64,000 bases of DNA, taken from NCBI GenBank assembly GCA_016926255.1, contig JAFGOY010000033.1:186001-250000 (forward strand). The letters are read 5' to 3'. Both the position numbers and the translations under genes were made by a program. This stretch comes from Anaerolineae bacterium. GTDB taxonomy: Bacteria > Chloroflexota > Anaerolineae > Aggregatilineales > UBA3940. Positions within the stretch are counted from its first letter, which is position 1. Each line of letters begins with the position of its first letter. The notes under the pieces are model-generated. The model saw only the letters and a list, made by a program, of their open reading frames with translations. It made no database searches and was not told the origin of the DNA. Below, piece by piece: positions 1-64,000 of this stretch.

Positions 1-996
1 CGTCTGCGTACCGATGATCACCGCCCGTTCCCTGTCTCTGAATGCACCGGCCAGGATTTCCGAGGCGCTGGCCGTATTTTCATTGACCAGCACCGCCAGC
101 GGCTCGTCAAGCCACGAGCCACCCACCGAGGCATTGAACACTCTTTCACTGCCGTCGTTCTGGAGTTCGTACAGGATCACACCGCCGTTCAGGAACTTAC
201 TGGCGACGCCCACCGCCGAATTGACCAGCCCGCCGCCGTTGTTGCGCAGATCGAGCACGAGCGCCCGGCAGTTGCTGTCGCCGAGTTCTTGCAGCGCCTG
301 TTCGATTTCCTCCGGCGTCCGTTCGGTGAACCGTGTGATCTGGATGACGCCGATCTCCGGGCTGTCTTCCACCACGTACCAGATCACCGATGGGAGCAGC
401 ACTTCTGCCCGTTCGATCTCGAAATCGATCCGTTCGCCGTCCCGCTCGACGGTGATCGCCACAATATCGCCGATATCCCCCCGGATCGCGGCCAGGAGGT
501 TGGTCATATCGGGATCGCTCTCGTCGACGGCTTCCCCGTCGACCGCGACGATAATATCGCCTTCTTTGAGACCGGCGATGTAGGCCGGGTTGTCGCGGTA
601 AACCGTTGCGATGATGTATCGCCCCTGTTCGTCGCGGGTAAGCTCCGCGCCGATGCCGCCGAACCGTCCGGCCAGGCTGTCCTCGTTGACTTCTGCATTT
701 GACGGCTCGACGAAATAGGTGTACCGGTTGCCTACCGAGGCAACCATCCCGGCGACGGCGGCATGAATCCGATCCGATTCCTCCGGTAGTTCGTACAGAT
801 AGTCGTCTTCAAGGACAGCGTCGGCTTCGTTCAATAGTTCGAACGATGTCGGGCTGGTCTCTGGCTTGACATAGTATTGGTTGAAGAAGAAACCGGCACC
901 AAAAGCGATGCTGAGCGTCCCACCGGTTATAACGCCTCTTAACAGCGCCTGCCAGAAAGGATGCCGTGCAAAGCTCGTTGTATTTTCTGTTTTCAT
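1..996 (-). CDS. S41-family C-terminal processing peptidase (CtpA-like), 3' end outside window
   Basis: Membrane-anchored serine protease of the CtpA/Prc type, which cleaves exported proteins outside the cytoplasmic membrane. The first 332 residues are in the window and the frame is open to base 1. Residues about 17-42 form one hydrophobic anchor segment. A PDZ domain lies around 105-190, with the ligand-loop sequence AGLKEGDIIVAVDG. The protease core follows with LVLDLRNNGGG and then NTASASEI, whose first Ser (about residue 310) is the expected nucleophile. The partner Lys normally follows about 25 residues later (GKG) and falls just outside the window, so completeness of the active site cannot be checked. 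The start is the ATG at 996. The gene is divergent from the partner-switching operon. The family assignment is firm; the substrate is unknown. Confidence 0.93.
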   Translation of the reverse strand, partial: MKTENTTSFARHPFWQALLRGVITGGTLSIAFGAGFFFNQYYVKPETSPTSFELLNEADAVLEDDYLYELPEESDRIHAAVAGMVASVGNRYTYFVEPSNAEVNEDSLAGRFGGIGAELTRDEQGRYIIATVYRDNPAYIAGLKEGDIIVAVDGEAVDESDPDMTNLLAAIRGDIGDIVAITVERDGERIDFEIERAEVLLPSVIWYVVEDSPEIGVIQITRFTERTPEEIEQALQELGDSNCRALVLDLRNNGGGLVNSAVGVASKFLNGGVILYELQNDGSERVFNASVGGSWLDEPLAVLVNENTASASEILAGAFRDRERAVIIGTQT

Positions 997-1145
997 AGCC
1001 GTCTGACGTACCTCTGAGTCTTCGTTGTGTGGTGTTCGTAAGTTATGATCTTGGCTGTTCCCCATTCGTTTTCGGGGTGACCGGATTGTACCGTACGCCT
1101 GACGGCGTGGCTATCACCGGGATCGTTTGCTCGGCGGCGCTTGCT

Positions 1146-1174
1146 TTGTATGCCGGTTGCACACATTGTATAAT
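1146..1174 (+). promoter_or_regulatory. sigma-70-like promoter of the partner-switching operon
   Basis: TTGTAT at 1146-1151 and a perfect TATAAT at 1169-1174 are separated by 17 bp. The expected transcription start is near 1181, giving a leader of about 57 nt before the GTG at 1238. This is a sequence match only. It suggests that the operon is driven by the housekeeping sigma factor rather than by a sigma factor it controls. Confidence 0.6.
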
Positions 1175-1237
1175 CGCTTTGCTGCTGACCGGCTCTGCGG
1201 GTTTTGATTGCATTCCGGGGCAGATAAGGAGGCGCAA

Positions 1238-1582
1238 GTGACAATAGAACTATCGGTTGAACAGGCAGGGGATATTGATGTCATTGCCATCAATGGCCGC
1301 GTTGACAGCCGCACTGCTCCTGAGATGGGGGATTGTCTCTCGCATCAGATTGATCAGGGTTCCCTTTATCTGGTTATTAATTTCAGTTTGGTAGACTACA
1401 TGAGCAGTGCCGGTCTCCGGGAACTGGTATCAGCCTTGAAGCGGGTTAAAAGTGCCGGTGGCGATATCCGGCTTTGCTGCGTTCCACCTAGGGTCAACGA
1501 AGTTCTTGAACTGTCGGGACTCTCCTCTATTTTTTACGTCTTCGAAGACCAGTCTTCTGCTCTAGAGAGCTTTTTAGCTTGA
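1238..1582 (+). CDS. STAS-domain anti-anti-sigma factor (RsbV/SpoIIAA type)
   Basis: Cytoplasmic single-domain STAS protein of 114 residues, the usual size for an RsbV/SpoIIAA-type antagonist. In such systems the unphosphorylated form binds a HATPase anti-sigma kinase and frees the kinase's target. The core motif reads DYMSSAGLREL. Relative to the DSSG of SpoIIAA, the usual phospho-acceptor position falls on or next to Ala, so the phosphorylation site cannot be assigned by eye. I chose the GTG at 1238 because a strong Shine-Dalgarno (AAGGAGG, 1226-1232) sits 5 nt upstream. An in-frame ATG at 1208 would put that site inside the gene. First gene of a four-gene operon, 30 nt ahead of the next start. 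Confidence 0.9.
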   Translation: MTIELSVEQAGDIDVIAINGRVDSRTAPEMGDCLSHQIDQGSLYLVINFSLVDYMSSAGLRELVSALKRVKSAGGDIRLCCVPPRVNEVLELSGLSSIFYVFEDQSSALESFLA

Positions 1583-1612
1583 TACTGCTTAGTGCATAGG
1601 TGATTGATCCGC

Positions 1613-2410
1613 ATGGCTGACGTACGCCGCTTGGTCGTTAGTGGACGGTATGAGAATATCCCGTTGATCATTGATCTTGTCAGAGAAGCGGCAGCCGATG
1701 CCGGGTTTGACGAGCCGACGGTCTACCACTGCCAGATGTCGGTTGACGAGGCCTGCACCAATATCGTCGAGCATGCCTATGGTGGGGAAGATCGGGGGGA
1801 TATCGAAGTTACCTGTACGGTAGCAGAAAACGTCTTCAGCGTCACGCTCCTCGATCAGGGTCAACCGTTTGATCCCGAAAGCATCCCGGTTCCGGTCATT
1901 GACTCTGATATACACAGGATCAGACCGGGGGGCATTGGTTTGCACCTGATGCGTCAGCTTATGGATGAAGTGCATTTCAGCTTCTCCGGTGAAGGGAACC
2001 GCCTGACAATGGTAAAACGAGCAAGGGACGAAGGTTCCGCACCTCCACCCGGCGGGGTAGGGCGGGAAACCACCATCAAAATTCGCGAAGTGGAAGATGG
2101 CGCTGTCGTCATTTCGCCCGATGGACGGTTGGATTCCACCGCTGCCCCGGAATTCGAAAACACCATGCTCGATAGTCTTCACCAGGGTAAATACCGACTG
2201 GTGATTGATATGTCCTCGGTGACTTATATTTCCAGCCGGGGGCTGAAGGCGCTGGTCACCGCCTGGCGAATTGCCCGTGAGAACGGCGGTGATATCGTCC
2301 TCTGCTCGATGAAACTGGCTGTATTTGATATCTTCCAGATGGTTGGTTTTACGAAAGTCTTTACTATCGTCGAAACGATACCGGAGGCGCTCTCCGTATT
2401 GCGGCGTTGA
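1613..2410 (+). CDS. fused HATPase anti-sigma kinase and STAS antagonist
   Basis: A 265-residue protein joining two partner-switching domains that are normally separate. Residues about 1-137 form a GHKL/HATPase domain of RsbW/SpoIIAB type: N-box DEACTNIVEHAYGG, G1-like LLDQGQPFDP and G2-like PGGIGLHLM. After a Pro/Gly-rich linker (near PPPGGVG), residues about 150-265 form a complete STAS domain with VTYISSRGLKAL. In the family the kinase phosphorylates the STAS protein, so here enzyme and substrate-like domains are in one chain. The ATG at 1613 is preceded by AGGTGA at 1598-1603; an upstream in-frame TTG at 1604 directly abuts that site and is unlikely. Second gene of the operon. Domain calls are firm; whether regulation is in cis is unknown. 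Confidence 0.92.
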   Translation: MADVRRLVVSGRYENIPLIIDLVREAAADAGFDEPTVYHCQMSVDEACTNIVEHAYGGEDRGDIEVTCTVAENVFSVTLLDQGQPFDPESIPVPVIDSDIHRIRPGGIGLHLMRQLMDEVHFSFSGEGNRLTMVKRARDEGSAPPPGGVGRETTIKIREVEDGAVVISPDGRLDSTAAPEFENTMLDSLHQGKYRLVIDMSSVTYISSRGLKALVTAWRIARENGGDIVLCSMKLAVFDIFQMVGFTKVFTIVETIPEALSVLRR

Positions 2411-2453
2411 AAAACGGAATCGGCCATTCGACGTATAAGTCTATAGTTTCCTT

Positions 2454-3005
2454 GTGGTGATTGTAATAGTGAATGGTTTCAGTATCCTGGCAATTCTCGT
2501 CGGCTTGATCCTTCTCTTGGTTCTTATAGTTTCCCTGCTCTCCCTGGTTGATCGCCGCCGGATCGTGAAGGTGAGCATTCCGGCCAGCCTGGATCAGATC
2601 AGGAGGCTGGCCGGAATGGTCGAAACTCTGGCATCTGATGCAAACCTGAGCGAAGAGGCTGTCCACCAGTGCCGGCTGGCCGTCGATGAGGCCTGCGCGA
2701 ATATCATTACCCATTCATACGCGGGTAATCCATCCGGGGTTATCGAGGTGAAGATGATCGCCCGGCGCGGCCATTTCGAGATCAGCCTCACCGATTTCGG
2801 TGAACCGTATGATCCGGCGCTGGTCACCCCGCCGAATATCGACTGCCAGTCACTGGATGAGGCCAGTCCGGGCGGGCTGGGCCTGTACCTGATGCATAGG
2901 GTGATGGACCGGGTCAACTATACTGTCCGGGCTGAAGGCAACTCCCTGGTGATGACCAAGTTGTCCAACTCGTTCCGGTCAGCTGCCGCGCCTCTATCAC
3001 GTTGA
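2454..3005 (+). CDS. membrane-anchored HATPase (RsbW-like serine kinase)
   Basis: This 183-residue protein has one N-terminal hydrophobic segment (about residues 4-32) followed by basic DRRR, so the catalytic domain should face the cytoplasm. Residues about 40-170 form a HATPase domain with N-box DEACANIITHSY, G1-like LTDFGEPYDP and G2-like PGGLGLYLM. It is clearly paralogous to the kinase half of the preceding gene. Anti-sigma kinases of this family are usually soluble, so the anchor is a distinguishing feature and may place the kinase beside the membrane-anchored phosphatase encoded next. The GTG at 2454 has no clear Shine-Dalgarno and nearby in-frame GTGs (2457, 2469) are alternatives, so the first few residues are uncertain. 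It lies 26 nt before the next gene. Confidence 0.88.
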   Translation: MVIVIVNGFSILAILVGLILLLVLIVSLLSLVDRRRIVKVSIPASLDQIRRLAGMVETLASDANLSEEAVHQCRLAVDEACANIITHSYAGNPSGVIEVKMIARRGHFEISLTDFGEPYDPALVTPPNIDCQSLDEASPGGLGLYLMHRVMDRVNYTVRAEGNSLVMTKLSNSFRSAAAPLSR

Positions 3006-3031
3006 ACAGACAAAGGTAAGACAAATCGGTC

Positions 3032-6000
3032 ATGCAGATGCTGCCGGTGATCATTGCGGTAAGTATTGGCGTTATCCTGATCGGCGGGGCCGTCGGTTGG
3101 CTGGCTTTCCATCTGGGTAAACGCCGCGAGCAGCAGGCCGTCTCCGAACTGGTCACCCTGAATGAAATCGGTCTGCAACTGCTGCGTTCCAGGCTCGATG
3201 TTGACGATCTCTGCGAACTGGTCTACCAGCGTGCCCGGCATATCGTTCCGACCACGTTGTTTCAGGTCGGGTTGTTCGAGCAGGATGCTTACCACGTCAA
3301 AGTCTGGATCAAAGATGGCGAGCGCCAGCCGCAGCAGGTTTTTCCGCGCGGTGGGCGCACCGGGATCGTCGGCTGGGTACGCGAACATGGGCAGGCGCTT
3401 CTCGTCCGGGACTTCGATATCGAGGGCAGGAACCTCCCGACTTTTCCCAGCTTCGAACTCGATACCCCGCCCCGGTCTGGTTTGTTCGTCCCCCTGATCG
3501 CCGGGACTTCCACCATTGGGATCATCGCCATCCAGAGCTACCAGCCTGAGCGGTTCGGCGAGGGCGACCAGCGCTTGCTGACCGCACTGGCGAACCAGGC
3601 TGCCTGGGCGATCCGAAATGCCCAACTGTATGAACATGCCCGCCGCCGCGCCGATCAGCTTGACCTGATCCACTCGGTCAGCGGCCAGGTTTCGGCCATC
3701 CAGCCGCTCCCTGACCTGTTCAAGCAGATCACCACGTCGGTTATGCGGGCCTTTGGCTACTACAATGTCAGTATTTTCGTTCTGCAGGACGACCGGCTTG
3801 TCGTCGGGGCCAGCAGTGACGATGCGCTGGATACCGATGCGATCTTCGACCTGGGTAGGGGCCTGATCGGTTGGGCGGCGGCCAGGGGCAGTACGGCGCT
3901 GTCAAACGACGTTCAGGCAGATGATCGCTATATCGAACTGCCCGCGCTGGGCGATACGCGCAGCGAGATTTCGCTGCCGCTGCGTGTGGAAGATCGTGTG
4001 CTGGGTGTGCTTGATGTCCAGAGCGACCGGGTCGGCGCTTTTCAACCCGACGACGTTTCTCTCCTTGAATCGCTGGCTGTTCAGATTGCGCTGGCAATTG
4101 AGCAGGCCAAGACCTACGCGGCGGAGCGTCGACTTGCCCGCCGACTGGAAGCGCTGGTGCAGGTCAATCAGGCCGTCGTCTCCGAACTCAGCCTCGACGA
4201 CCTTCTGGAGCGCCAGGTTCAGTTGATCTCTGAGACGTTCGGATTTGAGCGTGTCCATATCTTTGTCAGCCTGGGCGAGATGCTGGTGTTCCGATCCGGT
4301 ACGGGTTCGCACGGCGTCCGCTGGTTGATCGATGACCTGACCCTGTCGATTGACGATCCGGGGCTGATCCCGGAGGCGGCACGCACCGGCAAGGCCCGTG
4401 TTGTCAATGATATCGATGAGGCTTATGATTTCACGCCCGGTGATGATGTCGAGGAGACCCGCTCTGAGATGGCGATCCCGATCATGTACGGTGGGCGCGT
4501 GCTGGGCGTGCTTGACGTTCAAAGCACCGAAGCCAACGCCTTTACTGCCGAGGATCAGGTATTGGCCCAGTCTCTTGCCGACTCGGTCGCCATTGCCATC
4601 CGCAACGCTGCGCTTTATGCCAACGAACGTCACCGCCGCAACCTGGCCGATACCCTGCGCGAGATCAGTGCCAGACTTGCCACTGAACTCGACCTCGACC
4701 GCGTCATCATGGGGGTGATGGGCGGTCTGCGCCAGGTTGTAACGCTCAACACGGTAGCGATTGCCGTTGCCGATGAAACATCGAAACTACTGACCGTCTA
4801 TGCGACGACTGGCCCGGATTTACTCGGTTTCTCAGGCTTTCACATGGGGATGCCCGAACTGGATCGTGAAGCCGGTGAAGCGATTGACGGTTGGGTGCGC
4901 CAGAAGTTCAGGCAGGTCTTCGAAATTCCCGCTGACCACCCGCTGATTTCGGCGGATCTGTCGGTCGGCGGCTCGATGATCGGCTACATCATCGCTGATC
5001 AGCCTCCGAGCTGGCCCTACACTGGCAGCGACTATGAGATCGTCGCCGCTTTTGCAAACCAGGCCGCGGTTGCGATCAGCAATGCCCGCCTGTATGCATC
5101 CCAGAAAACCGAGACGTACATCACGACTGCCCTGTTGCAGGTCGCCGAGGCGGTCAATATTCAGGGCGATGCCGCCGATGCCCTCGATACCATCGCCCGG
5201 TTGTCGGTGCTTTTGTTTGGGTTCCGTTTCTGCCTGATCCTGCGCTGGGTTCAGGAGGAAGAGGCGTATGTGATCGGGGCGCAGTGCTGCCAGCCTCCCG
5301 ACGTTCTGAACGTGGCGGAGCTCGGCCTGATCCGGGCGGAGAGTGATCCCCTGTTAGATCTCCTGCGCGTGTCAAACCGCACGCTGGAGGCCGGGAGGGG
5401 CCGCCCGCTGCCGGTTCCCGGTGTGCTGGCCCCTATCCTTCCGGCTTCGACAGTTCAGTGTGTTCCTCTGCGAACCCTGAGCGGAACGGTCGGCGTTCTG
5501 ATTGTCGACTGTCCGGAGCAGCCCGATCAGGCGCGGCCAAAGAGCATTTTGACCGGCATTGCCCATCAGGCGACCTCGGTCATCGAGACGGCCAACCTGC
5601 AATCGACTGCGGATGTGCGTGAGAAGCTCGAACAGGAGTTGGAGGTCGCCCGACAGATTCAGGCCCGTTTCATTCCCGAACACGCCCCCGAAATCCCTGG
5701 CTGGCAGTTCTCGGCGGAGTGGAAGGCTGCCCGCCAGGTGAGCGGCGACTTCTACGACTTCATCCATCTGCCCGATGACCGCTGGGGGCTGGTGATCGCC
5801 GATGTCGCCGATAAGGGGATGCCCGCCGCGTTGTTCATGGCCGTCAGCCAGACGCTTCTGCGTGCCGCTGCGATCACCCGCAGGTCGCCCGCCGAGACGT
5901 TGATCCATGTCAACAAGCTGTTGGTTAGCACGGCCCGCACCGATCTCTTTGTCACCGTCTTCTACGCCGTCTGGGACCCGGCAGCCGGCAAACTGAGCTA

Positions 6001-6352
6001 TGCCAGCGGCGGGCACAACCCGGCACTGCTGATCCACGATCAGGGTGCGTCGATCACCGAACTGCGCTGCGATGGCATCGCATTGGGTGTCCTACCCGAT
6101 ATCGAGCTGGAAGAGCGGGAAATTCAGATGCAGCCCGGCGATGTACTGGTCGCCTACACCGACGGGGTCAACGAGGCGATGCAGGCCGACTATACCGAGT
6201 GGGGAATGGATCGTTTCAAGGAAACCCTGCTTGCGTCGAGCGGCGAAAGCACCCAGCAGATGATCGATCATCTGCTTAAGACCATCGCTGATTTCGTCGG
6301 TGATGCGCCCCGCAGCGACGATCTCACCCTCTGGATACTCAAACGCGAGTAA
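3032..6352 (+). CDS. membrane-anchored multi-GAF SpoIIE/RsbU-type PP2C phosphatase
   Basis: An 1106-residue signalling phosphatase. An N-terminal transmembrane helix (about 4-27) is followed by about five GAF domains in tandem (roughly 40-200, 210-365, 370-530, 540-700, and a weaker one 705-855), then a SpoIIE/PP2C domain (about 865-1105). The metal-binding acidic residues are all present: SGDFYD, IADVADKGMPAAL, YTDGVNEA and SDDLTL, so it should be active. In RsbU-type systems this enzyme dephosphorylates the STAS antagonist in response to signals sensed by the attached domains. As last gene of the operon it completes the antagonist, kinase and phosphatase set. The GAF ligands are not predictable. 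The convergent pfkA gene ends 56 nt away. Confidence 0.93.
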   Translation: MQMLPVIIAVSIGVILIGGAVGWLAFHLGKRREQQAVSELVTLNEIGLQLLRSRLDVDDLCELVYQRARHIVPTTLFQVGLFEQDAYHVKVWIKDGERQPQQVFPRGGRTGIVGWVREHGQALLVRDFDIEGRNLPTFPSFELDTPPRSGLFVPLIAGTSTIGIIAIQSYQPERFGEGDQRLLTALANQAAWAIRNAQLYEHARRRADQLDLIHSVSGQVSAIQPLPDLFKQITTSVMRAFGYYNVSIFVLQDDRLVVGASSDDALDTDAIFDLGRGLIGWAAARGSTALSNDVQADDRYIELPALGDTRSEISLPLRVEDRVLGVLDVQSDRVGAFQPDDVSLLESLAVQIALAIEQAKTYAAERRLARRLEALVQVNQAVVSELSLDDLLERQVQLISETFGFERVHIFVSLGEMLVFRSGTGSHGVRWLIDDLTLSIDDPGLIPEAARTGKARVVNDIDEAYDFTPGDDVEETRSEMAIPIMYGGRVLGVLDVQSTEANAFTAEDQVLAQSLADSVAIAIRNAALYANERHRRNLADTLREISARLATELDLDRVIMGVMGGLRQVVTLNTVAIAVADETSKLLTVYATTGPDLLGFSGFHMGMPELDREAGEAIDGWVRQKFRQVFEIPADHPLISADLSVGGSMIGYIIADQPPSWPYTGSDYEIVAAFANQAAVAISNARLYASQKTETYITTALLQVAEAVNIQGDAADALDTIARLSVLLFGFRFCLILRWVQEEEAYVIGAQCCQPPDVLNVAELGLIRAESDPLLDLLRVSNRTLEAGRGRPLPVPGVLAPILPASTVQCVPLRTLSGTVGVLIVDCPEQPDQARPKSILTGIAHQATSVIETANLQSTADVREKLEQELEVARQIQARFIPEHAPEIPGWQFSAEWKAARQVSGDFYDFIHLPDDRWGLVIADVADKGMPAALFMAVSQTLLRAAAITRRSPAETLIHVNKLLVSTARTDLFVTVFYAVWDPAAGKLSYASGGHNPALLIHDQGASITELRCDGIALGVLPDIELEEREIQMQPGDVLVAYTDGVNEAMQADYTEWGMDRFKETLLASSGESTQQMIDHLLKTIADFVGDAPRSDDLTLWILKRE

Positions 6353-6408
6353 GAATCACAAAGTAATCCAAAAACCATCTGATGATACTTTTGGCCCGAT
6401 CAAGAACA

Positions 6409-7860
6409 TCAGTCACCCATCGACAGCTCGGCAGCCGATAGGGGCTGACAGGTGCTGTATATGACCTGTTTCCAGAACATCCCGTTCAGGCTGACACCCT
6501 TCTGGCCTTTGATGACCATTTCCAGTGGCACCAGGACATACTCCGCCAGCCACTGTGAAATCATGAAGTCGGTGTAACCCGCCAGGGCATTGTCGACGGC
6601 CAGCACCCCCAATCGTTCGCAGTATATCTGGTCTTGAGGGTTGGGCGGGATGGCCCGGATATTGTGCCTGGGTTGATTGATGAAGGTCTGAACCGGGAGG
6701 CCGTCCTCATCCTTTACCCTTGATTCGATAAGCTTTTTAAAGGCGCCAATGAACTCGTCTTTTTTGACGATGTTCCCATCGATTTTAAAGCCCCGTTCTT
6801 CCAGTACAGTTCCGACGCCTTCCGCCAACACCACGACGGCATGGCGATTGTGGCGATTTTTCAGCGGGCGCTTGTTGCCCGGCACGATCCCCATCCAGCT
6901 TTTGGCGATATGATCAATGCATTTATCCAGATAAGCCTCGATATCAGGCATTTCCATATAGCTGAACACTTCCGGGACAAGCACCAGATCGACATGCCCG
7001 CTGGCTAATGAAGCGTTCGCGGCGACAAAACCCGACTCTGCACCGAACAGTTCTATCAGGCAGATTCTCCGGGTCGATGCCGCCTCGACGTGGAGCGTGT
7101 TGATCACGCTGGTGGCCTTTTCCACCACCGTCCGAAAGCCAAACGACTGCCAGACCCAGAGGATGTCATTGTCCATTGTCTTCGGGATGCCAACGATGCC
7201 AAGACCGGGATTGGCTTTGGCGATCTTATGCGCAACCCGCAAAGAGCCGTCCCCGCCGATGATATACAGGATGTCGATGTTGAAGCTCTTGAGCTTCTTG
7301 GAGATGTCCTCCACCATTTTTTCGGTAGGGTCTTCACCCTTTTTGCTGTCAGGATAGTATCGAACGTTGCCCAGCCTCGATCCCCCGCTGTCCGCCCACT
7401 CGTCGGTAATGATGGGATCGAGTTCGATCAGGTTGTCTTCCAGGTTGACCAACCCTTTAAAGCTGTCGAAGACACCATAGACGCTGCTTGCCCCGTAAAG
7501 GTGATGGCGTGTGACGATGCTGTGAATGACCCGGTGGAGGCCGGGGCATAATCCTCCCGTCGTAACGATTGCAACACGGGTTGTTTCAGGGCTGTAGCGC
7601 AGCAGTTTCCTCGGGCCGGCCTCAAGGAAGGAAGGAATCCCCTGTTCCGTTTCTTTGAAGGCCTTGATCTGCTCCAGGTCAGCCGTCAGCGCCATTCGAG
7701 CGCCGGGATCGCAAAAACGCCCCAGTATCTCTTCGCCCAGTTGATTTTTGACTTCCCCCCGGCCCTCGACCATCGAAACGTCTGTATCCAGGTTCTCGCC
7801 CCGCTTGAGGTAGTCTTTCTCGTACTTAATATCTTCTGGAATGCCAGGTCTACGTGACAC
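6409..7860 (-). CDS. 6-phosphofructokinase, long ATP-type
   Basis: A 483-residue phosphofructokinase that would phosphorylate fructose 6-phosphate in glycolysis. The N-terminal extension of about 90 residues makes it longer than the 320-residue E. coli type and similar to the long PFK subfamily. Phosphate-donor motifs are GGDGSLRVA (about 202-210) and PKTMDNDI (about 226-233). Gly after GGD is typical of ATP users, whereas Lys in PKT is shared with PPi-dependent and trypanosome/plant-type enzymes. The combination points to ATP use, though PPi cannot be fully excluded. The GTG at 7860 is supported by AAAAGGAG seven bases upstream. It is a monocistronic-looking gene converging on the phosphatase. 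Confidence 0.9.
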   Translation of the reverse strand: MSRRPGIPEDIKYEKDYLKRGENLDTDVSMVEGRGEVKNQLGEEILGRFCDPGARMALTADLEQIKAFKETEQGIPSFLEAGPRKLLRYSPETTRVAIVTTGGLCPGLHRVIHSIVTRHHLYGASSVYGVFDSFKGLVNLEDNLIELDPIITDEWADSGGSRLGNVRYYPDSKKGEDPTEKMVEDISKKLKSFNIDILYIIGGDGSLRVAHKIAKANPGLGIVGIPKTMDNDILWVWQSFGFRTVVEKATSVINTLHVEAASTRRICLIELFGAESGFVAANASLASGHVDLVLVPEVFSYMEMPDIEAYLDKCIDHIAKSWMGIVPGNKRPLKNRHNRHAVVVLAEGVGTVLEERGFKIDGNIVKKDEFIGAFKKLIESRVKDEDGLPVQTFINQPRHNIRAIPPNPQDQIYCERLGVLAVDNALAGYTDFMISQWLAEYVLVPLEMVIKGQKGVSLNGMFWKQVIYSTCQPLSAAELSMGD

Positions 7861-8020
7861 GGTACAGCTCCTTTTGATGATGGCCCCGGTAGCCCGGTCG
7901 GATCGGTCTGCCAGTTTCCGATTACGTTCTGCCCTCTATCCCTGAACCTGTGTCTTTATACGAGCTGTAGCAAGTAGCTAAATCCGCGCAATGTTCTTAT
8001 TGCCAATTCGCGGATAAAAA

Positions 8021-9574
8021 TCACTCCCCACCCAGCAGCACGTCCCCATAACCCTGCCGGGGTTCGTTGATCAGGTCCGGGTTAAAGTAGTTGAACGTTG
8101 CCGTCGACAGCCCCTCCATGATCGGGAAAGCGGTGCTTGCCAGCCAGCCCACGTCGGCCCACAGGAAGACGACCATCACGTAGTCACCTCCGGGGCTGAG
8201 GACGATCCCCGCGTCGGAGATTGTGTCGTAGGTATAACCGTGTTTGTGTGCCACCTCGACGTATTCCGGGACGCCCGCCAGAATCAGCTTACCCTCGTCG
8301 TTCTTTGACATCACATCGATCATCATCTGGCACTCGGTCTGGTTGATCTCGTCCGGGTATGCGGCGATCAGATCGCCGCCGTTGTACTCGGCGCACTGGT
8401 AGATCATGTCGAGCATCATTGCGATGTCTTCCGCAGTCGTCTGCATCGCGTAGTCGGCGTTAGTGTCGATGCACGCCCCGGCACGGGCGGCTTCGCGGGC
8501 TGGAGTAGAGTAGTATTCGGGCTCGTCCTCGTCATCATACGGCGCGGCAATGAACGAGTTCTCCATGCCCAGGTAGTGCATCGATTCGGTGACGATTGGT
8601 GGCCCAAGCTCGATATTATCACCGCCGACATCCCGCAGCATGAAGTTGGCGTTCAGGTTGCTCGACAGTGTCATCGTCGCTTCGACGACGTCATACTCGT
8701 AGGGGTAGGGGAACCAGTCCAGGTACCGGAAATACTCAACCATGAGCGGAATTTTCATCGTGCTCAACCCGGCGTAGGCGATGTCGCAGTTGACCGGCGT
8801 CGGGACGCCCTGACGCAGGTCGACATCCAGCGCCAGCGAATCTCCGTTGCGTTCGTCGTAGATATAGATCGAGGCGACGCCCTCGTATTTCTCACTCATC
8901 AGGTATTCGATTAACAGCGATTGCAGCGTGTCCATTGATGGTTCGGGCGCGTCCGTCTCCTTGATCGACAGCACGACCGTCCGACCAGTTGGCTGGAACA
9001 ATGCTTCGGCGATATCTTCAACCGCCTTCTCCTGGTCGATGGTTTCCCCCGGCTGACCAGGAGCCACCGACATCGTTTCCAGGGCAATTGTTGCGGGCCG
9101 GGGAGGGCTTTCGTATCGTGCCGCAAGATCGGCGACCCATGCCTTCAACTGTTCTTCGGAATATTCTGCGTTGAGGTCGATATCATAGGTCTGTTGGGGC
9201 CGCTCCCAGAGGTGATCCCAGAATCCCGACCAGAACGTCCCGTCCATCCGGAGTTCGGTCGCCGCTGAGATCATCGCCTCGGAGTTTACCCGGAATCCCA
9301 CTTCTTCGGGGCTGAGTAGGATTTCCTGGTCTTTGTAGATGATGGTTACCGGGGCGCCGTAGGTCTGCTCAATTGAGGCTAACGCCTGCTCACCCCGCAA
9401 GCCGTCCGCCGGAACTCCGGCCAGCAGCAGCCCTTCCGGAAGCTGCTGACGTTCCTGGCTGTAAGCGCTGAGCTGCGACATGAAGATCAGGATGGCACCC
9501 AGGATCATCAACAGGCCAACGATTTCTAAGATCGGGAAACTCCCTCGGCGTCTGGAGTTGGATTGAAACATCAT
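8021..9574 (-). CDS. membrane-anchored class A beta-lactamase-fold serine hydrolase
   Basis: A 517-residue protein with an N-terminal membrane anchor (about 14-34). Residues about 45-205 resemble the peptidoglycan-binding/YoaR-type domain found ahead of exported enzymes. Residues about 225-500 form a beta-lactamase2-like domain with the SxxK motif STMK (Ser about 271). AHKHGYTYDT probably replaces the KTG motif. It therefore belongs to the penicillin-recognising fold and would act on the outer face of the membrane. Activity as a beta-lactamase or a peptidoglycan enzyme cannot be told from sequence. Long acidic inserts (DDEDEPEYY) are odd. The ATG at 9574 has AAGGAA eight bases upstream and overlaps the end of the Nudix gene by 4 nt, so the two are translationally coupled. 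Confidence 0.8.
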   Translation of the reverse strand: MMFQSNSRRRGSFPILEIVGLLMILGAILIFMSQLSAYSQERQQLPEGLLLAGVPADGLRGEQALASIEQTYGAPVTIIYKDQEILLSPEEVGFRVNSEAMISAATELRMDGTFWSGFWDHLWERPQQTYDIDLNAEYSEEQLKAWVADLAARYESPPRPATIALETMSVAPGQPGETIDQEKAVEDIAEALFQPTGRTVVLSIKETDAPEPSMDTLQSLLIEYLMSEKYEGVASIYIYDERNGDSLALDVDLRQGVPTPVNCDIAYAGLSTMKIPLMVEYFRYLDWFPYPYEYDVVEATMTLSSNLNANFMLRDVGGDNIELGPPIVTESMHYLGMENSFIAAPYDDEDEPEYYSTPAREAARAGACIDTNADYAMQTTAEDIAMMLDMIYQCAEYNGGDLIAAYPDEINQTECQMMIDVMSKNDEGKLILAGVPEYVEVAHKHGYTYDTISDAGIVLSPGGDYVMVVFLWADVGWLASTAFPIMEGLSTATFNYFNPDLINEPRQGYGDVLLGGE

Positions 9575-10086
9575 TGGTTACGTTCCTTTTCATCGCGTGG
9601 AGCGAGAGCCAGTTCGACCACCCGTTCCTGATAGGGGTGGATGGATGGCCTTGAATCAGGCGTACACCATCGGTAGTCTGTAAGCTCCACGCATAAATCT
9701 TGAACGTTGTTCTTTGCATGACACAGGTAAGCGATATCTAGGTGGCGGCGATTTTTCCGCCGCTCGATCATCAGCGGGTACAGGATGTCGACTTTTAACC
9801 CCAGTTCCTCATCAAGTTCCCGCCTGAGCGTCTCGACGGGGTTCTCTCTGGCGTCCTGCCAGCCGCCTGGCAGTCCCCAGGGCGTTTCCGGGTGATAGAC
9901 ATGTTTCACGAACAGGATTTCGTCCCTGTCGTTGAAAATCACCCCAACCACCCCCGACGTAAACCGGGGGCGCGTCAGCCGGTAAAGCCCGGTCGCTGTT
10001 GCGGCGACCAGGGGCCGGTGCAGGGCAAGATTGGCAAGTCGCTGGCTGAGTTTCAATGGGTTTCCGGTCTGTGAACCGCCTGTCAT
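9571..10086 (-). CDS. Nudix hydrolase
   Basis: Cytoplasmic Nudix-fold pyrophosphohydrolase. The complete Nudix box (GX5EX7REUXEEXGU) is present as GWQDARE followed seven residues later by RELDEELGL, so it should bind Mg2+ and be active on a nucleoside-diphosphate-linked substrate. The substrate is not predictable. I give the ATG at 10086 (171 residues, starting MTGGSQTG). An in-frame TTG at 10179 would add 31 residues of unconvincing sequence, and neither start has a good Shine-Dalgarno. It ends 4 nt inside the serine hydrolase gene and is probably cotranscribed with it, although no functional link is known. Confidence 0.85.
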   Translation of the reverse strand: MTGGSQTGNPLKLSQRLANLALHRPLVAATATGLYRLTRPRFTSGVVGVIFNDRDEILFVKHVYHPETPWGLPGGWQDARENPVETLRRELDEELGLKVDILYPLMIERRKNRRHLDIAYLCHAKNNVQDLCVELTDYRWCTPDSRPSIHPYQERVVELALAPRDEKERNQ

Positions 10087-10216
10087 CCAATACTGACGTA
10101 AACCGACCACCGTTGCGGGTGGCCGTTGGAAATCGCCCGATTGCCTGTAGAATATACCGACTTGGCCCTTGGCTGGCAACCTCTGAGTGTTTGCCGCTTC
10201 CCCGATGATTCCGGCA

Positions 10217-11626
10217 CTAATCGAACGAATAGACGGCCTGCCGCCCCTCCATGATGCCCAGTGGTTCCTCGTCGGGGCGTTCGGTATCGATCAGCCTGAT
10301 CATGCCCTCGGATGGGCTGCCGCTCAGGTCGGCGACTTCCGCATAGGCGATATACCGGCTGTCCGGCGACCATATCCGGTGGCTTTGTGCGTACTGGCTG
10401 AAGAAATTGAAGATCGTGAACTGGTCAGGAGTCGGGAAGAACTGATCCAGTTCGGTCACCTCGCCGCTCCCAACGTCGATCAGCCACCATTGCAGGATGA
10501 TCGATGGTGTGCCGGTTTGCCGGGCAGGTCTCGCCCGCATCCCCGCCGACACTTCGGGCAGCGGCGGCTTGTACTCCTCCATTGTCACAACCGCCAGCCG
10601 GGTGCTGTCCGGTGACCAGAAGAACGCGGCGATGTCGTCTACCCCGGCCAGGATGCGCCCGTTGCTGCCGTCGGCGCTGATCACTGTAATCGGCTCAAGC
10701 AGGCCCTCTCCGCTGCTGTAGGCTATCGTCTGCCCGTCGGGTGACCATGTGAAGGTCGTGTATCCGTCGACGGGCAGGCCGAGGTCATAATGGGTGTCGT
10801 CGTCAAGTACAGTCACCCGGCTCATCCCGTTGTCCTCGCGTGCGTAAAGCAGACGATCATCGACCGGTGACCAGACCGGTGCTGAGAAGTTCCCCGGCTC
10901 ATCGTCGAGTTGATTGACCACCCGTGATTCGGCCACGTTGTAAACCGCCATCGAGAGGCCGTTTTGCTGCCAGAAGATCGATCCTCCGTCAGGCGACCAC
11001 GAGAAGTAATACGGTGTGGCTTTCCCAACGACCTGATCGGAGATGGTCAGATCGTCCCCGGTTTGAATGTCGGTCAGGTGCAGGCTGTACTGTTCTCCGT
11101 CGTTCGTCAGGAATGCAAGCTGCTCGTTCTCCGGCAGATTGTCCGGTGCCCAGTATCCGTAGATATAGCTCTCCCATGTTGATTCATGGATGATGTGCGA
11201 GTCGGTTTGCCCCGGTGCGACAGCCAGCAGAATCTGGCTGGGCGGGTTGTCGGGCAGAATCTCCACCCGAACGAACGACAGCCAGCCCGACGGCGACCAC
11301 GTGGGATGCTGGTACTCGCGGCCAATCAACTCCTCGTTGAAGGAAGGCACCGCGTCGATAGTGATCGGAACAGGCTCCTGTTCCCGCTCGATGACGTACA
11401 GGTTGCCGTCGTTCCCGCTGACGGCCAACCGGCCCGCTGATGGCAAATCGGTAATCAACTGGATCGCCGCCGGTGGTATTTCGGCTGGCGTGGTTTCCGG
11501 GGCTTGATCCCTGGTGCCGGTGGTTCTGTCCGGTGTGGCGGAGCAGGCCAGTGCCGCGAACAGCAAAAAGGCCAGAACGATCTGGAACGTGAACCGTATT
11601 CGTTTGAATTTGGGCATCAGGGTCAA
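10217..11626 (-). CDS. beta-propeller (TolB/WD40-like) lipoprotein
   Basis: A 469-residue exported lipoprotein. The signal peptide ends in the lipobox LFAALAC (Cys about 28), followed by a Thr/Pro-rich linker to about residue 55. The mature part carries at least seven repeats marked by WSPDG/WSPDS-type motifs, such as TWSPDGQTIAYS, FWSPDSTRLAVV and WSPDSRYIAYA. These are typical of TolB/PD40 propeller blades that act as protein-interaction scaffolds. There are no catalytic motifs. The TTG at 11626 is favoured over the ATG at 11617 because AAAGGAA lies seven bases upstream. It is divergent from the SCP2 gene. The fold is confident; the function is unknown. Confidence 0.85.
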   Translation of the reverse strand: MTLMPKFKRIRFTFQIVLAFLLFAALACSATPDRTTGTRDQAPETTPAEIPPAAIQLITDLPSAGRLAVSGNDGNLYVIEREQEPVPITIDAVPSFNEELIGREYQHPTWSPSGWLSFVRVEILPDNPPSQILLAVAPGQTDSHIIHESTWESYIYGYWAPDNLPENEQLAFLTNDGEQYSLHLTDIQTGDDLTISDQVVGKATPYYFSWSPDGGSIFWQQNGLSMAVYNVAESRVVNQLDDEPGNFSAPVWSPVDDRLLYAREDNGMSRVTVLDDDTHYDLGLPVDGYTTFTWSPDGQTIAYSSGEGLLEPITVISADGSNGRILAGVDDIAAFFWSPDSTRLAVVTMEEYKPPLPEVSAGMRARPARQTGTPSIILQWWLIDVGSGEVTELDQFFPTPDQFTIFNFFSQYAQSHRIWSPDSRYIAYAEVADLSGSPSEGMIRLIDTERPDEEPLGIMEGRQAVYSFD

Positions 11627-11638
11627 GGGTAAATTCCT

Positions 11639-11669
11639 TTGTGAGAGAGCCGCGTATGTATTGTATACT
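11639..11669 (+). promoter_or_regulatory. possible promoter of the SCP2 gene
   Basis: A good -10 box (TATACT, 11664-11669) lies 44 nt upstream of the SCP2 start. The best -35 (TTGTGA, 11639-11644) is 19 bp away, longer than ideal, so the -35 part is doubtful. Confidence 0.35.
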
Positions 11670-11713
11670 CTGGGCCAGAGGCATTCAAAGAGTGAACACA
11701 GGAGAAAAAATCT

Positions 11714-12037
11714 ATGCCGGAGACTGTACAGGAAATTATTGACTTATTGCCGGAGCACTTCGACCCCGAAGCATGGGGTGATTCGGATGCAAAGATAGCC
11801 TTTGACGTATCGGGGGAGGGGGGGGGGCAGTGGTTGATCAAGATCATTGGCGGCATGCTCTCTATTGACGAGGGCACTATCCAGGGCGCAGACATGACTG
11901 TCAATGTTTCTGCTGCTGACCTGATGGCAATTGTCCGGGGCGATCTGAATGCGGTCGGGGCTTTTATGACGGGGAAAGTCAAAGTCAGCGGTGATGTGGC
12001 CCTGGCGATGAAATTACAGGCGCTTCTGGGCGTCTGA
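11714..12037 (+). CDS. SCP2 sterol-binding domain protein
   Basis: A 107-residue single-domain SCP2-type protein. The family binds lipids or acyl groups in a hydrophobic tunnel. Typical features are the central amphipathic GTIQGADMTVNVSAADL segment and the C-terminal MTGKVKVSGDVALAMKLQ. No targeting signal is visible, so it should be cytoplasmic. AGGAG lies upstream of the ATG at 11714. Codons 35-38 contain an uninterrupted run of ten G (11818-11827), which is prone to slippage. A bidirectional terminator follows directly. The ligand is unknown. Confidence 0.85.
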   Translation: MPETVQEIIDLLPEHFDPEAWGDSDAKIAFDVSGEGGGQWLIKIIGGMLSIDEGTIQGADMTVNVSAADLMAIVRGDLNAVGAFMTGKVKVSGDVALAMKLQALLGV

Positions 12038-12058
12038 ACGACAACCACGCGAAAACAA

Positions 12059-12090
12059 AAAGGTGGCCTGCCTTGTTGCAAGCCACCTTT
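12059..12090. terminator. bidirectional intrinsic terminator between SCP2 gene and tRNA-Pro
   Basis: Perfect 9-bp stem AAAGGTGGC (12059-12067) with GCCACCTTT (12082-12090). The plus strand continues into a short T-rich stretch (TTTATTT) and the minus strand into TTTTTGTTTT. It can therefore end both the SCP2 transcript and the convergent tRNA transcript. Confidence 0.8.
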
Positions 12091-12101
12091 ATTTCTGTCA
12101 G

Positions 12102-12176
12102 TCGGGGCGGACGGATTTGAACCGTCGGCCTCTACAACCCCATTGTAGCGCGCTAGCCAAACTGCGCCACGCCCCG
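12102..12176 (-). tRNA. tRNA-Pro (anticodon GGG)
   Basis: 75-nt cloverleaf on the minus strand. The acceptor stem is CGGGGCG (12170-12176) paired with CGCCCCG (12103-12109), with discriminator A at 12102. The anticodon stem CTACA/TGTAG encloses the loop ATGGGGT, giving U33, anticodon GGG and G37. The T-arm contains GGTTCAAATCC. The 3' CCA is not encoded and must be added after transcription. Confidence 0.95.
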
Positions 12177-12218
12177 ATGCTTCGCACAGTGTAACATATC
12201 CGACACGCAGTCGCAATA

Positions 12219-14303
12219 TTATTTGAACGTTTCAGCTTGCTCGGAGAGCGCCTCGATCAGATCGCCCCGGTCTGACCGGACGTAGATATCGCCGTTTTCC
12301 CTGTCGATCACTTTCGTATAATGGTTGCTGAACCATTCTGTTGCAATATATGACTCCTCCGGCCCTTCGACGATCACCGGAGCGATGGCCTCAAGTTGCT
12401 CCGCGATCCGATCATCAGTCCACCCAACGAGCTTGTAAACGTCGGTCTTGCCGCCCCAGCTAAACACTGGTAGCGCATTGATCCGCCCGCTGTAGATCAG
12501 GAATTCCGGGCTATAAAAATATTGAACCTGGTCGCTGGGTTCAAGCATCGCATTGATTTCTGCCGCTGCAAATTCGCGTTCGGCGAGGGACGGCTGCGCT
12601 GCTTCGACCGTAAAGCTGTTATCGGCCAACCCTAACACGAGCAGAAAGACCAATGCCAGCAAAGCAAAAAATCCATAGGCATGTGGTGTTGGCCCCTCGG
12701 CTTTCGCCGGGATCATCGTGCTGATTGTCGCCGCCCCGAAGGGAACCAGCACCGCGCTGAACATCACCCCGTCCCTTATGCTGCCCTGGTTGTCGATGGC
12801 AAAGAGTACTAACATTATCAGCCCGCCGATAAGTGGCATGCTGAAAGTCGATTCTCGGAAAATCGTGCATCCTCTCTTGATCGTCATCAATACCGGGCCA
12901 ACCGCTATGAAGATCAGTAGTTCCCAGTTGTTACGGAAAATAAAATTGAGGAGGATGTACATCAGAGGTCCGAGATCGCTTCCAAGCTCGGTATTTGTCG
13001 ATGCACGGATCATGCCAAACCGCCACACCGATTTAACCGTCTGGATGAATGTTGTCTCAAGTATTCCCGCCCCGGCCAGGACGGCGGCAGTCAGTGCAAG
13101 TACCAACCCGGCGCCGCCCACAGCCGACAGGATCGCCCGCCGCTTATTTTCCTCTCGGCTGACGATCCCCGAAATGATCACCGCGCCGATCCCTGCCGCC
13201 GCCGGTGCCCAGGTCAGCGCCGACAGCGTGATCAGCGCCGTCGACCAGAACCACCGTTTTCGCTGCGCCAGCCACACTCCCAGCAGCATCAGGAGCAGTG
13301 TTGTCAGGCGGATGAAGTTTGGGTTGAAATTTAGCAGCAGCAGTTGAAGGTGATCGATCCCTAGCAGCACTACTGCGCTGAATAATCCTCCACTGCGGCT
13401 GCCAAGTAGTTCTTTGCCGATCAGGTAAACGCTGGCGATGACTCCTATAGATAGCAGGTAGCTAAAAATGTGAAACGTCGGGACCAAGGGCAGTCGGAGC
13501 GTTGTGGCAATGACGTTGATCAGCCAGCTCAGGCCGAAGCGCAGCGGCGGGTGAAAGTAAATCAGGTCGACATAGGGCGTGCCGCCCCTCATGATCAACT
13601 GACCCAGATAGATATGCGCTGCTACGTCCCGATCGAAAGGTGGCTGTTGGGCAAAGTGTCCCTTCACTGCGACGAGTGTTAACAACCCGGCGATACCCAC
13701 AAGTCCTATCGTTGTATACATTCCGGGCTTGATTGCAGCAATTGGTCTGAACAGGGGTCGTGCCCGCAGCGATTCCACGCTTTTGCCAATCTGCCCATCG
13801 ATTGCCTGCACGATCCGGGAATCGGCTAGCAGAGAAGCGAGGACTGCTGTTGCCAGCCAGATTGCCATCACAACGGGGGACATCTTACTGGCGAACGCGT
13901 GGGGAAAATGGATTATCCCCCGCAAAAGCAGGATTCTAAGGCCGATCAATCCCTCGATTGTGGCAGCGGTAATGACTGTCACTGCCGTGACATGTTTTTC
14001 GATCCACGTTCTGATTGTCTCTAACCGCCGCCTGTTCAGCCCAACCAGTGCCCCGATAGTGATCAGCAGCCAGCCACCTGCACTCAGTAGATAGGTGGCC
14101 ATGAATGCGAAATATCTGACAGTATACCTGCCGAAAACCTGGCCCTCGGTGCGGCTCTCATAGCCGACCATCGCCGGTATCGGCCATGTCAGAACGAGGA
14201 GTGCAATTATCAGTACAACCCGGATCATCCAGGTCGTCTGTTGGTTTCTCCGTTCGGCTTTGGTTTTCTCGGAGTTCATTGTGTTGTTAGCTGTGTCCCT
14301 CAT
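12219..14303 (-). CDS. GT-C-fold membrane glycosyltransferase-like protein
   Basis: A 694-residue multispanning membrane protein with about eleven hydrophobic helices and a C-terminal soluble tail of about 120 residues. The first large extracytoplasmic loop carries PFDRDVAAH and then YFHPPL. This is the acidic D-x-D-like loop expected for GT-C enzymes that use lipid-linked sugar donors. It resembles the broad GT39/DUF2029 group but I cannot name a subfamily. The ATG at 14303 overlaps the upstream ligase gene by 17 nt, so the two are coupled; an in-frame ATG at 14279 is an alternative. Last gene of the polysaccharide segment transcribed toward the tRNA. Sugar and acceptor are unknown. Confidence 0.72.
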   Translation of the reverse strand: MRDTANNTMNSEKTKAERRNQQTTWMIRVVLIIALLVLTWPIPAMVGYESRTEGQVFGRYTVRYFAFMATYLLSAGGWLLITIGALVGLNRRRLETIRTWIEKHVTAVTVITAATIEGLIGLRILLLRGIIHFPHAFASKMSPVVMAIWLATAVLASLLADSRIVQAIDGQIGKSVESLRARPLFRPIAAIKPGMYTTIGLVGIAGLLTLVAVKGHFAQQPPFDRDVAAHIYLGQLIMRGGTPYVDLIYFHPPLRFGLSWLINVIATTLRLPLVPTFHIFSYLLSIGVIASVYLIGKELLGSRSGGLFSAVVLLGIDHLQLLLLNFNPNFIRLTTLLLMLLGVWLAQRKRWFWSTALITLSALTWAPAAAGIGAVIISGIVSREENKRRAILSAVGGAGLVLALTAAVLAGAGILETTFIQTVKSVWRFGMIRASTNTELGSDLGPLMYILLNFIFRNNWELLIFIAVGPVLMTIKRGCTIFRESTFSMPLIGGLIMLVLFAIDNQGSIRDGVMFSAVLVPFGAATISTMIPAKAEGPTPHAYGFFALLALVFLLVLGLADNSFTVEAAQPSLAEREFAAAEINAMLEPSDQVQYFYSPEFLIYSGRINALPVFSWGGKTDVYKLVGWTDDRIAEQLEAIAPVIVEGPEESYIATEWFSNHYTKVIDRENGDIYVRSDRGDLIEALSEQAETFK

Positions 14304-15771
14304 TGATTTCCAAAGCCTGGTCTGGTTCCGGTTCTGCGAGGATCAGCCGCGCGGTGGTCAGGGTCAACCCGACGAATATCCATAGAATCGTCACCGCCGG
14401 GTGAAAGTCAAGGTTGAAAAAGTAATGATCGAATATCCCGTTTGCCAGCGCCCCGATCAATCCCGCCATCGCCCCGACCAGGATCGACTTCAATCCCGGC
14501 GCGACGTCCTTGCGTCGATAGGCTTGCAATGCGTAGAGCGATACCGCCGCGATCAGTGCCAGGAATGCCACCAATCCCACAATCCCCATGTTCGATGCAA
14601 TCGCCAGGTAAACCATCGACACGCCCAGGTAGAGATCGACATCCGGTGCGCCTCCGAACCCCACGCCGATCACCGGGTAACGCGTGATCAGTCTCAGCGC
14701 ATCTTCGTATTCGCCGAACCGCATCTGTGTCGCTAAGTCAGCCCCCTGGAAACCCTCGATCATCCGGATGATGTAGAACTGAGTCCAGGGCACAACCAGG
14801 AAAATCAGCGCAGCGATCCCCCCGTACACCAGCAGCCGGGGTTGGTAGACCGCTGCGACGAACACCAGCACGGCGACGAAGGCCAGCATCGAGCCGCGTG
14901 AGAAGGTCAGTATCAGGCACACCACCAGTAGCCCCAGTGCGACGAAAGAAGGCCATCGTTTCCCGGTGACCGGGTTCTTGGCGATGGCCTGCGGTGTCAC
15001 GAACCCGGCGATCATCACCAGCATCCCCCCCAGCGCGTTCGGATCGGCGCTGGTGGCGATGGCTCGTTCGGGCAGGTCAGGATTTTCCTCGATGTAGCGG
15101 ACGATCCCCGAACTGGGGTACCCGACCACCGCAAAACGCCGCAGGATGTTTTCTGTCATCATGTCCGGCATCAGCCACAGCACGATCCCGATTAGCGCCG
15201 CCAGTGCCCCCGCCAGGATGATGACCAGCGCCAGCCGTTTCAGCGATTTCTTGCTCTGGATCACGTCGACCATGATCATTGCCAGCGACATACTGAGCAG
15301 GAATTCGGCAAACCGCCGGATGATCGTCGAGGTCAATCCCGCGTAGCGCAGCCCGGCCACGAAGCTGAAGACGCTCAACACCATGAACAGGATGATGAAT
15401 GCATGGACAGGCGTGGTCGTCAATCGCCGCCGCCAGCCAGTCATCCATTCGCCGATATACAGGAAGAAGAACACCCCCATTGCCAGGTCGAGGAAGGTCG
15501 GCGTCACCACGATCTTGACCGGCATTGCCGCGTAAGGCAGCAGCGCAATGATCGCCACCATCACCCACAGCGAGTTTTCGATCCCCATGAAAATCCATAC
15601 TGCCCCGGCCAGCACGATCAGCAGCCCGACGGTATAGATCGGCCCGATTGCCGCCAGCGACAGCCCGATCAGCACCGCACAGACCGCCAGCGTTCCCCCG
15701 ATTGCCAGCGCCACCAGCCGACGGTCGCCATGTGCGAAGAAGTGTTCAAGTGACTGCCGTTCAAACAGCAT
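14287..15771 (-). CDS. O-antigen ligase/polymerase-like membrane protein (Wzy_C type)
   Basis: A 494-residue protein with about twelve transmembrane helices. The large periplasmic-type loop around residues 360-400 holds a typical O-antigen ligase pattern with RFGEYEDALRLITRYPVIGVGFGG, here split as RFGEYEDAL and YPVIGVGFGG. FSRGSMLAF lies in the preceding helix. Such proteins join or polymerise lipid-linked oligosaccharides outside the membrane. The ATG at 15771 has AAGGG seven bases upstream, and the gene overlaps the end of the YfhO gene by 11 nt. It sits between YfhO and a GT-C transferase, consistent with extracellular glycan assembly. The substrate is unknown. Confidence 0.82.
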   Translation of the reverse strand: MLFERQSLEHFFAHGDRRLVALAIGGTLAVCAVLIGLSLAAIGPIYTVGLLIVLAGAVWIFMGIENSLWVMVAIIALLPYAAMPVKIVVTPTFLDLAMGVFFFLYIGEWMTGWRRRLTTTPVHAFIILFMVLSVFSFVAGLRYAGLTSTIIRRFAEFLLSMSLAMIMVDVIQSKKSLKRLALVIILAGALAALIGIVLWLMPDMMTENILRRFAVVGYPSSGIVRYIEENPDLPERAIATSADPNALGGMLVMIAGFVTPQAIAKNPVTGKRWPSFVALGLLVVCLILTFSRGSMLAFVAVLVFVAAVYQPRLLVYGGIAALIFLVVPWTQFYIIRMIEGFQGADLATQMRFGEYEDALRLITRYPVIGVGFGGAPDVDLYLGVSMVYLAIASNMGIVGLVAFLALIAAVSLYALQAYRRKDVAPGLKSILVGAMAGLIGALANGIFDHYFFNLDFHPAVTILWIFVGLTLTTARLILAEPEPDQALEINEGHS

Positions 15772-18031
15772 GTTTTTGCCCTTCAAAAATGGCCGACAGG
15801 CGTTTCGAAAAGACGGTGATCCCCACGATGATAACCAGTGCCAACCCACTGATCACCGCCCCCAGCCTGACGCTTACCGGACGATACGTGAACGTAATCT
15901 CGTGATCACCCGTCCGGATGGGCAGCGCGCGCAGCCCTGCGAAGGCCCGCAGCATATCTACCTTCTCGCCATCGACCGACGCCTGCCAGCCGGGGTAATC
16001 CCACTCGCTGACGATCAGAATGCCGTCCTCCGGCGTCTCGACCTCTATCTCGATCAACTCCGGTTGATAATCGGTAATGGTTACCGACCAGTCAGTTGGG
16101 GCCGTTTCCGGCAGATCGAGTGCGGGAGTCTCGTTTAATATTGCCGTCGTAAACGGGTCGAGCGCCGGTTCGTTTAGCCAGCCCAGCGCCGCGCTGTCGT
16201 CGGCGACTTCCAATATCTGGTAAGTCATCCAGGCGCGTGGGTAATCCGGTTCGAGTTCGTGGACTTTCCACGTCGTTGGGTAGCCTAAAGTTTGCTTCTC
16301 AGCGATGGTCGTACTTGGCACTTCCAGTTGATCCCAGTCGGTGAACACATACCTGACGCCCAGCAGTTGGTACAGTCGATACTCCGGCAGTGTTGTGATG
16401 TAGTCGTCGAGCGCCTGCAAGCGCAGCGGGCTGATCCCGCGTATATCCTGGATGCCGAACATGCTGCCATAGTTTCCCGCCAGCCCCAGCCTGCCATCTA
16501 CCCGGAATAGGCTGTGATCTTCCAGCACCGGATCGACTAAATCGTGGACGATCAGTTCCCGTTCGCCTGCCGGAAATGCTTCCCAGTTGGTGTACCACGT
16601 CAGGCTGACCACGTCGAACACCACCAGCGCCATAATCGCCGCTGCCCACCAGCCCTTTTGAGCCTGATTCCCCCACCGCCCGATCACTGCCCAGGTGGCC
16701 ACCAGCAGCAGGGTCAGAAATATCGCCCCGCTGATAATAGAGGTTCGCGATGTGTCGATCTCTTCGAAGAATCGGCTCAGGATGAATGATTCCAGCGCAG
16801 CGGCGGCGGCGATGATCGCGCAAATCGCCAGTATGCGCCGGACGATCTTGAGTTCGAATTGTTCTTTTTGGAGCGCTGCGATCCCCATTCCGGCCAGAAA
16901 CGCGATCCCATAGGCGACGATAAACGCCGCCCGTTCCTGCCCGTGAAACCATGAGCATCCCGGCAGCAGCAGGTAGGCGATCCGGTAGAGGATTGTCGCC
17001 CCGCCAAATGAGTAGATGATCGCAATCAATACCGTCACGCCCCAGAACCGTGCTGACTCATGTTTCCGCCAGATCGCGATCCCGACCAGCGCCAGTGCCG
17101 CGATCCCCGAATACAGCGGTGACCACACGGTCACCACGTTGGGAATCACAAAGATGACCAGGTCTCGCAGTGGGAATCCCTTTGACAGCGCATCGAAGCT
17201 CAGTTCAGCCCGCACCGTCCGGCCCAGGTATTCGAGGCCGGGGAGAAGCTGCACGGCGGCCAGTCCGTATCCCAGCCCGAATATCGCCGCCATCATGATC
17301 GGTGCCAGCCACCACTTTAATTCCTTCCGTACCACCCGGTGGATGATATAGGCAACCAGCAAAAAGGTGATGAACCATGTTGTTTGTGGATGGCCCGCCA
17401 GCAGGCTCAGGCCGAGTCCCCCTGCGCTCAACCCCAGCCAGCCAACGGTCAACCGGCCCGGTTGATCCTCGGTCGCCCGGTAGACACCGAGCAGGCACAG
17501 CGGCAGCCAGGTGCCCGCTTCGAGTAGCGCCAGTTGCAGTGGTGGATACCCGGTCAGGTAGCCGCCGTAGGTCAGCGTGATCGCGCTGATCAGCCCACCC
17601 AGCGATGATTTTGTCACCGTCCGCACGAACAGGTACATCCAGATCGAGACCAGCCAGAAATGGGCGATTGCTTCGGCCTGCACTGCCGCGTAGCCCCAGC
17701 CGCCGGTAAAGTTGCTGATCAAAATCGCTATCAGCCGGGGCGGGTAGAATACCGCCGCCTGTGTATCGGCGATGAACGGGTGACCGGCGTAATTATACGG
17801 GTTCCAGAGAGGAATCTCACCGCCCAGCAGCCGGTCGGCCTGGTACGCGCTGAACGCCACGAACTGCCCGGAGAAGTCGCCCTCCGGGTAAGATACCTGG
17901 TGCAGGGGATCGCCCGTGATCGCCCGCCAGAAATAGAACAGCCAGATGACCGACAGGAAAAGCACCGCCGCCCAATCGGCACGTCTCGGTTTTTCTTTAA
18001 GCCATCCCTGTGCTGTCTCGATCCAACTCAT
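15761..18031 (-). CDS. YfhO-family membrane protein (probable lipid-linked glycosyltransferase)
   Basis: A 756-residue protein with an N-terminal multispanning region (about 13 helices to residue 520), a soluble region of about 200 residues and a final C-terminal helix. The first loop contains GDFSGQFVAFS and PLWNPYNYAGHPFIAD, patterns typical of YfhO/GT-C proteins. In Firmicutes YfhO is linked to glycosylation of teichoic acids, which is known biology but not transferable in detail. The start ATG at 18031 follows a 230-bp intergenic stretch with a repeat, so this gene may begin a transcription unit with the two genes downstream. Confidence 0.8.
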   Translation of the reverse strand: MSWIETAQGWLKEKPRRADWAAVLFLSVIWLFYFWRAITGDPLHQVSYPEGDFSGQFVAFSAYQADRLLGGEIPLWNPYNYAGHPFIADTQAAVFYPPRLIAILISNFTGGWGYAAVQAEAIAHFWLVSIWMYLFVRTVTKSSLGGLISAITLTYGGYLTGYPPLQLALLEAGTWLPLCLLGVYRATEDQPGRLTVGWLGLSAGGLGLSLLAGHPQTTWFITFLLVAYIIHRVVRKELKWWLAPIMMAAIFGLGYGLAAVQLLPGLEYLGRTVRAELSFDALSKGFPLRDLVIFVIPNVVTVWSPLYSGIAALALVGIAIWRKHESARFWGVTVLIAIIYSFGGATILYRIAYLLLPGCSWFHGQERAAFIVAYGIAFLAGMGIAALQKEQFELKIVRRILAICAIIAAAAALESFILSRFFEEIDTSRTSIISGAIFLTLLLVATWAVIGRWGNQAQKGWWAAAIMALVVFDVVSLTWYTNWEAFPAGERELIVHDLVDPVLEDHSLFRVDGRLGLAGNYGSMFGIQDIRGISPLRLQALDDYITTLPEYRLYQLLGVRYVFTDWDQLEVPSTTIAEKQTLGYPTTWKVHELEPDYPRAWMTYQILEVADDSAALGWLNEPALDPFTTAILNETPALDLPETAPTDWSVTITDYQPELIEIEVETPEDGILIVSEWDYPGWQASVDGEKVDMLRAFAGLRALPIRTGDHEITFTYRPVSVRLGAVISGLALVIIVGITVFSKRLSAIFEGQKHAV

Positions 18032-18105
18032 TGATACTCCATCTGCTTTGCTTTAATCTGCTCTTTCCCATGTTGTCATAGGCGACATTACGATCGGAGA
18101 TCGCT

Positions 18106-18220
18106 GATTGTAGCCTGGGGGCTGTGTAGAACCCGCTTACAACAATTCATCACAAAAAAAGATATGCCGTCCCCCTTTGCTAAGGGGGAAAAGCATTTCG
18201 CTCTGCGAAATGCAGGGGGC
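18106..18220. repeat. modular palindromic repeats upstream of the YfhO gene
   Basis: This gap holds two repeat modules. TTGTAGCCTGGGG begins near 18108 and recurs at 29711 and 40911. At 18171-18220 a C-run/G-run pair brackets a perfect hairpin, GCATTTCGC (18193-18201) with GCGAAATGC (18205-18213) and loop TCT. The architecture matches the repeats at 44467 and 47353, although the inner palindrome differs. Confidence 0.7.
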
Positions 18221-18262
18221 GATCATCACCGAATCATAATCATACTCAAACGTCGGATTCTC

Positions 18263-19429
18263 CTACTCCCTCCGGCTCTGGAACTCCTCCCGGATCGTCT
18301 CGTAAAAGCCGAGCGTCCGCGCCGCGATCTGTTTCCAGCTGAATTTCTGTGCGATCTTCAGTGCCGCCGTTTCCAGCTCTTTCCGGCGTCCCGGCGATTC
18401 CCACAGCCGGATAATCGCATCGACCAGTGCATTCGGGTCGTTGACCGGGATCATCTCGACCGCTTCGCCCAGTTCCGGCAGCGGCATCTGTGGCTCGGTG
18501 GTGATGATCGCCTTGCCATGTGCCAGCGATGTCATTAGCGTGGTGCGCCGCAGCGATACACCGTCAACGTAGGGCAGGGTGGTGATGTCACTGCTGCAAA
18601 AGCCCGCGCTGATCGTCGGCGGCTCGGCATAGCCCGTCCAGTGGATTCTATTGCCCAGCCCCAGCCGTTTGATCTGCTTGTCGACCTCTTTCCCGTAGAC
18701 CAGATTGGTCGGGTCACTGGCTCCCGCCCGCCCGCCGATCATGATCAGGTGGACCGGCAGCCCCTGTTTGACGAGTTTCGCCAGCGCATCGATCAGCACT
18801 GTTACGCCTTTGCTGCGGTTCAGAAATCCAAAGTGGCTGATTAACAGATCGTCGTTTTTTACGCCGTACTGTGCGCGCCAGTCTGCCCGGTCGAAACCCT
18901 CCGGCGGGTTGATGCTGAAGTTGCTACTGATCGGTATCCAGGCTACTTCGCGGATTCCCCAGTCGTCGCGCAGCCTGATTTCGTCCTCTCCGTTGGTCGT
19001 GATCACACCGTCGACGTCCTGCGTGAGTTTCCTGACTATCCATATGCGCAGCTTTCCTGCTTTTGGAAACAGATACGGGACACGCAGGTCGTGGCAGGTG
19101 ACGATCACCGGGATGTCCTTCACCCGGCTGGGTAGCCAGTGGATCGACGGGTGCATGTTGAACGCGGCGGTCTGGAACTGGATGTTGATGATGTCGAGCC
19201 GGTTGTCTTTGATCCACCGTTTGATCGCCCGGTTGGTCAGCCAGTTCCAGCGGCCTTTGACGTGTGCCTCTACGTTGATCGGGTAGCGGCTGTCGGCTTT
19301 TGCTTTTGCCCGTGTAAAGACAAACACCTCATGCCCGGCATCGATCATCGCCCGTGATAGGTCCCTAGTAAAGTTTGCCACCCCGCCGGTAAGGGGCGGG
19401 TATTCGCCTGTAATCATCCCTACGCGCAC
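18263..19429 (-). CDS. GT4-family glycosyltransferase
   Basis: A 388-residue cytoplasmic GT-B enzyme. The N-terminal MITGEYPPLTGGVANF loop is the classic acceptor-side start of GT4 enzymes. The donor-binding half contains FGFLNRSKGVTVLIDAL and MIGGRAG. In the region that usually holds EX7E, the sequence reads GVSLRRTTLMTSLAHGKAI, so the first Glu is replaced and catalysis may be altered. The GTG at 19429 has GAGGG six bases upstream, and only 1 nt separates it from the GT2 stop codon, so the two genes are cotranscribed. Probably adds a sugar to a lipid-linked glycan. Donor and acceptor are unknown. Confidence 0.88.
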   Translation of the reverse strand: MRVGMITGEYPPLTGGVANFTRDLSRAMIDAGHEVFVFTRAKAKADSRYPINVEAHVKGRWNWLTNRAIKRWIKDNRLDIINIQFQTAAFNMHPSIHWLPSRVKDIPVIVTCHDLRVPYLFPKAGKLRIWIVRKLTQDVDGVITTNGEDEIRLRDDWGIREVAWIPISSNFSINPPEGFDRADWRAQYGVKNDDLLISHFGFLNRSKGVTVLIDALAKLVKQGLPVHLIMIGGRAGASDPTNLVYGKEVDKQIKRLGLGNRIHWTGYAEPPTISAGFCSSDITTLPYVDGVSLRRTTLMTSLAHGKAIITTEPQMPLPELGEAVEMIPVNDPNALVDAIIRLWESPGRRKELETAALKIAQKFSWKQIAARTLGFYETIREEFQSRRE

Positions 19430-19430
19430 G

Positions 19431-20375
19431 TCAGACCCTCGCCGGTAATCCGGATTTGATCACTTGATAATATGCCTCGATGCGGCTTTTGCGCAGGTCG
19501 CGTTTGTTCCAGAACAGCCATTTGATGCTTTCCAGTACAAGCTGCCAGATGTAACTGATCAGGAGAAACACACGAAGACAAAAGCCCGCGAATTGACCGT
19601 AATACTTGGCAAAGTAGCGGATTTTACTGGTCTGGAAGTGGATGTGCTTTTGCGCAATCACCTGATCGCTGCTCTTGCCCCCGTAATGCAAAATCTGTGC
19701 ATCCGGGACGTAGTGAATTTCCCAGCCGGATTGTTTGATCCGGCGCTGCCAGTCCAGTTCCTCCGAATACATGAAGAAGCGGCTGTCCAGTTCACCCACC
19801 GATTCGTATACGCTGCGTCTGATCAACAGTGCCGCCCCCTCGACCCAGTCCACCGCCTGTGTCTCGTCGTCGGGTTGATCGGCTATATAGTATTGATCGA
19901 GTACCCGCTTTGGGGCAATGGGTTGGAGCCAGGTGCTTTCGAAGATCGCCGTCCACAATGTGGGGAATCGTCGGCGCGAGGGTTGGACGGAGCCGCCGTC
20001 GGTCACCAGTTTCGGGCCGACTGCGCCAACCGTTGGATTCGCATCCAAATAAGCGACCAGTGTTTGCAGCGCGCTGCCAGTGATACGGGTGTCGGGATTG
20101 AGCAAGAATAGATAGTTGCCCTGGGCGGCTTTCAACCCGACGTTGTTTCCGCCTGTGAAGCCGAGGTTCTCCCCCGTTTCAATCAGGTGTATATCGGGGA
20201 AGCGCTGGCCGATCATTTCGACCGTCCCGTCCGTCGAGGCATTGTCGACGACGATGACTTCAACCGGCAGGGCGTTTTCCTGGTTGTCCAGGCTCTCCTG
20301 AATCGATTCAAGGCAACCCTGTAAGAGGTCGCACACGTTCCAGCTTACAATGACTATCGAAAGTTTGGGTGTCAT
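19431..20375 (-). CDS. GT2-family glycosyltransferase (rhamnosyltransferase-like)
   Basis: A 314-residue GT-A enzyme. The start is LSIVIVSWN, the nucleotide-binding segment VDNASTDGT, the donor loop GFTGGNNVGLKAA and the metal motif LLNPDTR; the catalytic SEELDW lies near residue 220. A hydrophobic segment near residues 275-300 suggests membrane association. The pattern is that of WcaA/RfbN-type transferases, many of which use dTDP- or GDP-deoxysugars. GDP-rhamnose synthesis genes lie 4 kb upstream, which makes rhamnose a reasonable but unproven donor. The ATG at 20375 is used; a TTG nine bases upstream lacks a Shine-Dalgarno. Confidence 0.88.
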   Translation of the reverse strand: MTPKLSIVIVSWNVCDLLQGCLESIQESLDNQENALPVEVIVVDNASTDGTVEMIGQRFPDIHLIETGENLGFTGGNNVGLKAAQGNYLFLLNPDTRITGSALQTLVAYLDANPTVGAVGPKLVTDGGSVQPSRRRFPTLWTAIFESTWLQPIAPKRVLDQYYIADQPDDETQAVDWVEGAALLIRRSVYESVGELDSRFFMYSEELDWQRRIKQSGWEIHYVPDAQILHYGGKSSDQVIAQKHIHFQTSKIRYFAKYYGQFAGFCLRVFLLISYIWQLVLESIKWLFWNKRDLRKSRIEAYYQVIKSGLPARV

Positions 20376-20570
20376 AGTCCTCAAAAAAAGGAGCGGCTTC
20401 CTGCTTCGCCGCTTTGCTTTTCCCTGTTCGCCGGGCGATTATAACCGCTGACGGGTTCAGGCACAATAACCGCAGGGCGGCGCTAAGTGGCGATCAAAAA
20501 TACCGGATGCCTTGAGTGCATCCGGTATCGTCGTTTTCTATCTCTTGGCTTGAGCGAACAACCGGGAGGG

Positions 20571-21980
20571 TTATTCTGCTTCCTCGACCTCGACCTCAGC
20601 TTCGATGTCGACCTCAACCTCGGCCTCAATCTCTACTTCGGCTTCTGCTTCCGCCTCGACCTCAACCTCGGCCTCCGCTTCGACTTCGGCTTCCGCTTCG
20701 ATCATGGCCTCTGCTTCCATCACTTCTTCGACTATCTCAGGCTCTTCGATTGACGCCTCGTCCTCTGGCTGATCGTCGCCTTCCGCTGAGGCTTCGGTTA
20801 TCCGAACCATTGACGGTTGATCCCCGTGCGCGATCATCCAGTCGGTGAATTCGTCGTGGGTGACGGCGTCAAGGCTCAACCCGATCCGCTTGCGCTCGGT
20901 GTCGATGTTGATCACCCGCACCAGCAGGTCTTCGCCTTCCTGCGCCCATTTGCGCGGGTCCTGGATGTTGTAGCTGGACATTTCGCTGACGTGCGCCAGC
21001 CCGGTTACCCCGTTCGGCAGGTCAAGGAAGATACCGTATTCGGCCACACTGCTGACCGTTCCGGTGACCAGGCTGCCGACCGCGTACTGTTCCTCGATGC
21101 TTCCCCAGGGATCGGGCACAACTGCCTTGCGATTGAGGCTGATCCGCTCCCGCTCAATATCGATCTGGTCGATCCGGACTTCGACGTCATCGCCAACCGT
21201 CAGGACTTCGCTGGGATGATTCACATGCTGCCAGTCAAGTTTAGAAATATGGATGAGTCCGTGAACGCCGTTCCCGATATCGACGAAGGCTCCATAATCG
21301 ACCAGCCCGACGACCTTGCCCTGCACGATCTCGCCGATTTCCAGATCAGACAGGCATTCCTTGCGAACACTGCGCTGGGCGGCTGTTTCGCTCATCACCA
21401 GGCGGTTGCGGCGCTGGTTGACTTCGATCACCTTCACCATCAGCTTGCTGCTGATCAGTTTTGTCTTGATGTCAGTAGCGCGGTCGGAGGATGCTCCTCG
21501 CGGGATTTCGCATAATTGTGAGTTTGGAATAAAACCACGCAGACGTCCGAAATCGACCAGTACGCCACCTTTGTTCTGCCCAATCACCTCGACCTCGATC
21601 ACGTCGGAAGACTCGTGCAGTTTGCTTGCCTCGTCCCAGTCTTCTATTGTCAAAGCCTTGTTGATCGATACCAGTAGTTCGCCGTCTTTGCTGAGCGGTC
21701 TGAGGACGACGACTGAGATTTCCGCCCCTGGTTTGATACGGTCGAGCGTATTTGGATCGAGCCGGTCCAGGTCTGAACGCGGCACGATGGCGTCTCTCTT
21801 TGTGCCAACATCAAGAATAACTTGATCGTCGGTGATTTCTAGTACCAGTCCGGCCAGAGTCTCTCCTCTTCGGGGCTGGTCATAGTCGTAGGAATCCAGT
21901 AGAGCTTCAAAACTCAAAAAATCTAGCTCGTTTTCCTCTTCTACATTTTCAACTGAAGTAGCTGGTGCATCGGATGTCAT
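20571..21980 (-). CDS. ribosomal protein S1-like protein with long acidic tail
   Basis: A 469-residue cytoplasmic RNA-binding protein with four S1/OB domains (about 37-112, 123-203, 217-287, 304-374). These are recognised by KPGAEISVVV, VLVDFGRLRGFIPNSQL, VVGLVDYGAFVDIGNGVHGLIHIS and VAEYGIFLDLPNGVTGLAHVSE. The best-conserved pair is the third and fourth. This is the size of the short S1 proteins of Gram-positive-type bacteria that bind mRNA at the ribosome. The last 70 residues are almost only Glu, Ala, Val and Ile in a repeating EAEVE-like pattern, encoded by near-identical short DNA units. The gene stands alone and is not obviously related to its glycan neighbours. Confidence 0.88.
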   Translation of the reverse strand: MTSDAPATSVENVEEENELDFLSFEALLDSYDYDQPRRGETLAGLVLEITDDQVILDVGTKRDAIVPRSDLDRLDPNTLDRIKPGAEISVVVLRPLSKDGELLVSINKALTIEDWDEASKLHESSDVIEVEVIGQNKGGVLVDFGRLRGFIPNSQLCEIPRGASSDRATDIKTKLISSKLMVKVIEVNQRRNRLVMSETAAQRSVRKECLSDLEIGEIVQGKVVGLVDYGAFVDIGNGVHGLIHISKLDWQHVNHPSEVLTVGDDVEVRIDQIDIERERISLNRKAVVPDPWGSIEEQYAVGSLVTGTVSSVAEYGIFLDLPNGVTGLAHVSEMSSYNIQDPRKWAQEGEDLLVRVINIDTERKRIGLSLDAVTHDEFTDWMIAHGDQPSMVRITEASAEGDDQPEDEASIEEPEIVEEVMEAEAMIEAEAEVEAEAEVEVEAEAEAEVEIEAEVEVDIEAEVEVEEAE

Positions 21981-22285
21981 AGCGGTTATTAATAGGTCTC
22001 CCTTTTCAAAGTTTTCCTGGCCTCATCGTGGGTGGTTGAACCCCGTTGGGCCAGAAGGAACCGCGTTTGTTGATCGCAGTTGAGCCATGTGGCGGTGATC
22101 TGTCGTTGCGGAACGACGGCGATTCTACCGGCTTTGCCTGGTAGGTATCCTGTCATTCCGCTTCGAACTGCCAGTACCTGTTCTCTGCTTCAGGGCTTCG
22201 CGGACGCCGGCAGTAGCTCAGAAAGGCGATGTTCTAGGTGGTTCCTGAGCGACGAGTATATAGTGTTTTATCGGTTTGATCAAAT
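21981..22285. other. 305-bp intergenic region between tatD and the S1 gene
   Basis: No convincing reading frame, tRNA or known RNA is visible. It must hold the S1 promoter if TatD does not read through. One short perfect hairpin is present around 22101-22118 (GTCGTT, loop GCGG, AACGAC). AAAAGGGAG upstream of the S1 ATG lies about 17 nt away, farther than usual for a Shine-Dalgarno. Confidence 0.5.
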
Positions 22286-23098
22286 CTATCGGTCGAATTC
22301 GAACAGCGCGGCGGCGTTTCGCGTGGTGTTTTCGGCTGTCGTTTTAGGGGATTCTTCACGCAGCGTGGCGATCTCTTCGGCGATGTAGCGCAGGTAGCCC
22401 GGTTCGTTGCGTTTGCCCCGGTAAGGCTCCGGCGTGAGGTATGGCGCATCGGTTTCGAGCAGCAGGCGATCTCCCGGCAGCCGTGCGGCGACAGTCTTCG
22501 TATCGGCGGATTTCTTGAAGGTCACCGGCCCGGAAATGCCGAAGAAGAAGTTCATCGCCAGCGCTTCTTCTGCATCGATCCAGGTTCCCGAAAAAGAATG
22601 CAGCACGCCCGGTCTTTTGGCCAAAGGTGTGCCTTCCAGTGTTGTATGCCATTCTTCCAGTATGGCAAGTATGTCGGCGGTCGAATTCCGGTTGTGAAGG
22701 ATCACCGGCAGCGACCGCTCGGCGGCCAGCTTGAGCTGCAATTTGAGCCACTTCCACTGGTTCGCACGCGGCGTCTTGTCCCAGTGATAATCCAGCCCGA
22801 TCTCGCCGATGGCAACCACTTTCGGATGTTTGCTCAACTGCCAGATTTCTTTGAGCGCCGGTTCGGGTGGGCCGGGGTTGGGGCCGATTTCGTTCGGATG
22901 GAATCCCACCGCCGCGTAGATCGGTTCGTATTGCTCCGCCAGTTCGATGGCTGCCTGGCTGGTAGCGATGTCCAGCCCCGGCACGACGAAGCGGCTGACG
23001 CCTGCTTTCAGCGCCCGTGTGATGACGTCGTCGCGATCTTCGTCGTAGAAATTATGATCCAGGTGGCAGTGTGTATCGACTAATTCCATGTTGGACAT
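22286..23098 (-). CDS. TatD-family metal-dependent hydrolase
   Basis: A 270-residue TIM-barrel enzyme of the TatD family (3'-5' exonuclease/DNase in characterised members). The metal ligands are visible: DTHCHLD near the start, GEIGLDYHW (Glu), ILHNR (His), LHSFSG (His) and LETDAPYLTP (Asp). The length is normal and the protein should be cytoplasmic. The ATG at 23098 lacks a clear Shine-Dalgarno; the internal ATG at 23089 (MELVDTH) is an alternative. A strong terminator separates it from the phosphomannomutase gene upstream, so it is likely transcribed on its own. Confidence 0.93.
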   Translation of the reverse strand: MSNMELVDTHCHLDHNFYDEDRDDVITRALKAGVSRFVVPGLDIATSQAAIELAEQYEPIYAAVGFHPNEIGPNPGPPEPALKEIWQLSKHPKVVAIGEIGLDYHWDKTPRANQWKWLKLQLKLAAERSLPVILHNRNSTADILAILEEWHTTLEGTPLAKRPGVLHSFSGTWIDAEEALAMNFFFGISGPVTFKKSADTKTVAARLPGDRLLLETDAPYLTPEPYRGKRNEPGYLRYIAEEIATLREESPKTTAENTTRNAAALFEFDR

Positions 23099-23103
23099 CT
23101 ATA

Positions 23104-23139
23104 TAAAAAAACGCCCCCTCACCACATCGATGAGGGGGC
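23104..23139 (-). terminator. rho-independent terminator after phosphomannomutase gene
   Basis: Perfect 9-bp stem GCCCCCTCA (23131-23139 on the minus strand) with TGAGGGGGC (23113-23121), followed on the minus strand by GTTTTTTT. It lies 9 nt beyond the stop codon. Confidence 0.88.
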
Positions 23140-23147
23140 ATAGGCAT

Positions 23148-26537
<3,390 letters not shown>

Positions 26538-26648
26538 AGTCCACCCTCATTACTGGTAGAAAAGCAATAATTCAACACGAGTCAGTATACCGTATGCGCT
26601 TCAGGCGTGGCAATTGTATTGGATATCGTGTCTCGAAATCGTATGAAT

Positions 26649-26675
26649 AAAAACGGCTGCTCGATTGAGCAGCCG
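26649..26675 (-). terminator. rho-independent terminator after ahcY
   Basis: Perfect 9-bp stem CGGCTGCTC/GAGCAGCCG (arms 26667-26675 and 26654-26662) with a 4-nt loop, followed on the minus strand by TTTTTATT. It is placed 22 nt after the ahcY stop. Confidence 0.88.
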
Positions 26676-26696
26676 TGTCGATGCCGCAGTAGGGGA

Positions 26697-27971
<1,275 letters not shown>

Positions 27972-28022
27972 TTACTCCATTCTCGGTTTTTGCCGTGGAA
28001 GCATTCTAAATATTCAATAGGT

Positions 28023-28069
28023 CTGGGCGTTGATCGCGTCCCCATACAGCGCCCAGGGGCGAGATTATA
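28023..28069 (-). promoter_or_regulatory. ahcY promoter -10 and 5' leader hairpin
   Basis: A perfect TATAAT on the minus strand (28064-28069) lies about 100 nt upstream of ahcY; no good -35 box is visible. A 7-bp stem CTGGGCG/CGCCCAG (28050-28056 with 28023-28029) would form at or just after the predicted transcript start. It does not match the SAH-riboswitch consensus that I can recall, so a riboswitch is not claimed. Confidence 0.4.
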
Positions 28070-28169
28070 CCGCGTCTTTCACACTTTCCTAGAGCGTGTT
28101 ATGTACTCTTTGCCCTCGTGTTATCTGCCTGTTCTGGGGATGAGGGCTTTCGACGATTACCTCATGCCC

Positions 28170-28997
28170 TTACTCCGCTCTCGACGCCAACCCCTCGATG
28201 AACTCGCCGGTAATCTGGTAGCCCAGCCGTTCGTAAGTTTTGATCGCGGCGATATTGTCCTGCCGGACGTTGAGGACGATCAGTCGGAACCCGTCGTCGA
28301 TAAGGGCTTTAGTCACCGCCTGGCTGACCACCGTCCCCCAGTGCTTCCCGCGTGAGTCAGGGTGTACGACCACGTTGCCAACTGCCGCCACCGCTTCTCG
28401 TTTTGCCGTGAGATGCGTCCCCGCCACTGCTTTTAATCTGTTGTCGACAAAAATGCCATAGTAGTAACCATCGCCGACCATCACCGGGTCGAAGGCGATA
28501 TCGCGCATGTCGCGGGAGTCGTGTGCTGATGCCTCGCGTTGCAGCCGGTTGATCTCGTCGACATCGTCCGCATCCAGCCGCCGGGGGAGGGGGGTATTTG
28601 CGTCTGGTTGCATCGGTGAGAATTGTTTCGGGTGCAGCCTCATCCGGAACATATGATAGATCGCTTCGACATCATATACCGTCTTGATTATGTCTGCTGC
28701 TTCCGGCTTTGCCGTCAGGTAAATTTGCTGTGGGGCCGTGTCGCTGTGCAGGATCGCCTCGACTGCCGGGAGCGTCCCGAATAGAAACAACACTGTGGGA
28801 GAAAGCCCGGTATAGATCAGCCCCAGCCCTTTGACCTGTTCGTCGACCGAAGCCGTGTACCAGTTGGCCTGGCTGGCATAAGGTTCTTCCAGGTCGCCGA
28901 GCGCGTAGGCGGTGTAGCTCTCGTCTGACGAAAGAAAATCACGGACAAACGCGGTATCGGTCGTCTTTTTGATAGTGTAGTTGTTCTTGTTAGGCAT
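28170..28997 (-). CDS. GNAT-family N-acetyltransferase
   Basis: A 275-residue protein with a C-terminal GNAT fold (about residues 135-270). The acetyl-CoA loop is VHPDSRGKHWGTVVS and the last signature is LNVRQDNIAAIKTYERLGY. The N-terminal 130 residues are a divergent second GNAT-like half, as in two-domain acetyltransferases. The acceptor cannot be predicted. It starts 14 nt after the methyltransferase stop on the same strand, so the two are probably cotranscribed. Confidence 0.85.
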   Translation of the reverse strand: MPNKNNYTIKKTTDTAFVRDFLSSDESYTAYALGDLEEPYASQANWYTASVDEQVKGLGLIYTGLSPTVLFLFGTLPAVEAILHSDTAPQQIYLTAKPEAADIIKTVYDVEAIYHMFRMRLHPKQFSPMQPDANTPLPRRLDADDVDEINRLQREASAHDSRDMRDIAFDPVMVGDGYYYGIFVDNRLKAVAGTHLTAKREAVAAVGNVVVHPDSRGKHWGTVVSQAVTKALIDDGFRLIVLNVRQDNIAAIKTYERLGYQITGEFIEGLASRAE

Positions 28998-29011
28998 AGT
29001 CGTCGTACCCG

Positions 29012-29692
29012 TTAGCCTGTAGTAGGAATATTTTTCTGTGCGATATAGAGAATTCGTTCTCCTGACACACTTCCCCAGGCTCTTTCCAGCAGAGTATAGA
29101 CTCCCAGCGGCAGCACATTCACCCGGTGGTTGAACAGTTTTGAGAGTCGCGAATTGCGCTTGATGCCCAGCGCGAAGGGAGAGTCGACCCGCACGGTTTT
29201 AATGATCGTGGCCGGGTTTTCCTGAAGCACCTCGTTGATGCCGGGATCGTCTTCCCGGTCGTAGTCGAAGATGATCGTGCCTCCCGGTTTTGCGATGCGG
29301 ATCATCTCGCCGATGACCGATCCAGCTTCTCCCAGTCCTGAGAGTGTGCGGATGCACAACACCGTATCGTAGCGGTCGTCCGGCTCCTCGATCCCGTTCA
29401 GTAAATCGCCCTTCCTGACAGTCACCTGGGGATAATGGCCTTCGATGTATCGGATGAACGCCTCGGAATAGTCCATTGCCGAGTAAGTCTCGACCTTTGG
29501 CAGCTCCGTGACGAATCGCCCGTGACCGATTGAGCAGTCGTACAGGTCGCCTGCTGCGTGGCGTTTGATGACCCGGCATTCGACCTGGTGCCTGACGATG
29601 TCGATTTTTCCTTTGAACTTGCGCTCGTACTGTGCGACCTGCGAATCTTCGGTGAATTGATTGGAATAGTCGTACTGCAAAGCCGTCTCCAA
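29012..29692 (-). CDS. class I SAM-dependent methyltransferase
   Basis: A 226-residue Rossmann-fold methyltransferase. Motif I is DLYDCSIGHGRF, a variant with Cys-Ser-Ile where many members have Gly-x-Gly. The acidic residue after strand 2 is in SAMDYSEAFI, and motif IV/post-I is DTVLCIRTLSGLGE. The substrate is unknown. Proximity to ahcY, which would clear its by-product, may be coincidental, since methyltransferases are common. The ATG at 29692 is preceded by 190 bp of repeat-containing intergenic DNA. Confidence 0.82.
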   Translation of the reverse strand: METALQYDYSNQFTEDSQVAQYERKFKGKIDIVRHQVECRVIKRHAAGDLYDCSIGHGRFVTELPKVETYSAMDYSEAFIRYIEGHYPQVTVRKGDLLNGIEEPDDRYDTVLCIRTLSGLGEAGSVIGEMIRIAKPGGTIIFDYDREDDPGINEVLQENPATIIKTVRVDSPFALGIKRNSRLSKLFNHRVNVLPLGVYTLLERAWGSVSGERILYIAQKNIPTTG

Positions 29693-29710
29693 ATTGATTA
29701 GGTGAATCGC

Positions 29711-29829
29711 TTGTAGCCTGGGGCTATCGTTCTTTTACAAGTGAATGAGGCAGCCGAATTCGGCGTGAGACATTACACGATTCTGTTCCCTCTCCCTTGA
29801 GGGGGAGGGACAGGGAGGGGGTGAAAACG
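29711..29829. repeat. repeat modules between PfkB-kinase and methyltransferase genes
   Basis: TTGTAGCCTGGGGCT at 29711-29725 is identical to the copy at 40911. A C-run/G-run module (29787-29829) ends in GGGAGGGGGTGAAAACGT, the same tail as the module ending at 41036. No gene is visible in 29693-29884. Confidence 0.65.
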
Positions 29830-29884
29830 TTGCGTTCTCATACCTCACTAATCTGTAAATCTTCATTATCCTCAGGAATGACCA

Positions 29885-30844
29885 CTAGCCGAGCATACTG
29901 TCGAGCAGACCCTCGTCGTCGAAGTGTTCCCGGAATCGGGCAACGAATTCTGCTCGTGTATAGGTGTGGTTCTGAGTGCCTACCTGTTCCAGGCAGTAGG
30001 TCGCGGCCAGCGCCCCGACTCGTCCGCAGATTTCCCACGGCCACCCGGCGGCCAGACCTTTCAGCAGGCCGCCCCGGAAAGCATCGCCGACCCCCGTCGG
30101 GTCTTTGATTTCTTTCGCCGGGACGATGGGAATATGAATGGTTCGATCCTGCATGTAGATGTCGGTGCCGTCCGCACCGCGCGTAATGATCAGGGTTTCG
30201 ACCTGCTCCATCAAATCTGCATGGGTGAATCCGGTTTTCTTTTTCAGGGCCTCGTTTTCATATTCGTTGGAGATCAGTATTTTTGCGTTCTCCACCCCGA
30301 CGGCCAACTCGTCGCCCGGCACCCGTGCGATCTGCTGGCTGGGATCGAACAGGTACGGCAGCCCAAGCGTTTTGCACTCAGTGATGTAATTCTGCCAGGC
30401 GACCGGGTCATTCGGTGAGATGACGACCAGGTCGGCCTTTCCGCCGATGGCCTCTTGCAGGCTGTACTCGGCGGAGCGCATCATCGCGCCCGAATAGAAG
30501 GTCACGATCTGGTTGTTTTCCCGGTCGGTGCTGATGAAGCACGACGCGGTAAAAACGTCGTCGTATGTCCTGACCCCGCTTGTGTCCACACCGATGTTGT
30601 CCAGCGCCTGTTTGAATTCGGCGAAGTCCTTCCCGGCGGTGCCGACCAGCACCGGGTGTTCGCCCAGCAGTGCCATCGTATAGGCGATATTCGGCGCGAT
30701 CCCGCCCCGGTGTTTGCTCATCTCGTCGACGAGAAAGCTGACGCTGATGTGATCCAGACTTTCGGCGAGCAGCATTTCTTTGAACTCGCCCGGATAAGTC
30801 ATGATGTAGTCATAGGCTATTGAGCCGGTGATGGCAATTTTCAT
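29885..30844 (-). CDS. PfkB-family sugar/nucleoside kinase, possibly adenosine kinase
   Basis: A 319-residue ribokinase-fold enzyme. The N-terminal GSIAYDYIM and GGIAPNIAYTMALLG and the C-terminal DPTGVGDAFRGGLLKGL (catalytic Asp and anion hole) are intact. The fold is shared by ribokinase, fructokinase and adenosine kinase. The GGIAPNIAY motif and the location in the ahcY-mtnA group argue for adenosine phosphorylation, which would dispose of the adenosine made by AhcY. That is inference, and a sugar kinase remains possible. The ATG at 30844 is used. Confidence 0.78.
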   Translation of the reverse strand: MKIAITGSIAYDYIMTYPGEFKEMLLAESLDHISVSFLVDEMSKHRGGIAPNIAYTMALLGEHPVLVGTAGKDFAEFKQALDNIGVDTSGVRTYDDVFTASCFISTDRENNQIVTFYSGAMMRSAEYSLQEAIGGKADLVVISPNDPVAWQNYITECKTLGLPYLFDPSQQIARVPGDELAVGVENAKILISNEYENEALKKKTGFTHADLMEQVETLIITRGADGTDIYMQDRTIHIPIVPAKEIKDPTGVGDAFRGGLLKGLAAGWPWEICGRVGALAATYCLEQVGTQNHTYTRAEFVARFREHFDDEGLLDSMLG

Positions 30845-30872
30845 TATATCCCTCGTGATTATGACATCCGAA

Positions 30873-30895
30873 AGGGCAGTCCTTGTGACTGCCCT
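30873..30895. terminator. hairpin between unknown gene and PfkB kinase gene
   Basis: Perfect 9-bp stem AGGGCAGTC (30873-30881) and GACTGCCCT (30887-30895) with a 5-nt loop. The minus strand continues TTTC and the plus strand CTATTTTA, so the T-run is weak in both directions. It may attenuate transcription from mtnA into the kinase gene. Confidence 0.5.
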
Positions 30896-30950
30896 CTATT
30901 TTAGCCCGATGGCCTCAGCCCCGGGAGTTGGCGTGCAGAAATCCACTGCG

Positions 30951-31397
30951 TTATCTGATTTGCTCAAGCGTGATGTCGACGGCATTCGGATCGTCCACGT
31001 ATTGAACGTTCGTCATGATCGACACAATCAGTATGGCAATATCGTCCGGAGATACATGTCCGGGTATTTCAAGCGTGAAGAAGATACCCGGCTTCCACTC
31101 CGAAAGCAATGATCCGCTCGCTAGTTCACTCGCTGCTTCGGAGAGCATCTCTCGCGGGTCGGAGTCCCCGCCAATACCGGCAACGATCACCCAGGAGGAA
31201 ACACGCTTCCCTTCATCTGGTTTCGCTGGATGCTCAAGGTGCGCTGACAGGTACACCCAGCCAGCCGGGTTGTGGGGAGCATTGCAGGTTAACGTCCAGC
31301 TTTGCGTATTGACCAGTATCATCTCGCGTATCGTATCAGCGAGTTTCTCCGCGTTTAACCCACTTCCCAGCAGGTAGCGTTTTTTCGTTGTTCCCAT
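30951..31397 (-). CDS. uncharacterised protein, third gene after mtnA start
   Basis: I do not recognise this 148-residue protein. It has no signal peptide or membrane helix and looks like a mixed alpha/beta cytoplasmic protein, with a central strand-rich part (VSSWVIVAGIGGDSD, GIFFTLEIPGHVSPDD). It lies 21 nt after the preceding small gene and on the same strand as mtnA, so the three are very probably one operon. The closing VDITLEQIR and the size recall small adaptor or chaperone-like folds, but nothing supports a function. The ATG at 31397 is likely, with GAGAA about 8 nt upstream. Confidence 0.7.
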   Translation of the reverse strand: MGTTKKRYLLGSGLNAEKLADTIREMILVNTQSWTLTCNAPHNPAGWVYLSAHLEHPAKPDEGKRVSSWVIVAGIGGDSDPREMLSEAASELASGSLLSEWKPGIFFTLEIPGHVSPDDIAILIVSIMTNVQYVDDPNAVDITLEQIR

Positions 31398-31418
31398 AGC
31401 CGGTTCTCTGTCTGGTTG

Positions 31419-31829
31419 TCAGAACCCATACTCGATGCGAACGGTCAGTTCGGCGCTGTCATCCGCGCCGATGATCTTTTTCAATATGTCTATTGCAAAA
31501 TGCGCCAGCCCTACCAGCGGGACATCCGGTCTGATCCATAACCGGGCGAACCCGCCCGCTTCCCACGCATCGATCCGTGTGTCTGGGGGCGGAATCAGGC
31601 CGGTTTCGGTCAGCTTCTCCAACGGCTCGATACTGTGCTGCCGGTAAGGATAATTCAAGATGTAGCCATTGACGTTCTGGGTGATATCATCCGACTCGAT
31701 GATAACTTGTATCCACTGTTTCGGGTCGTCCTCCACCTCGATGGTCAACCCGGGTGAGAGTTCTATGGAGGCTATCGACCGGGCGATCAATCCCGCCAGC
31801 CAGATCGCCTGATCTGCATCGGTCGTCAC
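31419..31829 (-). CDS. uncharacterised protein translationally coupled to mtnA
   Basis: A 136-residue soluble protein. The pattern [13 protein letters not shown], then a Trp-containing strand and a helix [13 protein letters not shown], faintly recalls YbjN/TY-Chap-like peptide-binding chaperone domains. This is a guess from pattern only. Its ATG overlaps the mtnA stop codon by 4 nt, which strongly implies coupled translation and equal expression with MtnA. Together with the gene at 30951 it forms a small unknown pair attached to methylthioadenosine salvage. Confidence 0.75.
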
Positions 31830-32965
31830 TCGATCTCTCCTCCATCGTCCAGATAGAACTCGTCCAGCATCGAAAGCTGCTGTGTTCCGTCACCCGGTTC
31901 TCCGTTGACGGTGGTTACTTCTTCAATTAGCGTCCCTTCTACCGCGCGTTTCAGGTTTATGTTGAACGGTGGGTAGACGATCCCGTTTTCGGTAACGATG
32001 CCGGTGACCAACCGGTGCGGCGTCACGTCGAAGGCCGGGTTTCGGGCCGGGTATTCGTCCGGTGTGATCGCGTTCCCGAACGGCGCTCGCACTTCTTCGG
32101 GCGAACGTTCTTCGATTGGGATGTCGTCGCCCGATTTGATGTTGAGATCGACTGTTGAAGTCGGGACGACCGGGTAGAATGGGATGCCGTTCTCCTTTGC
32201 CAGCACTGCCAGCATATAGGTGCCGATCTTGTTGGCGACATCGCCGTTGGCCGCCGTTCGATCCGAGCCGACCAGTACGATATCGACCTGCCCGGTGTGC
32301 ATCATGTGCCCTGCGGCGCTGTCCACGATGATCTCGAACGGGATGTTTTCCTGCGTCAGTTCCCAGGCCGAGAGTCTTGCCCCTTGCAGTCTTGGGCGTG
32401 TTTCGTCCAGCAGCACATGGATTTTCTTCCCCTGTGCATGCGCCGACCGGATCACGCCCAGCGCTGTCCCCCACTCAACCGTCGCCAGCGACCCGGTGTT
32501 GCAGTGATGGAGGATCGTATCGCCGTCGCGCACCAGTGTTGCGCCGTATTCGCCCATTCGCTTGTTGATCAGAACGTCCTCGTCAGCGATTCTCTGGGCG
32601 GCACGCAGCATCTCCTTGCGGATGTCCTTGACCCGTGCCAGCGATTCATGGCTGGCAACTTGAACCAGCTTGTCGACTGCCCACATCAGGTTGACTGCTG
32701 TCGGGCGGGCGCTTTTCATCAGTTCGGCGGCTTCCTCAAGGTAGCGCAGCAGTTCCAGGCGATTCGTTGCGTCGAACCGCTGCGCCGCGAGTGCCATCCC
32801 GAACGCCGCTGCTGCGCCAATCGCCGGTGCGCCGCGAACGACCATCTCGCTGATTGCGCGGGCCACGTCTGTATAATTGTCGAACTCAATCAGCACAAAT
32901 TCCCAGGGCAGTTGGCGCTGATCGATCATACGGACTTTTCCCTCATGCCATTCGACAGTACGCAT
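31826..32965 (-). CDS. mtnA: S-methyl-5-thioribose-1-phosphate isomerase
   Basis: A 379-residue aldose-ketose isomerase of the eIF2B-like fold, converting methylthioribose 1-phosphate to methylthioribulose 1-phosphate in methionine salvage. It has [14 protein letters not shown], the catalytic Cys in [10 protein letters not shown] and the catalytic Asp in [18 protein letters not shown]. Related ribose-1,5-bisphosphate isomerases share the fold, but the length and N-terminus fit MtnA. No other mtn genes are in the window. Start ATG at 32965 with AGGAGG four bases upstream, and a good promoter at 33010-33038. Confidence 0.93.
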
Positions 32966-33009
32966 GGAGCCTCCTGAGGAAGTTATGGTGTGTATCGCGC
33001 TCTATGGCG

Positions 33010-33038
33010 AGTTTAGCCTACCGTCTTTTTACTGTCAA
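33010..33038 (-). promoter_or_regulatory. promoter of the mtnA operon
   Basis: On the minus strand a perfect TTGACA (33033-33038) is 17 bp from TAAACT (33010-33015). The predicted start of transcription is near 33003, giving a leader of about 38 nt to the mtnA ATG. Confidence 0.65.
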
Positions 33039-33089
33039 AGTTGACCCGGTTGGAAGGGGTGGTGACGAGGTGTTCGCTTTCTCCGTTAC

Positions 33090-33112
33090 CATACGGTAAG
33101 CTACGCCGTATG
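33090..33112. promoter_or_regulatory. inverted repeat upstream of aspartate racemase gene
   Basis: CATACGG (33090-33096) and CCGTATG (33106-33112) form perfect 7-bp arms with a 9-bp spacer, ending 36 nt before the racemase ATG. The size and place suit a repressor operator or a weak mRNA hairpin. No regulator can be named. Confidence 0.4.
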
Positions 33113-33148
33113 ACTGTACAGGTGGTTTGTGTCCAGTAGGAGAGCGAA

Positions 33149-33853
33149 ATGAAAACCATCGGCTTGATTGGGGGAATGAGTTGGGAGTCGACCGTGCTCT
33201 ACTATCAGGCGCTTAACAGGATCGTCAAGCGTGAACTGGGTGGGCATCATTCGGCGAAGATTATCCTGTATTCGGTCGATTTCGCTGAGATCGAGCGCCC
33301 CATGCGTGATGTCAATTGGCAGCCCGTCGCCGATGCCATGATCGATGCGGCACAGCGGTTGGAAAATGCGGGTGCCGACGTGATCCTGATCTGCACCAAC
33401 ACGGTTCACCAGGTTGCTCCCGATGTTGAAGTCGCCCTGTCGATCCCCTTGCTGCATATTGCCGACGCAGCGGCAGACCGCGTCAAGGCTATGGGATTGA
33501 ATCGCGTGGCCCTGTTAGGCACCGCCTTTACGATGGAACTGCCATTTTATCGTGAACGCCTTGCTGATCTGTATAAATTACAGGTGCTTGTCCCCGATCA
33601 GAATGACCGTGCTTTTCTAAACTCTGCCATATTTGACGAACTGGTTCACGGTGTCGTCAAAGAAGAGTCGCGTACCCGGATGAAATCGATCATTGCGGCA
33701 CTTGTCGATCAGGGTGCGGAAGGCGTGATCCTCGGTTGCACCGAACTCCCGATGATCATCCGCCCGGAAGATAGCCCCGTCCCCTTGTTCGATACCACCC
33801 AGATTCACGCCGAGGCTGCCGCTGACTTCGCCCTGAAAGGTCATCTCCGCTGA
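33149..33853 (+). CDS. aspartate/glutamate racemase family protein
   Basis: A 234-residue cofactor-independent racemase of the aspartate racemase group (COG1794 type). GLIGGMSWESTVLYY is the family start. The two catalytic Cys are in ICTNTVH and LGCTELPM, so it should interconvert L- and D-aspartate or a related acidic amino acid, perhaps for cell wall or D-amino-acid metabolism. It is cytoplasmic. TAGGAG lies upstream of the ATG at 33149. It is divergent from mtnA and apparently monocistronic. Confidence 0.9.
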   Translation: MKTIGLIGGMSWESTVLYYQALNRIVKRELGGHHSAKIILYSVDFAEIERPMRDVNWQPVADAMIDAAQRLENAGADVILICTNTVHQVAPDVEVALSIPLLHIADAAADRVKAMGLNRVALLGTAFTMELPFYRERLADLYKLQVLVPDQNDRAFLNSAIFDELVHGVVKEESRTRMKSIIAALVDQGAEGVILGCTELPMIIRPEDSPVPLFDTTQIHAEAAADFALKGHLR

Positions 33854-33859
33854 TTGGGT

Positions 33860-33886
33860 TTTCGGGGCGGCTACCGCCGCCCGAAA
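33860..33886. terminator. stable hairpin after the racemase gene
   Basis: TTTCGGG and CGGC pair with GCCG and CCCGAAA around a 4-nt loop, giving 11 bp with one bulged G. It lies 7 nt after the racemase stop codon. There is no T-run, so termination is only suggested by position. Confidence 0.4.
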
Positions 33887-33967
33887 TGATATTGCGATCG
33901 GTAGCGAGCAGTTGTAAATTCGCGTAATCTGCGTAATTCGCGGATAAATCTTCCTGGTTGAACAGCA

Positions 33968-35188
33968 TCAGTAAACAAACTCCCTGATGTCGTACCGGCT
34001 GATGTGTGGTGTCCCACCGCCTCGTGAAAACTTGAGCCGCTTCTCTATTGCCCTCTGCTGTTCCAGCCGATCTTCGTGGGTCATTGGGTGCAGGTTGGCA
34101 GCGAAAGCGTCCTGTGCGTACTGCATCCCCTCGCTGATCAATAACTCGGAGAAGTAGACGATGTCGTCCAGGTCGAGCTTCATTGCGTTGATCGCCCGTG
34201 CCGTCTCGTTGATGTGATCCTTTGAATACTCGTGCCCGCCCGCGCCCAGTAGCACGATGATCCCCACCGCCACCCCCGCCGATTTCATCGCCCGCACCGC
34301 CTGGACTGCCTGATCAGTTCTGCCCGGTTTGTTCAGAAATTCGAGCAGCCTGTCCGATCCGCTTTCCATCCCGATGTACACGCGGGTCAGCCCTCGTTTG
34401 TAGAGTTCGGCGTAATCGTCGGTGGTTTTCTTCTCCCCGCTGAACCCGTCCAGGAAGGCGTAGATGCCCCCCAGTGCCTCGACATCGAGCGTATCTCCCA
34501 CCACGTCAAAAAGTGTGATCAGTCGTTTTGTCGGCACGACCAGCGAATTGGCGTCCCCCAGGAAGATTGTCCGACGCAGGCTCATCCCTTCGCCCAGAAA
34601 GTCCTTCACCGCCTCGACGTGTTCCCGGAACTCCGCCTCGCTCTTGATCCTGAACCGCCGATCCCGGTAGAAGTCGCAGAACGTGCAGGCATTGAACGAG
34701 CAGCCCTCGGTCGCTTGCAGCACCACCGCCATGTATTGATCGGGCGGTAATATGCCGACCGGCTTATAGATTTCGAAGTATTGTCCCGAATCTCGAATTG
34801 ATCGCTCCCGGTCAAAGGCGATGACTCGGTCAAATAACGGTGTGGCATTCTGGGGAAGGGGGGTATTCAACGTCGCTTGTTCGCTGGTGATCGCTTCGAA
34901 GAGTCCCCGAATCTGCTGCCGGGCCTGCTCCTCGATTTCTAACGCTTCCGCCTGTGGTAGCCACCGCCGATCCCTCTGCTGCCCTTCCAGCCGCCACTTT
35001 GCGATCATTTTCCCGTCAAGCCCGCGCCGGTACGAGATTTGATCCAGGTAGGCCGTCCACATCCGCCCGGCCATGTCGTAGCTGAACACGTCAGCATCGA
35101 CCGGCCCGTCGATGCTGATCGTCAGGCAGTTGCGTTTTACACTGATCGCTATTGGGCGCTGATCCCACTCGCCGAGTATGACTGCCAT
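33968..35188 (-). CDS. radical SAM protein with CX4CX2C cluster motif
   Basis: A 406-residue radical SAM enzyme. The cluster-binding segment reads CSFNACTFCDFYRDRRF, that is CX4CX2C rather than the canonical CX3CX2C. This spacing is typical of a group of oxygen-independent radical SAM proteins related to COG1032. GIYAFLDGFSG and VYIGMESGSDRLL (the GESGS-type strand) follow. The N-terminal 130 residues form an additional domain of unknown role. The reaction is unknown. The frame starts at ATG 35188. The deoA-like gene lies upstream on the same strand, 80 bp away across a repeat module. Confidence 0.85.
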   Translation of the reverse strand: MAVILGEWDQRPIAISVKRNCLTISIDGPVDADVFSYDMAGRMWTAYLDQISYRRGLDGKMIAKWRLEGQQRDRRWLPQAEALEIEEQARQQIRGLFEAITSEQATLNTPLPQNATPLFDRVIAFDRERSIRDSGQYFEIYKPVGILPPDQYMAVVLQATEGCSFNACTFCDFYRDRRFRIKSEAEFREHVEAVKDFLGEGMSLRRTIFLGDANSLVVPTKRLITLFDVVGDTLDVEALGGIYAFLDGFSGEKKTTDDYAELYKRGLTRVYIGMESGSDRLLEFLNKPGRTDQAVQAVRAMKSAGVAVGIIVLLGAGGHEYSKDHINETARAINAMKLDLDDIVYFSELLISEGMQYAQDAFAANLHPMTHEDRLEQQRAIEKRLKFSRGGGTPHISRYDIREFVY

Positions 35189-35217
35189 TGATTCTCTTTC
35201 TCTGTGGGACAGGTAAG

Positions 35218-35257
35218 TTCCCTCGCCATGAGGGAGAGGGGACTTAGGGGTGAGGGC
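35218..35257. repeat. C-run/G-run repeat module between radical SAM and phosphorylase genes
   Basis: The module reads TTCCCTCGCC...GAGGGAGAGGG...TTAGGGGTGAGGGC. It is close to the copy at 52654-52691 and to the first half of that at 29787. It fills most of the 80-bp gap. Confidence 0.6.
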
Positions 35258-35268
35258 TGGTTCGGAGA

Positions 35269-36585
35269 CTATTCGCTGAACAGCGCATCATAGAACAGCG
35301 GCAGCGGCTTGACATCTTCATCCGACCATGCACACGCGCCCAGCACTCGCTTCTCTGCGATCCGTGCGTCTTCTTCGGTGCGGGCGTGGATCGTGCACAG
35401 TCGGTCGCCCTTTTTCACCCGGTCGCCGACCTTTCGATCCAGCACGATCCCCACCGCGTAATCGACCGGGTCCGTCTTTTTGTGTCGACCGGCCCCCAGG
35501 TTGAGCGCTGTTAATCCGATTTCTTTTGCGTGAATCATCTTGATCGATCCGCTTTGTGGCGATTCGACCTCGGCAATGACCGGTGCTTTTGGCAGCAAAT
35601 CCGGGTTGTCGACCTGTTTGACATTCCCCCCCTGCACCTCGATTAGCTTGCGGAACATTTCCCAGGCTTCGCCGTTTGCCAGCTTTTCTTCAAGCATGGG
35701 CCGCACGTCCGACAAATCAGTTGCTTTGCCTTTTCCGGCCAGCCGCAGCATGTGCCCGGCGACGACGATGCAGTGGTCGATCAGGTCCTGCGCTCCGCGC
35801 CCGTGCAGTGCGTCGATTGCCTCGACCACCTCTACTGCGTTGCCTACCGCGTACCCAAGCGGTTGATTCATGTCAGAGACCAGCGCAGTGACCTGACGTC
35901 CGGCGTCCCTGCCGATATTGATCATAATCTGGGCCAGTTCGCGGGCATCCTCGACCGTCTGCATGAATGCTCCCAGCCCCATCTTCACATCCAGCACGAT
36001 CCCATCCGCGCCCCCGGCGATCTTCTTGCTCATAATCGACGCGGCGATCAGCGGTTCGCTTGGCACCGTCCCCGATACATCCCGCAGCGCGTAGAGTTTG
36101 CCGTCCGCTGGTGCGAGATCGGCGGTCTGGCCGGTCAGCACGATGTCGTATTCTTTTGCCTGCGAGAGGAACTGTTCCCGTGTCAGCTTAGTGTTGTACC
36201 CGTCGATGCTTTCCAGCTTGTCGAGCGTTCCCCCGGTGAACGAGAGTCCGCGCCCCGACATTTTCGCAACGGGCACCCCGCAGGCGACCACCAGCGGCAG
36301 CACGACCAGCGAAGTTTTGTCGCCCACGCCCCCCGAGCTGTGCTTGTCGACCACGTAGCCCAGTGTATCCGACAGGTCGAGGATTTCCCCCGATTCGGCC
36401 ATTGCCATCGTTATATCAGATGTTTCTCTGCGGGTCATTCCCTGGAAGTAGATCGCCATGCACAGGGCTGTCGCCTGGTAGTCGAGGATTTCGCCTGATG
36501 TGAACCCGTCGATGAAATACTTGATTTCCTCGCGGGTAAGTTCTTTCCCATCCCGCTTCTTCTCGATGATTTCGACCGCATTCAT
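35269..36585 (-). CDS. pyrimidine-nucleoside (thymidine) phosphorylase
   Basis: A 438-residue enzyme that phosphorolyses pyrimidine nucleosides to base and (deoxy)ribose 1-phosphate. The phosphate-binding VDKHSSGGVGDKTSL and the substrate segment SFTGGTLDKLESIDGYN are present, as is the C-terminal PYNP domain with AGRHKKTDPVDYAVGI. PdP (broad) versus DeoA (thymidine) specificity cannot be separated by eye. The N-terminus AVEIIEKKRDGKELT matches the family, so the ATG at 36585 is right. It supplies pentose phosphate from nucleosides, consistent with the neighbouring salvage genes. It is divergent from the ICMT-like gene. Confidence 0.92.
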   Translation of the reverse strand: MNAVEIIEKKRDGKELTREEIKYFIDGFTSGEILDYQATALCMAIYFQGMTRRETSDITMAMAESGEILDLSDTLGYVVDKHSSGGVGDKTSLVVLPLVVACGVPVAKMSGRGLSFTGGTLDKLESIDGYNTKLTREQFLSQAKEYDIVLTGQTADLAPADGKLYALRDVSGTVPSEPLIAASIMSKKIAGGADGIVLDVKMGLGAFMQTVEDARELAQIMINIGRDAGRQVTALVSDMNQPLGYAVGNAVEVVEAIDALHGRGAQDLIDHCIVVAGHMLRLAGKGKATDLSDVRPMLEEKLANGEAWEMFRKLIEVQGGNVKQVDNPDLLPKAPVIAEVESPQSGSIKMIHAKEIGLTALNLGAGRHKKTDPVDYAVGIVLDRKVGDRVKKGDRLCTIHARTEEDARIAEKRVLGACAWSDEDVKPLPLFYDALFSE

Positions 36586-36730
36586 GTATTATACCTGTGG
36601 CTGCTATGTGCGTGACTCAAGAATACGCGAATTTGTTCGGATTCTCAACAATTCCACCGGTTTGATGAAATGGCCGCCGTACTTTCGATAGAATGCAATG
36701 AGAGTTTTCTGATCGGTGAGAGGATCATGC

Positions 36731-37384
36731 ATGCTTTCAACCTGGCTGAATAACACCTTGATGATCGGGGGGGCGTTTGTCGCCTTTGCCGCCATCCACA
36801 GCCTTGTCGCCGGGATCAGGCCCAAAACCATCCTGAAACGCTTTCTCCCGGAACGTGTTGTCGAAGGCTGGTACCGGCTGGTCTATAACCTCTTTTCCTT
36901 TGTGACCGTCGCCCCGGTGCTGGTTCTGATCGCTGTCCTGCCGAATCCCGTTGTCTATCTTGTCCCCGCACCCTGGTCGATCCTGATGTTTGTGTTCCAG
37001 GTGCTTGGTTTTGTTGGCCTTGCTGGTGCCCTGTTTGTCACCGACGTGCTGCATTTCGCTGGGCTGAAACAGTTTTATGCCTTCATCACCAATAAGCCTT
37101 TTCCTGCCCAGGATCCCCCCATGCAGGTGACCGGTATGTATCACTATACCCGCCATCCGCTCTATTTCTTCAGCCTTCTGGCGATCTGGTTCCTGCCGCT
37201 GATGACCCTCAACCACCTGATCTTCAACATGTTTTCGACCGTCTACTTCGTCGTTGGCTCGCTGATCGAAGAAGGCCGCCTCGAACGAATCTACGGCCAG
37301 CAGTACCGCGATTACAAGCGCCGCGTTTCCTGGCTGATCCCTTTCCCGTCTCGCCGTCTCCCCGGGTCTCCTCCCGGCGGCTGA
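36731..37384 (+). CDS. ICMT/NnrU-like membrane methyltransferase family protein
   Basis: A 217-residue integral membrane protein with about five helices. The C-terminal half has TGMYHYTRHPLYFF followed by a helix and EEGRLERIYGQQYRDYKRRV. This is the SAM-binding pattern of isoprenylcysteine carboxyl methyltransferase and bacterial phospholipid methyltransferases. The N-terminal half resembles NnrU. The substrate is probably a membrane lipid or lipid-soluble compound, unproven. The ATG at 36731 is chosen since AGAGG lies eight bases before it; an upstream GTG at 36716 has no such site. Confidence 0.78.
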   Translation: MLSTWLNNTLMIGGAFVAFAAIHSLVAGIRPKTILKRFLPERVVEGWYRLVYNLFSFVTVAPVLVLIAVLPNPVVYLVPAPWSILMFVFQVLGFVGLAGALFVTDVLHFAGLKQFYAFITNKPFPAQDPPMQVTGMYHYTRHPLYFFSLLAIWFLPLMTLNHLIFNMFSTVYFVVGSLIEEGRLERIYGQQYRDYKRRVSWLIPFPSRRLPGSPPGG

Positions 37385-37464
37385 TCGACCGTTTTTTTCT
37401 CTCTTTGCGTCCTTCGCGGTGAATTCCGGTCTCCTTGACTTCACCGCAGCCCGGCATTATATTT

Positions 37465-37479
37465 GTGTAATCGGTACAC
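37465..37479. promoter_or_regulatory. GTGTA-N5-TACAC inverted repeat before the NrtR-type gene
   Basis: Perfect 5-bp arms GTGTA and TACAC with spacer ATCGG, 28 nt before the ATG at 37508 and just after a TATATT-like box. NrtR regulators bind short palindromes in promoters of NAD genes, so this is a candidate operator for autoregulation. I did not find a second copy before pncB. Confidence 0.4.
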
Positions 37480-37507
37480 TATTGTCAGGCAAGTCGTGGA
37501 GAAGCCG

Positions 37508-38206
37508 ATGCCCACCCTGCAGAGATCACAATCCGAAACCTATGACAGCCAGATATCGCTGACCGCCGACGTGGTGGCGTTCGTCTTTCGGGATGATCAA
37601 CTCCAACTCCTTTTGATCAAGCGCCGATCCGAGCCTTTTCAGGGGATGTGGGCGTTTCCCGGTGGCTTTGTCGAACCGGACGAATCGATTGAATCCGCCG
37701 CCGTGCGCGAACTTGAAGAAGAAACCGGCCTGCGCGATGTCTATCTTGAGCAGCTCTACACCTTTGGCAAACCGGGCCGTGATCCCCGCTCGCGTATTGT
37801 CACCGTTGCTTATCTCGCCCTGCTTCGCCCCGATGTTGGTGATCCGCATGGGGCCGATGACGCCGAAGATGCTGCCTGGTGCCCGGTCGATGATCTGCCT
37901 CCGCTTGCCTTTGATCACGAGAAAATCCTGGAGTACGCACTGGAACGGCTGCGTTATAAACTGGAATATTCTGACGTAGGCTTTCGTCTGCTGCCGGTCG
38001 AGTTTACGTTCAGCGAACTGAAAATCGTCTACGAAGTGATCCTTCAGGAATCCCTCGACAAGCGTAACTTTCGCCGAAAAGTCCTTCGCGCCAACATTCT
38101 TATGCCCACCAACCGCTATCGCAGCGGCGAAGGTCGGCCTGCCCAATTGTTTCGCCTGCGTGATGACGCCCAGGCGGAAATTAAAGCCCGGCGGTTGTTC
38201 CCCTGA
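37508..38206 (+). CDS. nrtR: NrtR-type transcriptional regulator (Nudix plus winged helix)
   Basis: A 232-residue protein. Residues about 15-150 form a Nudix domain with an intact box GFVEPDE...RELEEETGL, and residues about 155-232 form the winged helix-turn-helix typical of NrtR (FTFSELKIVYEVIL). NrtR represses NAD-synthesis and salvage genes and senses ADP-ribose. The gene lies 57 nt upstream of nicotinate phosphoribosyltransferase on the same strand, exactly the expected target. A full Nudix box suggests hydrolytic activity may be retained, whereas many NrtR proteins have lost it. The ATG at 37508 has GGAG eight bases upstream; an in-frame start at 37463 would include the operator-like palindrome. 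Confidence 0.85.
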   Translation: MPTLQRSQSETYDSQISLTADVVAFVFRDDQLQLLLIKRRSEPFQGMWAFPGGFVEPDESIESAAVRELEEETGLRDVYLEQLYTFGKPGRDPRSRIVTVAYLALLRPDVGDPHGADDAEDAAWCPVDDLPPLAFDHEKILEYALERLRYKLEYSDVGFRLLPVEFTFSELKIVYEVILQESLDKRNFRRKVLRANILMPTNRYRSGEGRPAQLFRLRDDAQAEIKARRLFP

Positions 38207-38263
38207 ACCTCTCGATCCTGTCCTCTTTCGGGTGATGTTTTTCCATAATGTGAGGTTAATATC

Positions 38264-39664
38264 ATGAGTGTTTTCAATGGCAAACGGCTGACCAATGCGA
38301 CCTTCAAGCTGGATGTGGAGCGGATGCGGCGCGGCTGGTATTCCGATAAATATTTCGAAAATATTGGCCATATGCTGGCCGTGCTCAATGAAAAAGGCTA
38401 TACGTTCACCGGGGGAAGTCCCCGTCTGCCCGATTCTAAGATCAAGAGCATACCGGTCGGCGATACCGAAGTCGAGATTCAGTGGTTCACCCGTCGTCAG
38501 CCCTACGCGCTCGTCGCCGGAGTCGACAAAGCCCTCTCGATGATCGCCTACTGCGCGGGTGCTTTCGACTCTGCCGGGCGATTCCAGTCGGCCTGGGAAA
38601 ACCTCGAAGTCGAAGCGGTGCAGGATGGCGTATTTGCCGATTATGACGGCGATCCCCGAAATGTCCGGCCTGTTCTCCGTGTTCGCGGAATCTATCGCCA
38701 TTTCGCGGTGCTTGAGACGCCAACCCTCGGCATTCTTTCCCGCGCCAGCCGCATCGCGACCAATGTCTACAACACGTTGAAGGCCGCGCGCGGCAAGCCG
38801 ATTTTGTTCTTCCCCGCCCGGTTTGATGTCCACGAGGTGCAGGCCGCCGATGGCTATGCCTACGATATTGCCGTCAATCGCTACAATCTCGATTTTCACG
38901 GGCAGGTCAAGAGTTTCGTCAGCACCGACGCCCAGGGCGACTGGTGGGGCGGATTCGGCGGTGGAACCGTCCCCCATTCGGTGATTGCCTGTTTCCTGGC
39001 GAATACCACCGAGGCTATGCTCTGCTTTGCCGATACCCAGCCTCCCGAAGTGCCCCGCATTGCCCTGGTCGATTTCAACAACGATTCGGTCGGAACGTCC
39101 CTCAGAGTCCTGAAAGCTATGTTTGCCCGTTTCCGCGAATTGAAGCAGGCCGGTTCCGATGTGGAAGCCGAGAAGTTCCGGCTCTACGGCGTCCGGCTCG
39201 ATACCAGCGGCAGCATGCGCGATGCGTCACTCGACCCCATCGGCGCCCCGGCCCTCGATCTGGGTGTCAATCCCCGACTGGTCGTCGCAGTGCGCCAGGC
39301 GCTCGACAGCGCCTGGGAAAGTTGGGATATCCCGGCTGATCTGGAAGAAGAGGCGAAAAGCTACTGCCGTGAGGTTAAAATTGTGGTCAGCGGTGGGTTC
39401 AACCCGGAGAAGATCGAGCGATTTGAACGCCTCGGCGTTCCGGCTGATATCTATGGAGTGGGGTCGAGTCTGATGGCGAATGACGATGCGACCAATACCG
39501 ATTTCACCGCCGATGTCGTCCGTGTGAAAGTCAACAATGACTGGATCGACATGGGTAAAATTGGCCGCGTCGCCTGTGATAATCCCGATCTTGAGCCTGT
39601 CCTGCACGATTACGCTGAACGCGAAGACTGCTGCGCCGACTCGGATGCCAACTCAGGGCGCTGA
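38264..39664 (+). CDS. pncB: nicotinate phosphoribosyltransferase
   Basis: A 466-residue enzyme making nicotinate mononucleotide from nicotinate and PRPP, the first step of NAD salvage by the Preiss-Handler route. The phosphorylated His loop is GGGTVPHSVI and the PRPP side is YGVRLDTSGSMRD; IVVSGGFNPEKIERF forms the product site. GAGG lies nine bases before the ATG. It is probably in one unit with nrtR. The acidic C-terminus with two Cys (REDCCADSD) is unusual but short. The downstream gap is filled by palindromic repeats. Confidence 0.93.
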   Translation: MSVFNGKRLTNATFKLDVERMRRGWYSDKYFENIGHMLAVLNEKGYTFTGGSPRLPDSKIKSIPVGDTEVEIQWFTRRQPYALVAGVDKALSMIAYCAGAFDSAGRFQSAWENLEVEAVQDGVFADYDGDPRNVRPVLRVRGIYRHFAVLETPTLGILSRASRIATNVYNTLKAARGKPILFFPARFDVHEVQAADGYAYDIAVNRYNLDFHGQVKSFVSTDAQGDWWGGFGGGTVPHSVIACFLANTTEAMLCFADTQPPEVPRIALVDFNNDSVGTSLRVLKAMFARFRELKQAGSDVEAEKFRLYGVRLDTSGSMRDASLDPIGAPALDLGVNPRLVVAVRQALDSAWESWDIPADLEEEAKSYCREVKIVVSGGFNPEKIERFERLGVPADIYGVGSSLMANDDATNTDFTADVVRVKVNNDWIDMGKIGRVACDNPDLEPVLHDYAEREDCCADSDANSGR

Positions 39665-39716
39665 TCCCGGCAAAAGCAGGCAGATAACCCGGTGAACAAA
39701 TCGTGTCAAAGCAGGA

Positions 39717-39943
39717 CCAACCCTGATCGTCCCCTGTGGGGGAGATGGCGAACCTCCGGTTCGTTATCGGGGGTGGACGTTTTGGCGTAGCCAAAACTCC
39801 CAGTAATCCGCCGCAGGCGGATTGACGATGGGCCGTAGGCCCAGAGGGGGTGATTCTTCACGCGCAGAGTCGGGTGATTCATGATCGCCCCCAAGTCTGG
39901 GGGAGATGGACGACGAAGTCGGCCAGAGGGGGTTGATCTTCAC
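39717..39943. repeat. array of palindromic repeat modules after pncB
   Basis: 227 bp with no gene except a few bases of the convergent lipoprotein gene. There are at least four perfect hairpins: CGAACC/GGTTCG (39749-39763), TTTTGGC/GCCAAAA (39780-39796, loop GTA), AATCCGCC/GGCGGATT (39805-39823, loop GCA) and TGGGCC/GGCCCA (39829-39843, loop GTA). GGGGGAGATGG occurs twice (about 39737 and 39899) and AGAGGGGGT twice. The module start CCAACCCTGATC recurs at 44386. Confidence 0.8.
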
Positions 39944-40833
39944 CAATCAACCTTCACTCTTTTCCCATCAATCCACCGATACACATACACCGGCGCATCG
40001 ATCCGCCGCCCGTCCGCGCCAAACTGTAGATCACTTGCAGGCGTATTTTCGACATTCCCGCCTACCGACTCGACCGCCATCTTGATTGCCAGCCACGTCG
40101 CCTGATAGGCATTGATCGCCAGTGGCCCCGCACCGATCCCCAGGTTGCCTTCCTCATATCCGGCTGTGAATGTTTCCAGCGTTTCCGGCGTCAGGAACGC
40201 CTCGCTTGAATCCTGCGGGTATGCCGACCCGGTTACATACGCCGCCCCGTCTATCTGATCGCCCACCAGCGCTGCGAACTGCCCCAGCCCATACCCCGGC
40301 CCGCCGATCACTTGTCTGTCATTGGCTTCGAGAATGGCATCTAACTGGCTGGCCTCCTCGATCACATCCCCCGCTGCCTCGATATTCAGCGTGAAGACTG
40401 CTTCCTGTTCCTGTACCGCCGTCCGTAATTCCCCCAGCGACGGGGCGAGGTTGTACACCCCCGGCGCATTCTCTATGTCACCCGTTGTGAACGTGATCAG
40501 TGGCAGCCCTGCTGCCTCATAGATCGGCTGCGCGGTGAGTGTCGTTTCTTCCCGCCAGTGCCCGATCACGGCGACCACGTCCGGGTCGAGTGCCAGCTTT
40601 TTGGCCTGTTCGATGGCCTTGTCCGGGTCGCCGCCGTCGTCATAAGCCACCAGTTCGACCGCCAATCCGCTCCCCGCGCTTTCTGCCGCGTACTCCCTGA
40701 TCGCCAGCCGCGCTGCCGGGATTACGTCGTAGCCGATCTCCCGGTAGCGTCCCTCGAACGGCGCGACCAACCCGATCTTGACGATCTCCGGCGTTGTCCT
40801 GATGCACCCTGTCAGGGAAACGATCAGCAGCAT
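39940..40833 (-). CDS. periplasmic-binding-protein-like lipoprotein (Leu/Ile/Val-type), orphan
   Basis: A 297-residue type I periplasmic binding fold protein of the branched-chain amino-acid family. Motifs are VKIGLVAPFEGRYREIG, AYDDGGDPDKAIEQAKKL and VAVIGHWREETTLT. A short signal ends in LTGC (lipobox Cys about 10 from the ATG at 40833). The signal lacks the usual basic start, and the frame continues open for 96 more codons into the hairpin array upstream. No Shine-Dalgarno is seen, so the true start is uncertain. No permease or ATPase gene is nearby, so it is an orphan sensor or receptor. The ligand is unknown. Confidence 0.75.
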   Translation of the reverse strand: MLLIVSLTGCIRTTPEIVKIGLVAPFEGRYREIGYDVIPAARLAIREYAAESAGSGLAVELVAYDDGGDPDKAIEQAKKLALDPDVVAVIGHWREETTLTAQPIYEAAGLPLITFTTGDIENAPGVYNLAPSLGELRTAVQEQEAVFTLNIEAAGDVIEEASQLDAILEANDRQVIGGPGYGLGQFAALVGDQIDGAAYVTGSAYPQDSSEAFLTPETLETFTAGYEEGNLGIGAGPLAINAYQATWLAIKMAVESVGGNVENTPASDLQFGADGRRIDAPVYVYRWIDGKRVKVDW

Positions 40834-40850
40834 ACAGTATACAAGTGTGG

Positions 40851-41036
40851 GGGCGCAGCGTGCTGCGCCCGGAAGTCGCCGAAAGCGACGGCGCGACCGC
40901 AGGTCGCGGATTGTAGCCTGGGGCTTTAGCCCCAGGAACCGGGGCTCCAGCTTCGGTAAACCCCAACATTCCGCTCCCGCCCCCTTGAGGGGGAGGGGGC
41001 AGCCGTTTTGCGGCTGCTGGGAGGGGGTGAAAACGT
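40851..41036. repeat. tandem hairpin array between mltG and the lipoprotein gene
   Basis: Perfect hairpins in a row: GGGCGCAG/CTGCGCCC (40851-40870), GTCGC/GCGAC (40875-40889), GCGACC/GGTCGC (40893-40907, loop GCA), CCTGGGGCT/AGCCCCAGG (40917-40936), and GCAGCCG/CGGCTGC (40999-41017) inside a C-run/G-run frame (40978-41036). TTGTAGCCTGGGGCT at 40911 is one of three copies in the window. Confidence 0.85.
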
Positions 41037-41044
41037 CGTTGTCT

Positions 41045-42253
41045 TTACGGGCATGCATTGTTGAGATGCTCTTCGAATGTCTCCGCGAATACGTGCCGAC
41101 CGCTCCCGTCGCACGCCGCACGGAAATAGAAATAGGTTGTCTCCGCCGGGTAGATCACCGCCTGTATTGACGACAGCCCTGGGTTGGCTATCGGACCCGG
41201 CGGCAGTCCCTCGTGGAGATACAGATTGTATGCCGAGTCGACCGTGTAATAATCATCCTGAGTCAGGTTCAGATTCCACCACTCGCCGCTGTCGTACTGG
41301 TAGCCCATGGCGTACTGCACGGTTGGATCGGCTTCCAGTTTCATCCCACTTGCCAACCGGTTTAAGTACACGCTTGCTATCGTTGGGCGTTCTTCGGCGA
41401 CTGCAGCTTCTCGTTCCACAATCGACGCCACCGTCACTACCTCGAACATTGTAAAGCCCTGCCCGGCTGCGTCGGCCCGCATTTGCATCGTCACCTGCCG
41501 GTCGAAGTTTTCGATCATCCGCGTCACCAGGTCAGCCGCCGTTGCGTCGATGGTCAGGCGGTAGGTGTCGGGGAAGAGATAGCCTTCCAGTGTTACATTG
41601 GCCGGCAGATCGGTCCGAACCGGCGAATCGGCGGGGAGCGCGTTGGCGTTTACCGTCACCGCCAGGAACTCCGCGCCGGTAAACGGCAAAGTCCCCTCCT
41701 GGTCGATCCAATCTGCGATCTGCTCCCGCCGCCATCCTTCCGTGATCCTGACCGTGATCTCCGGTGGCTGCGCGTCGGTGAGTGTCGTTGCGATTTCGGA
41801 GATGGTCATGCTCGCCGAAAGTTCGTAGAACCCGGCCTCCAGTTGAACGTCCAGCCCATAGTAGCGCAGGTAGTTACGAAACAGGTCTGCATCGCTGATC
41901 AGGTTTTTGGCCGCCAGTTGTTCACTGATCTGGCCCGCCGATTCGCCGCTTACGATTTCGAACTGTTGGAGCGTTTCGTCGTTGCTAACCGGGGTATTGA
42001 GTGCCTCCTCGTTCAACGATAGGTAGCCGCCCAATGCCATTGCTTCCAATGCGCCCAGGTCCGGGTTGATTGGCAGATCGAGCGGCACGCTGGCCGTCTG
42101 CCCGCTCTGGTTGAATGTCCTGACCAGCAGCGCCCCGGAAACGCCGAGCAGCCCGACGACGATACAGAGGATCAGCAGCCGCACGGCGATCTGTGCGGCG
42201 CTCAGCGGTTTACGGGATGTCTCTGAACGCTTCGAGTGGCTGTCCCGGTTCAT
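41045..42253 (-). CDS. mltG: endolytic transglycosylase MltG
   Basis: A 402-residue membrane-anchored enzyme (single helix about 22-44) of the YceG/MltG family, which cleaves nascent peptidoglycan strands and terminates glycan growth. LEGYLFPDTYRL, the catalytic-Glu motif VASIVEREA, and DSAYNLYLHEGLPPGPIANPGL are conserved. A LysM-like subdomain precedes it (about 95-150). It overlaps ruvX by 44 nt, an unusually long overlap for a start at ATG 42253, but no nearer downstream Met exists before the membrane helix. This implies a working peptidoglycan wall. It is part of a three-gene overlapping operon. Confidence 0.92.
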   Translation of the reverse strand: MNRDSHSKRSETSRKPLSAAQIAVRLLILCIVVGLLGVSGALLVRTFNQSGQTASVPLDLPINPDLGALEAMALGGYLSLNEEALNTPVSNDETLQQFEIVSGESAGQISEQLAAKNLISDADLFRNYLRYYGLDVQLEAGFYELSASMTISEIATTLTDAQPPEITVRITEGWRREQIADWIDQEGTLPFTGAEFLAVTVNANALPADSPVRTDLPANVTLEGYLFPDTYRLTIDATAADLVTRMIENFDRQVTMQMRADAAGQGFTMFEVVTVASIVEREAAVAEERPTIASVYLNRLASGMKLEADPTVQYAMGYQYDSGEWWNLNLTQDDYYTVDSAYNLYLHEGLPPGPIANPGLSSIQAVIYPAETTYFYFRAACDGSGRHVFAETFEEHLNNACP

Positions 42254-42686
42254 AGTCGTTGCCTCCTGCTGTTTCCAGGTACTCCTGAAGAATCACCGCC
42301 GCCGCCAGATCGTCGACCGGCTGCCCGCGTTTTCCAGGTTGGCGTGTCTTCTTTCGTGGCCTGAGTTCCTTTGCGCTCTCCGATGAGTAGCTCTCATCCC
42401 AGAACACAATCGGCGTTGTGATCGTCTCTCCCAGTTTCCTTGCCCATTCTAGGACCTTCACTGCCTGTGGCCCCGGTCTGCCTTCCGAGTCGGTTGGTAG
42501 CCCGACGACGATCTTGGTAATCTGTTCCTCATCGAGAATCGCCCGGATCGTTTTTATCACTGTGTCCGGTTCTGTGGCCTGGATAATGCTGTGCGGGCTG
42601 GCGAACAACCCGAATGGATCGCTCAGTGCGATCCCGATCCGTGCTTCGCCGTAGTCGATCCCCATCACCCGCCTGAACGCTGTCAC
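42210..42686 (-). CDS. ruvX: Holliday-junction resolvase-like RuvX/YqgF
   Basis: A 158-residue RNase H-fold protein. Acidic site residues are in GIDYGEARIGIAL, FWDESYSS and VDDLAAAVILQEYL. The family is implicated in 16S rRNA 5' end maturation and in resolving junctions. Its length is normal, with a C-terminal tail. It overlaps the preceding gp47-like gene by 4 nt and mltG by 44 nt. The association of ruvX with mltG is common in bacteria and supports both calls. Confidence 0.93.
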   Translation of the reverse strand: MTAFRRVMGIDYGEARIGIALSDPFGLFASPHSIIQATEPDTVIKTIRAILDEEQITKIVVGLPTDSEGRPGPQAVKVLEWARKLGETITTPIVFWDESYSSESAKELRPRKKTRQPGKRGQPVDDLAAAVILQEYLETAGGNDYEPGQPLEAFRDIP

Positions 42687-44215
42687 GGCTCACCGCCGAT
42701 CACCTCGACCTGGATTCTCAGCGGCAGTGTTGGTACGGCGGGCCAGAACCCCGGCCACACTTCGATATCTGCCGGTTGAGTCAGGGCCAGTTCCCGTTCC
42801 AGCCGCACCTGCGCCTCGCTGATCCGCGCTCCCCGGATCAGGTCTTTGATCCGGTTTTCGTCGATGCTGGTCGAAACGTCTCCCGCTCCCTGCATGATGA
42901 ACGTCACCCGCCGGTCGGCGTCCACCGAAATGACCTCGCCAAGCCGGAAGACCAGCGACCCATAGCTGATCTGGTAGCCCTCACCAACCTTGTCCGCCAG
43001 TTCATCATAGACGATTTCCCGCGCGCGCCGCTCGTCGATTGCCACGCCCTGCACGGTCACCCGCATCGTCAGGCTGACGGTATCGGTTGGTTCATTGATA
43101 TATCCGGTGAACGTTTCGGAATGGGTCAAAACCACCGACAGTGATTCAATCGGCAGGAACTCGGTATCGATCAGCAGCCCGGTTTGCATTTCGGCGTATG
43201 CTCGCTGTAATAACTGCTGGGTCAGGAGCGCCCGCACCCGGTTGTAATCCTCTTCTGAGATTGCCCTGACCTCCATCGAGTCGCCCCCGCGCGTCGTTTC
43301 CGGGTTGGTGACCCCTACCCGTGTCGACAGTGGCCCTTCGACCTCGTTGATCCGGCTGCTGGGCAGGTTGCCTTCGAAACCTGCTTCAATCGCCTCGACC
43401 GGCACTTCGACCGTCTCACCGACTTTCCCGGCCAGCGTTGTATCGATCAATGTGACGAACCGCACCGGCTGTGCGGCGCTCGTCCGTACGATGGTTCCGG
43501 CGGGGATCGTTACCTGTTCGGGGACGAGGTTTGTAAAATTGACGATCCCCCTTGCCTTTTGCGAAGCCTGTAACACGCTTCCGGTTGATTCCACCGTCGC
43601 TGATCCCTCGACTTCCGTCCCGATGATCCGTGCTGGTATCACCCCCTGTTCGGTATTGAGCGTCTCGGCTTCCGGATCGGCGGTCACCGTGATCGTAGCC
43701 GTCACCTGGTTTGCCGCCGGGGATATCCGCACCGTTGCGCCCGGTAAGACAATCGACGCTCCGGCCAGCAGCAGGATGATTGTCAGGCCAAACACACCGA
43801 ACGCTCCTGCCCGTTGAAGTTCAGGTCTGATCCGGCGATTCTCCGGGTGAAGCCGTGTTCCCCCTTCGACCAGATCGGCATCGAGTTTTGTCGGCTGCGC
43901 TTTTCTCGGCACCCTCAATCGTGCTTTTGCCGTTCGCCAGTACCGCCTGCGGCTCGCTTCGATGCTGGGAAAGCATGGGATCCCTACTTCTTTTGCGTTG
44001 TCGGTGACGATTGGATCGCGTGTGATCAGCGCGACCTGTGCCCGCCGTCGCGTGATCTCCCGTTGCAGCAGCCGCATATCGACCTTGTTGCGCAGGATCG
44101 GGTGACGTGCGTCAGGGAAAACCAGCAGGACGCGCGGAACACGCACCCAGCCCAGCCGATCCCGCACTGTGTCGATGTCGTCATGCGGTTCCAGTTGTAT
44201 GATTTGTTCTTTCAC
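42683..44215 (-). CDS. membrane-anchored baseplate J/gp47-like protein
   Basis: A 510-residue protein. The N-terminal 130 residues are cytoplasmic and alpha/beta (RVLLVFPDARHPILR, then a basic region), followed by one transmembrane helix (about 138-158) and an extracytoplasmic part of about 350 residues. That part is rich in strands, and RGIVNFTNLVPEQVTIPAGTIVRT is typical of the baseplate J/gp47 domain. These proteins occur outside phage context in Chloroflexota, where they are annotated by similarity only. It leads the gp47-ruvX-mltG operon, so a role at the cell envelope is likely. The exact function is unknown. Confidence 0.6.
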   Translation of the reverse strand: MKEQIIQLEPHDDIDTVRDRLGWVRVPRVLLVFPDARHPILRNKVDMRLLQREITRRRAQVALITRDPIVTDNAKEVGIPCFPSIEASRRRYWRTAKARLRVPRKAQPTKLDADLVEGGTRLHPENRRIRPELQRAGAFGVFGLTIILLLAGASIVLPGATVRISPAANQVTATITVTADPEAETLNTEQGVIPARIIGTEVEGSATVESTGSVLQASQKARGIVNFTNLVPEQVTIPAGTIVRTSAAQPVRFVTLIDTTLAGKVGETVEVPVEAIEAGFEGNLPSSRINEVEGPLSTRVGVTNPETTRGGDSMEVRAISEEDYNRVRALLTQQLLQRAYAEMQTGLLIDTEFLPIESLSVVLTHSETFTGYINEPTDTVSLTMRVTVQGVAIDERRAREIVYDELADKVGEGYQISYGSLVFRLGEVISVDADRRVTFIMQGAGDVSTSIDENRIKDLIRGARISEAQVRLERELALTQPADIEVWPGFWPAVPTLPLRIQVEVIGGEP

Positions 44216-44354
44216 CGCTTATCTCTATCCACTGACCGGGGTAGGGCAAAATGCAATATCACGAAACTTTCGCCCAGGGTTAACCAACGGTCGACCTATC
44301 TATCACGATAGTTTGTTGAACTGATCGCAAACCCCGATGCCGTCTCATATTTTT

Positions 44355-44428
44355 AGCCCGGTGCTTTAGCGCCGGGATAGATGATCCAACCCTGATCACC
44401 CCCTGTGGGGGTAGGGCCAGCGGGGGTG
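44355..44428. repeat. repeat modules after alaS (first block)
   Basis: Contains a CCCGGTGC/GCGCCGGG palindrome around 44357-44375 and then CCAACCCTGATC followed by CCCCCTGTGGGGG and a final CGGGGGTG. The second part repeats the start of the array at 39717. The rest of the 333-bp gap 44216-44548 shows no gene. Confidence 0.65.
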
Positions 44429-44466
44429 CTACACCACGCATAAAATCGAAAGCTGCGTTCCAATTA

Positions 44467-44517
44467 CCTGCCCCCTGAAAGGGGGAAGTGGCGAACCGCA
44501 GGTTCGTCGAAGGGGGT
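44467..44517. repeat. 51-bp palindromic repeat, copy downstream of alaS
   Basis: The module is a C-run arm, a G-run, GTGGCGAACC-GCA-GGTTCG hairpin and closing AGGGGGT. It is identical to the copy at 47353-47403 except one base in the hairpin loop (GCA here, GTA there). Same orientation, on the other side of alaS. Confidence 0.9.
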
Positions 44518-44548
44518 TGGAGGCTCTATTCACGAATGAAACGCAATA

Positions 44549-47260
44549 TCACCCCACCGCTTCTGCAACCAGTTCCTCGACCTTCGCCATCGCCTCCGGC
44601 AGTTTCGAAATATCTTTCCCGCCTGCCGTCGCGAAATCCGGTCGGCCCCCGCCGCCGCCCCCGACGATCTTTGCCGCCGCCCCGACGATCTTCCCCGCGT
44701 GTACCCCCCGTTCGACGAGATCGGGGGTCACTTTTGCCACCAGCCTCACCTTTCCCTCGATTTCGCTGCCGAGCATCACCACGCCGCTTGATATCCTGTC
44801 CCGGCACCAGTCGGCCATCTGCCCCAGCAGATCGCCATCCGGCGCGTCGACCTGCGCCGCGACGATCGTCACCCCGTTGATTTCTTTTGCCGACGCGAGT
44901 AGATCGTCCAGCGAACCCTTCGCTGAAGCCTGCTTCATCCGTTCGATCTGCCGGTATGCCTCGCGTAATTCGCCCACTAACTCGTCGGCCTTCTTGTCGA
45001 CCATCTCGACATCGGTGCCCAGGATCGCCGCCGCGCTGCCCAGCGTGTCCATCTGCTCCTGCATCAATGCCAGCGCCCCGCGCCCTGATACCGCCTCGAT
45101 CCGCCGCACCCCGGCGCTGCTGCTCTCCTCGCGTGTGATCACCACTGTCCCGACTTCCGCCGTCATCTCGACGTGTGTCCCGCCGCACAATTCATAGCTG
45201 AATCGCTGATCTTGTTCGTCTGGCTCTTCGATGGTGATCGTTCGCACCGTTTGCCCGTACTTTTCGCCGAACAGCGCCATCGCGCCTTCACGTTTCGCTT
45301 CGTCCAGCGACTTGTGTACGATGTCGAGTGGCTCGTTTGCCAGCACCATCGCATTGACCTCGTCGCTGATCGCTCGGATTTCTTCCGCCGTCAGCGGTGC
45401 GTTATGCGTGAAGTCGAAGCGCAGCCTGTCAGGTGCCACCAGCGAACCCTTCTGCCGGACATGTTCGCCTAATACATTACGCAAACTGGCGTGCAGCAGG
45501 TGCGTCGCCGTATGATTTCGCATGATGTCCCAGCGCCGCGCCGAATCGACCGATCCGGTGGCTGTGTCGCCTGCTTTCAGCGTCCCTTTGATCACCTCTC
45601 CCCGGTGGACGATCAACCCGCCGACCGGCATTCCCATCCCGTCGATGCGTACTTCCCACTTGTCGCCGCGAATGCTGCCCGTGTCGCTGACCTGCCCGCC
45701 CGATTCGACGTAGAATGCGGTGTTCGCCAGCACGATCTCGACCGGGTCGCCCTTTTTTGCCGATTCGACTCGTTCGCCATCCTTGATGATCGCCAGCACC
45801 GTGCTGTCGAATGTCAGGTTGTCATAGTCGTATGGATCGTAGTTGACCCCATCGCCCAGAGCACCGCTTTCCCGCAGCAAACGTGCCACGTCTTGGTAAA
45901 TCTCTACGTTGTCGAAATCGTCCCTGACCGTTGTCGATTCTTCCCGGTGTTTTGCCATTTCTTCCGCAAAACCCACATCGTCGACCGAGAGGCCGTGTTC
46001 TTTCAACAGATCGCGGGTGATCTCCAGCGGTAGTCCATGTGTGGCGAACAGGAAGAAGGCTGTTTTGCCATCCATTACCTTGATGTCGTCTGCCTTCATC
46101 TGCTCGATTTCGCTTTCAAGCACCGCGAGCGATTGATCAAGCGTCCGGGTGAATCGTTCTTCTTCGGTGCCGATCTGGTAGCGGATCGCCTCCTGGAACT
46201 GCACCAGTTCCGGGTAAACGCCGCCCATCTTGCTGATCACTTCGTTGGCAACGTCGACCATGAACGGCTTGTCGACATTCATCCCATGTGCGAAGCGCAG
46301 CGCCCGCCGGATCAGCATCCGGGTGATATATTCACGCCCGGTTGTGCCGGGGTTCACTCCATCGGCGATCAGGAATGCTGCCGCCCGGCAGTGATCAGCG
46401 ATCACACGGTACGCGACAAAGTTGTCCTGCCTGAATTGATCGCTGTGCCCCAGGATTTCCTGCGTGGCATCCATGATGTCGGTAAACAGGTCGGTATCGT
46501 AATTGTTGTCGACCCCTTGCAGCACCGAGACGATTCGCTCGAATCCCATCCCTGTGTCCACGCCGGGTGATGGCAGCGGTTCATCGAACTTGCCCGAATG
46601 CGCCGGATCGGCCTGAGTCCGGTTGTACTGCATGAACACCAGGTTCCACAGTTCGAGGAACCGGTCGTCTTCTGCTACCAGCGAGTCGATGATCCCATCT
46701 TCGCCCAGTTCCGGCTGCTTATCCCAGTGAATTTCACTGGTCGGCCCGCACGGGCCGGTGTCCGCCATTTGCCAAAAATTGGTCGCCGGTCCCATCCGCG
46801 CTACCCGCTTCGGGTCGACCCCTACCTCGTTGATCCACACGTTGTAGGCTTCCTCGTCCGTCTCGTAGACGGTAAACGCCAGCCGGTCGGCAGGTAGCCC
46901 GTAGACCTCGGTCAGCAGTTCGTATCCGAAGATGATCGCGTCCCGCTTGAAGTAATCCCCAAAGCTGAAGTTCCCCAGCATTTCGAAGAAGGTATGGTGG
47001 CGCGGCGATGGTCCCACGTTTTCCAGGTCGTTGTGTTTCCCGCTGATCCGCATGCACTTCTGCGAAGTCGTCGCCCGTGAATAGGGCCGTTTGTCATGCC
47101 CCAGGAATACGTCCTTGAACTGAACCATCCCCGCGTTGGTGAACAGCAGAGTCGGATCGTTCCCTGGCACCAGCGATGACGAACTCACGATCTGGTGGCC
47201 GTGCTTATTGAAGTAATCCAGGAATGCCTGACGAATTTCGGCACTGTTTTTCTGTTTCAT
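44549..47260 (-). CDS. alaS: alanyl-tRNA synthetase
   Basis: A 903-residue class II synthetase charging tRNA-Ala. The catalytic domain holds RATTSQKCMRISGKHNDLE and FFEMLGNFSFGDYFK, and the editing domain holds HTATHLLHA and CGGTHVE (Zn ligands). The C-Ala domain ends with GGGGGGRPDFATAGG and KVEELVAEAV. All expected domains and the usual length are present. A promoter lies 39 nt upstream and repeat copies flank the gene. It is apparently monocistronic. Confidence 0.97.
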   Translation of the reverse strand: MKQKNSAEIRQAFLDYFNKHGHQIVSSSSLVPGNDPTLLFTNAGMVQFKDVFLGHDKRPYSRATTSQKCMRISGKHNDLENVGPSPRHHTFFEMLGNFSFGDYFKRDAIIFGYELLTEVYGLPADRLAFTVYETDEEAYNVWINEVGVDPKRVARMGPATNFWQMADTGPCGPTSEIHWDKQPELGEDGIIDSLVAEDDRFLELWNLVFMQYNRTQADPAHSGKFDEPLPSPGVDTGMGFERIVSVLQGVDNNYDTDLFTDIMDATQEILGHSDQFRQDNFVAYRVIADHCRAAAFLIADGVNPGTTGREYITRMLIRRALRFAHGMNVDKPFMVDVANEVISKMGGVYPELVQFQEAIRYQIGTEEERFTRTLDQSLAVLESEIEQMKADDIKVMDGKTAFFLFATHGLPLEITRDLLKEHGLSVDDVGFAEEMAKHREESTTVRDDFDNVEIYQDVARLLRESGALGDGVNYDPYDYDNLTFDSTVLAIIKDGERVESAKKGDPVEIVLANTAFYVESGGQVSDTGSIRGDKWEVRIDGMGMPVGGLIVHRGEVIKGTLKAGDTATGSVDSARRWDIMRNHTATHLLHASLRNVLGEHVRQKGSLVAPDRLRFDFTHNAPLTAEEIRAISDEVNAMVLANEPLDIVHKSLDEAKREGAMALFGEKYGQTVRTITIEEPDEQDQRFSYELCGGTHVEMTAEVGTVVITREESSSAGVRRIEAVSGRGALALMQEQMDTLGSAAAILGTDVEMVDKKADELVGELREAYRQIERMKQASAKGSLDDLLASAKEINGVTIVAAQVDAPDGDLLGQMADWCRDRISSGVVMLGSEIEGKVRLVAKVTPDLVERGVHAGKIVGAAAKIVGGGGGGRPDFATAGGKDISKLPEAMAKVEELVAEAVG

Positions 47261-47298
47261 TCACTGTCCTGTTTGCTATACAGCTAATTTCCGCTGAG

Positions 47299-47328
47299 AT
47301 TATACGCAATCCGTCTAAACCTTGACAA
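47299..47328 (-). promoter_or_regulatory. alaS promoter
   Basis: Minus-strand TTGTCA (47323-47328) and perfect TATAAT (47299-47304) with 18 bp between them, giving a start near 47292 and a leader of about 32 nt. It lies between the gene and the repeat at 47353, so the repeat is outside the core promoter. Confidence 0.65.
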
Positions 47329-47352
47329 TGCATGTCAGCCCATCGATCAATC

Positions 47353-47403
47353 CCTGCCCCCTGAAAGGGGGAAGTGGCGAACCGTAGGTTCGTCGAAGGG
47401 GGT
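47353..47403. repeat. 51-bp palindromic repeat, copy upstream of alaS
   Basis: 50 of 51 positions are identical to the copy at 44467-44517, in the same orientation, 2.9 kb apart. The hairpin is CGAACC/GGTTCG with loop GTA. Confidence 0.9.
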
Positions 47404-47427
47404 GGGACGGCCATACACGCAACAAAT

Positions 47428-50109
47428 CTACTCGATCACAATCTCCCCCAGCAAGACTCGATCTTCGCCCGTCTCGTCTACCGTCAGCCGTTCAAATGTC
47501 GCCGGGTCGTAGAATCCCGTCCACACCGAATATGTCCCCGGTGGCAGCACGCTGAGATCAAGCGTCACCGGGTTGCTGATAAACTCGCCCGGTGCCCACC
47601 ACGATGTCGGGTAGGTGTAACCCAGTGGTCCGGAGTCCACCTGTGCGACGATGTTGTCGCCCGCCATCACGTGAATGAAATACGTATAATCTATGTTACT
47701 CACCTGCTCCGCCTGCCAGTATAAAGCTACGTCAAGCTGGCGATCCGTCAAGCCGATGTCATATCCTGCCAATCGAATCACTTCCGCGAACGATACTTCC
47801 ACCTCGTTCGCCATCGCGGGCGCGTCGAACGTTCTCTCTCTTTCGCTGATCTCGATAGCCTGCCGGTACGCTTCTCCTGCTGCCTCGCCCTGATCATCGA
47901 CCAGTTGTAGTTCGACATCATACAGTCCCGGCTCGATGTCCGGCGGAATCCGCAGGCTGTAAGTCCTGCTGCTAAATGCATTCACCGCCCACGCTGCTGT
48001 CGGGGTAGGGGGTGATAATTCATCGATGCTTTCGTAAACCGTTTCCCCGCCCGCTGATAAGACCCGCCACCGCGCCCGTAGATCATCCTCGATCGTTCCG
48101 GTCGTCAACAGCGTTGTCGATATCTGTACCGGCGGCCCCTGCTCCTGGCTCTCCGCGATCTGCATGCTGTCGAGTGCTATCGAGTCGGTCAGTTGAACCG
48201 GTGATGCACCACTGCCCCGAATCTGAATCGCGGCATATGTTCCAACCGGTTCCTCCTCGGCGCTGATCGGCTGGATATCCTCCCCGATCAACGCGCTGTA
48301 CATGCCCGTTTTGAGGAACAGTTGGCCGTCGTCAGGCAAGCCGCTTAACACCTCGAGATCCCATCTCTGCATGAACAGTTCCCCGGATCGCCACGTGCCG
48401 CCCGGCAGCATTTCCAAATCTTGCATGGCGTATTCGGTGCCGTTTCCATCAGCCAGGTGGACGTAGCTTGTCAGCCGTTCGGCGGGTTCCTGATCGAGCC
48501 GCCACAGCGAGTAGACCACCCACGTCTCGCCCGCCGCTGGCAGGCTGCCTGCTTCTGCTGGGAAGAATCCTAAAAGGGTCGCCCCGTTTGAAAATTGAAT
48601 CGGCGTGATCGCTTGCAGCGTCGGCACAAACTTGTCTGCCGGTGCCATTTCGACCATCCGCAGGTATTCGCCGATCATCTCCCCGTCATTGAACACCAGT
48701 GGCCGATCGTCGTAATCTGCATGGGCAAGCAGCATCGCGCCATTCTCTGGCAGTGGCAGCCCTTTCCCGCTCCAGATCACCCGCAGATCGATCCCTCTCC
48801 CGAACGTCGCCCACTGCTCGATCACTCCCCACTGGCGGAAGTCGCTGTCCGCGCCGGTCAGGATGAGTAACTCTTGATTGTTCTCTTTGGCGATTTCTGC
48901 GGCGGTTTCGACGGCGGCTATCTGTTCGTCCAGCGTCGGGTAATCGAAATCGAACATATCGTTGCGCGATGGGAACCGCCCGATGTAGATCGCGGCAAAG
49001 ATTACCGCCAGTCCTGCCCCGATCCACTGTGCTGCCGGATATTCGGCCACGCCTCGCCAGTCGAACAGGGTCTTTTTGTCACGGTCTGCTCCTTTTACGG
49101 TGATGCCTCCCAGCACTGCTCCCACAATCAGGAAGGCGTTGCCCATATGCGGCCAGAGGTGGTAGTCTCGGTACTGTGTATCGAGTATCAGCGACATGAG
49201 CGGGATCATCGTAAAACCCATCACGACGATCAACCCCGGCAGCCCGCGCCGCCTGCCGATCCCGCGTATGATCAGCCAGATCGCACCGACCGCCGTTAAA
49301 GCTGGGAAGATGGGCTGGAACCAGCCGCTCCGCCACGTGCCGAGCTGATGGCCCCAGGTCTCCAGCAGGTAGCCCAATCCCCGGTTTGGCAGCATCCGAA
49401 AGGACTCTCCGCCCGGCTGGAACAGCCCGATATTGATCAGCCAGGGCAGCAGCAAAATGATTGCAATATTGCAGCTGAAGAATGCATCGATCAGCAGGGT
49501 CCGCCATTTCTTTGGTTCCTTCACCAGCGCCTGTACCCATAAAAAGACCGAAATCGGGGCCAGGAGAAGGCTGTTTGGATGGCTTGCCATGGTGATCACC
49601 AGCAGCGGTGGATGGATCAGCCTGGCCCACCGTTTTTCGTCGTAGTAGCCCAGCAGCCCGGTAAAAATGTAGGCCATCGCAAACGGCGCGCCGAGATTCG
49701 GATTCCAGACCTTCCTCGCACCGTCGAGCACGCCCGGATGCACCGCGAACAGCAGTGCCGCGATCACCCCTGCCTGCCATCCGAAATAACGTTCACCGAT
49801 CTTGTAAATCAGCGCGACCGCGAACAGGTGCAGCACTCCGATGAACATCCGTGCCAGTCGCGGGTCTGGATACAGGGCGAACGGAATTGCATTCAGATAC
49901 ACCGTGTACGGCGAATGCTGCCGCCCGATCGACATCGGTGGCCCTTCGATGCTAAACTCGCCCTTCTGCCCGATATCGAGCGCCATCAGACACTGTGTCG
50001 ATTCATCGGTCGATAATGGCCTGTCGCCGATATCGACCCAGCGCAGTGTCGCTGCGATCAACAGGACAATGATCATCAGGCTGTAGCGGATAAACCTGGT
50101 CTTTTGCAT
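47428..50109 (-). CDS. large GT39-like membrane glycosyltransferase with C-terminal beta domains
   Basis: An 893-residue protein. The N-terminal half has about ten transmembrane helices and, after the first helix, DRPLSTDEST, the acidic first-loop motif of GT39/PMT-type GT-C enzymes using polyprenyl-phosphate sugars. HSPYTVYLNAIPF and ARKVWNPN follow. From about residue 400 the chain is largely extracytoplasmic with beta-rich segments, ending in a domain that reads SVWTGFYDPATFERL. Probably glycosylates surface proteins or lipids; sugar and acceptor are unknown. The ATG at 50109 has AAGGA eight bases upstream. Two further in-frame ATGs (50118, 50133) arise from a 15-bp tandem duplication. Confidence 0.75.
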   Translation of the reverse strand: MQKTRFIRYSLMIIVLLIAATLRWVDIGDRPLSTDESTQCLMALDIGQKGEFSIEGPPMSIGRQHSPYTVYLNAIPFALYPDPRLARMFIGVLHLFAVALIYKIGERYFGWQAGVIAALLFAVHPGVLDGARKVWNPNLGAPFAMAYIFTGLLGYYDEKRWARLIHPPLLVITMASHPNSLLLAPISVFLWVQALVKEPKKWRTLLIDAFFSCNIAIILLLPWLINIGLFQPGGESFRMLPNRGLGYLLETWGHQLGTWRSGWFQPIFPALTAVGAIWLIIRGIGRRRGLPGLIVVMGFTMIPLMSLILDTQYRDYHLWPHMGNAFLIVGAVLGGITVKGADRDKKTLFDWRGVAEYPAAQWIGAGLAVIFAAIYIGRFPSRNDMFDFDYPTLDEQIAAVETAAEIAKENNQELLILTGADSDFRQWGVIEQWATFGRGIDLRVIWSGKGLPLPENGAMLLAHADYDDRPLVFNDGEMIGEYLRMVEMAPADKFVPTLQAITPIQFSNGATLLGFFPAEAGSLPAAGETWVVYSLWRLDQEPAERLTSYVHLADGNGTEYAMQDLEMLPGGTWRSGELFMQRWDLEVLSGLPDDGQLFLKTGMYSALIGEDIQPISAEEEPVGTYAAIQIRGSGASPVQLTDSIALDSMQIAESQEQGPPVQISTTLLTTGTIEDDLRARWRVLSAGGETVYESIDELSPPTPTAAWAVNAFSSRTYSLRIPPDIEPGLYDVELQLVDDQGEAAGEAYRQAIEISERERTFDAPAMANEVEVSFAEVIRLAGYDIGLTDRQLDVALYWQAEQVSNIDYTYFIHVMAGDNIVAQVDSGPLGYTYPTSWWAPGEFISNPVTLDLSVLPPGTYSVWTGFYDPATFERLTVDETGEDRVLLGEIVIE

Positions 50110-50214
50110 GTGCGACATCCTTGTCGGCGACATCCTTGTCAGGATCGATCTACATTCCAGCGGGAATCAAATTCAGTCTCATAAGGTGATTGTGGCATAT
50201 GATTCTGCCTATAT

Positions 50215-50724
50215 CTAACCCTGCGATGACTCAGGGGTTGTTTCCAGCGCTGTTAAGATTTCTACGCCCCACTGTTCTGCGCGTTTCACTTCACCATCCA
50301 TCAGCGGGCCTTCAGTACCCGTCACATAGAATCCCATTGAGGGTACGGCCAGTTCACCGCTCTTTTTCTTCAGCAGGTCTTCAATATGCTTATCCGCAAA
50401 AGCTGCCCGCCCCCACAATTTGACAAAAAACGCCAGTGACTTTGTTTCCGCTATGACCGAATCCGGGAAGCGGGTATCGAAGACCGCAGCTTTTATCCCC
50501 TTCAAACCATTGATCGGGATTTCCTTCAGCATGTTGGTAATGGCAGGCGAGGCGTTAAATGAGCGGGTTGGCGATCCAACAATCAGCAAATCCAACCCCG
50601 TCAGGTGTTCAGGTTTTACGGTGCTAACATGTATCACCTCGCCAGAGCCAATCGCTCGACCAATCGCCTGTGCGATCTTTTCGGTGTTGCCGAAAAATGA
50701 ATCGTAGAGTACAAGGGCTTTCAT
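50215..50724 (-). CDS. flavodoxin-domain protein
   Basis: A 169-residue flavodoxin-fold protein. The FMN phosphate loop is YDSFFGNTEKIAQAIG and the isoalloxazine-side loop is VGSPTRSFNAS. Length and motifs resemble flavodoxin/protoporphyrinogen-oxidase-like (HemG-related) electron carriers, but no specific partner is evident. It is cytoplasmic. The gene lies alone, 56 nt after a divergent-looking LysE gene on the same strand. Confidence 0.88.
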   Translation of the reverse strand: MKALVLYDSFFGNTEKIAQAIGRAIGSGEVIHVSTVKPEHLTGLDLLIVGSPTRSFNASPAITNMLKEIPINGLKGIKAAVFDTRFPDSVIAETKSLAFFVKLWGRAAFADKHIEDLLKKKSGELAVPSMGFYVTGTEGPLMDGEVKRAEQWGVEILTALETTPESSQG

Positions 50725-50779
50725 CAGCGTAACCTCCCGGAGTGAGTAACCGATATCTATAAACCGTGGGTATCAATGG

Positions 50780-51397
50780 TTAGTAAACCAGTGATAAAAC
50801 ACCGGCGCCGAGTTGATATATGCCAAAGCCGAGCAGCGCCAGCCCCGATAATCCGACCAGTGTCTTGCCGACCTTTGGCCCGAATTCGCTGGCTTTGGCA
50901 AACAGCACGATCAATAGGGCGTTGGCGGCGATGATCGCGCAGTAGAATCCCCCCAGGAATGCGATCCCATGTCCGGGCGACTGCCGCCACCCGGCGATCA
51001 GGATCGGGCCTGTGATCAGGCTCCAGTACAGCCAGGGGCCGGGCGAAAGGCTGTTCATCAGCGCCGCCTTGATCAGGCTCTGGTCTGCCTGGTCCGGTTG
51101 TTCGATTATTTCACTGTTTGCCTGCCGGTACGATTTGATTGCGCCCCAGGCCAGGTAGAGAATGAATGCGCCTCCTGCCAGTTGGACGATCTGGAGGAAT
51201 ACTTCGGCTACCTGTGATAAGATGAAGAGAACCAGCACGATGATCGGGCCGTCACTGATGATCGGTGCGAACGCGATTGGAATTGAGCGTCGCCAGCCTT
51301 TCTTCGCCGATTGGGCGATCAGGTAGGCCTGGAAAGGCCCGGGCGTGGCCGCCGCCGATACGCCTAATGTCAATCCTTGCAGCATAAGTCCAAACAC
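50780..51397 (-). CDS. LysE/RhtB-family amino-acid exporter
   Basis: A 205-residue membrane protein with six predicted helices. GVSAAATPGPFQAYLIAQSAKKGWR is the family start (the PGP in the first helix), and LMNSLSPGPWLYW repeats the motif in helix 4. It would export an amino acid or a related small solute by proton exchange; specificity is unknown. Length and topology are typical. It is divergent from sppA. Confidence 0.9.
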   Translation of the reverse strand: MFGLMLQGLTLGVSAAATPGPFQAYLIAQSAKKGWRRSIPIAFAPIISDGPIIVLVLFILSQVAEVFLQIVQLAGGAFILYLAWGAIKSYRQANSEIIEQPDQADQSLIKAALMNSLSPGPWLYWSLITGPILIAGWRQSPGHGIAFLGGFYCAIIAANALLIVLFAKASEFGPKVGKTLVGLSGLALLGFGIYQLGAGVLSLVY

Positions 51398-51578
51398 GGA
51401 TTCCCTCGATACATATGGCCTTCATCAGCCGACGAGTATAGCATACCCGCTGGCGGATTTATACAAAGCGGTTTTTTCGATTGCCGGGCAGCGGCGTTAT
51501 AGTTAGCATCAGTCTACAAGTCTGTTATCGAAGCTGTGTTTTTTGTCGGGTTTGCTGTTAACCGTTGGGAGGTACGAA

Positions 51579-52583
51579 ATGTCCGTATCCAGTCCACTTG
51601 ATAATCAGTCGCTCCCTGTCCAGCCAGAACCGCGTAAGCGACCAAACTGGCTCGTTTTATGGATCGTGGCGGTATTCCTGCTTGTTTTCGTCGCGCCGCT
51701 GGTTGGATGTGGCGCCTGTGGTCTGGCTTTCGCGGCGGCGGGCAGCCAGCCCCAGTCGGTTGGAATCGGTCCGGCGGTTGGCGTTGTCCGTGTCGAGGGT
51801 ACGATTGTGTCTGGAGTCAGCAGTTCCTTCTCGACGACAACCTACGCGGGTTCTGATACAATCGTCGATCTGATCAATCAGGCGAATAGTGACCCCGAAG
51901 TCAAGGCCATTGTTTTGCGGATCAACAGCCCCGGTGGCGAGGTCGTCGCCTCGGATGAAATCTACAATGCGGTGCTCAATGTCGACAAGCCGGTTGTGGT
52001 CAGCATGGGGGCGATGGCCGCGTCGGGTGGCTACTATATCGCGGCCCCGGCGGATTACATCATCGCCAACCAGCATACATTGACCGGCAGCATCGGCGTG
52101 ATCAGCCAGTTCATCACTGCCGAAGAACTGCTCGATGAACTTGGTGTCGATGTGGTCGTGATTACCGCCGGGGATTCGAAGGACTTTGGCAGTATGTATC
52201 GTGACATGACCGAGGAAGAAAAGCAGCATTGGGCGGCAATGATCGAGGAAACGCATGCCGCTTTTATCCAGATCGTCGCCGATGGGCGCGGCATGTCGGT
52301 CGATGATGTCCGCGCGCTGGCCGATGGCAGTGTCTATTCCGGTCAGCAGGCGGTCGATCTTGGCCTTGTCGATGAGCTTGGCTACTACGAGGATGCCATT
52401 ACGAAAGCCGCTTCACTCGGCCAGATCGAAGGGGAACCGCGCGTTGTCGAGTTCGCCCCTCAGCCGACTTTTTGGGAAACCTTCTACGGCGTTCAGGCGC
52501 AGCAGGCCGAAGGACTGTCTCTGGAAAACATCCTGCGACAGGCCCATATTCCAAGTCTTGAGTTTCGTTATCTGGGGCGTTAG
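51579..52583 (+). CDS. sppA: signal peptide peptidase SppA (S49)
   Basis: A 334-residue membrane-anchored S49 protease. One helix (about 24-48) is followed by a catalytic core of the short SppA type. INSPGGEVVASDEI is the oxyanion strand, GAMAASGGYYIA carries the nucleophilic Ser, TGSIGVISQF follows, and ITAGDSKDFGS carries the likely general-base Lys. It digests signal peptides and small membrane protein fragments. The ATG at 51579 is chosen because GGGAGG lies six bases upstream; an ATG at 51543 is inside untranslated sequence. No partner gene is adjacent. Confidence 0.93.
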   Translation: MSVSSPLDNQSLPVQPEPRKRPNWLVLWIVAVFLLVFVAPLVGCGACGLAFAAAGSQPQSVGIGPAVGVVRVEGTIVSGVSSSFSTTTYAGSDTIVDLINQANSDPEVKAIVLRINSPGGEVVASDEIYNAVLNVDKPVVVSMGAMAASGGYYIAAPADYIIANQHTLTGSIGVISQFITAEELLDELGVDVVVITAGDSKDFGSMYRDMTEEEKQHWAAMIEETHAAFIQIVADGRGMSVDDVRALADGSVYSGQQAVDLGLVDELGYYEDAITKAASLGQIEGEPRVVEFAPQPTFWETFYGVQAQQAEGLSLENILRQAHIPSLEFRYLGR

Positions 52584-52653
52584 AGCTGCCCGGCATAAGG
52601 TCGTGTCTTCCCGGTAACTCTCTCTCAGCGTTCAGGGAGGAAAAGCCGATTAA

Positions 52654-52691
52654 GTCCCTCGCCCTGAGGGAGAGGGATTTAGGGTGAGGGC
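52654..52691. repeat. C-run/G-run repeat module after sppA
   Basis: It reads GTCCCTCGCCCTGAGGGAG, then AGGGATTTAGGGTGAGGGC, closely matching the module at 35218-35257. The remaining 70 bp to the FabH gene contain a G/C-rich stretch with no gene. Confidence 0.6.
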
Positions 52692-52766
52692 AACTGACAC
52701 TGGGAAACCCAACTGATATTGATGGCGGCGGGGGCAAGAGAGAATGGCTTGCCCCCGCCGTTTTGA

Positions 52767-53978
52767 TCATGACTCTGGTTGACCGTTGTCTGATCGACCT
52801 GATTCTAGGTGTTTCGATTTGTCGTGCCGCCAGAATATCGCTTCGATGACGCGCCACAGGCGGCGCAGTAGGGAGCGGATGCTCGCCAGGATATACCAGC
52901 TTTCGCGGAATGCCTCGCGCAGGTGTGATCGTGGTGTTGGTTCAACTGCCCAGTCCATCACCAGCGCGCCCCATGTCAGCCCCGCCCCAAACGCAACCAG
53001 CACGATTTTGTCGTTCGGCTTGAGCCTTCTATCCTCGACGGCATCGGCTATCGCCAGCGGTATCGATGCGGCTGATGTGTTGCCATACCGGTCGATATTG
53101 ACGTAGAAGCGATCCATCGGCAGTTTCAACCCCCGTGCCGCCGACTGGATGATCCGGATATTGGCCTGGTGTGGGATGATCAGATCGATGTCATCGACCT
53201 TCAAACCGGCCATTCCCAGCACTTCCTGTGTGCCCTGGGTCATCACCCTTGACGCGAATCGATATACCTCTCGACCGTTCATTGTCAGGCTTTGCTGATG
53301 CGGGTTGCCGTTCCAGGTCTGTTTTACTCCGGACGATGCGACGAGATAATCCCCGCCCGAGCCGTCGGAGTGCAGCACATAGTCGATGATCCCGCCGGGG
53401 TCGTCACTCGCGCTGAGGACGAACGCCCCGGCCCCATCGCCGAACAGCACACACGTTGATCGATCCGACCAATCAACGATCCGGCTCAGTGTCTCCGCAC
53501 CGATTACCAGCGCATGTTCGATCATGCCGATGCGGATTTGCGCTGCTGCCATCCCCAACCCATAGATGAAACCGGTGCAGGCTGCCATCAGGTCGAATGC
53601 CCCCGCCCGGGTTGCCCCCAGTTTGTCCTGGATCAGGCAGGCCGTCGATGGAAACAGGTATAACGGGGTAGACGTAGCGACGATGATCAGGTCGAGGTCG
53701 CGCGGCGACACATCGGCCTGGCTGAGAGCTTTTCTCGCGGCTCGTAAGGCCAGCGTCATCGTTGAATCGCGGTCGTCGGCAATCCGCCGTTCGCTGATCC
53801 CGGTTCGCTCCCTGATCCACTCGTCAGAGGTTTCAACCATCTCTTCAAGATCAAAGTTTGTAAGCACCTTTTCAGGGACTTCGACCCCCCACCCGACCAC
53901 GTGGGCAAAACGGCCGGTATTCTGCGCCGACCCGTTTCTGGGTCGGGTCTGTTCGTTGATTGTATCAATATATGACAT
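52767..53978 (-). CDS. fabH: 3-oxoacyl-ACP synthase III (FabH) with C-terminal extension
   Basis: A 403-residue condensing enzyme starting fatty-acid synthesis from acetyl- or acyl-CoA and malonyl-ACP. The catalytic triad is visible: Cys in DLMAACTGFIYG, His in IIPHQANIRII and Asn in YGNTSAASIP. GAGLTWGALVM ends the thiolase fold at about residue 345. About 58 residues follow where FabH normally stops: a basic, aromatic amphipathic helix (SWYILASIRSLLRRLWRV) and a polar end. The tail is not seen in standard FabH. The ATG at 53978 is used. It is divergent from the SDR gene. Confidence 0.9.
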   Translation of the reverse strand: MSYIDTINEQTRPRNGSAQNTGRFAHVVGWGVEVPEKVLTNFDLEEMVETSDEWIRERTGISERRIADDRDSTMTLALRAARKALSQADVSPRDLDLIIVATSTPLYLFPSTACLIQDKLGATRAGAFDLMAACTGFIYGLGMAAAQIRIGMIEHALVIGAETLSRIVDWSDRSTCVLFGDGAGAFVLSASDDPGGIIDYVLHSDGSGGDYLVASSGVKQTWNGNPHQQSLTMNGREVYRFASRVMTQGTQEVLGMAGLKVDDIDLIIPHQANIRIIQSAARGLKLPMDRFYVNIDRYGNTSAASIPLAIADAVEDRRLKPNDKIVLVAFGAGLTWGALVMDWAVEPTPRSHLREAFRESWYILASIRSLLRRLWRVIEAIFWRHDKSKHLESGRSDNGQPES

Positions 53979-54208
53979 TTCCAAACCTAACTTTCCCCAC
54001 TTTTGTCGGGTATTCGAGGAATGTGGGGGATATAAGATATGCTCTCTATGCTCAGTCCCTAGTAACCCTCTAAAAGCGCTGGGGTTGCAGGGATCTTTAA
54101 GTTTCGTCGCAGCAGGGCAGACGTTATAATGGACACCTGCTGCCTTGACATCAGGGCAGTTCACCGCTGCTATCTGGCTGAAATAAGAAAAGTGGGAATT
54201 GCTGTTCA

Positions 54209-55153
54209 ATGATAATGGTGACCGGGGCAACAGGCTTTGTTGGGAACCGGTTGGTTCGTCGACTGGTGAACGTATCGGGCAACCCGGTGCGCGTCTATCT
54301 GCGCATGGGCAGCGATCTTGAACGGTTGCCGCGCGGGGCGAAGATTCACCTTGTCATGGGTTCCCTGTTCGATCAGGATGCGCTCGAAGCGGCAATGCAA
54401 GGTGTTCATACGGTCTACCACCTCGCGGGAACCGATACGCGCGGTCGCCATGCAAAGCTGCAAGAAGTCGATGTCAGGGGGACTTCGGCGGTTGTCGAGG
54501 CGGCGCTTAATGCCCGTGTTGGCCGGTTGATTTGTCTCAGCCGTGTCGGGGCGGCCCGGTCGTCGGCTTTCCCCACCCTGCGCACCAAAGGCGAAATCGA
54601 AGAGATCATCCGCAGCAGCGGCCTTGCCTATACGATCTTCCAGACGAATGCGCTGTTCGGTGAGAACGACCGGTTCAGCGAGCATATCGCCATGCTGGTT
54701 CAATCGTTCCCCTTCTATTTTGTTCCCGGCGAGGGCAGTCAGGTGCTTCAGCCGCTCTGGGTCGAAGATTTGGTTACCTGCATGACGATGGCGCTCCAGG
54801 ATTTGGACATGATCGACCGGACGATTGCCCTCGGTGGTCCGGAGCTGCTTTCCTACCGTCGGATCGTGATGCGTGTGATGTATGCCATCGGTAAACAGCG
54901 CCCGATTATCGGCGTGCCGCTGCTTGCTCACCGGGTTGTGGCCTGGTACCTGGATGGATTGTTCGCCCGCTGGCCGATCACCGAGCAGTGGACGGAAATG
55001 CTTTCCACTCACCAGACTGCTGAATTAGGTGCCATTGAGCGGAACTTTGGATTCCGGCCTCGTGTATTTGACATGGGCCTGATCGATACCTACCTGAAAG
55101 ACCGGCCTTTCCGGTCGGAAATGCTTCAATACATTTTTTCGGGCCAGTGGTAG
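54209..55153 (+). CDS. atypical extended SDR (NDUFA9-like NAD(P)-binding protein)
   Basis: A 314-residue Rossmann-fold protein. MVTGATGFVGNRL binds NAD(P) and VYHLAGTDTRGR fits the extended SDR layout. The active-site Tyr of YxxxK is replaced: the corresponding stretch is PTLRTKGEIEEII, with the Lys kept but Thr at the Tyr position. This and FYFVPGEG and WVEDLV point to the atypical NDUFA9/complex-I-type subgroup, which often binds without catalysis. It could therefore be a scaffold or an electron-transport accessory. The substrate is unknown. A TATAAT is at 54125-54130. Confidence 0.8.
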   Translation: MIMVTGATGFVGNRLVRRLVNVSGNPVRVYLRMGSDLERLPRGAKIHLVMGSLFDQDALEAAMQGVHTVYHLAGTDTRGRHAKLQEVDVRGTSAVVEAALNARVGRLICLSRVGAARSSAFPTLRTKGEIEEIIRSSGLAYTIFQTNALFGENDRFSEHIAMLVQSFPFYFVPGEGSQVLQPLWVEDLVTCMTMALQDLDMIDRTIALGGPELLSYRRIVMRVMYAIGKQRPIIGVPLLAHRVVAWYLDGLFARWPITEQWTEMLSTHQTAELGAIERNFGFRPRVFDMGLIDTYLKDRPFRSEMLQYIFSGQW

Positions 55154-55265
55154 CCGGGTAGGGGGATGATCTCCGGCTGTCGATGCCCCGGTACTTGTTT
55201 GGGTACCTGTTTACCTCTATGACGCTGCTCGTGCTATACTGCTTGAGTGAAAAAGGATTGGCACT

Positions 55266-56132
55266 ATGATTTCCGATTTGACGATTGCTTTTATTGGTGG
55301 TGGAACGATGGCCGGGGCCATGATCAAGGGCCTCCTTCGTCACGAGTTGATTGACGCGGATCGAATCGTCGTCGCCGAACCTCGCCTCGAACGTGGTCAG
55401 GAACTTCAAGCAACATATGGTGTTCGCTGGACGGAGGGCAACGCTGAAGCCGCCCATGACTGTGATGTGGTCATTCTCGCGGTCAAACCCCAGGTGATGG
55501 CCCAGGTGCTGTCCGACCTGCGTGGTTCGATCCGGACGCGGGCTTTAGTGCTGTCTATTGCCGCCGGTGTGCCGATCAGAACCATCGCCGATGGGCTGGC
55601 GCATGCAGCTGTTGTCCGGGCAATGCCGAACACACCTGCCCAGGTCGGCGAGGGGATCACCGTCTGGACGGCCACTGACAAAGTCACCGAGGCGCAGGTC
55701 TCGCAGACCAATACAATTCTTGGCGCGTTTGGCGAAGTCGTCAACGTCACCAACGAAAGCTTCCTTGATATGGCGACGGCGTTAAGCGGCACCGGCCCGG
55801 CCTATGTATTTCTTTTCATGGAAGCGATGATCGATACCGGTGTCCATCTTGGTTTCTCTCGGCATGTTGCCGAAAAGCTGGTTCTGCAAACGATGCATGG
55901 CACAATCGAGTATGCCCGGCAGTCGCCGCGCCACCCGGCTCGCCTGCGCAACGAAGTCACGTCTCCGGGCGGCACGACCGCCGAGGCGCTCTACCAGTTG
56001 GAAAAAGGCGGCTTGCGGACGGTGATCGCGCGGGGTATTTGGGCTGCGTACCAGCGATCGGTTGCGCTGGGCCAGGGCAACGATTCAACGCCCCGCCTTG
56101 CCGGTCGGTCGCCAGAAGACAATGATAAATAG
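55266..56132 (+). CDS. proC: pyrroline-5-carboxylate reductase
   Basis: A 288-residue enzyme of proline synthesis, reducing pyrroline-5-carboxylate with NAD(P)H. AFIGGGTMAGAMIKGL, VRAMPNTPAQVGEG and the C-terminal signature LSGTGPAYVFLFMEAM and VTSPGGTTAEAL confirm the family. The length is normal. AAAAAGG precedes the ATG at 55266 and a TATACT (55235-55240) may be its -10 box. The C-terminus extends about 20 residues past the usual end (RSVALGQG...). Confidence 0.95.
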   Translation: MISDLTIAFIGGGTMAGAMIKGLLRHELIDADRIVVAEPRLERGQELQATYGVRWTEGNAEAAHDCDVVILAVKPQVMAQVLSDLRGSIRTRALVLSIAAGVPIRTIADGLAHAAVVRAMPNTPAQVGEGITVWTATDKVTEAQVSQTNTILGAFGEVVNVTNESFLDMATALSGTGPAYVFLFMEAMIDTGVHLGFSRHVAEKLVLQTMHGTIEYARQSPRHPARLRNEVTSPGGTTAEALYQLEKGGLRTVIARGIWAAYQRSVALGQGNDSTPRLAGRSPEDNDK

Positions 56133-56176
56133 GACGCATACGTAACGGGTTTTTTGAGGAGAAGAAGGGGGATTAG

Positions 56177-57907
56177 ATGCGTATCAAGAACTTCCCACGA
56201 GGATTGATGATCGGGGTGGCGGTCAGTGCTCTGACCTTTCTATTGTTGAACATCGGGGGAGGGCTGGATATCGCTGTTGCCCAGGACGACGATGACGCAA
56301 CGCCGGTTCCAACCGAGACGCCGCTTCCCACCGAAACGATGACACCCACCCCACTGCCGACTCTTGAGCTGTCCGCCGTGACAGAGTTGGTGCCCGATGG
56401 TGACCTGAATGGCAACGGAATGATCAATCCGGGGGATACCGTTCAGTACAGCCTGATGCTGGCGAATGAGGGCGAACCATCTGGCCCGGTCGAGGTTGTC
56501 GTCAATTTCGATAAAAGCTTTGTCAGTGGTGTATCCGCTATTTCCGAAGGTGGTACCGCCGATGAAGGACTGGTTCACTGGGATTTGGCAAGCGTAGCCA
56601 CCGGTGAAGTGCTCGACCTCAGCTTCCAGGTTTCTTTGAAGCGTCTCTTCCCTCCTGGTCGCACACAGGTGACCGGTGCAGCGCTGGTGCGTGCTGGCGC
56701 GGTTGAGATTGCCCGAACGGGTATCCCGGCCTATGAAGTGGATGGGCCGAGCCTCACGATCGTTGGCGTCGATCAGGAAATGATCACCGACGCGAACTCA
56801 AACGGTCGCATCGATCCCGGCGATACGGTGCGTTTCACCATCTCCTATCAAAACTCGGGTGGTGGCCCATCGCAGGAAGCGACCATCGTCGCTGCCTACC
56901 CGGTTGATTTCACCCGTGAGATCGCCAGCAACCCTGATAACGGTACGCCTGGTGATGGCACGCTGTCCTGGTTCGTGGGATCGGTCCCCGCCGATGATGA
57001 AGTCAAATCAGTGCAGTTCTCGGTAGCCCTGGGCGATGAGTTCCCCGCTGATACATCTACCTACGATTTGGACGTCATGATCAACGGGGCAAGTGGTGTT
57101 CTTGACCGGAGCGCTGCCAGCGTGAAAGTGTCCGGCCCGAACTTGAGCATAACTGGCAGTTATGAATTCCTTGTCGATCAGGCGGACGACGGGATGCTTG
57201 ATTCGGGCGATCAGTTGGTGATTAAAATCAACTATGAGAATATCGGTACTGATGCAGCTTCAAACGTCGTCTTGAAGGCTTCTTACAACCAGTCGATACT
57301 GGAAGTCTCGAATATCCTGGCGGACGGTGTTCAGGACGCGGAAGCGGGTACCATCACCTGGACATTACCGGCTCTTGACGCCGGTGTCTCTGGCGAGGTG
57401 ACCTTTGTCGCCGATGTGGCCGAACTGGCACTCGGTACGCAGTTGGTCAGAATCGATCTGGTAGTCACCAGTGATACGACTGCGCCACCGGGCATTCAAT
57501 TAGACCTCCCGGTAGAACTGCCCACACCAACCGTCGAAGCCAGCCCGACGCCTGAGCCGCTCTATTCAGAAGTCAAGCCTGCGCAGGGATCGGGTATTCT
57601 GGGCGGTAACGCGGTGGCGATGCTCGTCGGCGCGTTCCTCTTCTTGAGTCTGTTGTCGCTGGTTTTCGTCGCTTCGCGCGTGCTGCCTGGGTCGGCCCAG
57701 GAGCGCGCTGAGATGCTCGATACCGAGGAAGAGCAGGCGGCCCACCGAAGGATGGTCCGCGAACTGATCGAAGGTGTTGTTCTGACGGCGATCCTCTTCT
57801 CGGTGATGGTTCTTGGCTTGCAGAATGCACTTGACCAGGACTCGGTCAACTCCATTATCGCCGGTATTGTTGGGTATGTCGCCGGACGTGTGTCGAGCCA
57901 GAAGTAA
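56177..57907 (+). CDS. exported DUF11-repeat protein with calcium-loop-like motifs and two C-terminal membrane helices
   Basis: A 576-residue surface protein. A signal peptide (about 1-35) is followed by an acidic and Pro/Thr-rich linker, three DUF11-like repeats of about 129 residues (64-192, 192-321, 321-450), a second Pro/Thr linker and two transmembrane helices (about 478-498 and 528-548). Each repeat opens with a dockerin/EF-hand-like loop: DLNGNGMINPGD at 76, DANSNGRIDPGD at 205, DQADDGMLDSGD at 334. This indicates Ca2+-dependent folding. A strong Shine-Dalgarno (AAGGGGG) precedes the ATG. It is probably an envelope-attached adhesin or scaffold, with function unproven. Confidence 0.85.
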   Translation: MRIKNFPRGLMIGVAVSALTFLLLNIGGGLDIAVAQDDDDATPVPTETPLPTETMTPTPLPTLELSAVTELVPDGDLNGNGMINPGDTVQYSLMLANEGEPSGPVEVVVNFDKSFVSGVSAISEGGTADEGLVHWDLASVATGEVLDLSFQVSLKRLFPPGRTQVTGAALVRAGAVEIARTGIPAYEVDGPSLTIVGVDQEMITDANSNGRIDPGDTVRFTISYQNSGGGPSQEATIVAAYPVDFTREIASNPDNGTPGDGTLSWFVGSVPADDEVKSVQFSVALGDEFPADTSTYDLDVMINGASGVLDRSAASVKVSGPNLSITGSYEFLVDQADDGMLDSGDQLVIKINYENIGTDAASNVVLKASYNQSILEVSNILADGVQDAEAGTITWTLPALDAGVSGEVTFVADVAELALGTQLVRIDLVVTSDTTAPPGIQLDLPVELPTPTVEASPTPEPLYSEVKPAQGSGILGGNAVAMLVGAFLFLSLLSLVFVASRVLPGSAQERAEMLDTEEEQAAHRRMVRELIEGVVLTAILFSVMVLGLQNALDQDSVNSIIAGIVGYVAGRVSSQK

Positions 57908-57928
57908 CAAAATGCAGTATTGATGATC

Positions 57929-57955
57929 CCCGGCTGCTGGCAATTAGCAGCCGGG
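57929..57955 (+). terminator. terminator after the DUF11 gene
   Basis: Perfect 10-bp stem CCCGGCTGCT/AGCAGCCGGG with a 7-nt loop, followed by TTTCCATTT. It lies 21 nt after the stop codon, so the atp genes need their own promoter. Confidence 0.75.
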
Positions 57956-58350
57956 TTTCCATTTCGGTATCTTTAGTGCAGTGCGCGGGGCATCTGCCCG
58001 TTGTGGTAGAATTGCTTCCGCACCGGTAGAATTCAATGTTGTCGCCAGGTAAAAATGGTGCATTAATCAGGGATTATAGAATCTTTAGAATTTAATAAGG
58101 CAATCATGTTCAGCCCCAACAAAAACCAACACTCCTATTAATCAGACGCAGTCTGATTGACGATGGCCTGGGGTGGGGGTGAAAGTACCGCTGTCCATTG
58201 CCCAACTATTTTCTAAAACCTCACTCAGCCCTGAATGTCATCGTGAAACCTTGCGACAGGTTGGCCTGTTTGCATTGCCTGTAACGTGATTAGTAGATCG
58301 CGCCGGATTAACACATCCTGTCGTATGGATGTCTGTCAGAGGTGGTACTA
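57956..58350. other. intergenic region between DUF11 gene and atpA, with a repeat module
   Basis: About 395 bp without a gene. At 58140-58158 a perfect palindrome AATCAGAC/GTCTGATT (loop GCA) is followed by GACGATGG, the same arrangement as at 39805-39831. GGTAGAATT occurs twice (about 58013 and 58025). An AT-rich stretch lies at 58060-58110. A promoter for atpA must be here, but I see no clear -35/-10 pair. Confidence 0.55.
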
Positions 58351-60092
58351 ATGTGTGCTGAAATCAGTAAAGACCTTGAGAACATACTGAAACAACAGAT
58401 CGAGGCGTTTACACCGTCCCTCGAAGTCGAGAACGTCGGTACAGTTATCGAAATCGGTGACGGTATCGCCCGCGTTGATGGATTGGCCGGTGTGAAGAGC
58501 CAGGAGCTTGTCGAATTTGTCAACGGTGCGCTGGGTATGGCGCTGAACCTGGAGGAAAACCAGGTCGGGATCATCGTCATGGGTGACTACACCGATATCC
58601 CCGAAGGGAGCCGTGTCCGTGCATTGGGGCGCGTTGCCGCGGTCCCGGTTGGCGACAGCTTGGTTGGCCGAGTCATCAATCCGCTGGGTGAACCGCTCGA
58701 TGGGCGGGGCGCGCTTGGCTATGAAACGTTTCGGGAAGTCGAGCGGCTCGCCCCCGGCGTCATCGAACGCCAGGACGTTCATCGCCCGATTCAGACCGGG
58801 ATCAAAGCCATTGATGCGATGTTCCCCATCGGGCGCGGCCAGCGCCAGTTGATCATCGGCGACCGCCAGACCGGTAAAACGGCTATAGCCATCGACACGA
58901 TCATCAACCAGAAAAACGAAGATGTGATCTGCATTTATGTCGCTATCGGCCAGAAGCGTGCTCAGGTCGCCCGTGTCGTTTCCACGCTTGAACAATACGG
59001 CGCGTTGAGCCATACGGTTATCGTCAACGCTTCCGCCTCCGACTCGGCGGCTTTGCAATATATTGCGCCCTATGCCGGTTGCGCGATTGGCGAATACTTC
59101 ATGGAAAACGGGAAGCATGCGCTGGTTGTCTACGATGACCTGACCAAACATGCCTGGGCATATCGTGAGGTAAGTCTCTTGCTTCGCCGTCCACCCGGTC
59201 GTGAAGCCTATCCGGGCGATCTCTTTTATCTGCACTCCCGCCTGCTCGAACGCGCCGCCCAGCTTTCCGACGAGCGGGGTGGAGGGAGCCTGACTGCCCT
59301 GCCGATCATCGAGACACAGCTTGGTGACATCTCGGCCTATGTGCCGACCAATGTCATCTCGATCACCGATGGGCAGATATACCTCGAAACCGATTTGTTC
59401 AATGCCGGTATCCGCCCGGCGATCAATACCGGCCTGTCGGTCAGCCGGGTTGGTGGCGCAGCCCAAAAACCAATAATGAAAAGCGTCGCGGGCGAGCTTC
59501 GTCTGGAGATGGCCCGTTTCCGTGAGCTGGCAGCCTACGCCCAGTTTGGTTCTGAACTGGATAAAGAAACCCAGCAGCGTCTGGAACGTGGACGCCGTTT
59601 GAGCGAACTGCTCAAGCAGGTGCAGTATGAACCCCTCAGCCTGGCTGAGCAGGTGATGGTAATTTATGCCGGAACACATGGCTGGCTCGATAAAATTCCG
59701 GTGCCCTCAACTGTTCACATCGGGGGGTACGCGTTGACGAAGTCTTTGCCGCAAAGTGTGACGATGGCTATCCCGAATTTCGCCAGTCTGCTGAAAAACG
59801 GAGATATCAAAACCAGGGTCCCGGTAAATCTGGTCCGAGCATGGGAATCGGAGTTCCTGAGTTGGATCCGCGACCGTCACCCCGATTTTCTTGAAGAACT
59901 CGCCAAACATGCTGACGAAAAAGTTCAGGGCGATCTCCGGGATCAGTTGGACGGCTACCTGGAGACCTTCGACAAAGAATGGGGTGAAAAAGCCATTCTT
60001 CAGAACCCCGATGAGTTTGAACCGGAGATCCGCCAGACGTTCGACGATCTGGTTGCTAAAAACGGTGTAAGTAAAGGCGATAGCGAGGCGTA

Positions 60093-60093
<1 letters not shown>
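58351..60093 (+). CDS. atpA: F1-ATP synthase subunit alpha with insertion and C-terminal extension
   Basis: A 580-residue alpha subunit (usual length about 500-510). The Walker A GDRQTGKT (170-177), the segment [18 protein letters not shown] and the catalytic-site Arg in SVSRVGGAA (about 366) are conserved, so it should work in F1. Between IPVP (about 451) and [11 protein letters not shown] (about 492) about 40 extra residues interrupt the C-terminal helical domain, and the chain continues about 35 residues past the usual end. The ATG at 58351 has AGAGG eight bases upstream. Stop and next start overlap (TAATG). The insertion faces the bottom of F1, if the fold is normal. Confidence 0.93.
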
Positions 60094-62398
<2,305 letters not shown>

Positions 62399-62422
62399 GC
62401 CGGTTTTTAGGGGAAATCTGCA

Positions 62423-62908
62423 ATGCCCATGAAATGTCAGATAGTGACGCAGGAGCGGCTGGTTTTTGAAGGCGAGATCGATAGCATCATCGTGCGGAAT
62501 GAACGTGGTGAAATGTGCATCCTGCCCGGCCACGAACCGTTGATTTCTGTGCTGACAATCGACGCGCTGCGGCTGCGTCACGATGGTGAGGAAGAATTGT
62601 ATGCCATCGGCGGCGGCATTATCAAGGTCGATGGTGATTCAGTCGTCATTCTGGCTAATACTGCCGAAGCTGCCTATGAGATCGATACCGTTCGGGCCGA
62701 GGAAGCTCGTAAGCGCTCGCTGGCTGCCATCGAGCGGATCGAGGGAATGCGAACCAGGCAGGTTAAGGACATCTCGGAAGAGGCCGATCGAATCCAGCGA
62801 GAGCGGGATGCCCATAACGCGGCCCGTCGGCGGGCGCTGGTCCGTCTTGCCGTTGCCAGGAAAGCTGATGGAAACGCGGCGTCTGTAGAGAATGAGCGGC
62901 GAGTGTAA
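62423..62908 (+). CDS. atpC: F1-ATP synthase subunit epsilon
   Basis: A 161-residue epsilon subunit, about 25 residues longer than usual because the C-terminal helical part is extended and very charged. The N-terminal beta sandwich has LVFEGEIDSIIVRNERGEMCILPGHEPLI, here given in parts: LVFEGEID and LPGHEPLI. GGGIIKVDGDSVVILAN follows. Helix residues (EEARKRSLAAIERIEG) may regulate ATP hydrolysis. AGGGGAAATC precedes the ATG at 62423. It is the last atp gene of this cluster. Confidence 0.93.
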   Translation: MPMKCQIVTQERLVFEGEIDSIIVRNERGEMCILPGHEPLISVLTIDALRLRHDGEEELYAIGGGIIKVDGDSVVILANTAEAAYEIDTVRAEEARKRSLAAIERIEGMRTRQVKDISEEADRIQRERDAHNAARRRALVRLAVARKADGNAASVENERRV

Positions 62909-62977
62909 TCACCGCTTTCTTGTACAAGGGAAAATCGAGGTTGTTGCCAGTTTACTCACGCGAAAGGGCGAAAACAC

Positions 62978-63979
62978 ATGTTTGCTAGGCGCTTAGGGAT
63001 CGACCTCGGAACTGTCAATGTTACCGTTGCTGAACGTGAACAGGTGCTGCTTCACGAGCCGGGGATCGTTGCGATTACCATCGAGGAAGAAAAGATCGTC
63101 GCAATTGGGCAGGAAGCGCGCGATATGTATGGCCGTACCCCCGAATCTATCGAAGTGATACGGCCAATGAGCGATGGGGTTATCGCCGATTACGAGGTTA
63201 CCGAGGCGATGCTGCGCTATTTTATCGACAAAGTGATCGGCGGTCTGCGCATATTCAAGCCAATCGTCATGATCACCGTGCCCTATGGCGTGACCAGTGT
63301 TGAGCGGAGGGCGGTTCACGAAGCCGTGATCCAGGCCGGTGCAAAAGAAGTCCATCTGATCCCGGAGCCATTGGCTGCGGGGATTGGCGTCGGCCTGCCA
63401 ATTGACACGCCAACCGGAAACCTGGTTGTCAACATCGGCGGGGGAACAAGTGAAGCGGCAGTCGTCGCAATGAACGGCATTGTCGCCGCCGACTCAGTTC
63501 GGGTTGGTGGTGTTCGTCTCGACGAAGCCATCGTCAACTATGTTCGCAGGAAATACAATCTGGTCATCGGCGACATGACCGCCGAGTTGGCAAAAGTCAA
63601 TGTCGGTGCGGCGGCGGATATCGGCGAAGAAATGCGGATGGAAATCCAGGGGCGCGATCAGGTGGATGGCCTGCCTAAAATGATGACGGTCACCACCAGC
63701 GAGATCATCGAAGCCCTGCAAGAACCCCTGTCCCTGATCGCCGGGGTGGTGAAGAAGGTTCTCGAACGTACCCCGCCGGAGCTTGCTTCCGACATCATTG
63801 ACCGGGGCATGGTTTTGACCGGTGGCTCTGCGCTCTTGCGCGGGATCGACGTTTATCTGACGAAAGAAACCAACGTCCCCGCGTTTCTGGCCGATGATCC
63901 TGTCGGGGCGTCTGCTCTGGGTGCGTCTCGCGGGCTCGAACGCCTCGACGCGTTGCAGCGTTCGGTGCCCGGCATTTAG
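62978..63979 (+). CDS. mreB: MreB-like actin homologue
   Basis: A 333-residue actin-fold protein. The phosphate-1 loop is GIDLGTVNVTVAE, the phosphate-2 loop NIGGGTSEAAVVA and the adenosine loop TGGSALLRGID; EPLAAGIGVGLPID is the connecting segment. It would polymerise into filaments and guide cell-wall synthesis, consistent with MltG in the window. No mreC, mreD or rodA are visible in the few bases after it. The ATG at 62978 has a weak GAAAGGGCG upstream. About 69 nt separate it from atpC, so it may be a separate unit. Confidence 0.93.
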   Translation: MFARRLGIDLGTVNVTVAEREQVLLHEPGIVAITIEEEKIVAIGQEARDMYGRTPESIEVIRPMSDGVIADYEVTEAMLRYFIDKVIGGLRIFKPIVMITVPYGVTSVERRAVHEAVIQAGAKEVHLIPEPLAAGIGVGLPIDTPTGNLVVNIGGGTSEAAVVAMNGIVAADSVRVGGVRLDEAIVNYVRRKYNLVIGDMTAELAKVNVGAAADIGEEMRMEIQGRDQVDGLPKMMTVTTSEIIEALQEPLSLIAGVVKKVLERTPPELASDIIDRGMVLTGGSALLRGIDVYLTKETNVPAFLADDPVGASALGASRGLERLDALQRSVPGI

Positions 63980-64000
63980 ATCAGGGCGATGGCCCAAAGC

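Follow-up and report, generated by a model that had tools for sequence, protein, structure and literature searches.

A dispersed intergenic repeat with mirror-symmetric purine arms and a variable hairpin: a probable variant of the bacterial intrastrand DNA triplex motif

Downstream of pncB in an Anaerolineae-like genome of the Chloroflexota, a dense array of small hairpins (39717-39943) is made up of two copies, in tandem, of an intergenic repeat that is dispersed through the genome and probably belongs to the class II, purine-motif type of intrastrand triplex represented in Escherichia coli by BoxC, PIT and TM. Coordinates refer to the window, that is, the whole stretch of 64,000 nucleotides that was analyzed. 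Read on its G-rich strand, a unit runs in the order Y, loop 1, R1, TG, hairpin, C and R2: a pyrimidine arm Y (ATCGCCCCC) and a loop precede the purine arm R1 (GGGGGAxyTG), and a variable hairpin separates this from the second purine arm R2 (CyxAGGGGG). R1 and R2 are mirror repeats, R2 being R1 read backwards and uncomplemented, while Y complements R1. The sequence itself shows that the copies form a family, that R1 and R2 are mirror images, that all three arms co-vary, that the hairpin is variable and that C-GNA-G loops are confined to one strand.

The role of intrastrand DNA triplexes in living bacteria has been a question for two decades, during which folding in vitro was established but E. 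coli yielded no function for them. RNA structures were established by evidence of the same type as co-variation among three strands, which in this repeat is accessible from sequence alone. If the triplex reading is true, a large repeat class would be added and in vivo tests could be designed cleanly; a separate question would then arise, namely how otherwise identical frames exchange their hairpins.

The array and its surroundings

The array sits between pncB (38264-39664, forward strand), whose protein has its nearest named relatives in Chloroflexota and Anaerolineae genomes, and a convergent gene (39940-41121, reverse strand). A sequence-only reading had described here a dense run of perfect hairpins with 3-nt loops, recurring words and one architecture with shuffled modules, and this description holds: the loops are TCC, GTA, GCA and GTA, with a fifth, imperfect hairpin; TGGGGGAGATGG (39737 and 39898) and CCAGAGGGGG (39841 and 39923) each occur twice; and hairpin modules are interchangeable among copies. 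That reading overlooked how the arms are ordered (mirror arms plus a C-rich complement), the co-variation of four dialects described below and additional copies elsewhere in the window. As single-stranded DNA, 39717-39943 folds better than 200 of 200 shuffles (z -5.3).

Unit 1 (39717-39850; this and all following features of the array are on the forward strand) is a composite copy with more degenerate arms, in which the Y arm, R1, four hairpins within loop 2 and R2 follow one another; loci L002-L006 of the same genome match it. It opens with a conserved left end, CCAACCCTGATC (39717-39728; flank consensus gccaacCcTGATCG from 39 copies of the AGA dialect), and continues with an imperfect C-rich Y arm, ATCGTCCCC (39726-39734), and the R1 arm GGGGGAGA plus TG (39738-39747). 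The first hairpin of loop 2 is GCGAACC-TCC-GGTTCGT (39748-39764; core GAACC-TCC-GGTTC, 39750-39762). The next two are nested in a double-hairpin module that recurs elsewhere in the genome (39774-39830) and reads TGGACG, the hairpin TTTTGGC-GTA-GCCAAAA (as GTTTTGGC-GTA-GCCAAAAC, 39779-39797), CTCCCAGT, the hairpin AATCCGCC-GCA-GGCGGATT (39805-39823) and GACGATG. The fourth, GGGCC-GTA-GGCCC (39830-39842), has a C-GNA-G loop and adjoins the R2 arm AGAGGGGG (39843-39850), the mirror of R1. A linker beginning TGATTCTTCACGCGCAGAGTCG (39851-39881), which resembles those between tandem copies elsewhere, to judge by repeat D1 and by the upstream and downstream flanks of other copies, leads to unit 2 (39882-39932). 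This second unit is a regular copy, TGATCGCCCCC (Y), AAGTCT, GGGGGAGA (R1), TG, hairpin and AGAGGGGG (R2), with its Y arm GATCGCCCCC at 39883-39892, R1 at 39899-39906, the variable hairpin GGACGAC-GAA-GTCGGCC (imperfect, one mismatch) at 39908-39924 and R2, again the mirror of R1, at 39925-39932.

Three further forward-strand copies lie in the window: a degenerate one, CCAACCCTGATCACCCCC-TGT-GGGGG...GGGGGTG (44386-44428), and two of the AAG/GAA dialect with the hairpins GCGAACC-GCA-GGTTCGT (44467-44520) and GCGAACC-GTA-GGTTCGT (47352-47402). A divergent hairpin-looped copy was also seen at 18170-18219 (TCCCCC...GGGGGAAAA, the hairpin GCATTTCGC-TCT-GCGAAATGC, then AGGGGG). The G-rich element at 40978-41029 seems to follow this plan in a different frame, its mirror arms (GGGGGAGGG and GGGAGGGGG) being longer and enclosing the hairpin AGCCG-TTTTG-CGGCT. 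Two more palindromes occupy 40851-40936, GGGCGCAG-CGTG-CTGCGCCC and CCTGGGGC-TTTA-GCCCCAGG, the latter with a sub-threshold match to the Acido-Lenti-1 RNA (24.7 bits; gathering threshold 37).

Copies, arm dialects and the loop-2 hairpin

Copies were counted in the whole genome (4,611,464 bases in 82 contigs, 96% complete), and structural statistics were drawn from about 884 kb of it. The core pattern GGGGGANNTGN{9,29}CNNAGGGGG has 131 exact matches, against 0 for the reversed pattern used as control, and blastn returned 63 matches to the array, so that the chance cluster which an absence of copies elsewhere would have implied can be set aside. The suggestion of a REP/MITE-like family therefore stands as far as a dispersed repeat family is concerned, and is unsupported in its REP/RAYT part, which is taken up below. 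There is no strand bias (60 matches forward, 71 reverse). Relatives of the same family hold 0-6 core-pattern matches each, a few distant genomes are copy-rich (G052 with 99, G318 with 74, G441 with 38, G443 with 23) and most others have none or one, making the distribution patchy. According to the ORFs called in this analysis, 51 of 55 copies are intergenic; convergent gaps hold 7 of these 51 and are not enriched. Of the copies between tandem genes, 25 carry the G-rich strand opposite the gene strand and 11 on the same strand as the genes, a mild bias that the model proposed below leaves without explanation. The pattern is absent from the 600 nt that follow pncB in all 15 relatives examined, indicating that the association with pncB is incidental.

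Four dialects occur in this genome, with xy being GA, AG, AA or GG. The letters beside the G runs of R1 and R2 accordingly read AGA/AGA, AAG/GAA, AAA/AAA and AGG/GGA, and those of Y before its C run read TCG, CTG, TTG and CCT, the first two complementing the dialect letters every time. When these letters were left free in matching, mirror symmetry over all three was found in 69 of 79 hairpin-bearing copies (shuffle mean 25, maximum 37), and 65 of 70 copies had a Y complementary to R1 at the two dialect positions (1000 shuffles: mean 27, maximum 37), although related copies are not independent, so that the shuffle figures overstate significance and the counts of dialects and genomes are sounder. 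Among the 70 copies with a C-run, agreement extends to all three arms in 62, across the four dialects.

The mirror rule extends to other DNA: it was observed in 45 of 49 hairpin-bearing matches at other Chloroflexota loci, in 27 of 27 in G052 (three dialects) and in 85 of 118 in virus and prophage contigs, against 3 of 46 hairpin-less contig matches, which do not follow it. A finder free of the frame, which sought nine-letter asymmetric purine arms preceded by a complementary arm (at most one mismatch in Y) over about 850 kb of the present genome, returned 62 mirror places, 0 direct-repeat places and 1 inverted-repeat place, with 0 in shuffled DNA. In a small set from other members of the order, where one dialect accounts for nearly all copies, the agreement of Y for that reason did not exceed shuffling. 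Also weighing against the triplex reading, the arms are short (8-9 triads), and in three of the four dialects Y holds a constant G opposite an A of R1. Deviating dialects, AGC/TGA and AGC/GGA, were also encountered, along with single-arm deviants in G032 and G407. AGC/TGA is recurrent in G318 and in virus contigs (e.g., L185), where it is combined with several different stems. This dialect (GGGGGAGCTG...CTGAGGGGG, with Y GCTCCCCC) places a C of R1 opposite a T of R2, possibly a tolerated T.C.G triad.

Loop 1 is mostly 2-6 nt in this genome, and loop 2 is a hairpin of at least 10 nt. In genomes of family f9 (L196-L218 from G180, G155 and G212), a variable hairpin (CCCCCAAATTCGAC...GTCGCATTTGGGGG) takes the place of loop 1 as well, suggesting that both triplex loops can carry hairpins. 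The 69 mirror-type copies of the present genome contain 27 distinct hairpin 5' arms, yet 336 of 378 stem positions are paired, compared with 64% when the arms were dealt anew. Copies with an identical frame (for example, loop 1 AATTCT) bear wholly different stems, as though stems were replaced whole. GNA triloops account for 55 of 63, 26 of 29 and 29 of 34 in three sets, TNC for 0 in all of them, and the triloop is closed by a C-G pair in 60 of the 63. Most copies present a C-GNA-G loop, always on the G-rich strand. GNA is an unusually stable DNA loop according to literature quoted in PMC6479982. Since the hairpin of the opposite strand would carry a TNC loop, it would be the G-rich strand that folds, and would do so as DNA; together, the one-strand C-GNA-G loops and the mirror arms point to folding of single-stranded DNA rather than RNA.

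The double-hairpin module of unit 1 was found in eight element-type copies among the nine listed, one of them standing alone. It is mostly nested in loop 2 with GATG at its end, in the form ATGGACG, hairpin, CTCCCAGT, hairpin and AACGATG (L119, approximately 2200-2260, and L003, L006, L008 and L021, close to the matches at these loci), and it is possibly an element in its own right that inserts into loop 2. An extension of the hairpin by sheared tandem G.A pairs, tried by hand, fitted the AGA dialect only and was rejected.

A candidate fold and its rivals

To judge by its arms, the layout matches that of a class II purine-motif triplex (C.G*G, T.A*A), as in E. coli BoxC, PIT and TM. Y, R1 and R2 are ordered on one strand, with Y complementary and R2 a mirror; the GGGGGAGA arms, in which Y has a single, constant G.A mismatch, lie within the class II stem rule (at least 6-7 triads, at most one mismatch); and the copies are intergenic without strand bias, as that class prescribes. 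Loop 2 departs from the class II range (1-6 nt; 3 nt in TM-ECO) in being a hairpin, which would make the repeat a variant and not a typical member. In the mechanism we propose, the G-rich strand would become single-stranded as a lagging-strand template, in a repair gap or as a displaced strand; Y would pair with R1 by Watson-Crick bonds, and R2, folding back via the hairpin, would make reverse-Hoogsteen contacts with the purine face of R1 (G*G.C, A*A.T, T*A.T). The C-GNA-G hairpin would compactly bridge R1 and R2, its sequence being free as long as a hairpin still forms. Such a triplex, if formed in cells, could transiently stall DNA polymerase and cause local instability, and copies may spread and exchange hairpins through replication (template switching) or recombination at such pauses instead of a RAYT transposase. 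More tentatively, and beyond what we would yet expect to hold, hairpin-bridged triplexes might constitute a widespread class of bacterial repeats, in several Chloroflexota families, alphaproteobacteria and virus or prophage contigs, with a fold kept under selection as judged by three-strand co-variation, a swappable hairpin and RAYT-free spread through single strands.

A REP/REPIN-like element mobilized by a RAYT, a Y1 tyrosine transposase acting on single-stranded hairpins, would also be short, intergenic, palindromic and high in copy number, and the conserved hairpin foot GATG..CAGAG, the loops of single-stranded-DNA type and the PF01797 proteins in other copy-bearing genomes suit it. The RAYT gene for which the sequence-only reading proposed a test was not found, however: PF01797 (RAYT / IS200 TnpA) gave 0 matches in the present genome, with its 131 copies and 96% completeness, and 0 in G318, which has 74 copies and belongs to another family, whereas 5 of 14 control genomes scored. 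REP hairpins have a conserved stem sequence, while the stem is the variable part here; the foot reads GATG/AGTG ... CAGAG/CGAAG and not a GTAG/CGTC-type tag; and mobilization leaves the mirror arms and complementary C arm without explanation. Nor did the suggested target-site duplications emerge at fixed offsets above shuffles among 69 copies with ill-defined ends, and the candidate MITE termini (CCAACCC/GGGTTG) are weak and poorly delimited. A RAYT-borne element is thus decidedly improbable. The same small probability attaches to an RNA element, either a transcription terminator, as had been proposed, or a stabilizer of mRNA 3' ends built from clustered hairpins. The repeat is intergenic; at pncB it occupies a convergent gap and has a terminator-like match at 39928-39955; and 39717-39943 also folds as RNA (z -3.9). 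Against this, convergent gaps are not preferred, the G-rich strand more often lies opposite the genes, and neither the GNA/TNC strand bias nor the mirror arms have an RNA rationale. Rfam gave no match within the array, only two sub-threshold ones nearby, and the terminator-like match, the single one in 39500-40100, lies at the array end largely outside the hairpins, so that the array does not qualify as an intrinsic terminator (G+C-rich hairpin plus T run).

The G runs might alternatively be read as a G-quadruplex or a protein-binding repeat, with mirror arms arising from a bound protein or G-G contacts and not from a triplex. Each array contains several G5 runs, and mirror purine arms would permit homopurine contacts as well; a G-quadruplex, though, requires neither a complementary C arm nor matching A/G letters, yet Y co-varies with R1, and we hold this reading to be highly improbable. 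Very little credence is due to the idea that the co-variation reflects only the shared ancestry of four subfamilies under no structural constraint. Each dialect in this genome is indeed a subfamily with its own flanks, but ordinary duplication does not yield mirror copies, the mirror rule recurs in other families, in the three dialects of G052 and in virus and prophage contigs, and the frame-free search recovered mirror instead of direct repeats. The hairpin-bridged triplex remains the best explanation.

Comparison with known repeats and triplex motifs

Like REP, REPIN and BIME sequences, the repeat is a short, dispersed, extragenic palindrome that forms composite arrays; it differs from them in its unconserved stem, its mirror arms and C arm, and the lack of a RAYT match in its own genome. 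Closer in plan are certain rhizobial repeats, CCTTCTCCCC-loop-GGGGAGAAGG-T-GGCCGGCAGGCC-GGATGAGGGG, which share the order Y, R1, hairpin and R2 with a T opposite A in R2, and a query of this kind matched 322 plasmid records. These intergenic palindromic repeats, which we presume may be RIME-type, differ from the present one in their longer arms and T.A*T position and are otherwise unrelated in sequence.

The nearest published counterpart is the class II intrastrand triplex, composed of Y, a purine arm and a reverse-Hoogsteen arm (Holder et al., 2015; PMC4666352). The E. coli TM motif (BoxC, PIT), CCCTCNCCC N3-6 GGGNGAGGG N3 GGGNGAGGG, is attributed to Hoyne et al. (2000) as cited there; it is intergenic with no strand bias, lies in more variable surroundings and has no promoter or terminator role (PMC4666352). 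BoxC oligonucleotides form triplexes by CD and NMR and PIT elements block polymerase in vitro, whereas footprinting in E. coli cells revealed no stable triplex at the motif; purine-motif triplexes do not form in RNA (PMC4666352). The present repeat resembles BoxC, PIT and TM-ECO in its Y-R1-R2 order on one strand, its G/C-rich purine motif and short loop 1, its intergenic location free of strand bias and, as in the "mm" E. coli motifs, a G.A mismatch in the Y.R1 duplex. Unlike TM-ECO, it has four co-varying arm dialects in one genome, and what appears new relative to the published motifs is that loop 2, instead of 3 nt, is a hypervariable hairpin of about 10-30 nt, with up to four hairpins. 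The published finder admits loops of 1-6 nt only and would therefore miss the hairpin form. In Sinorhizobium DNA, BoxC-type elements (3-nt loop) and hairpin-type elements occur within 49 kb of each other, which ties the two forms together.
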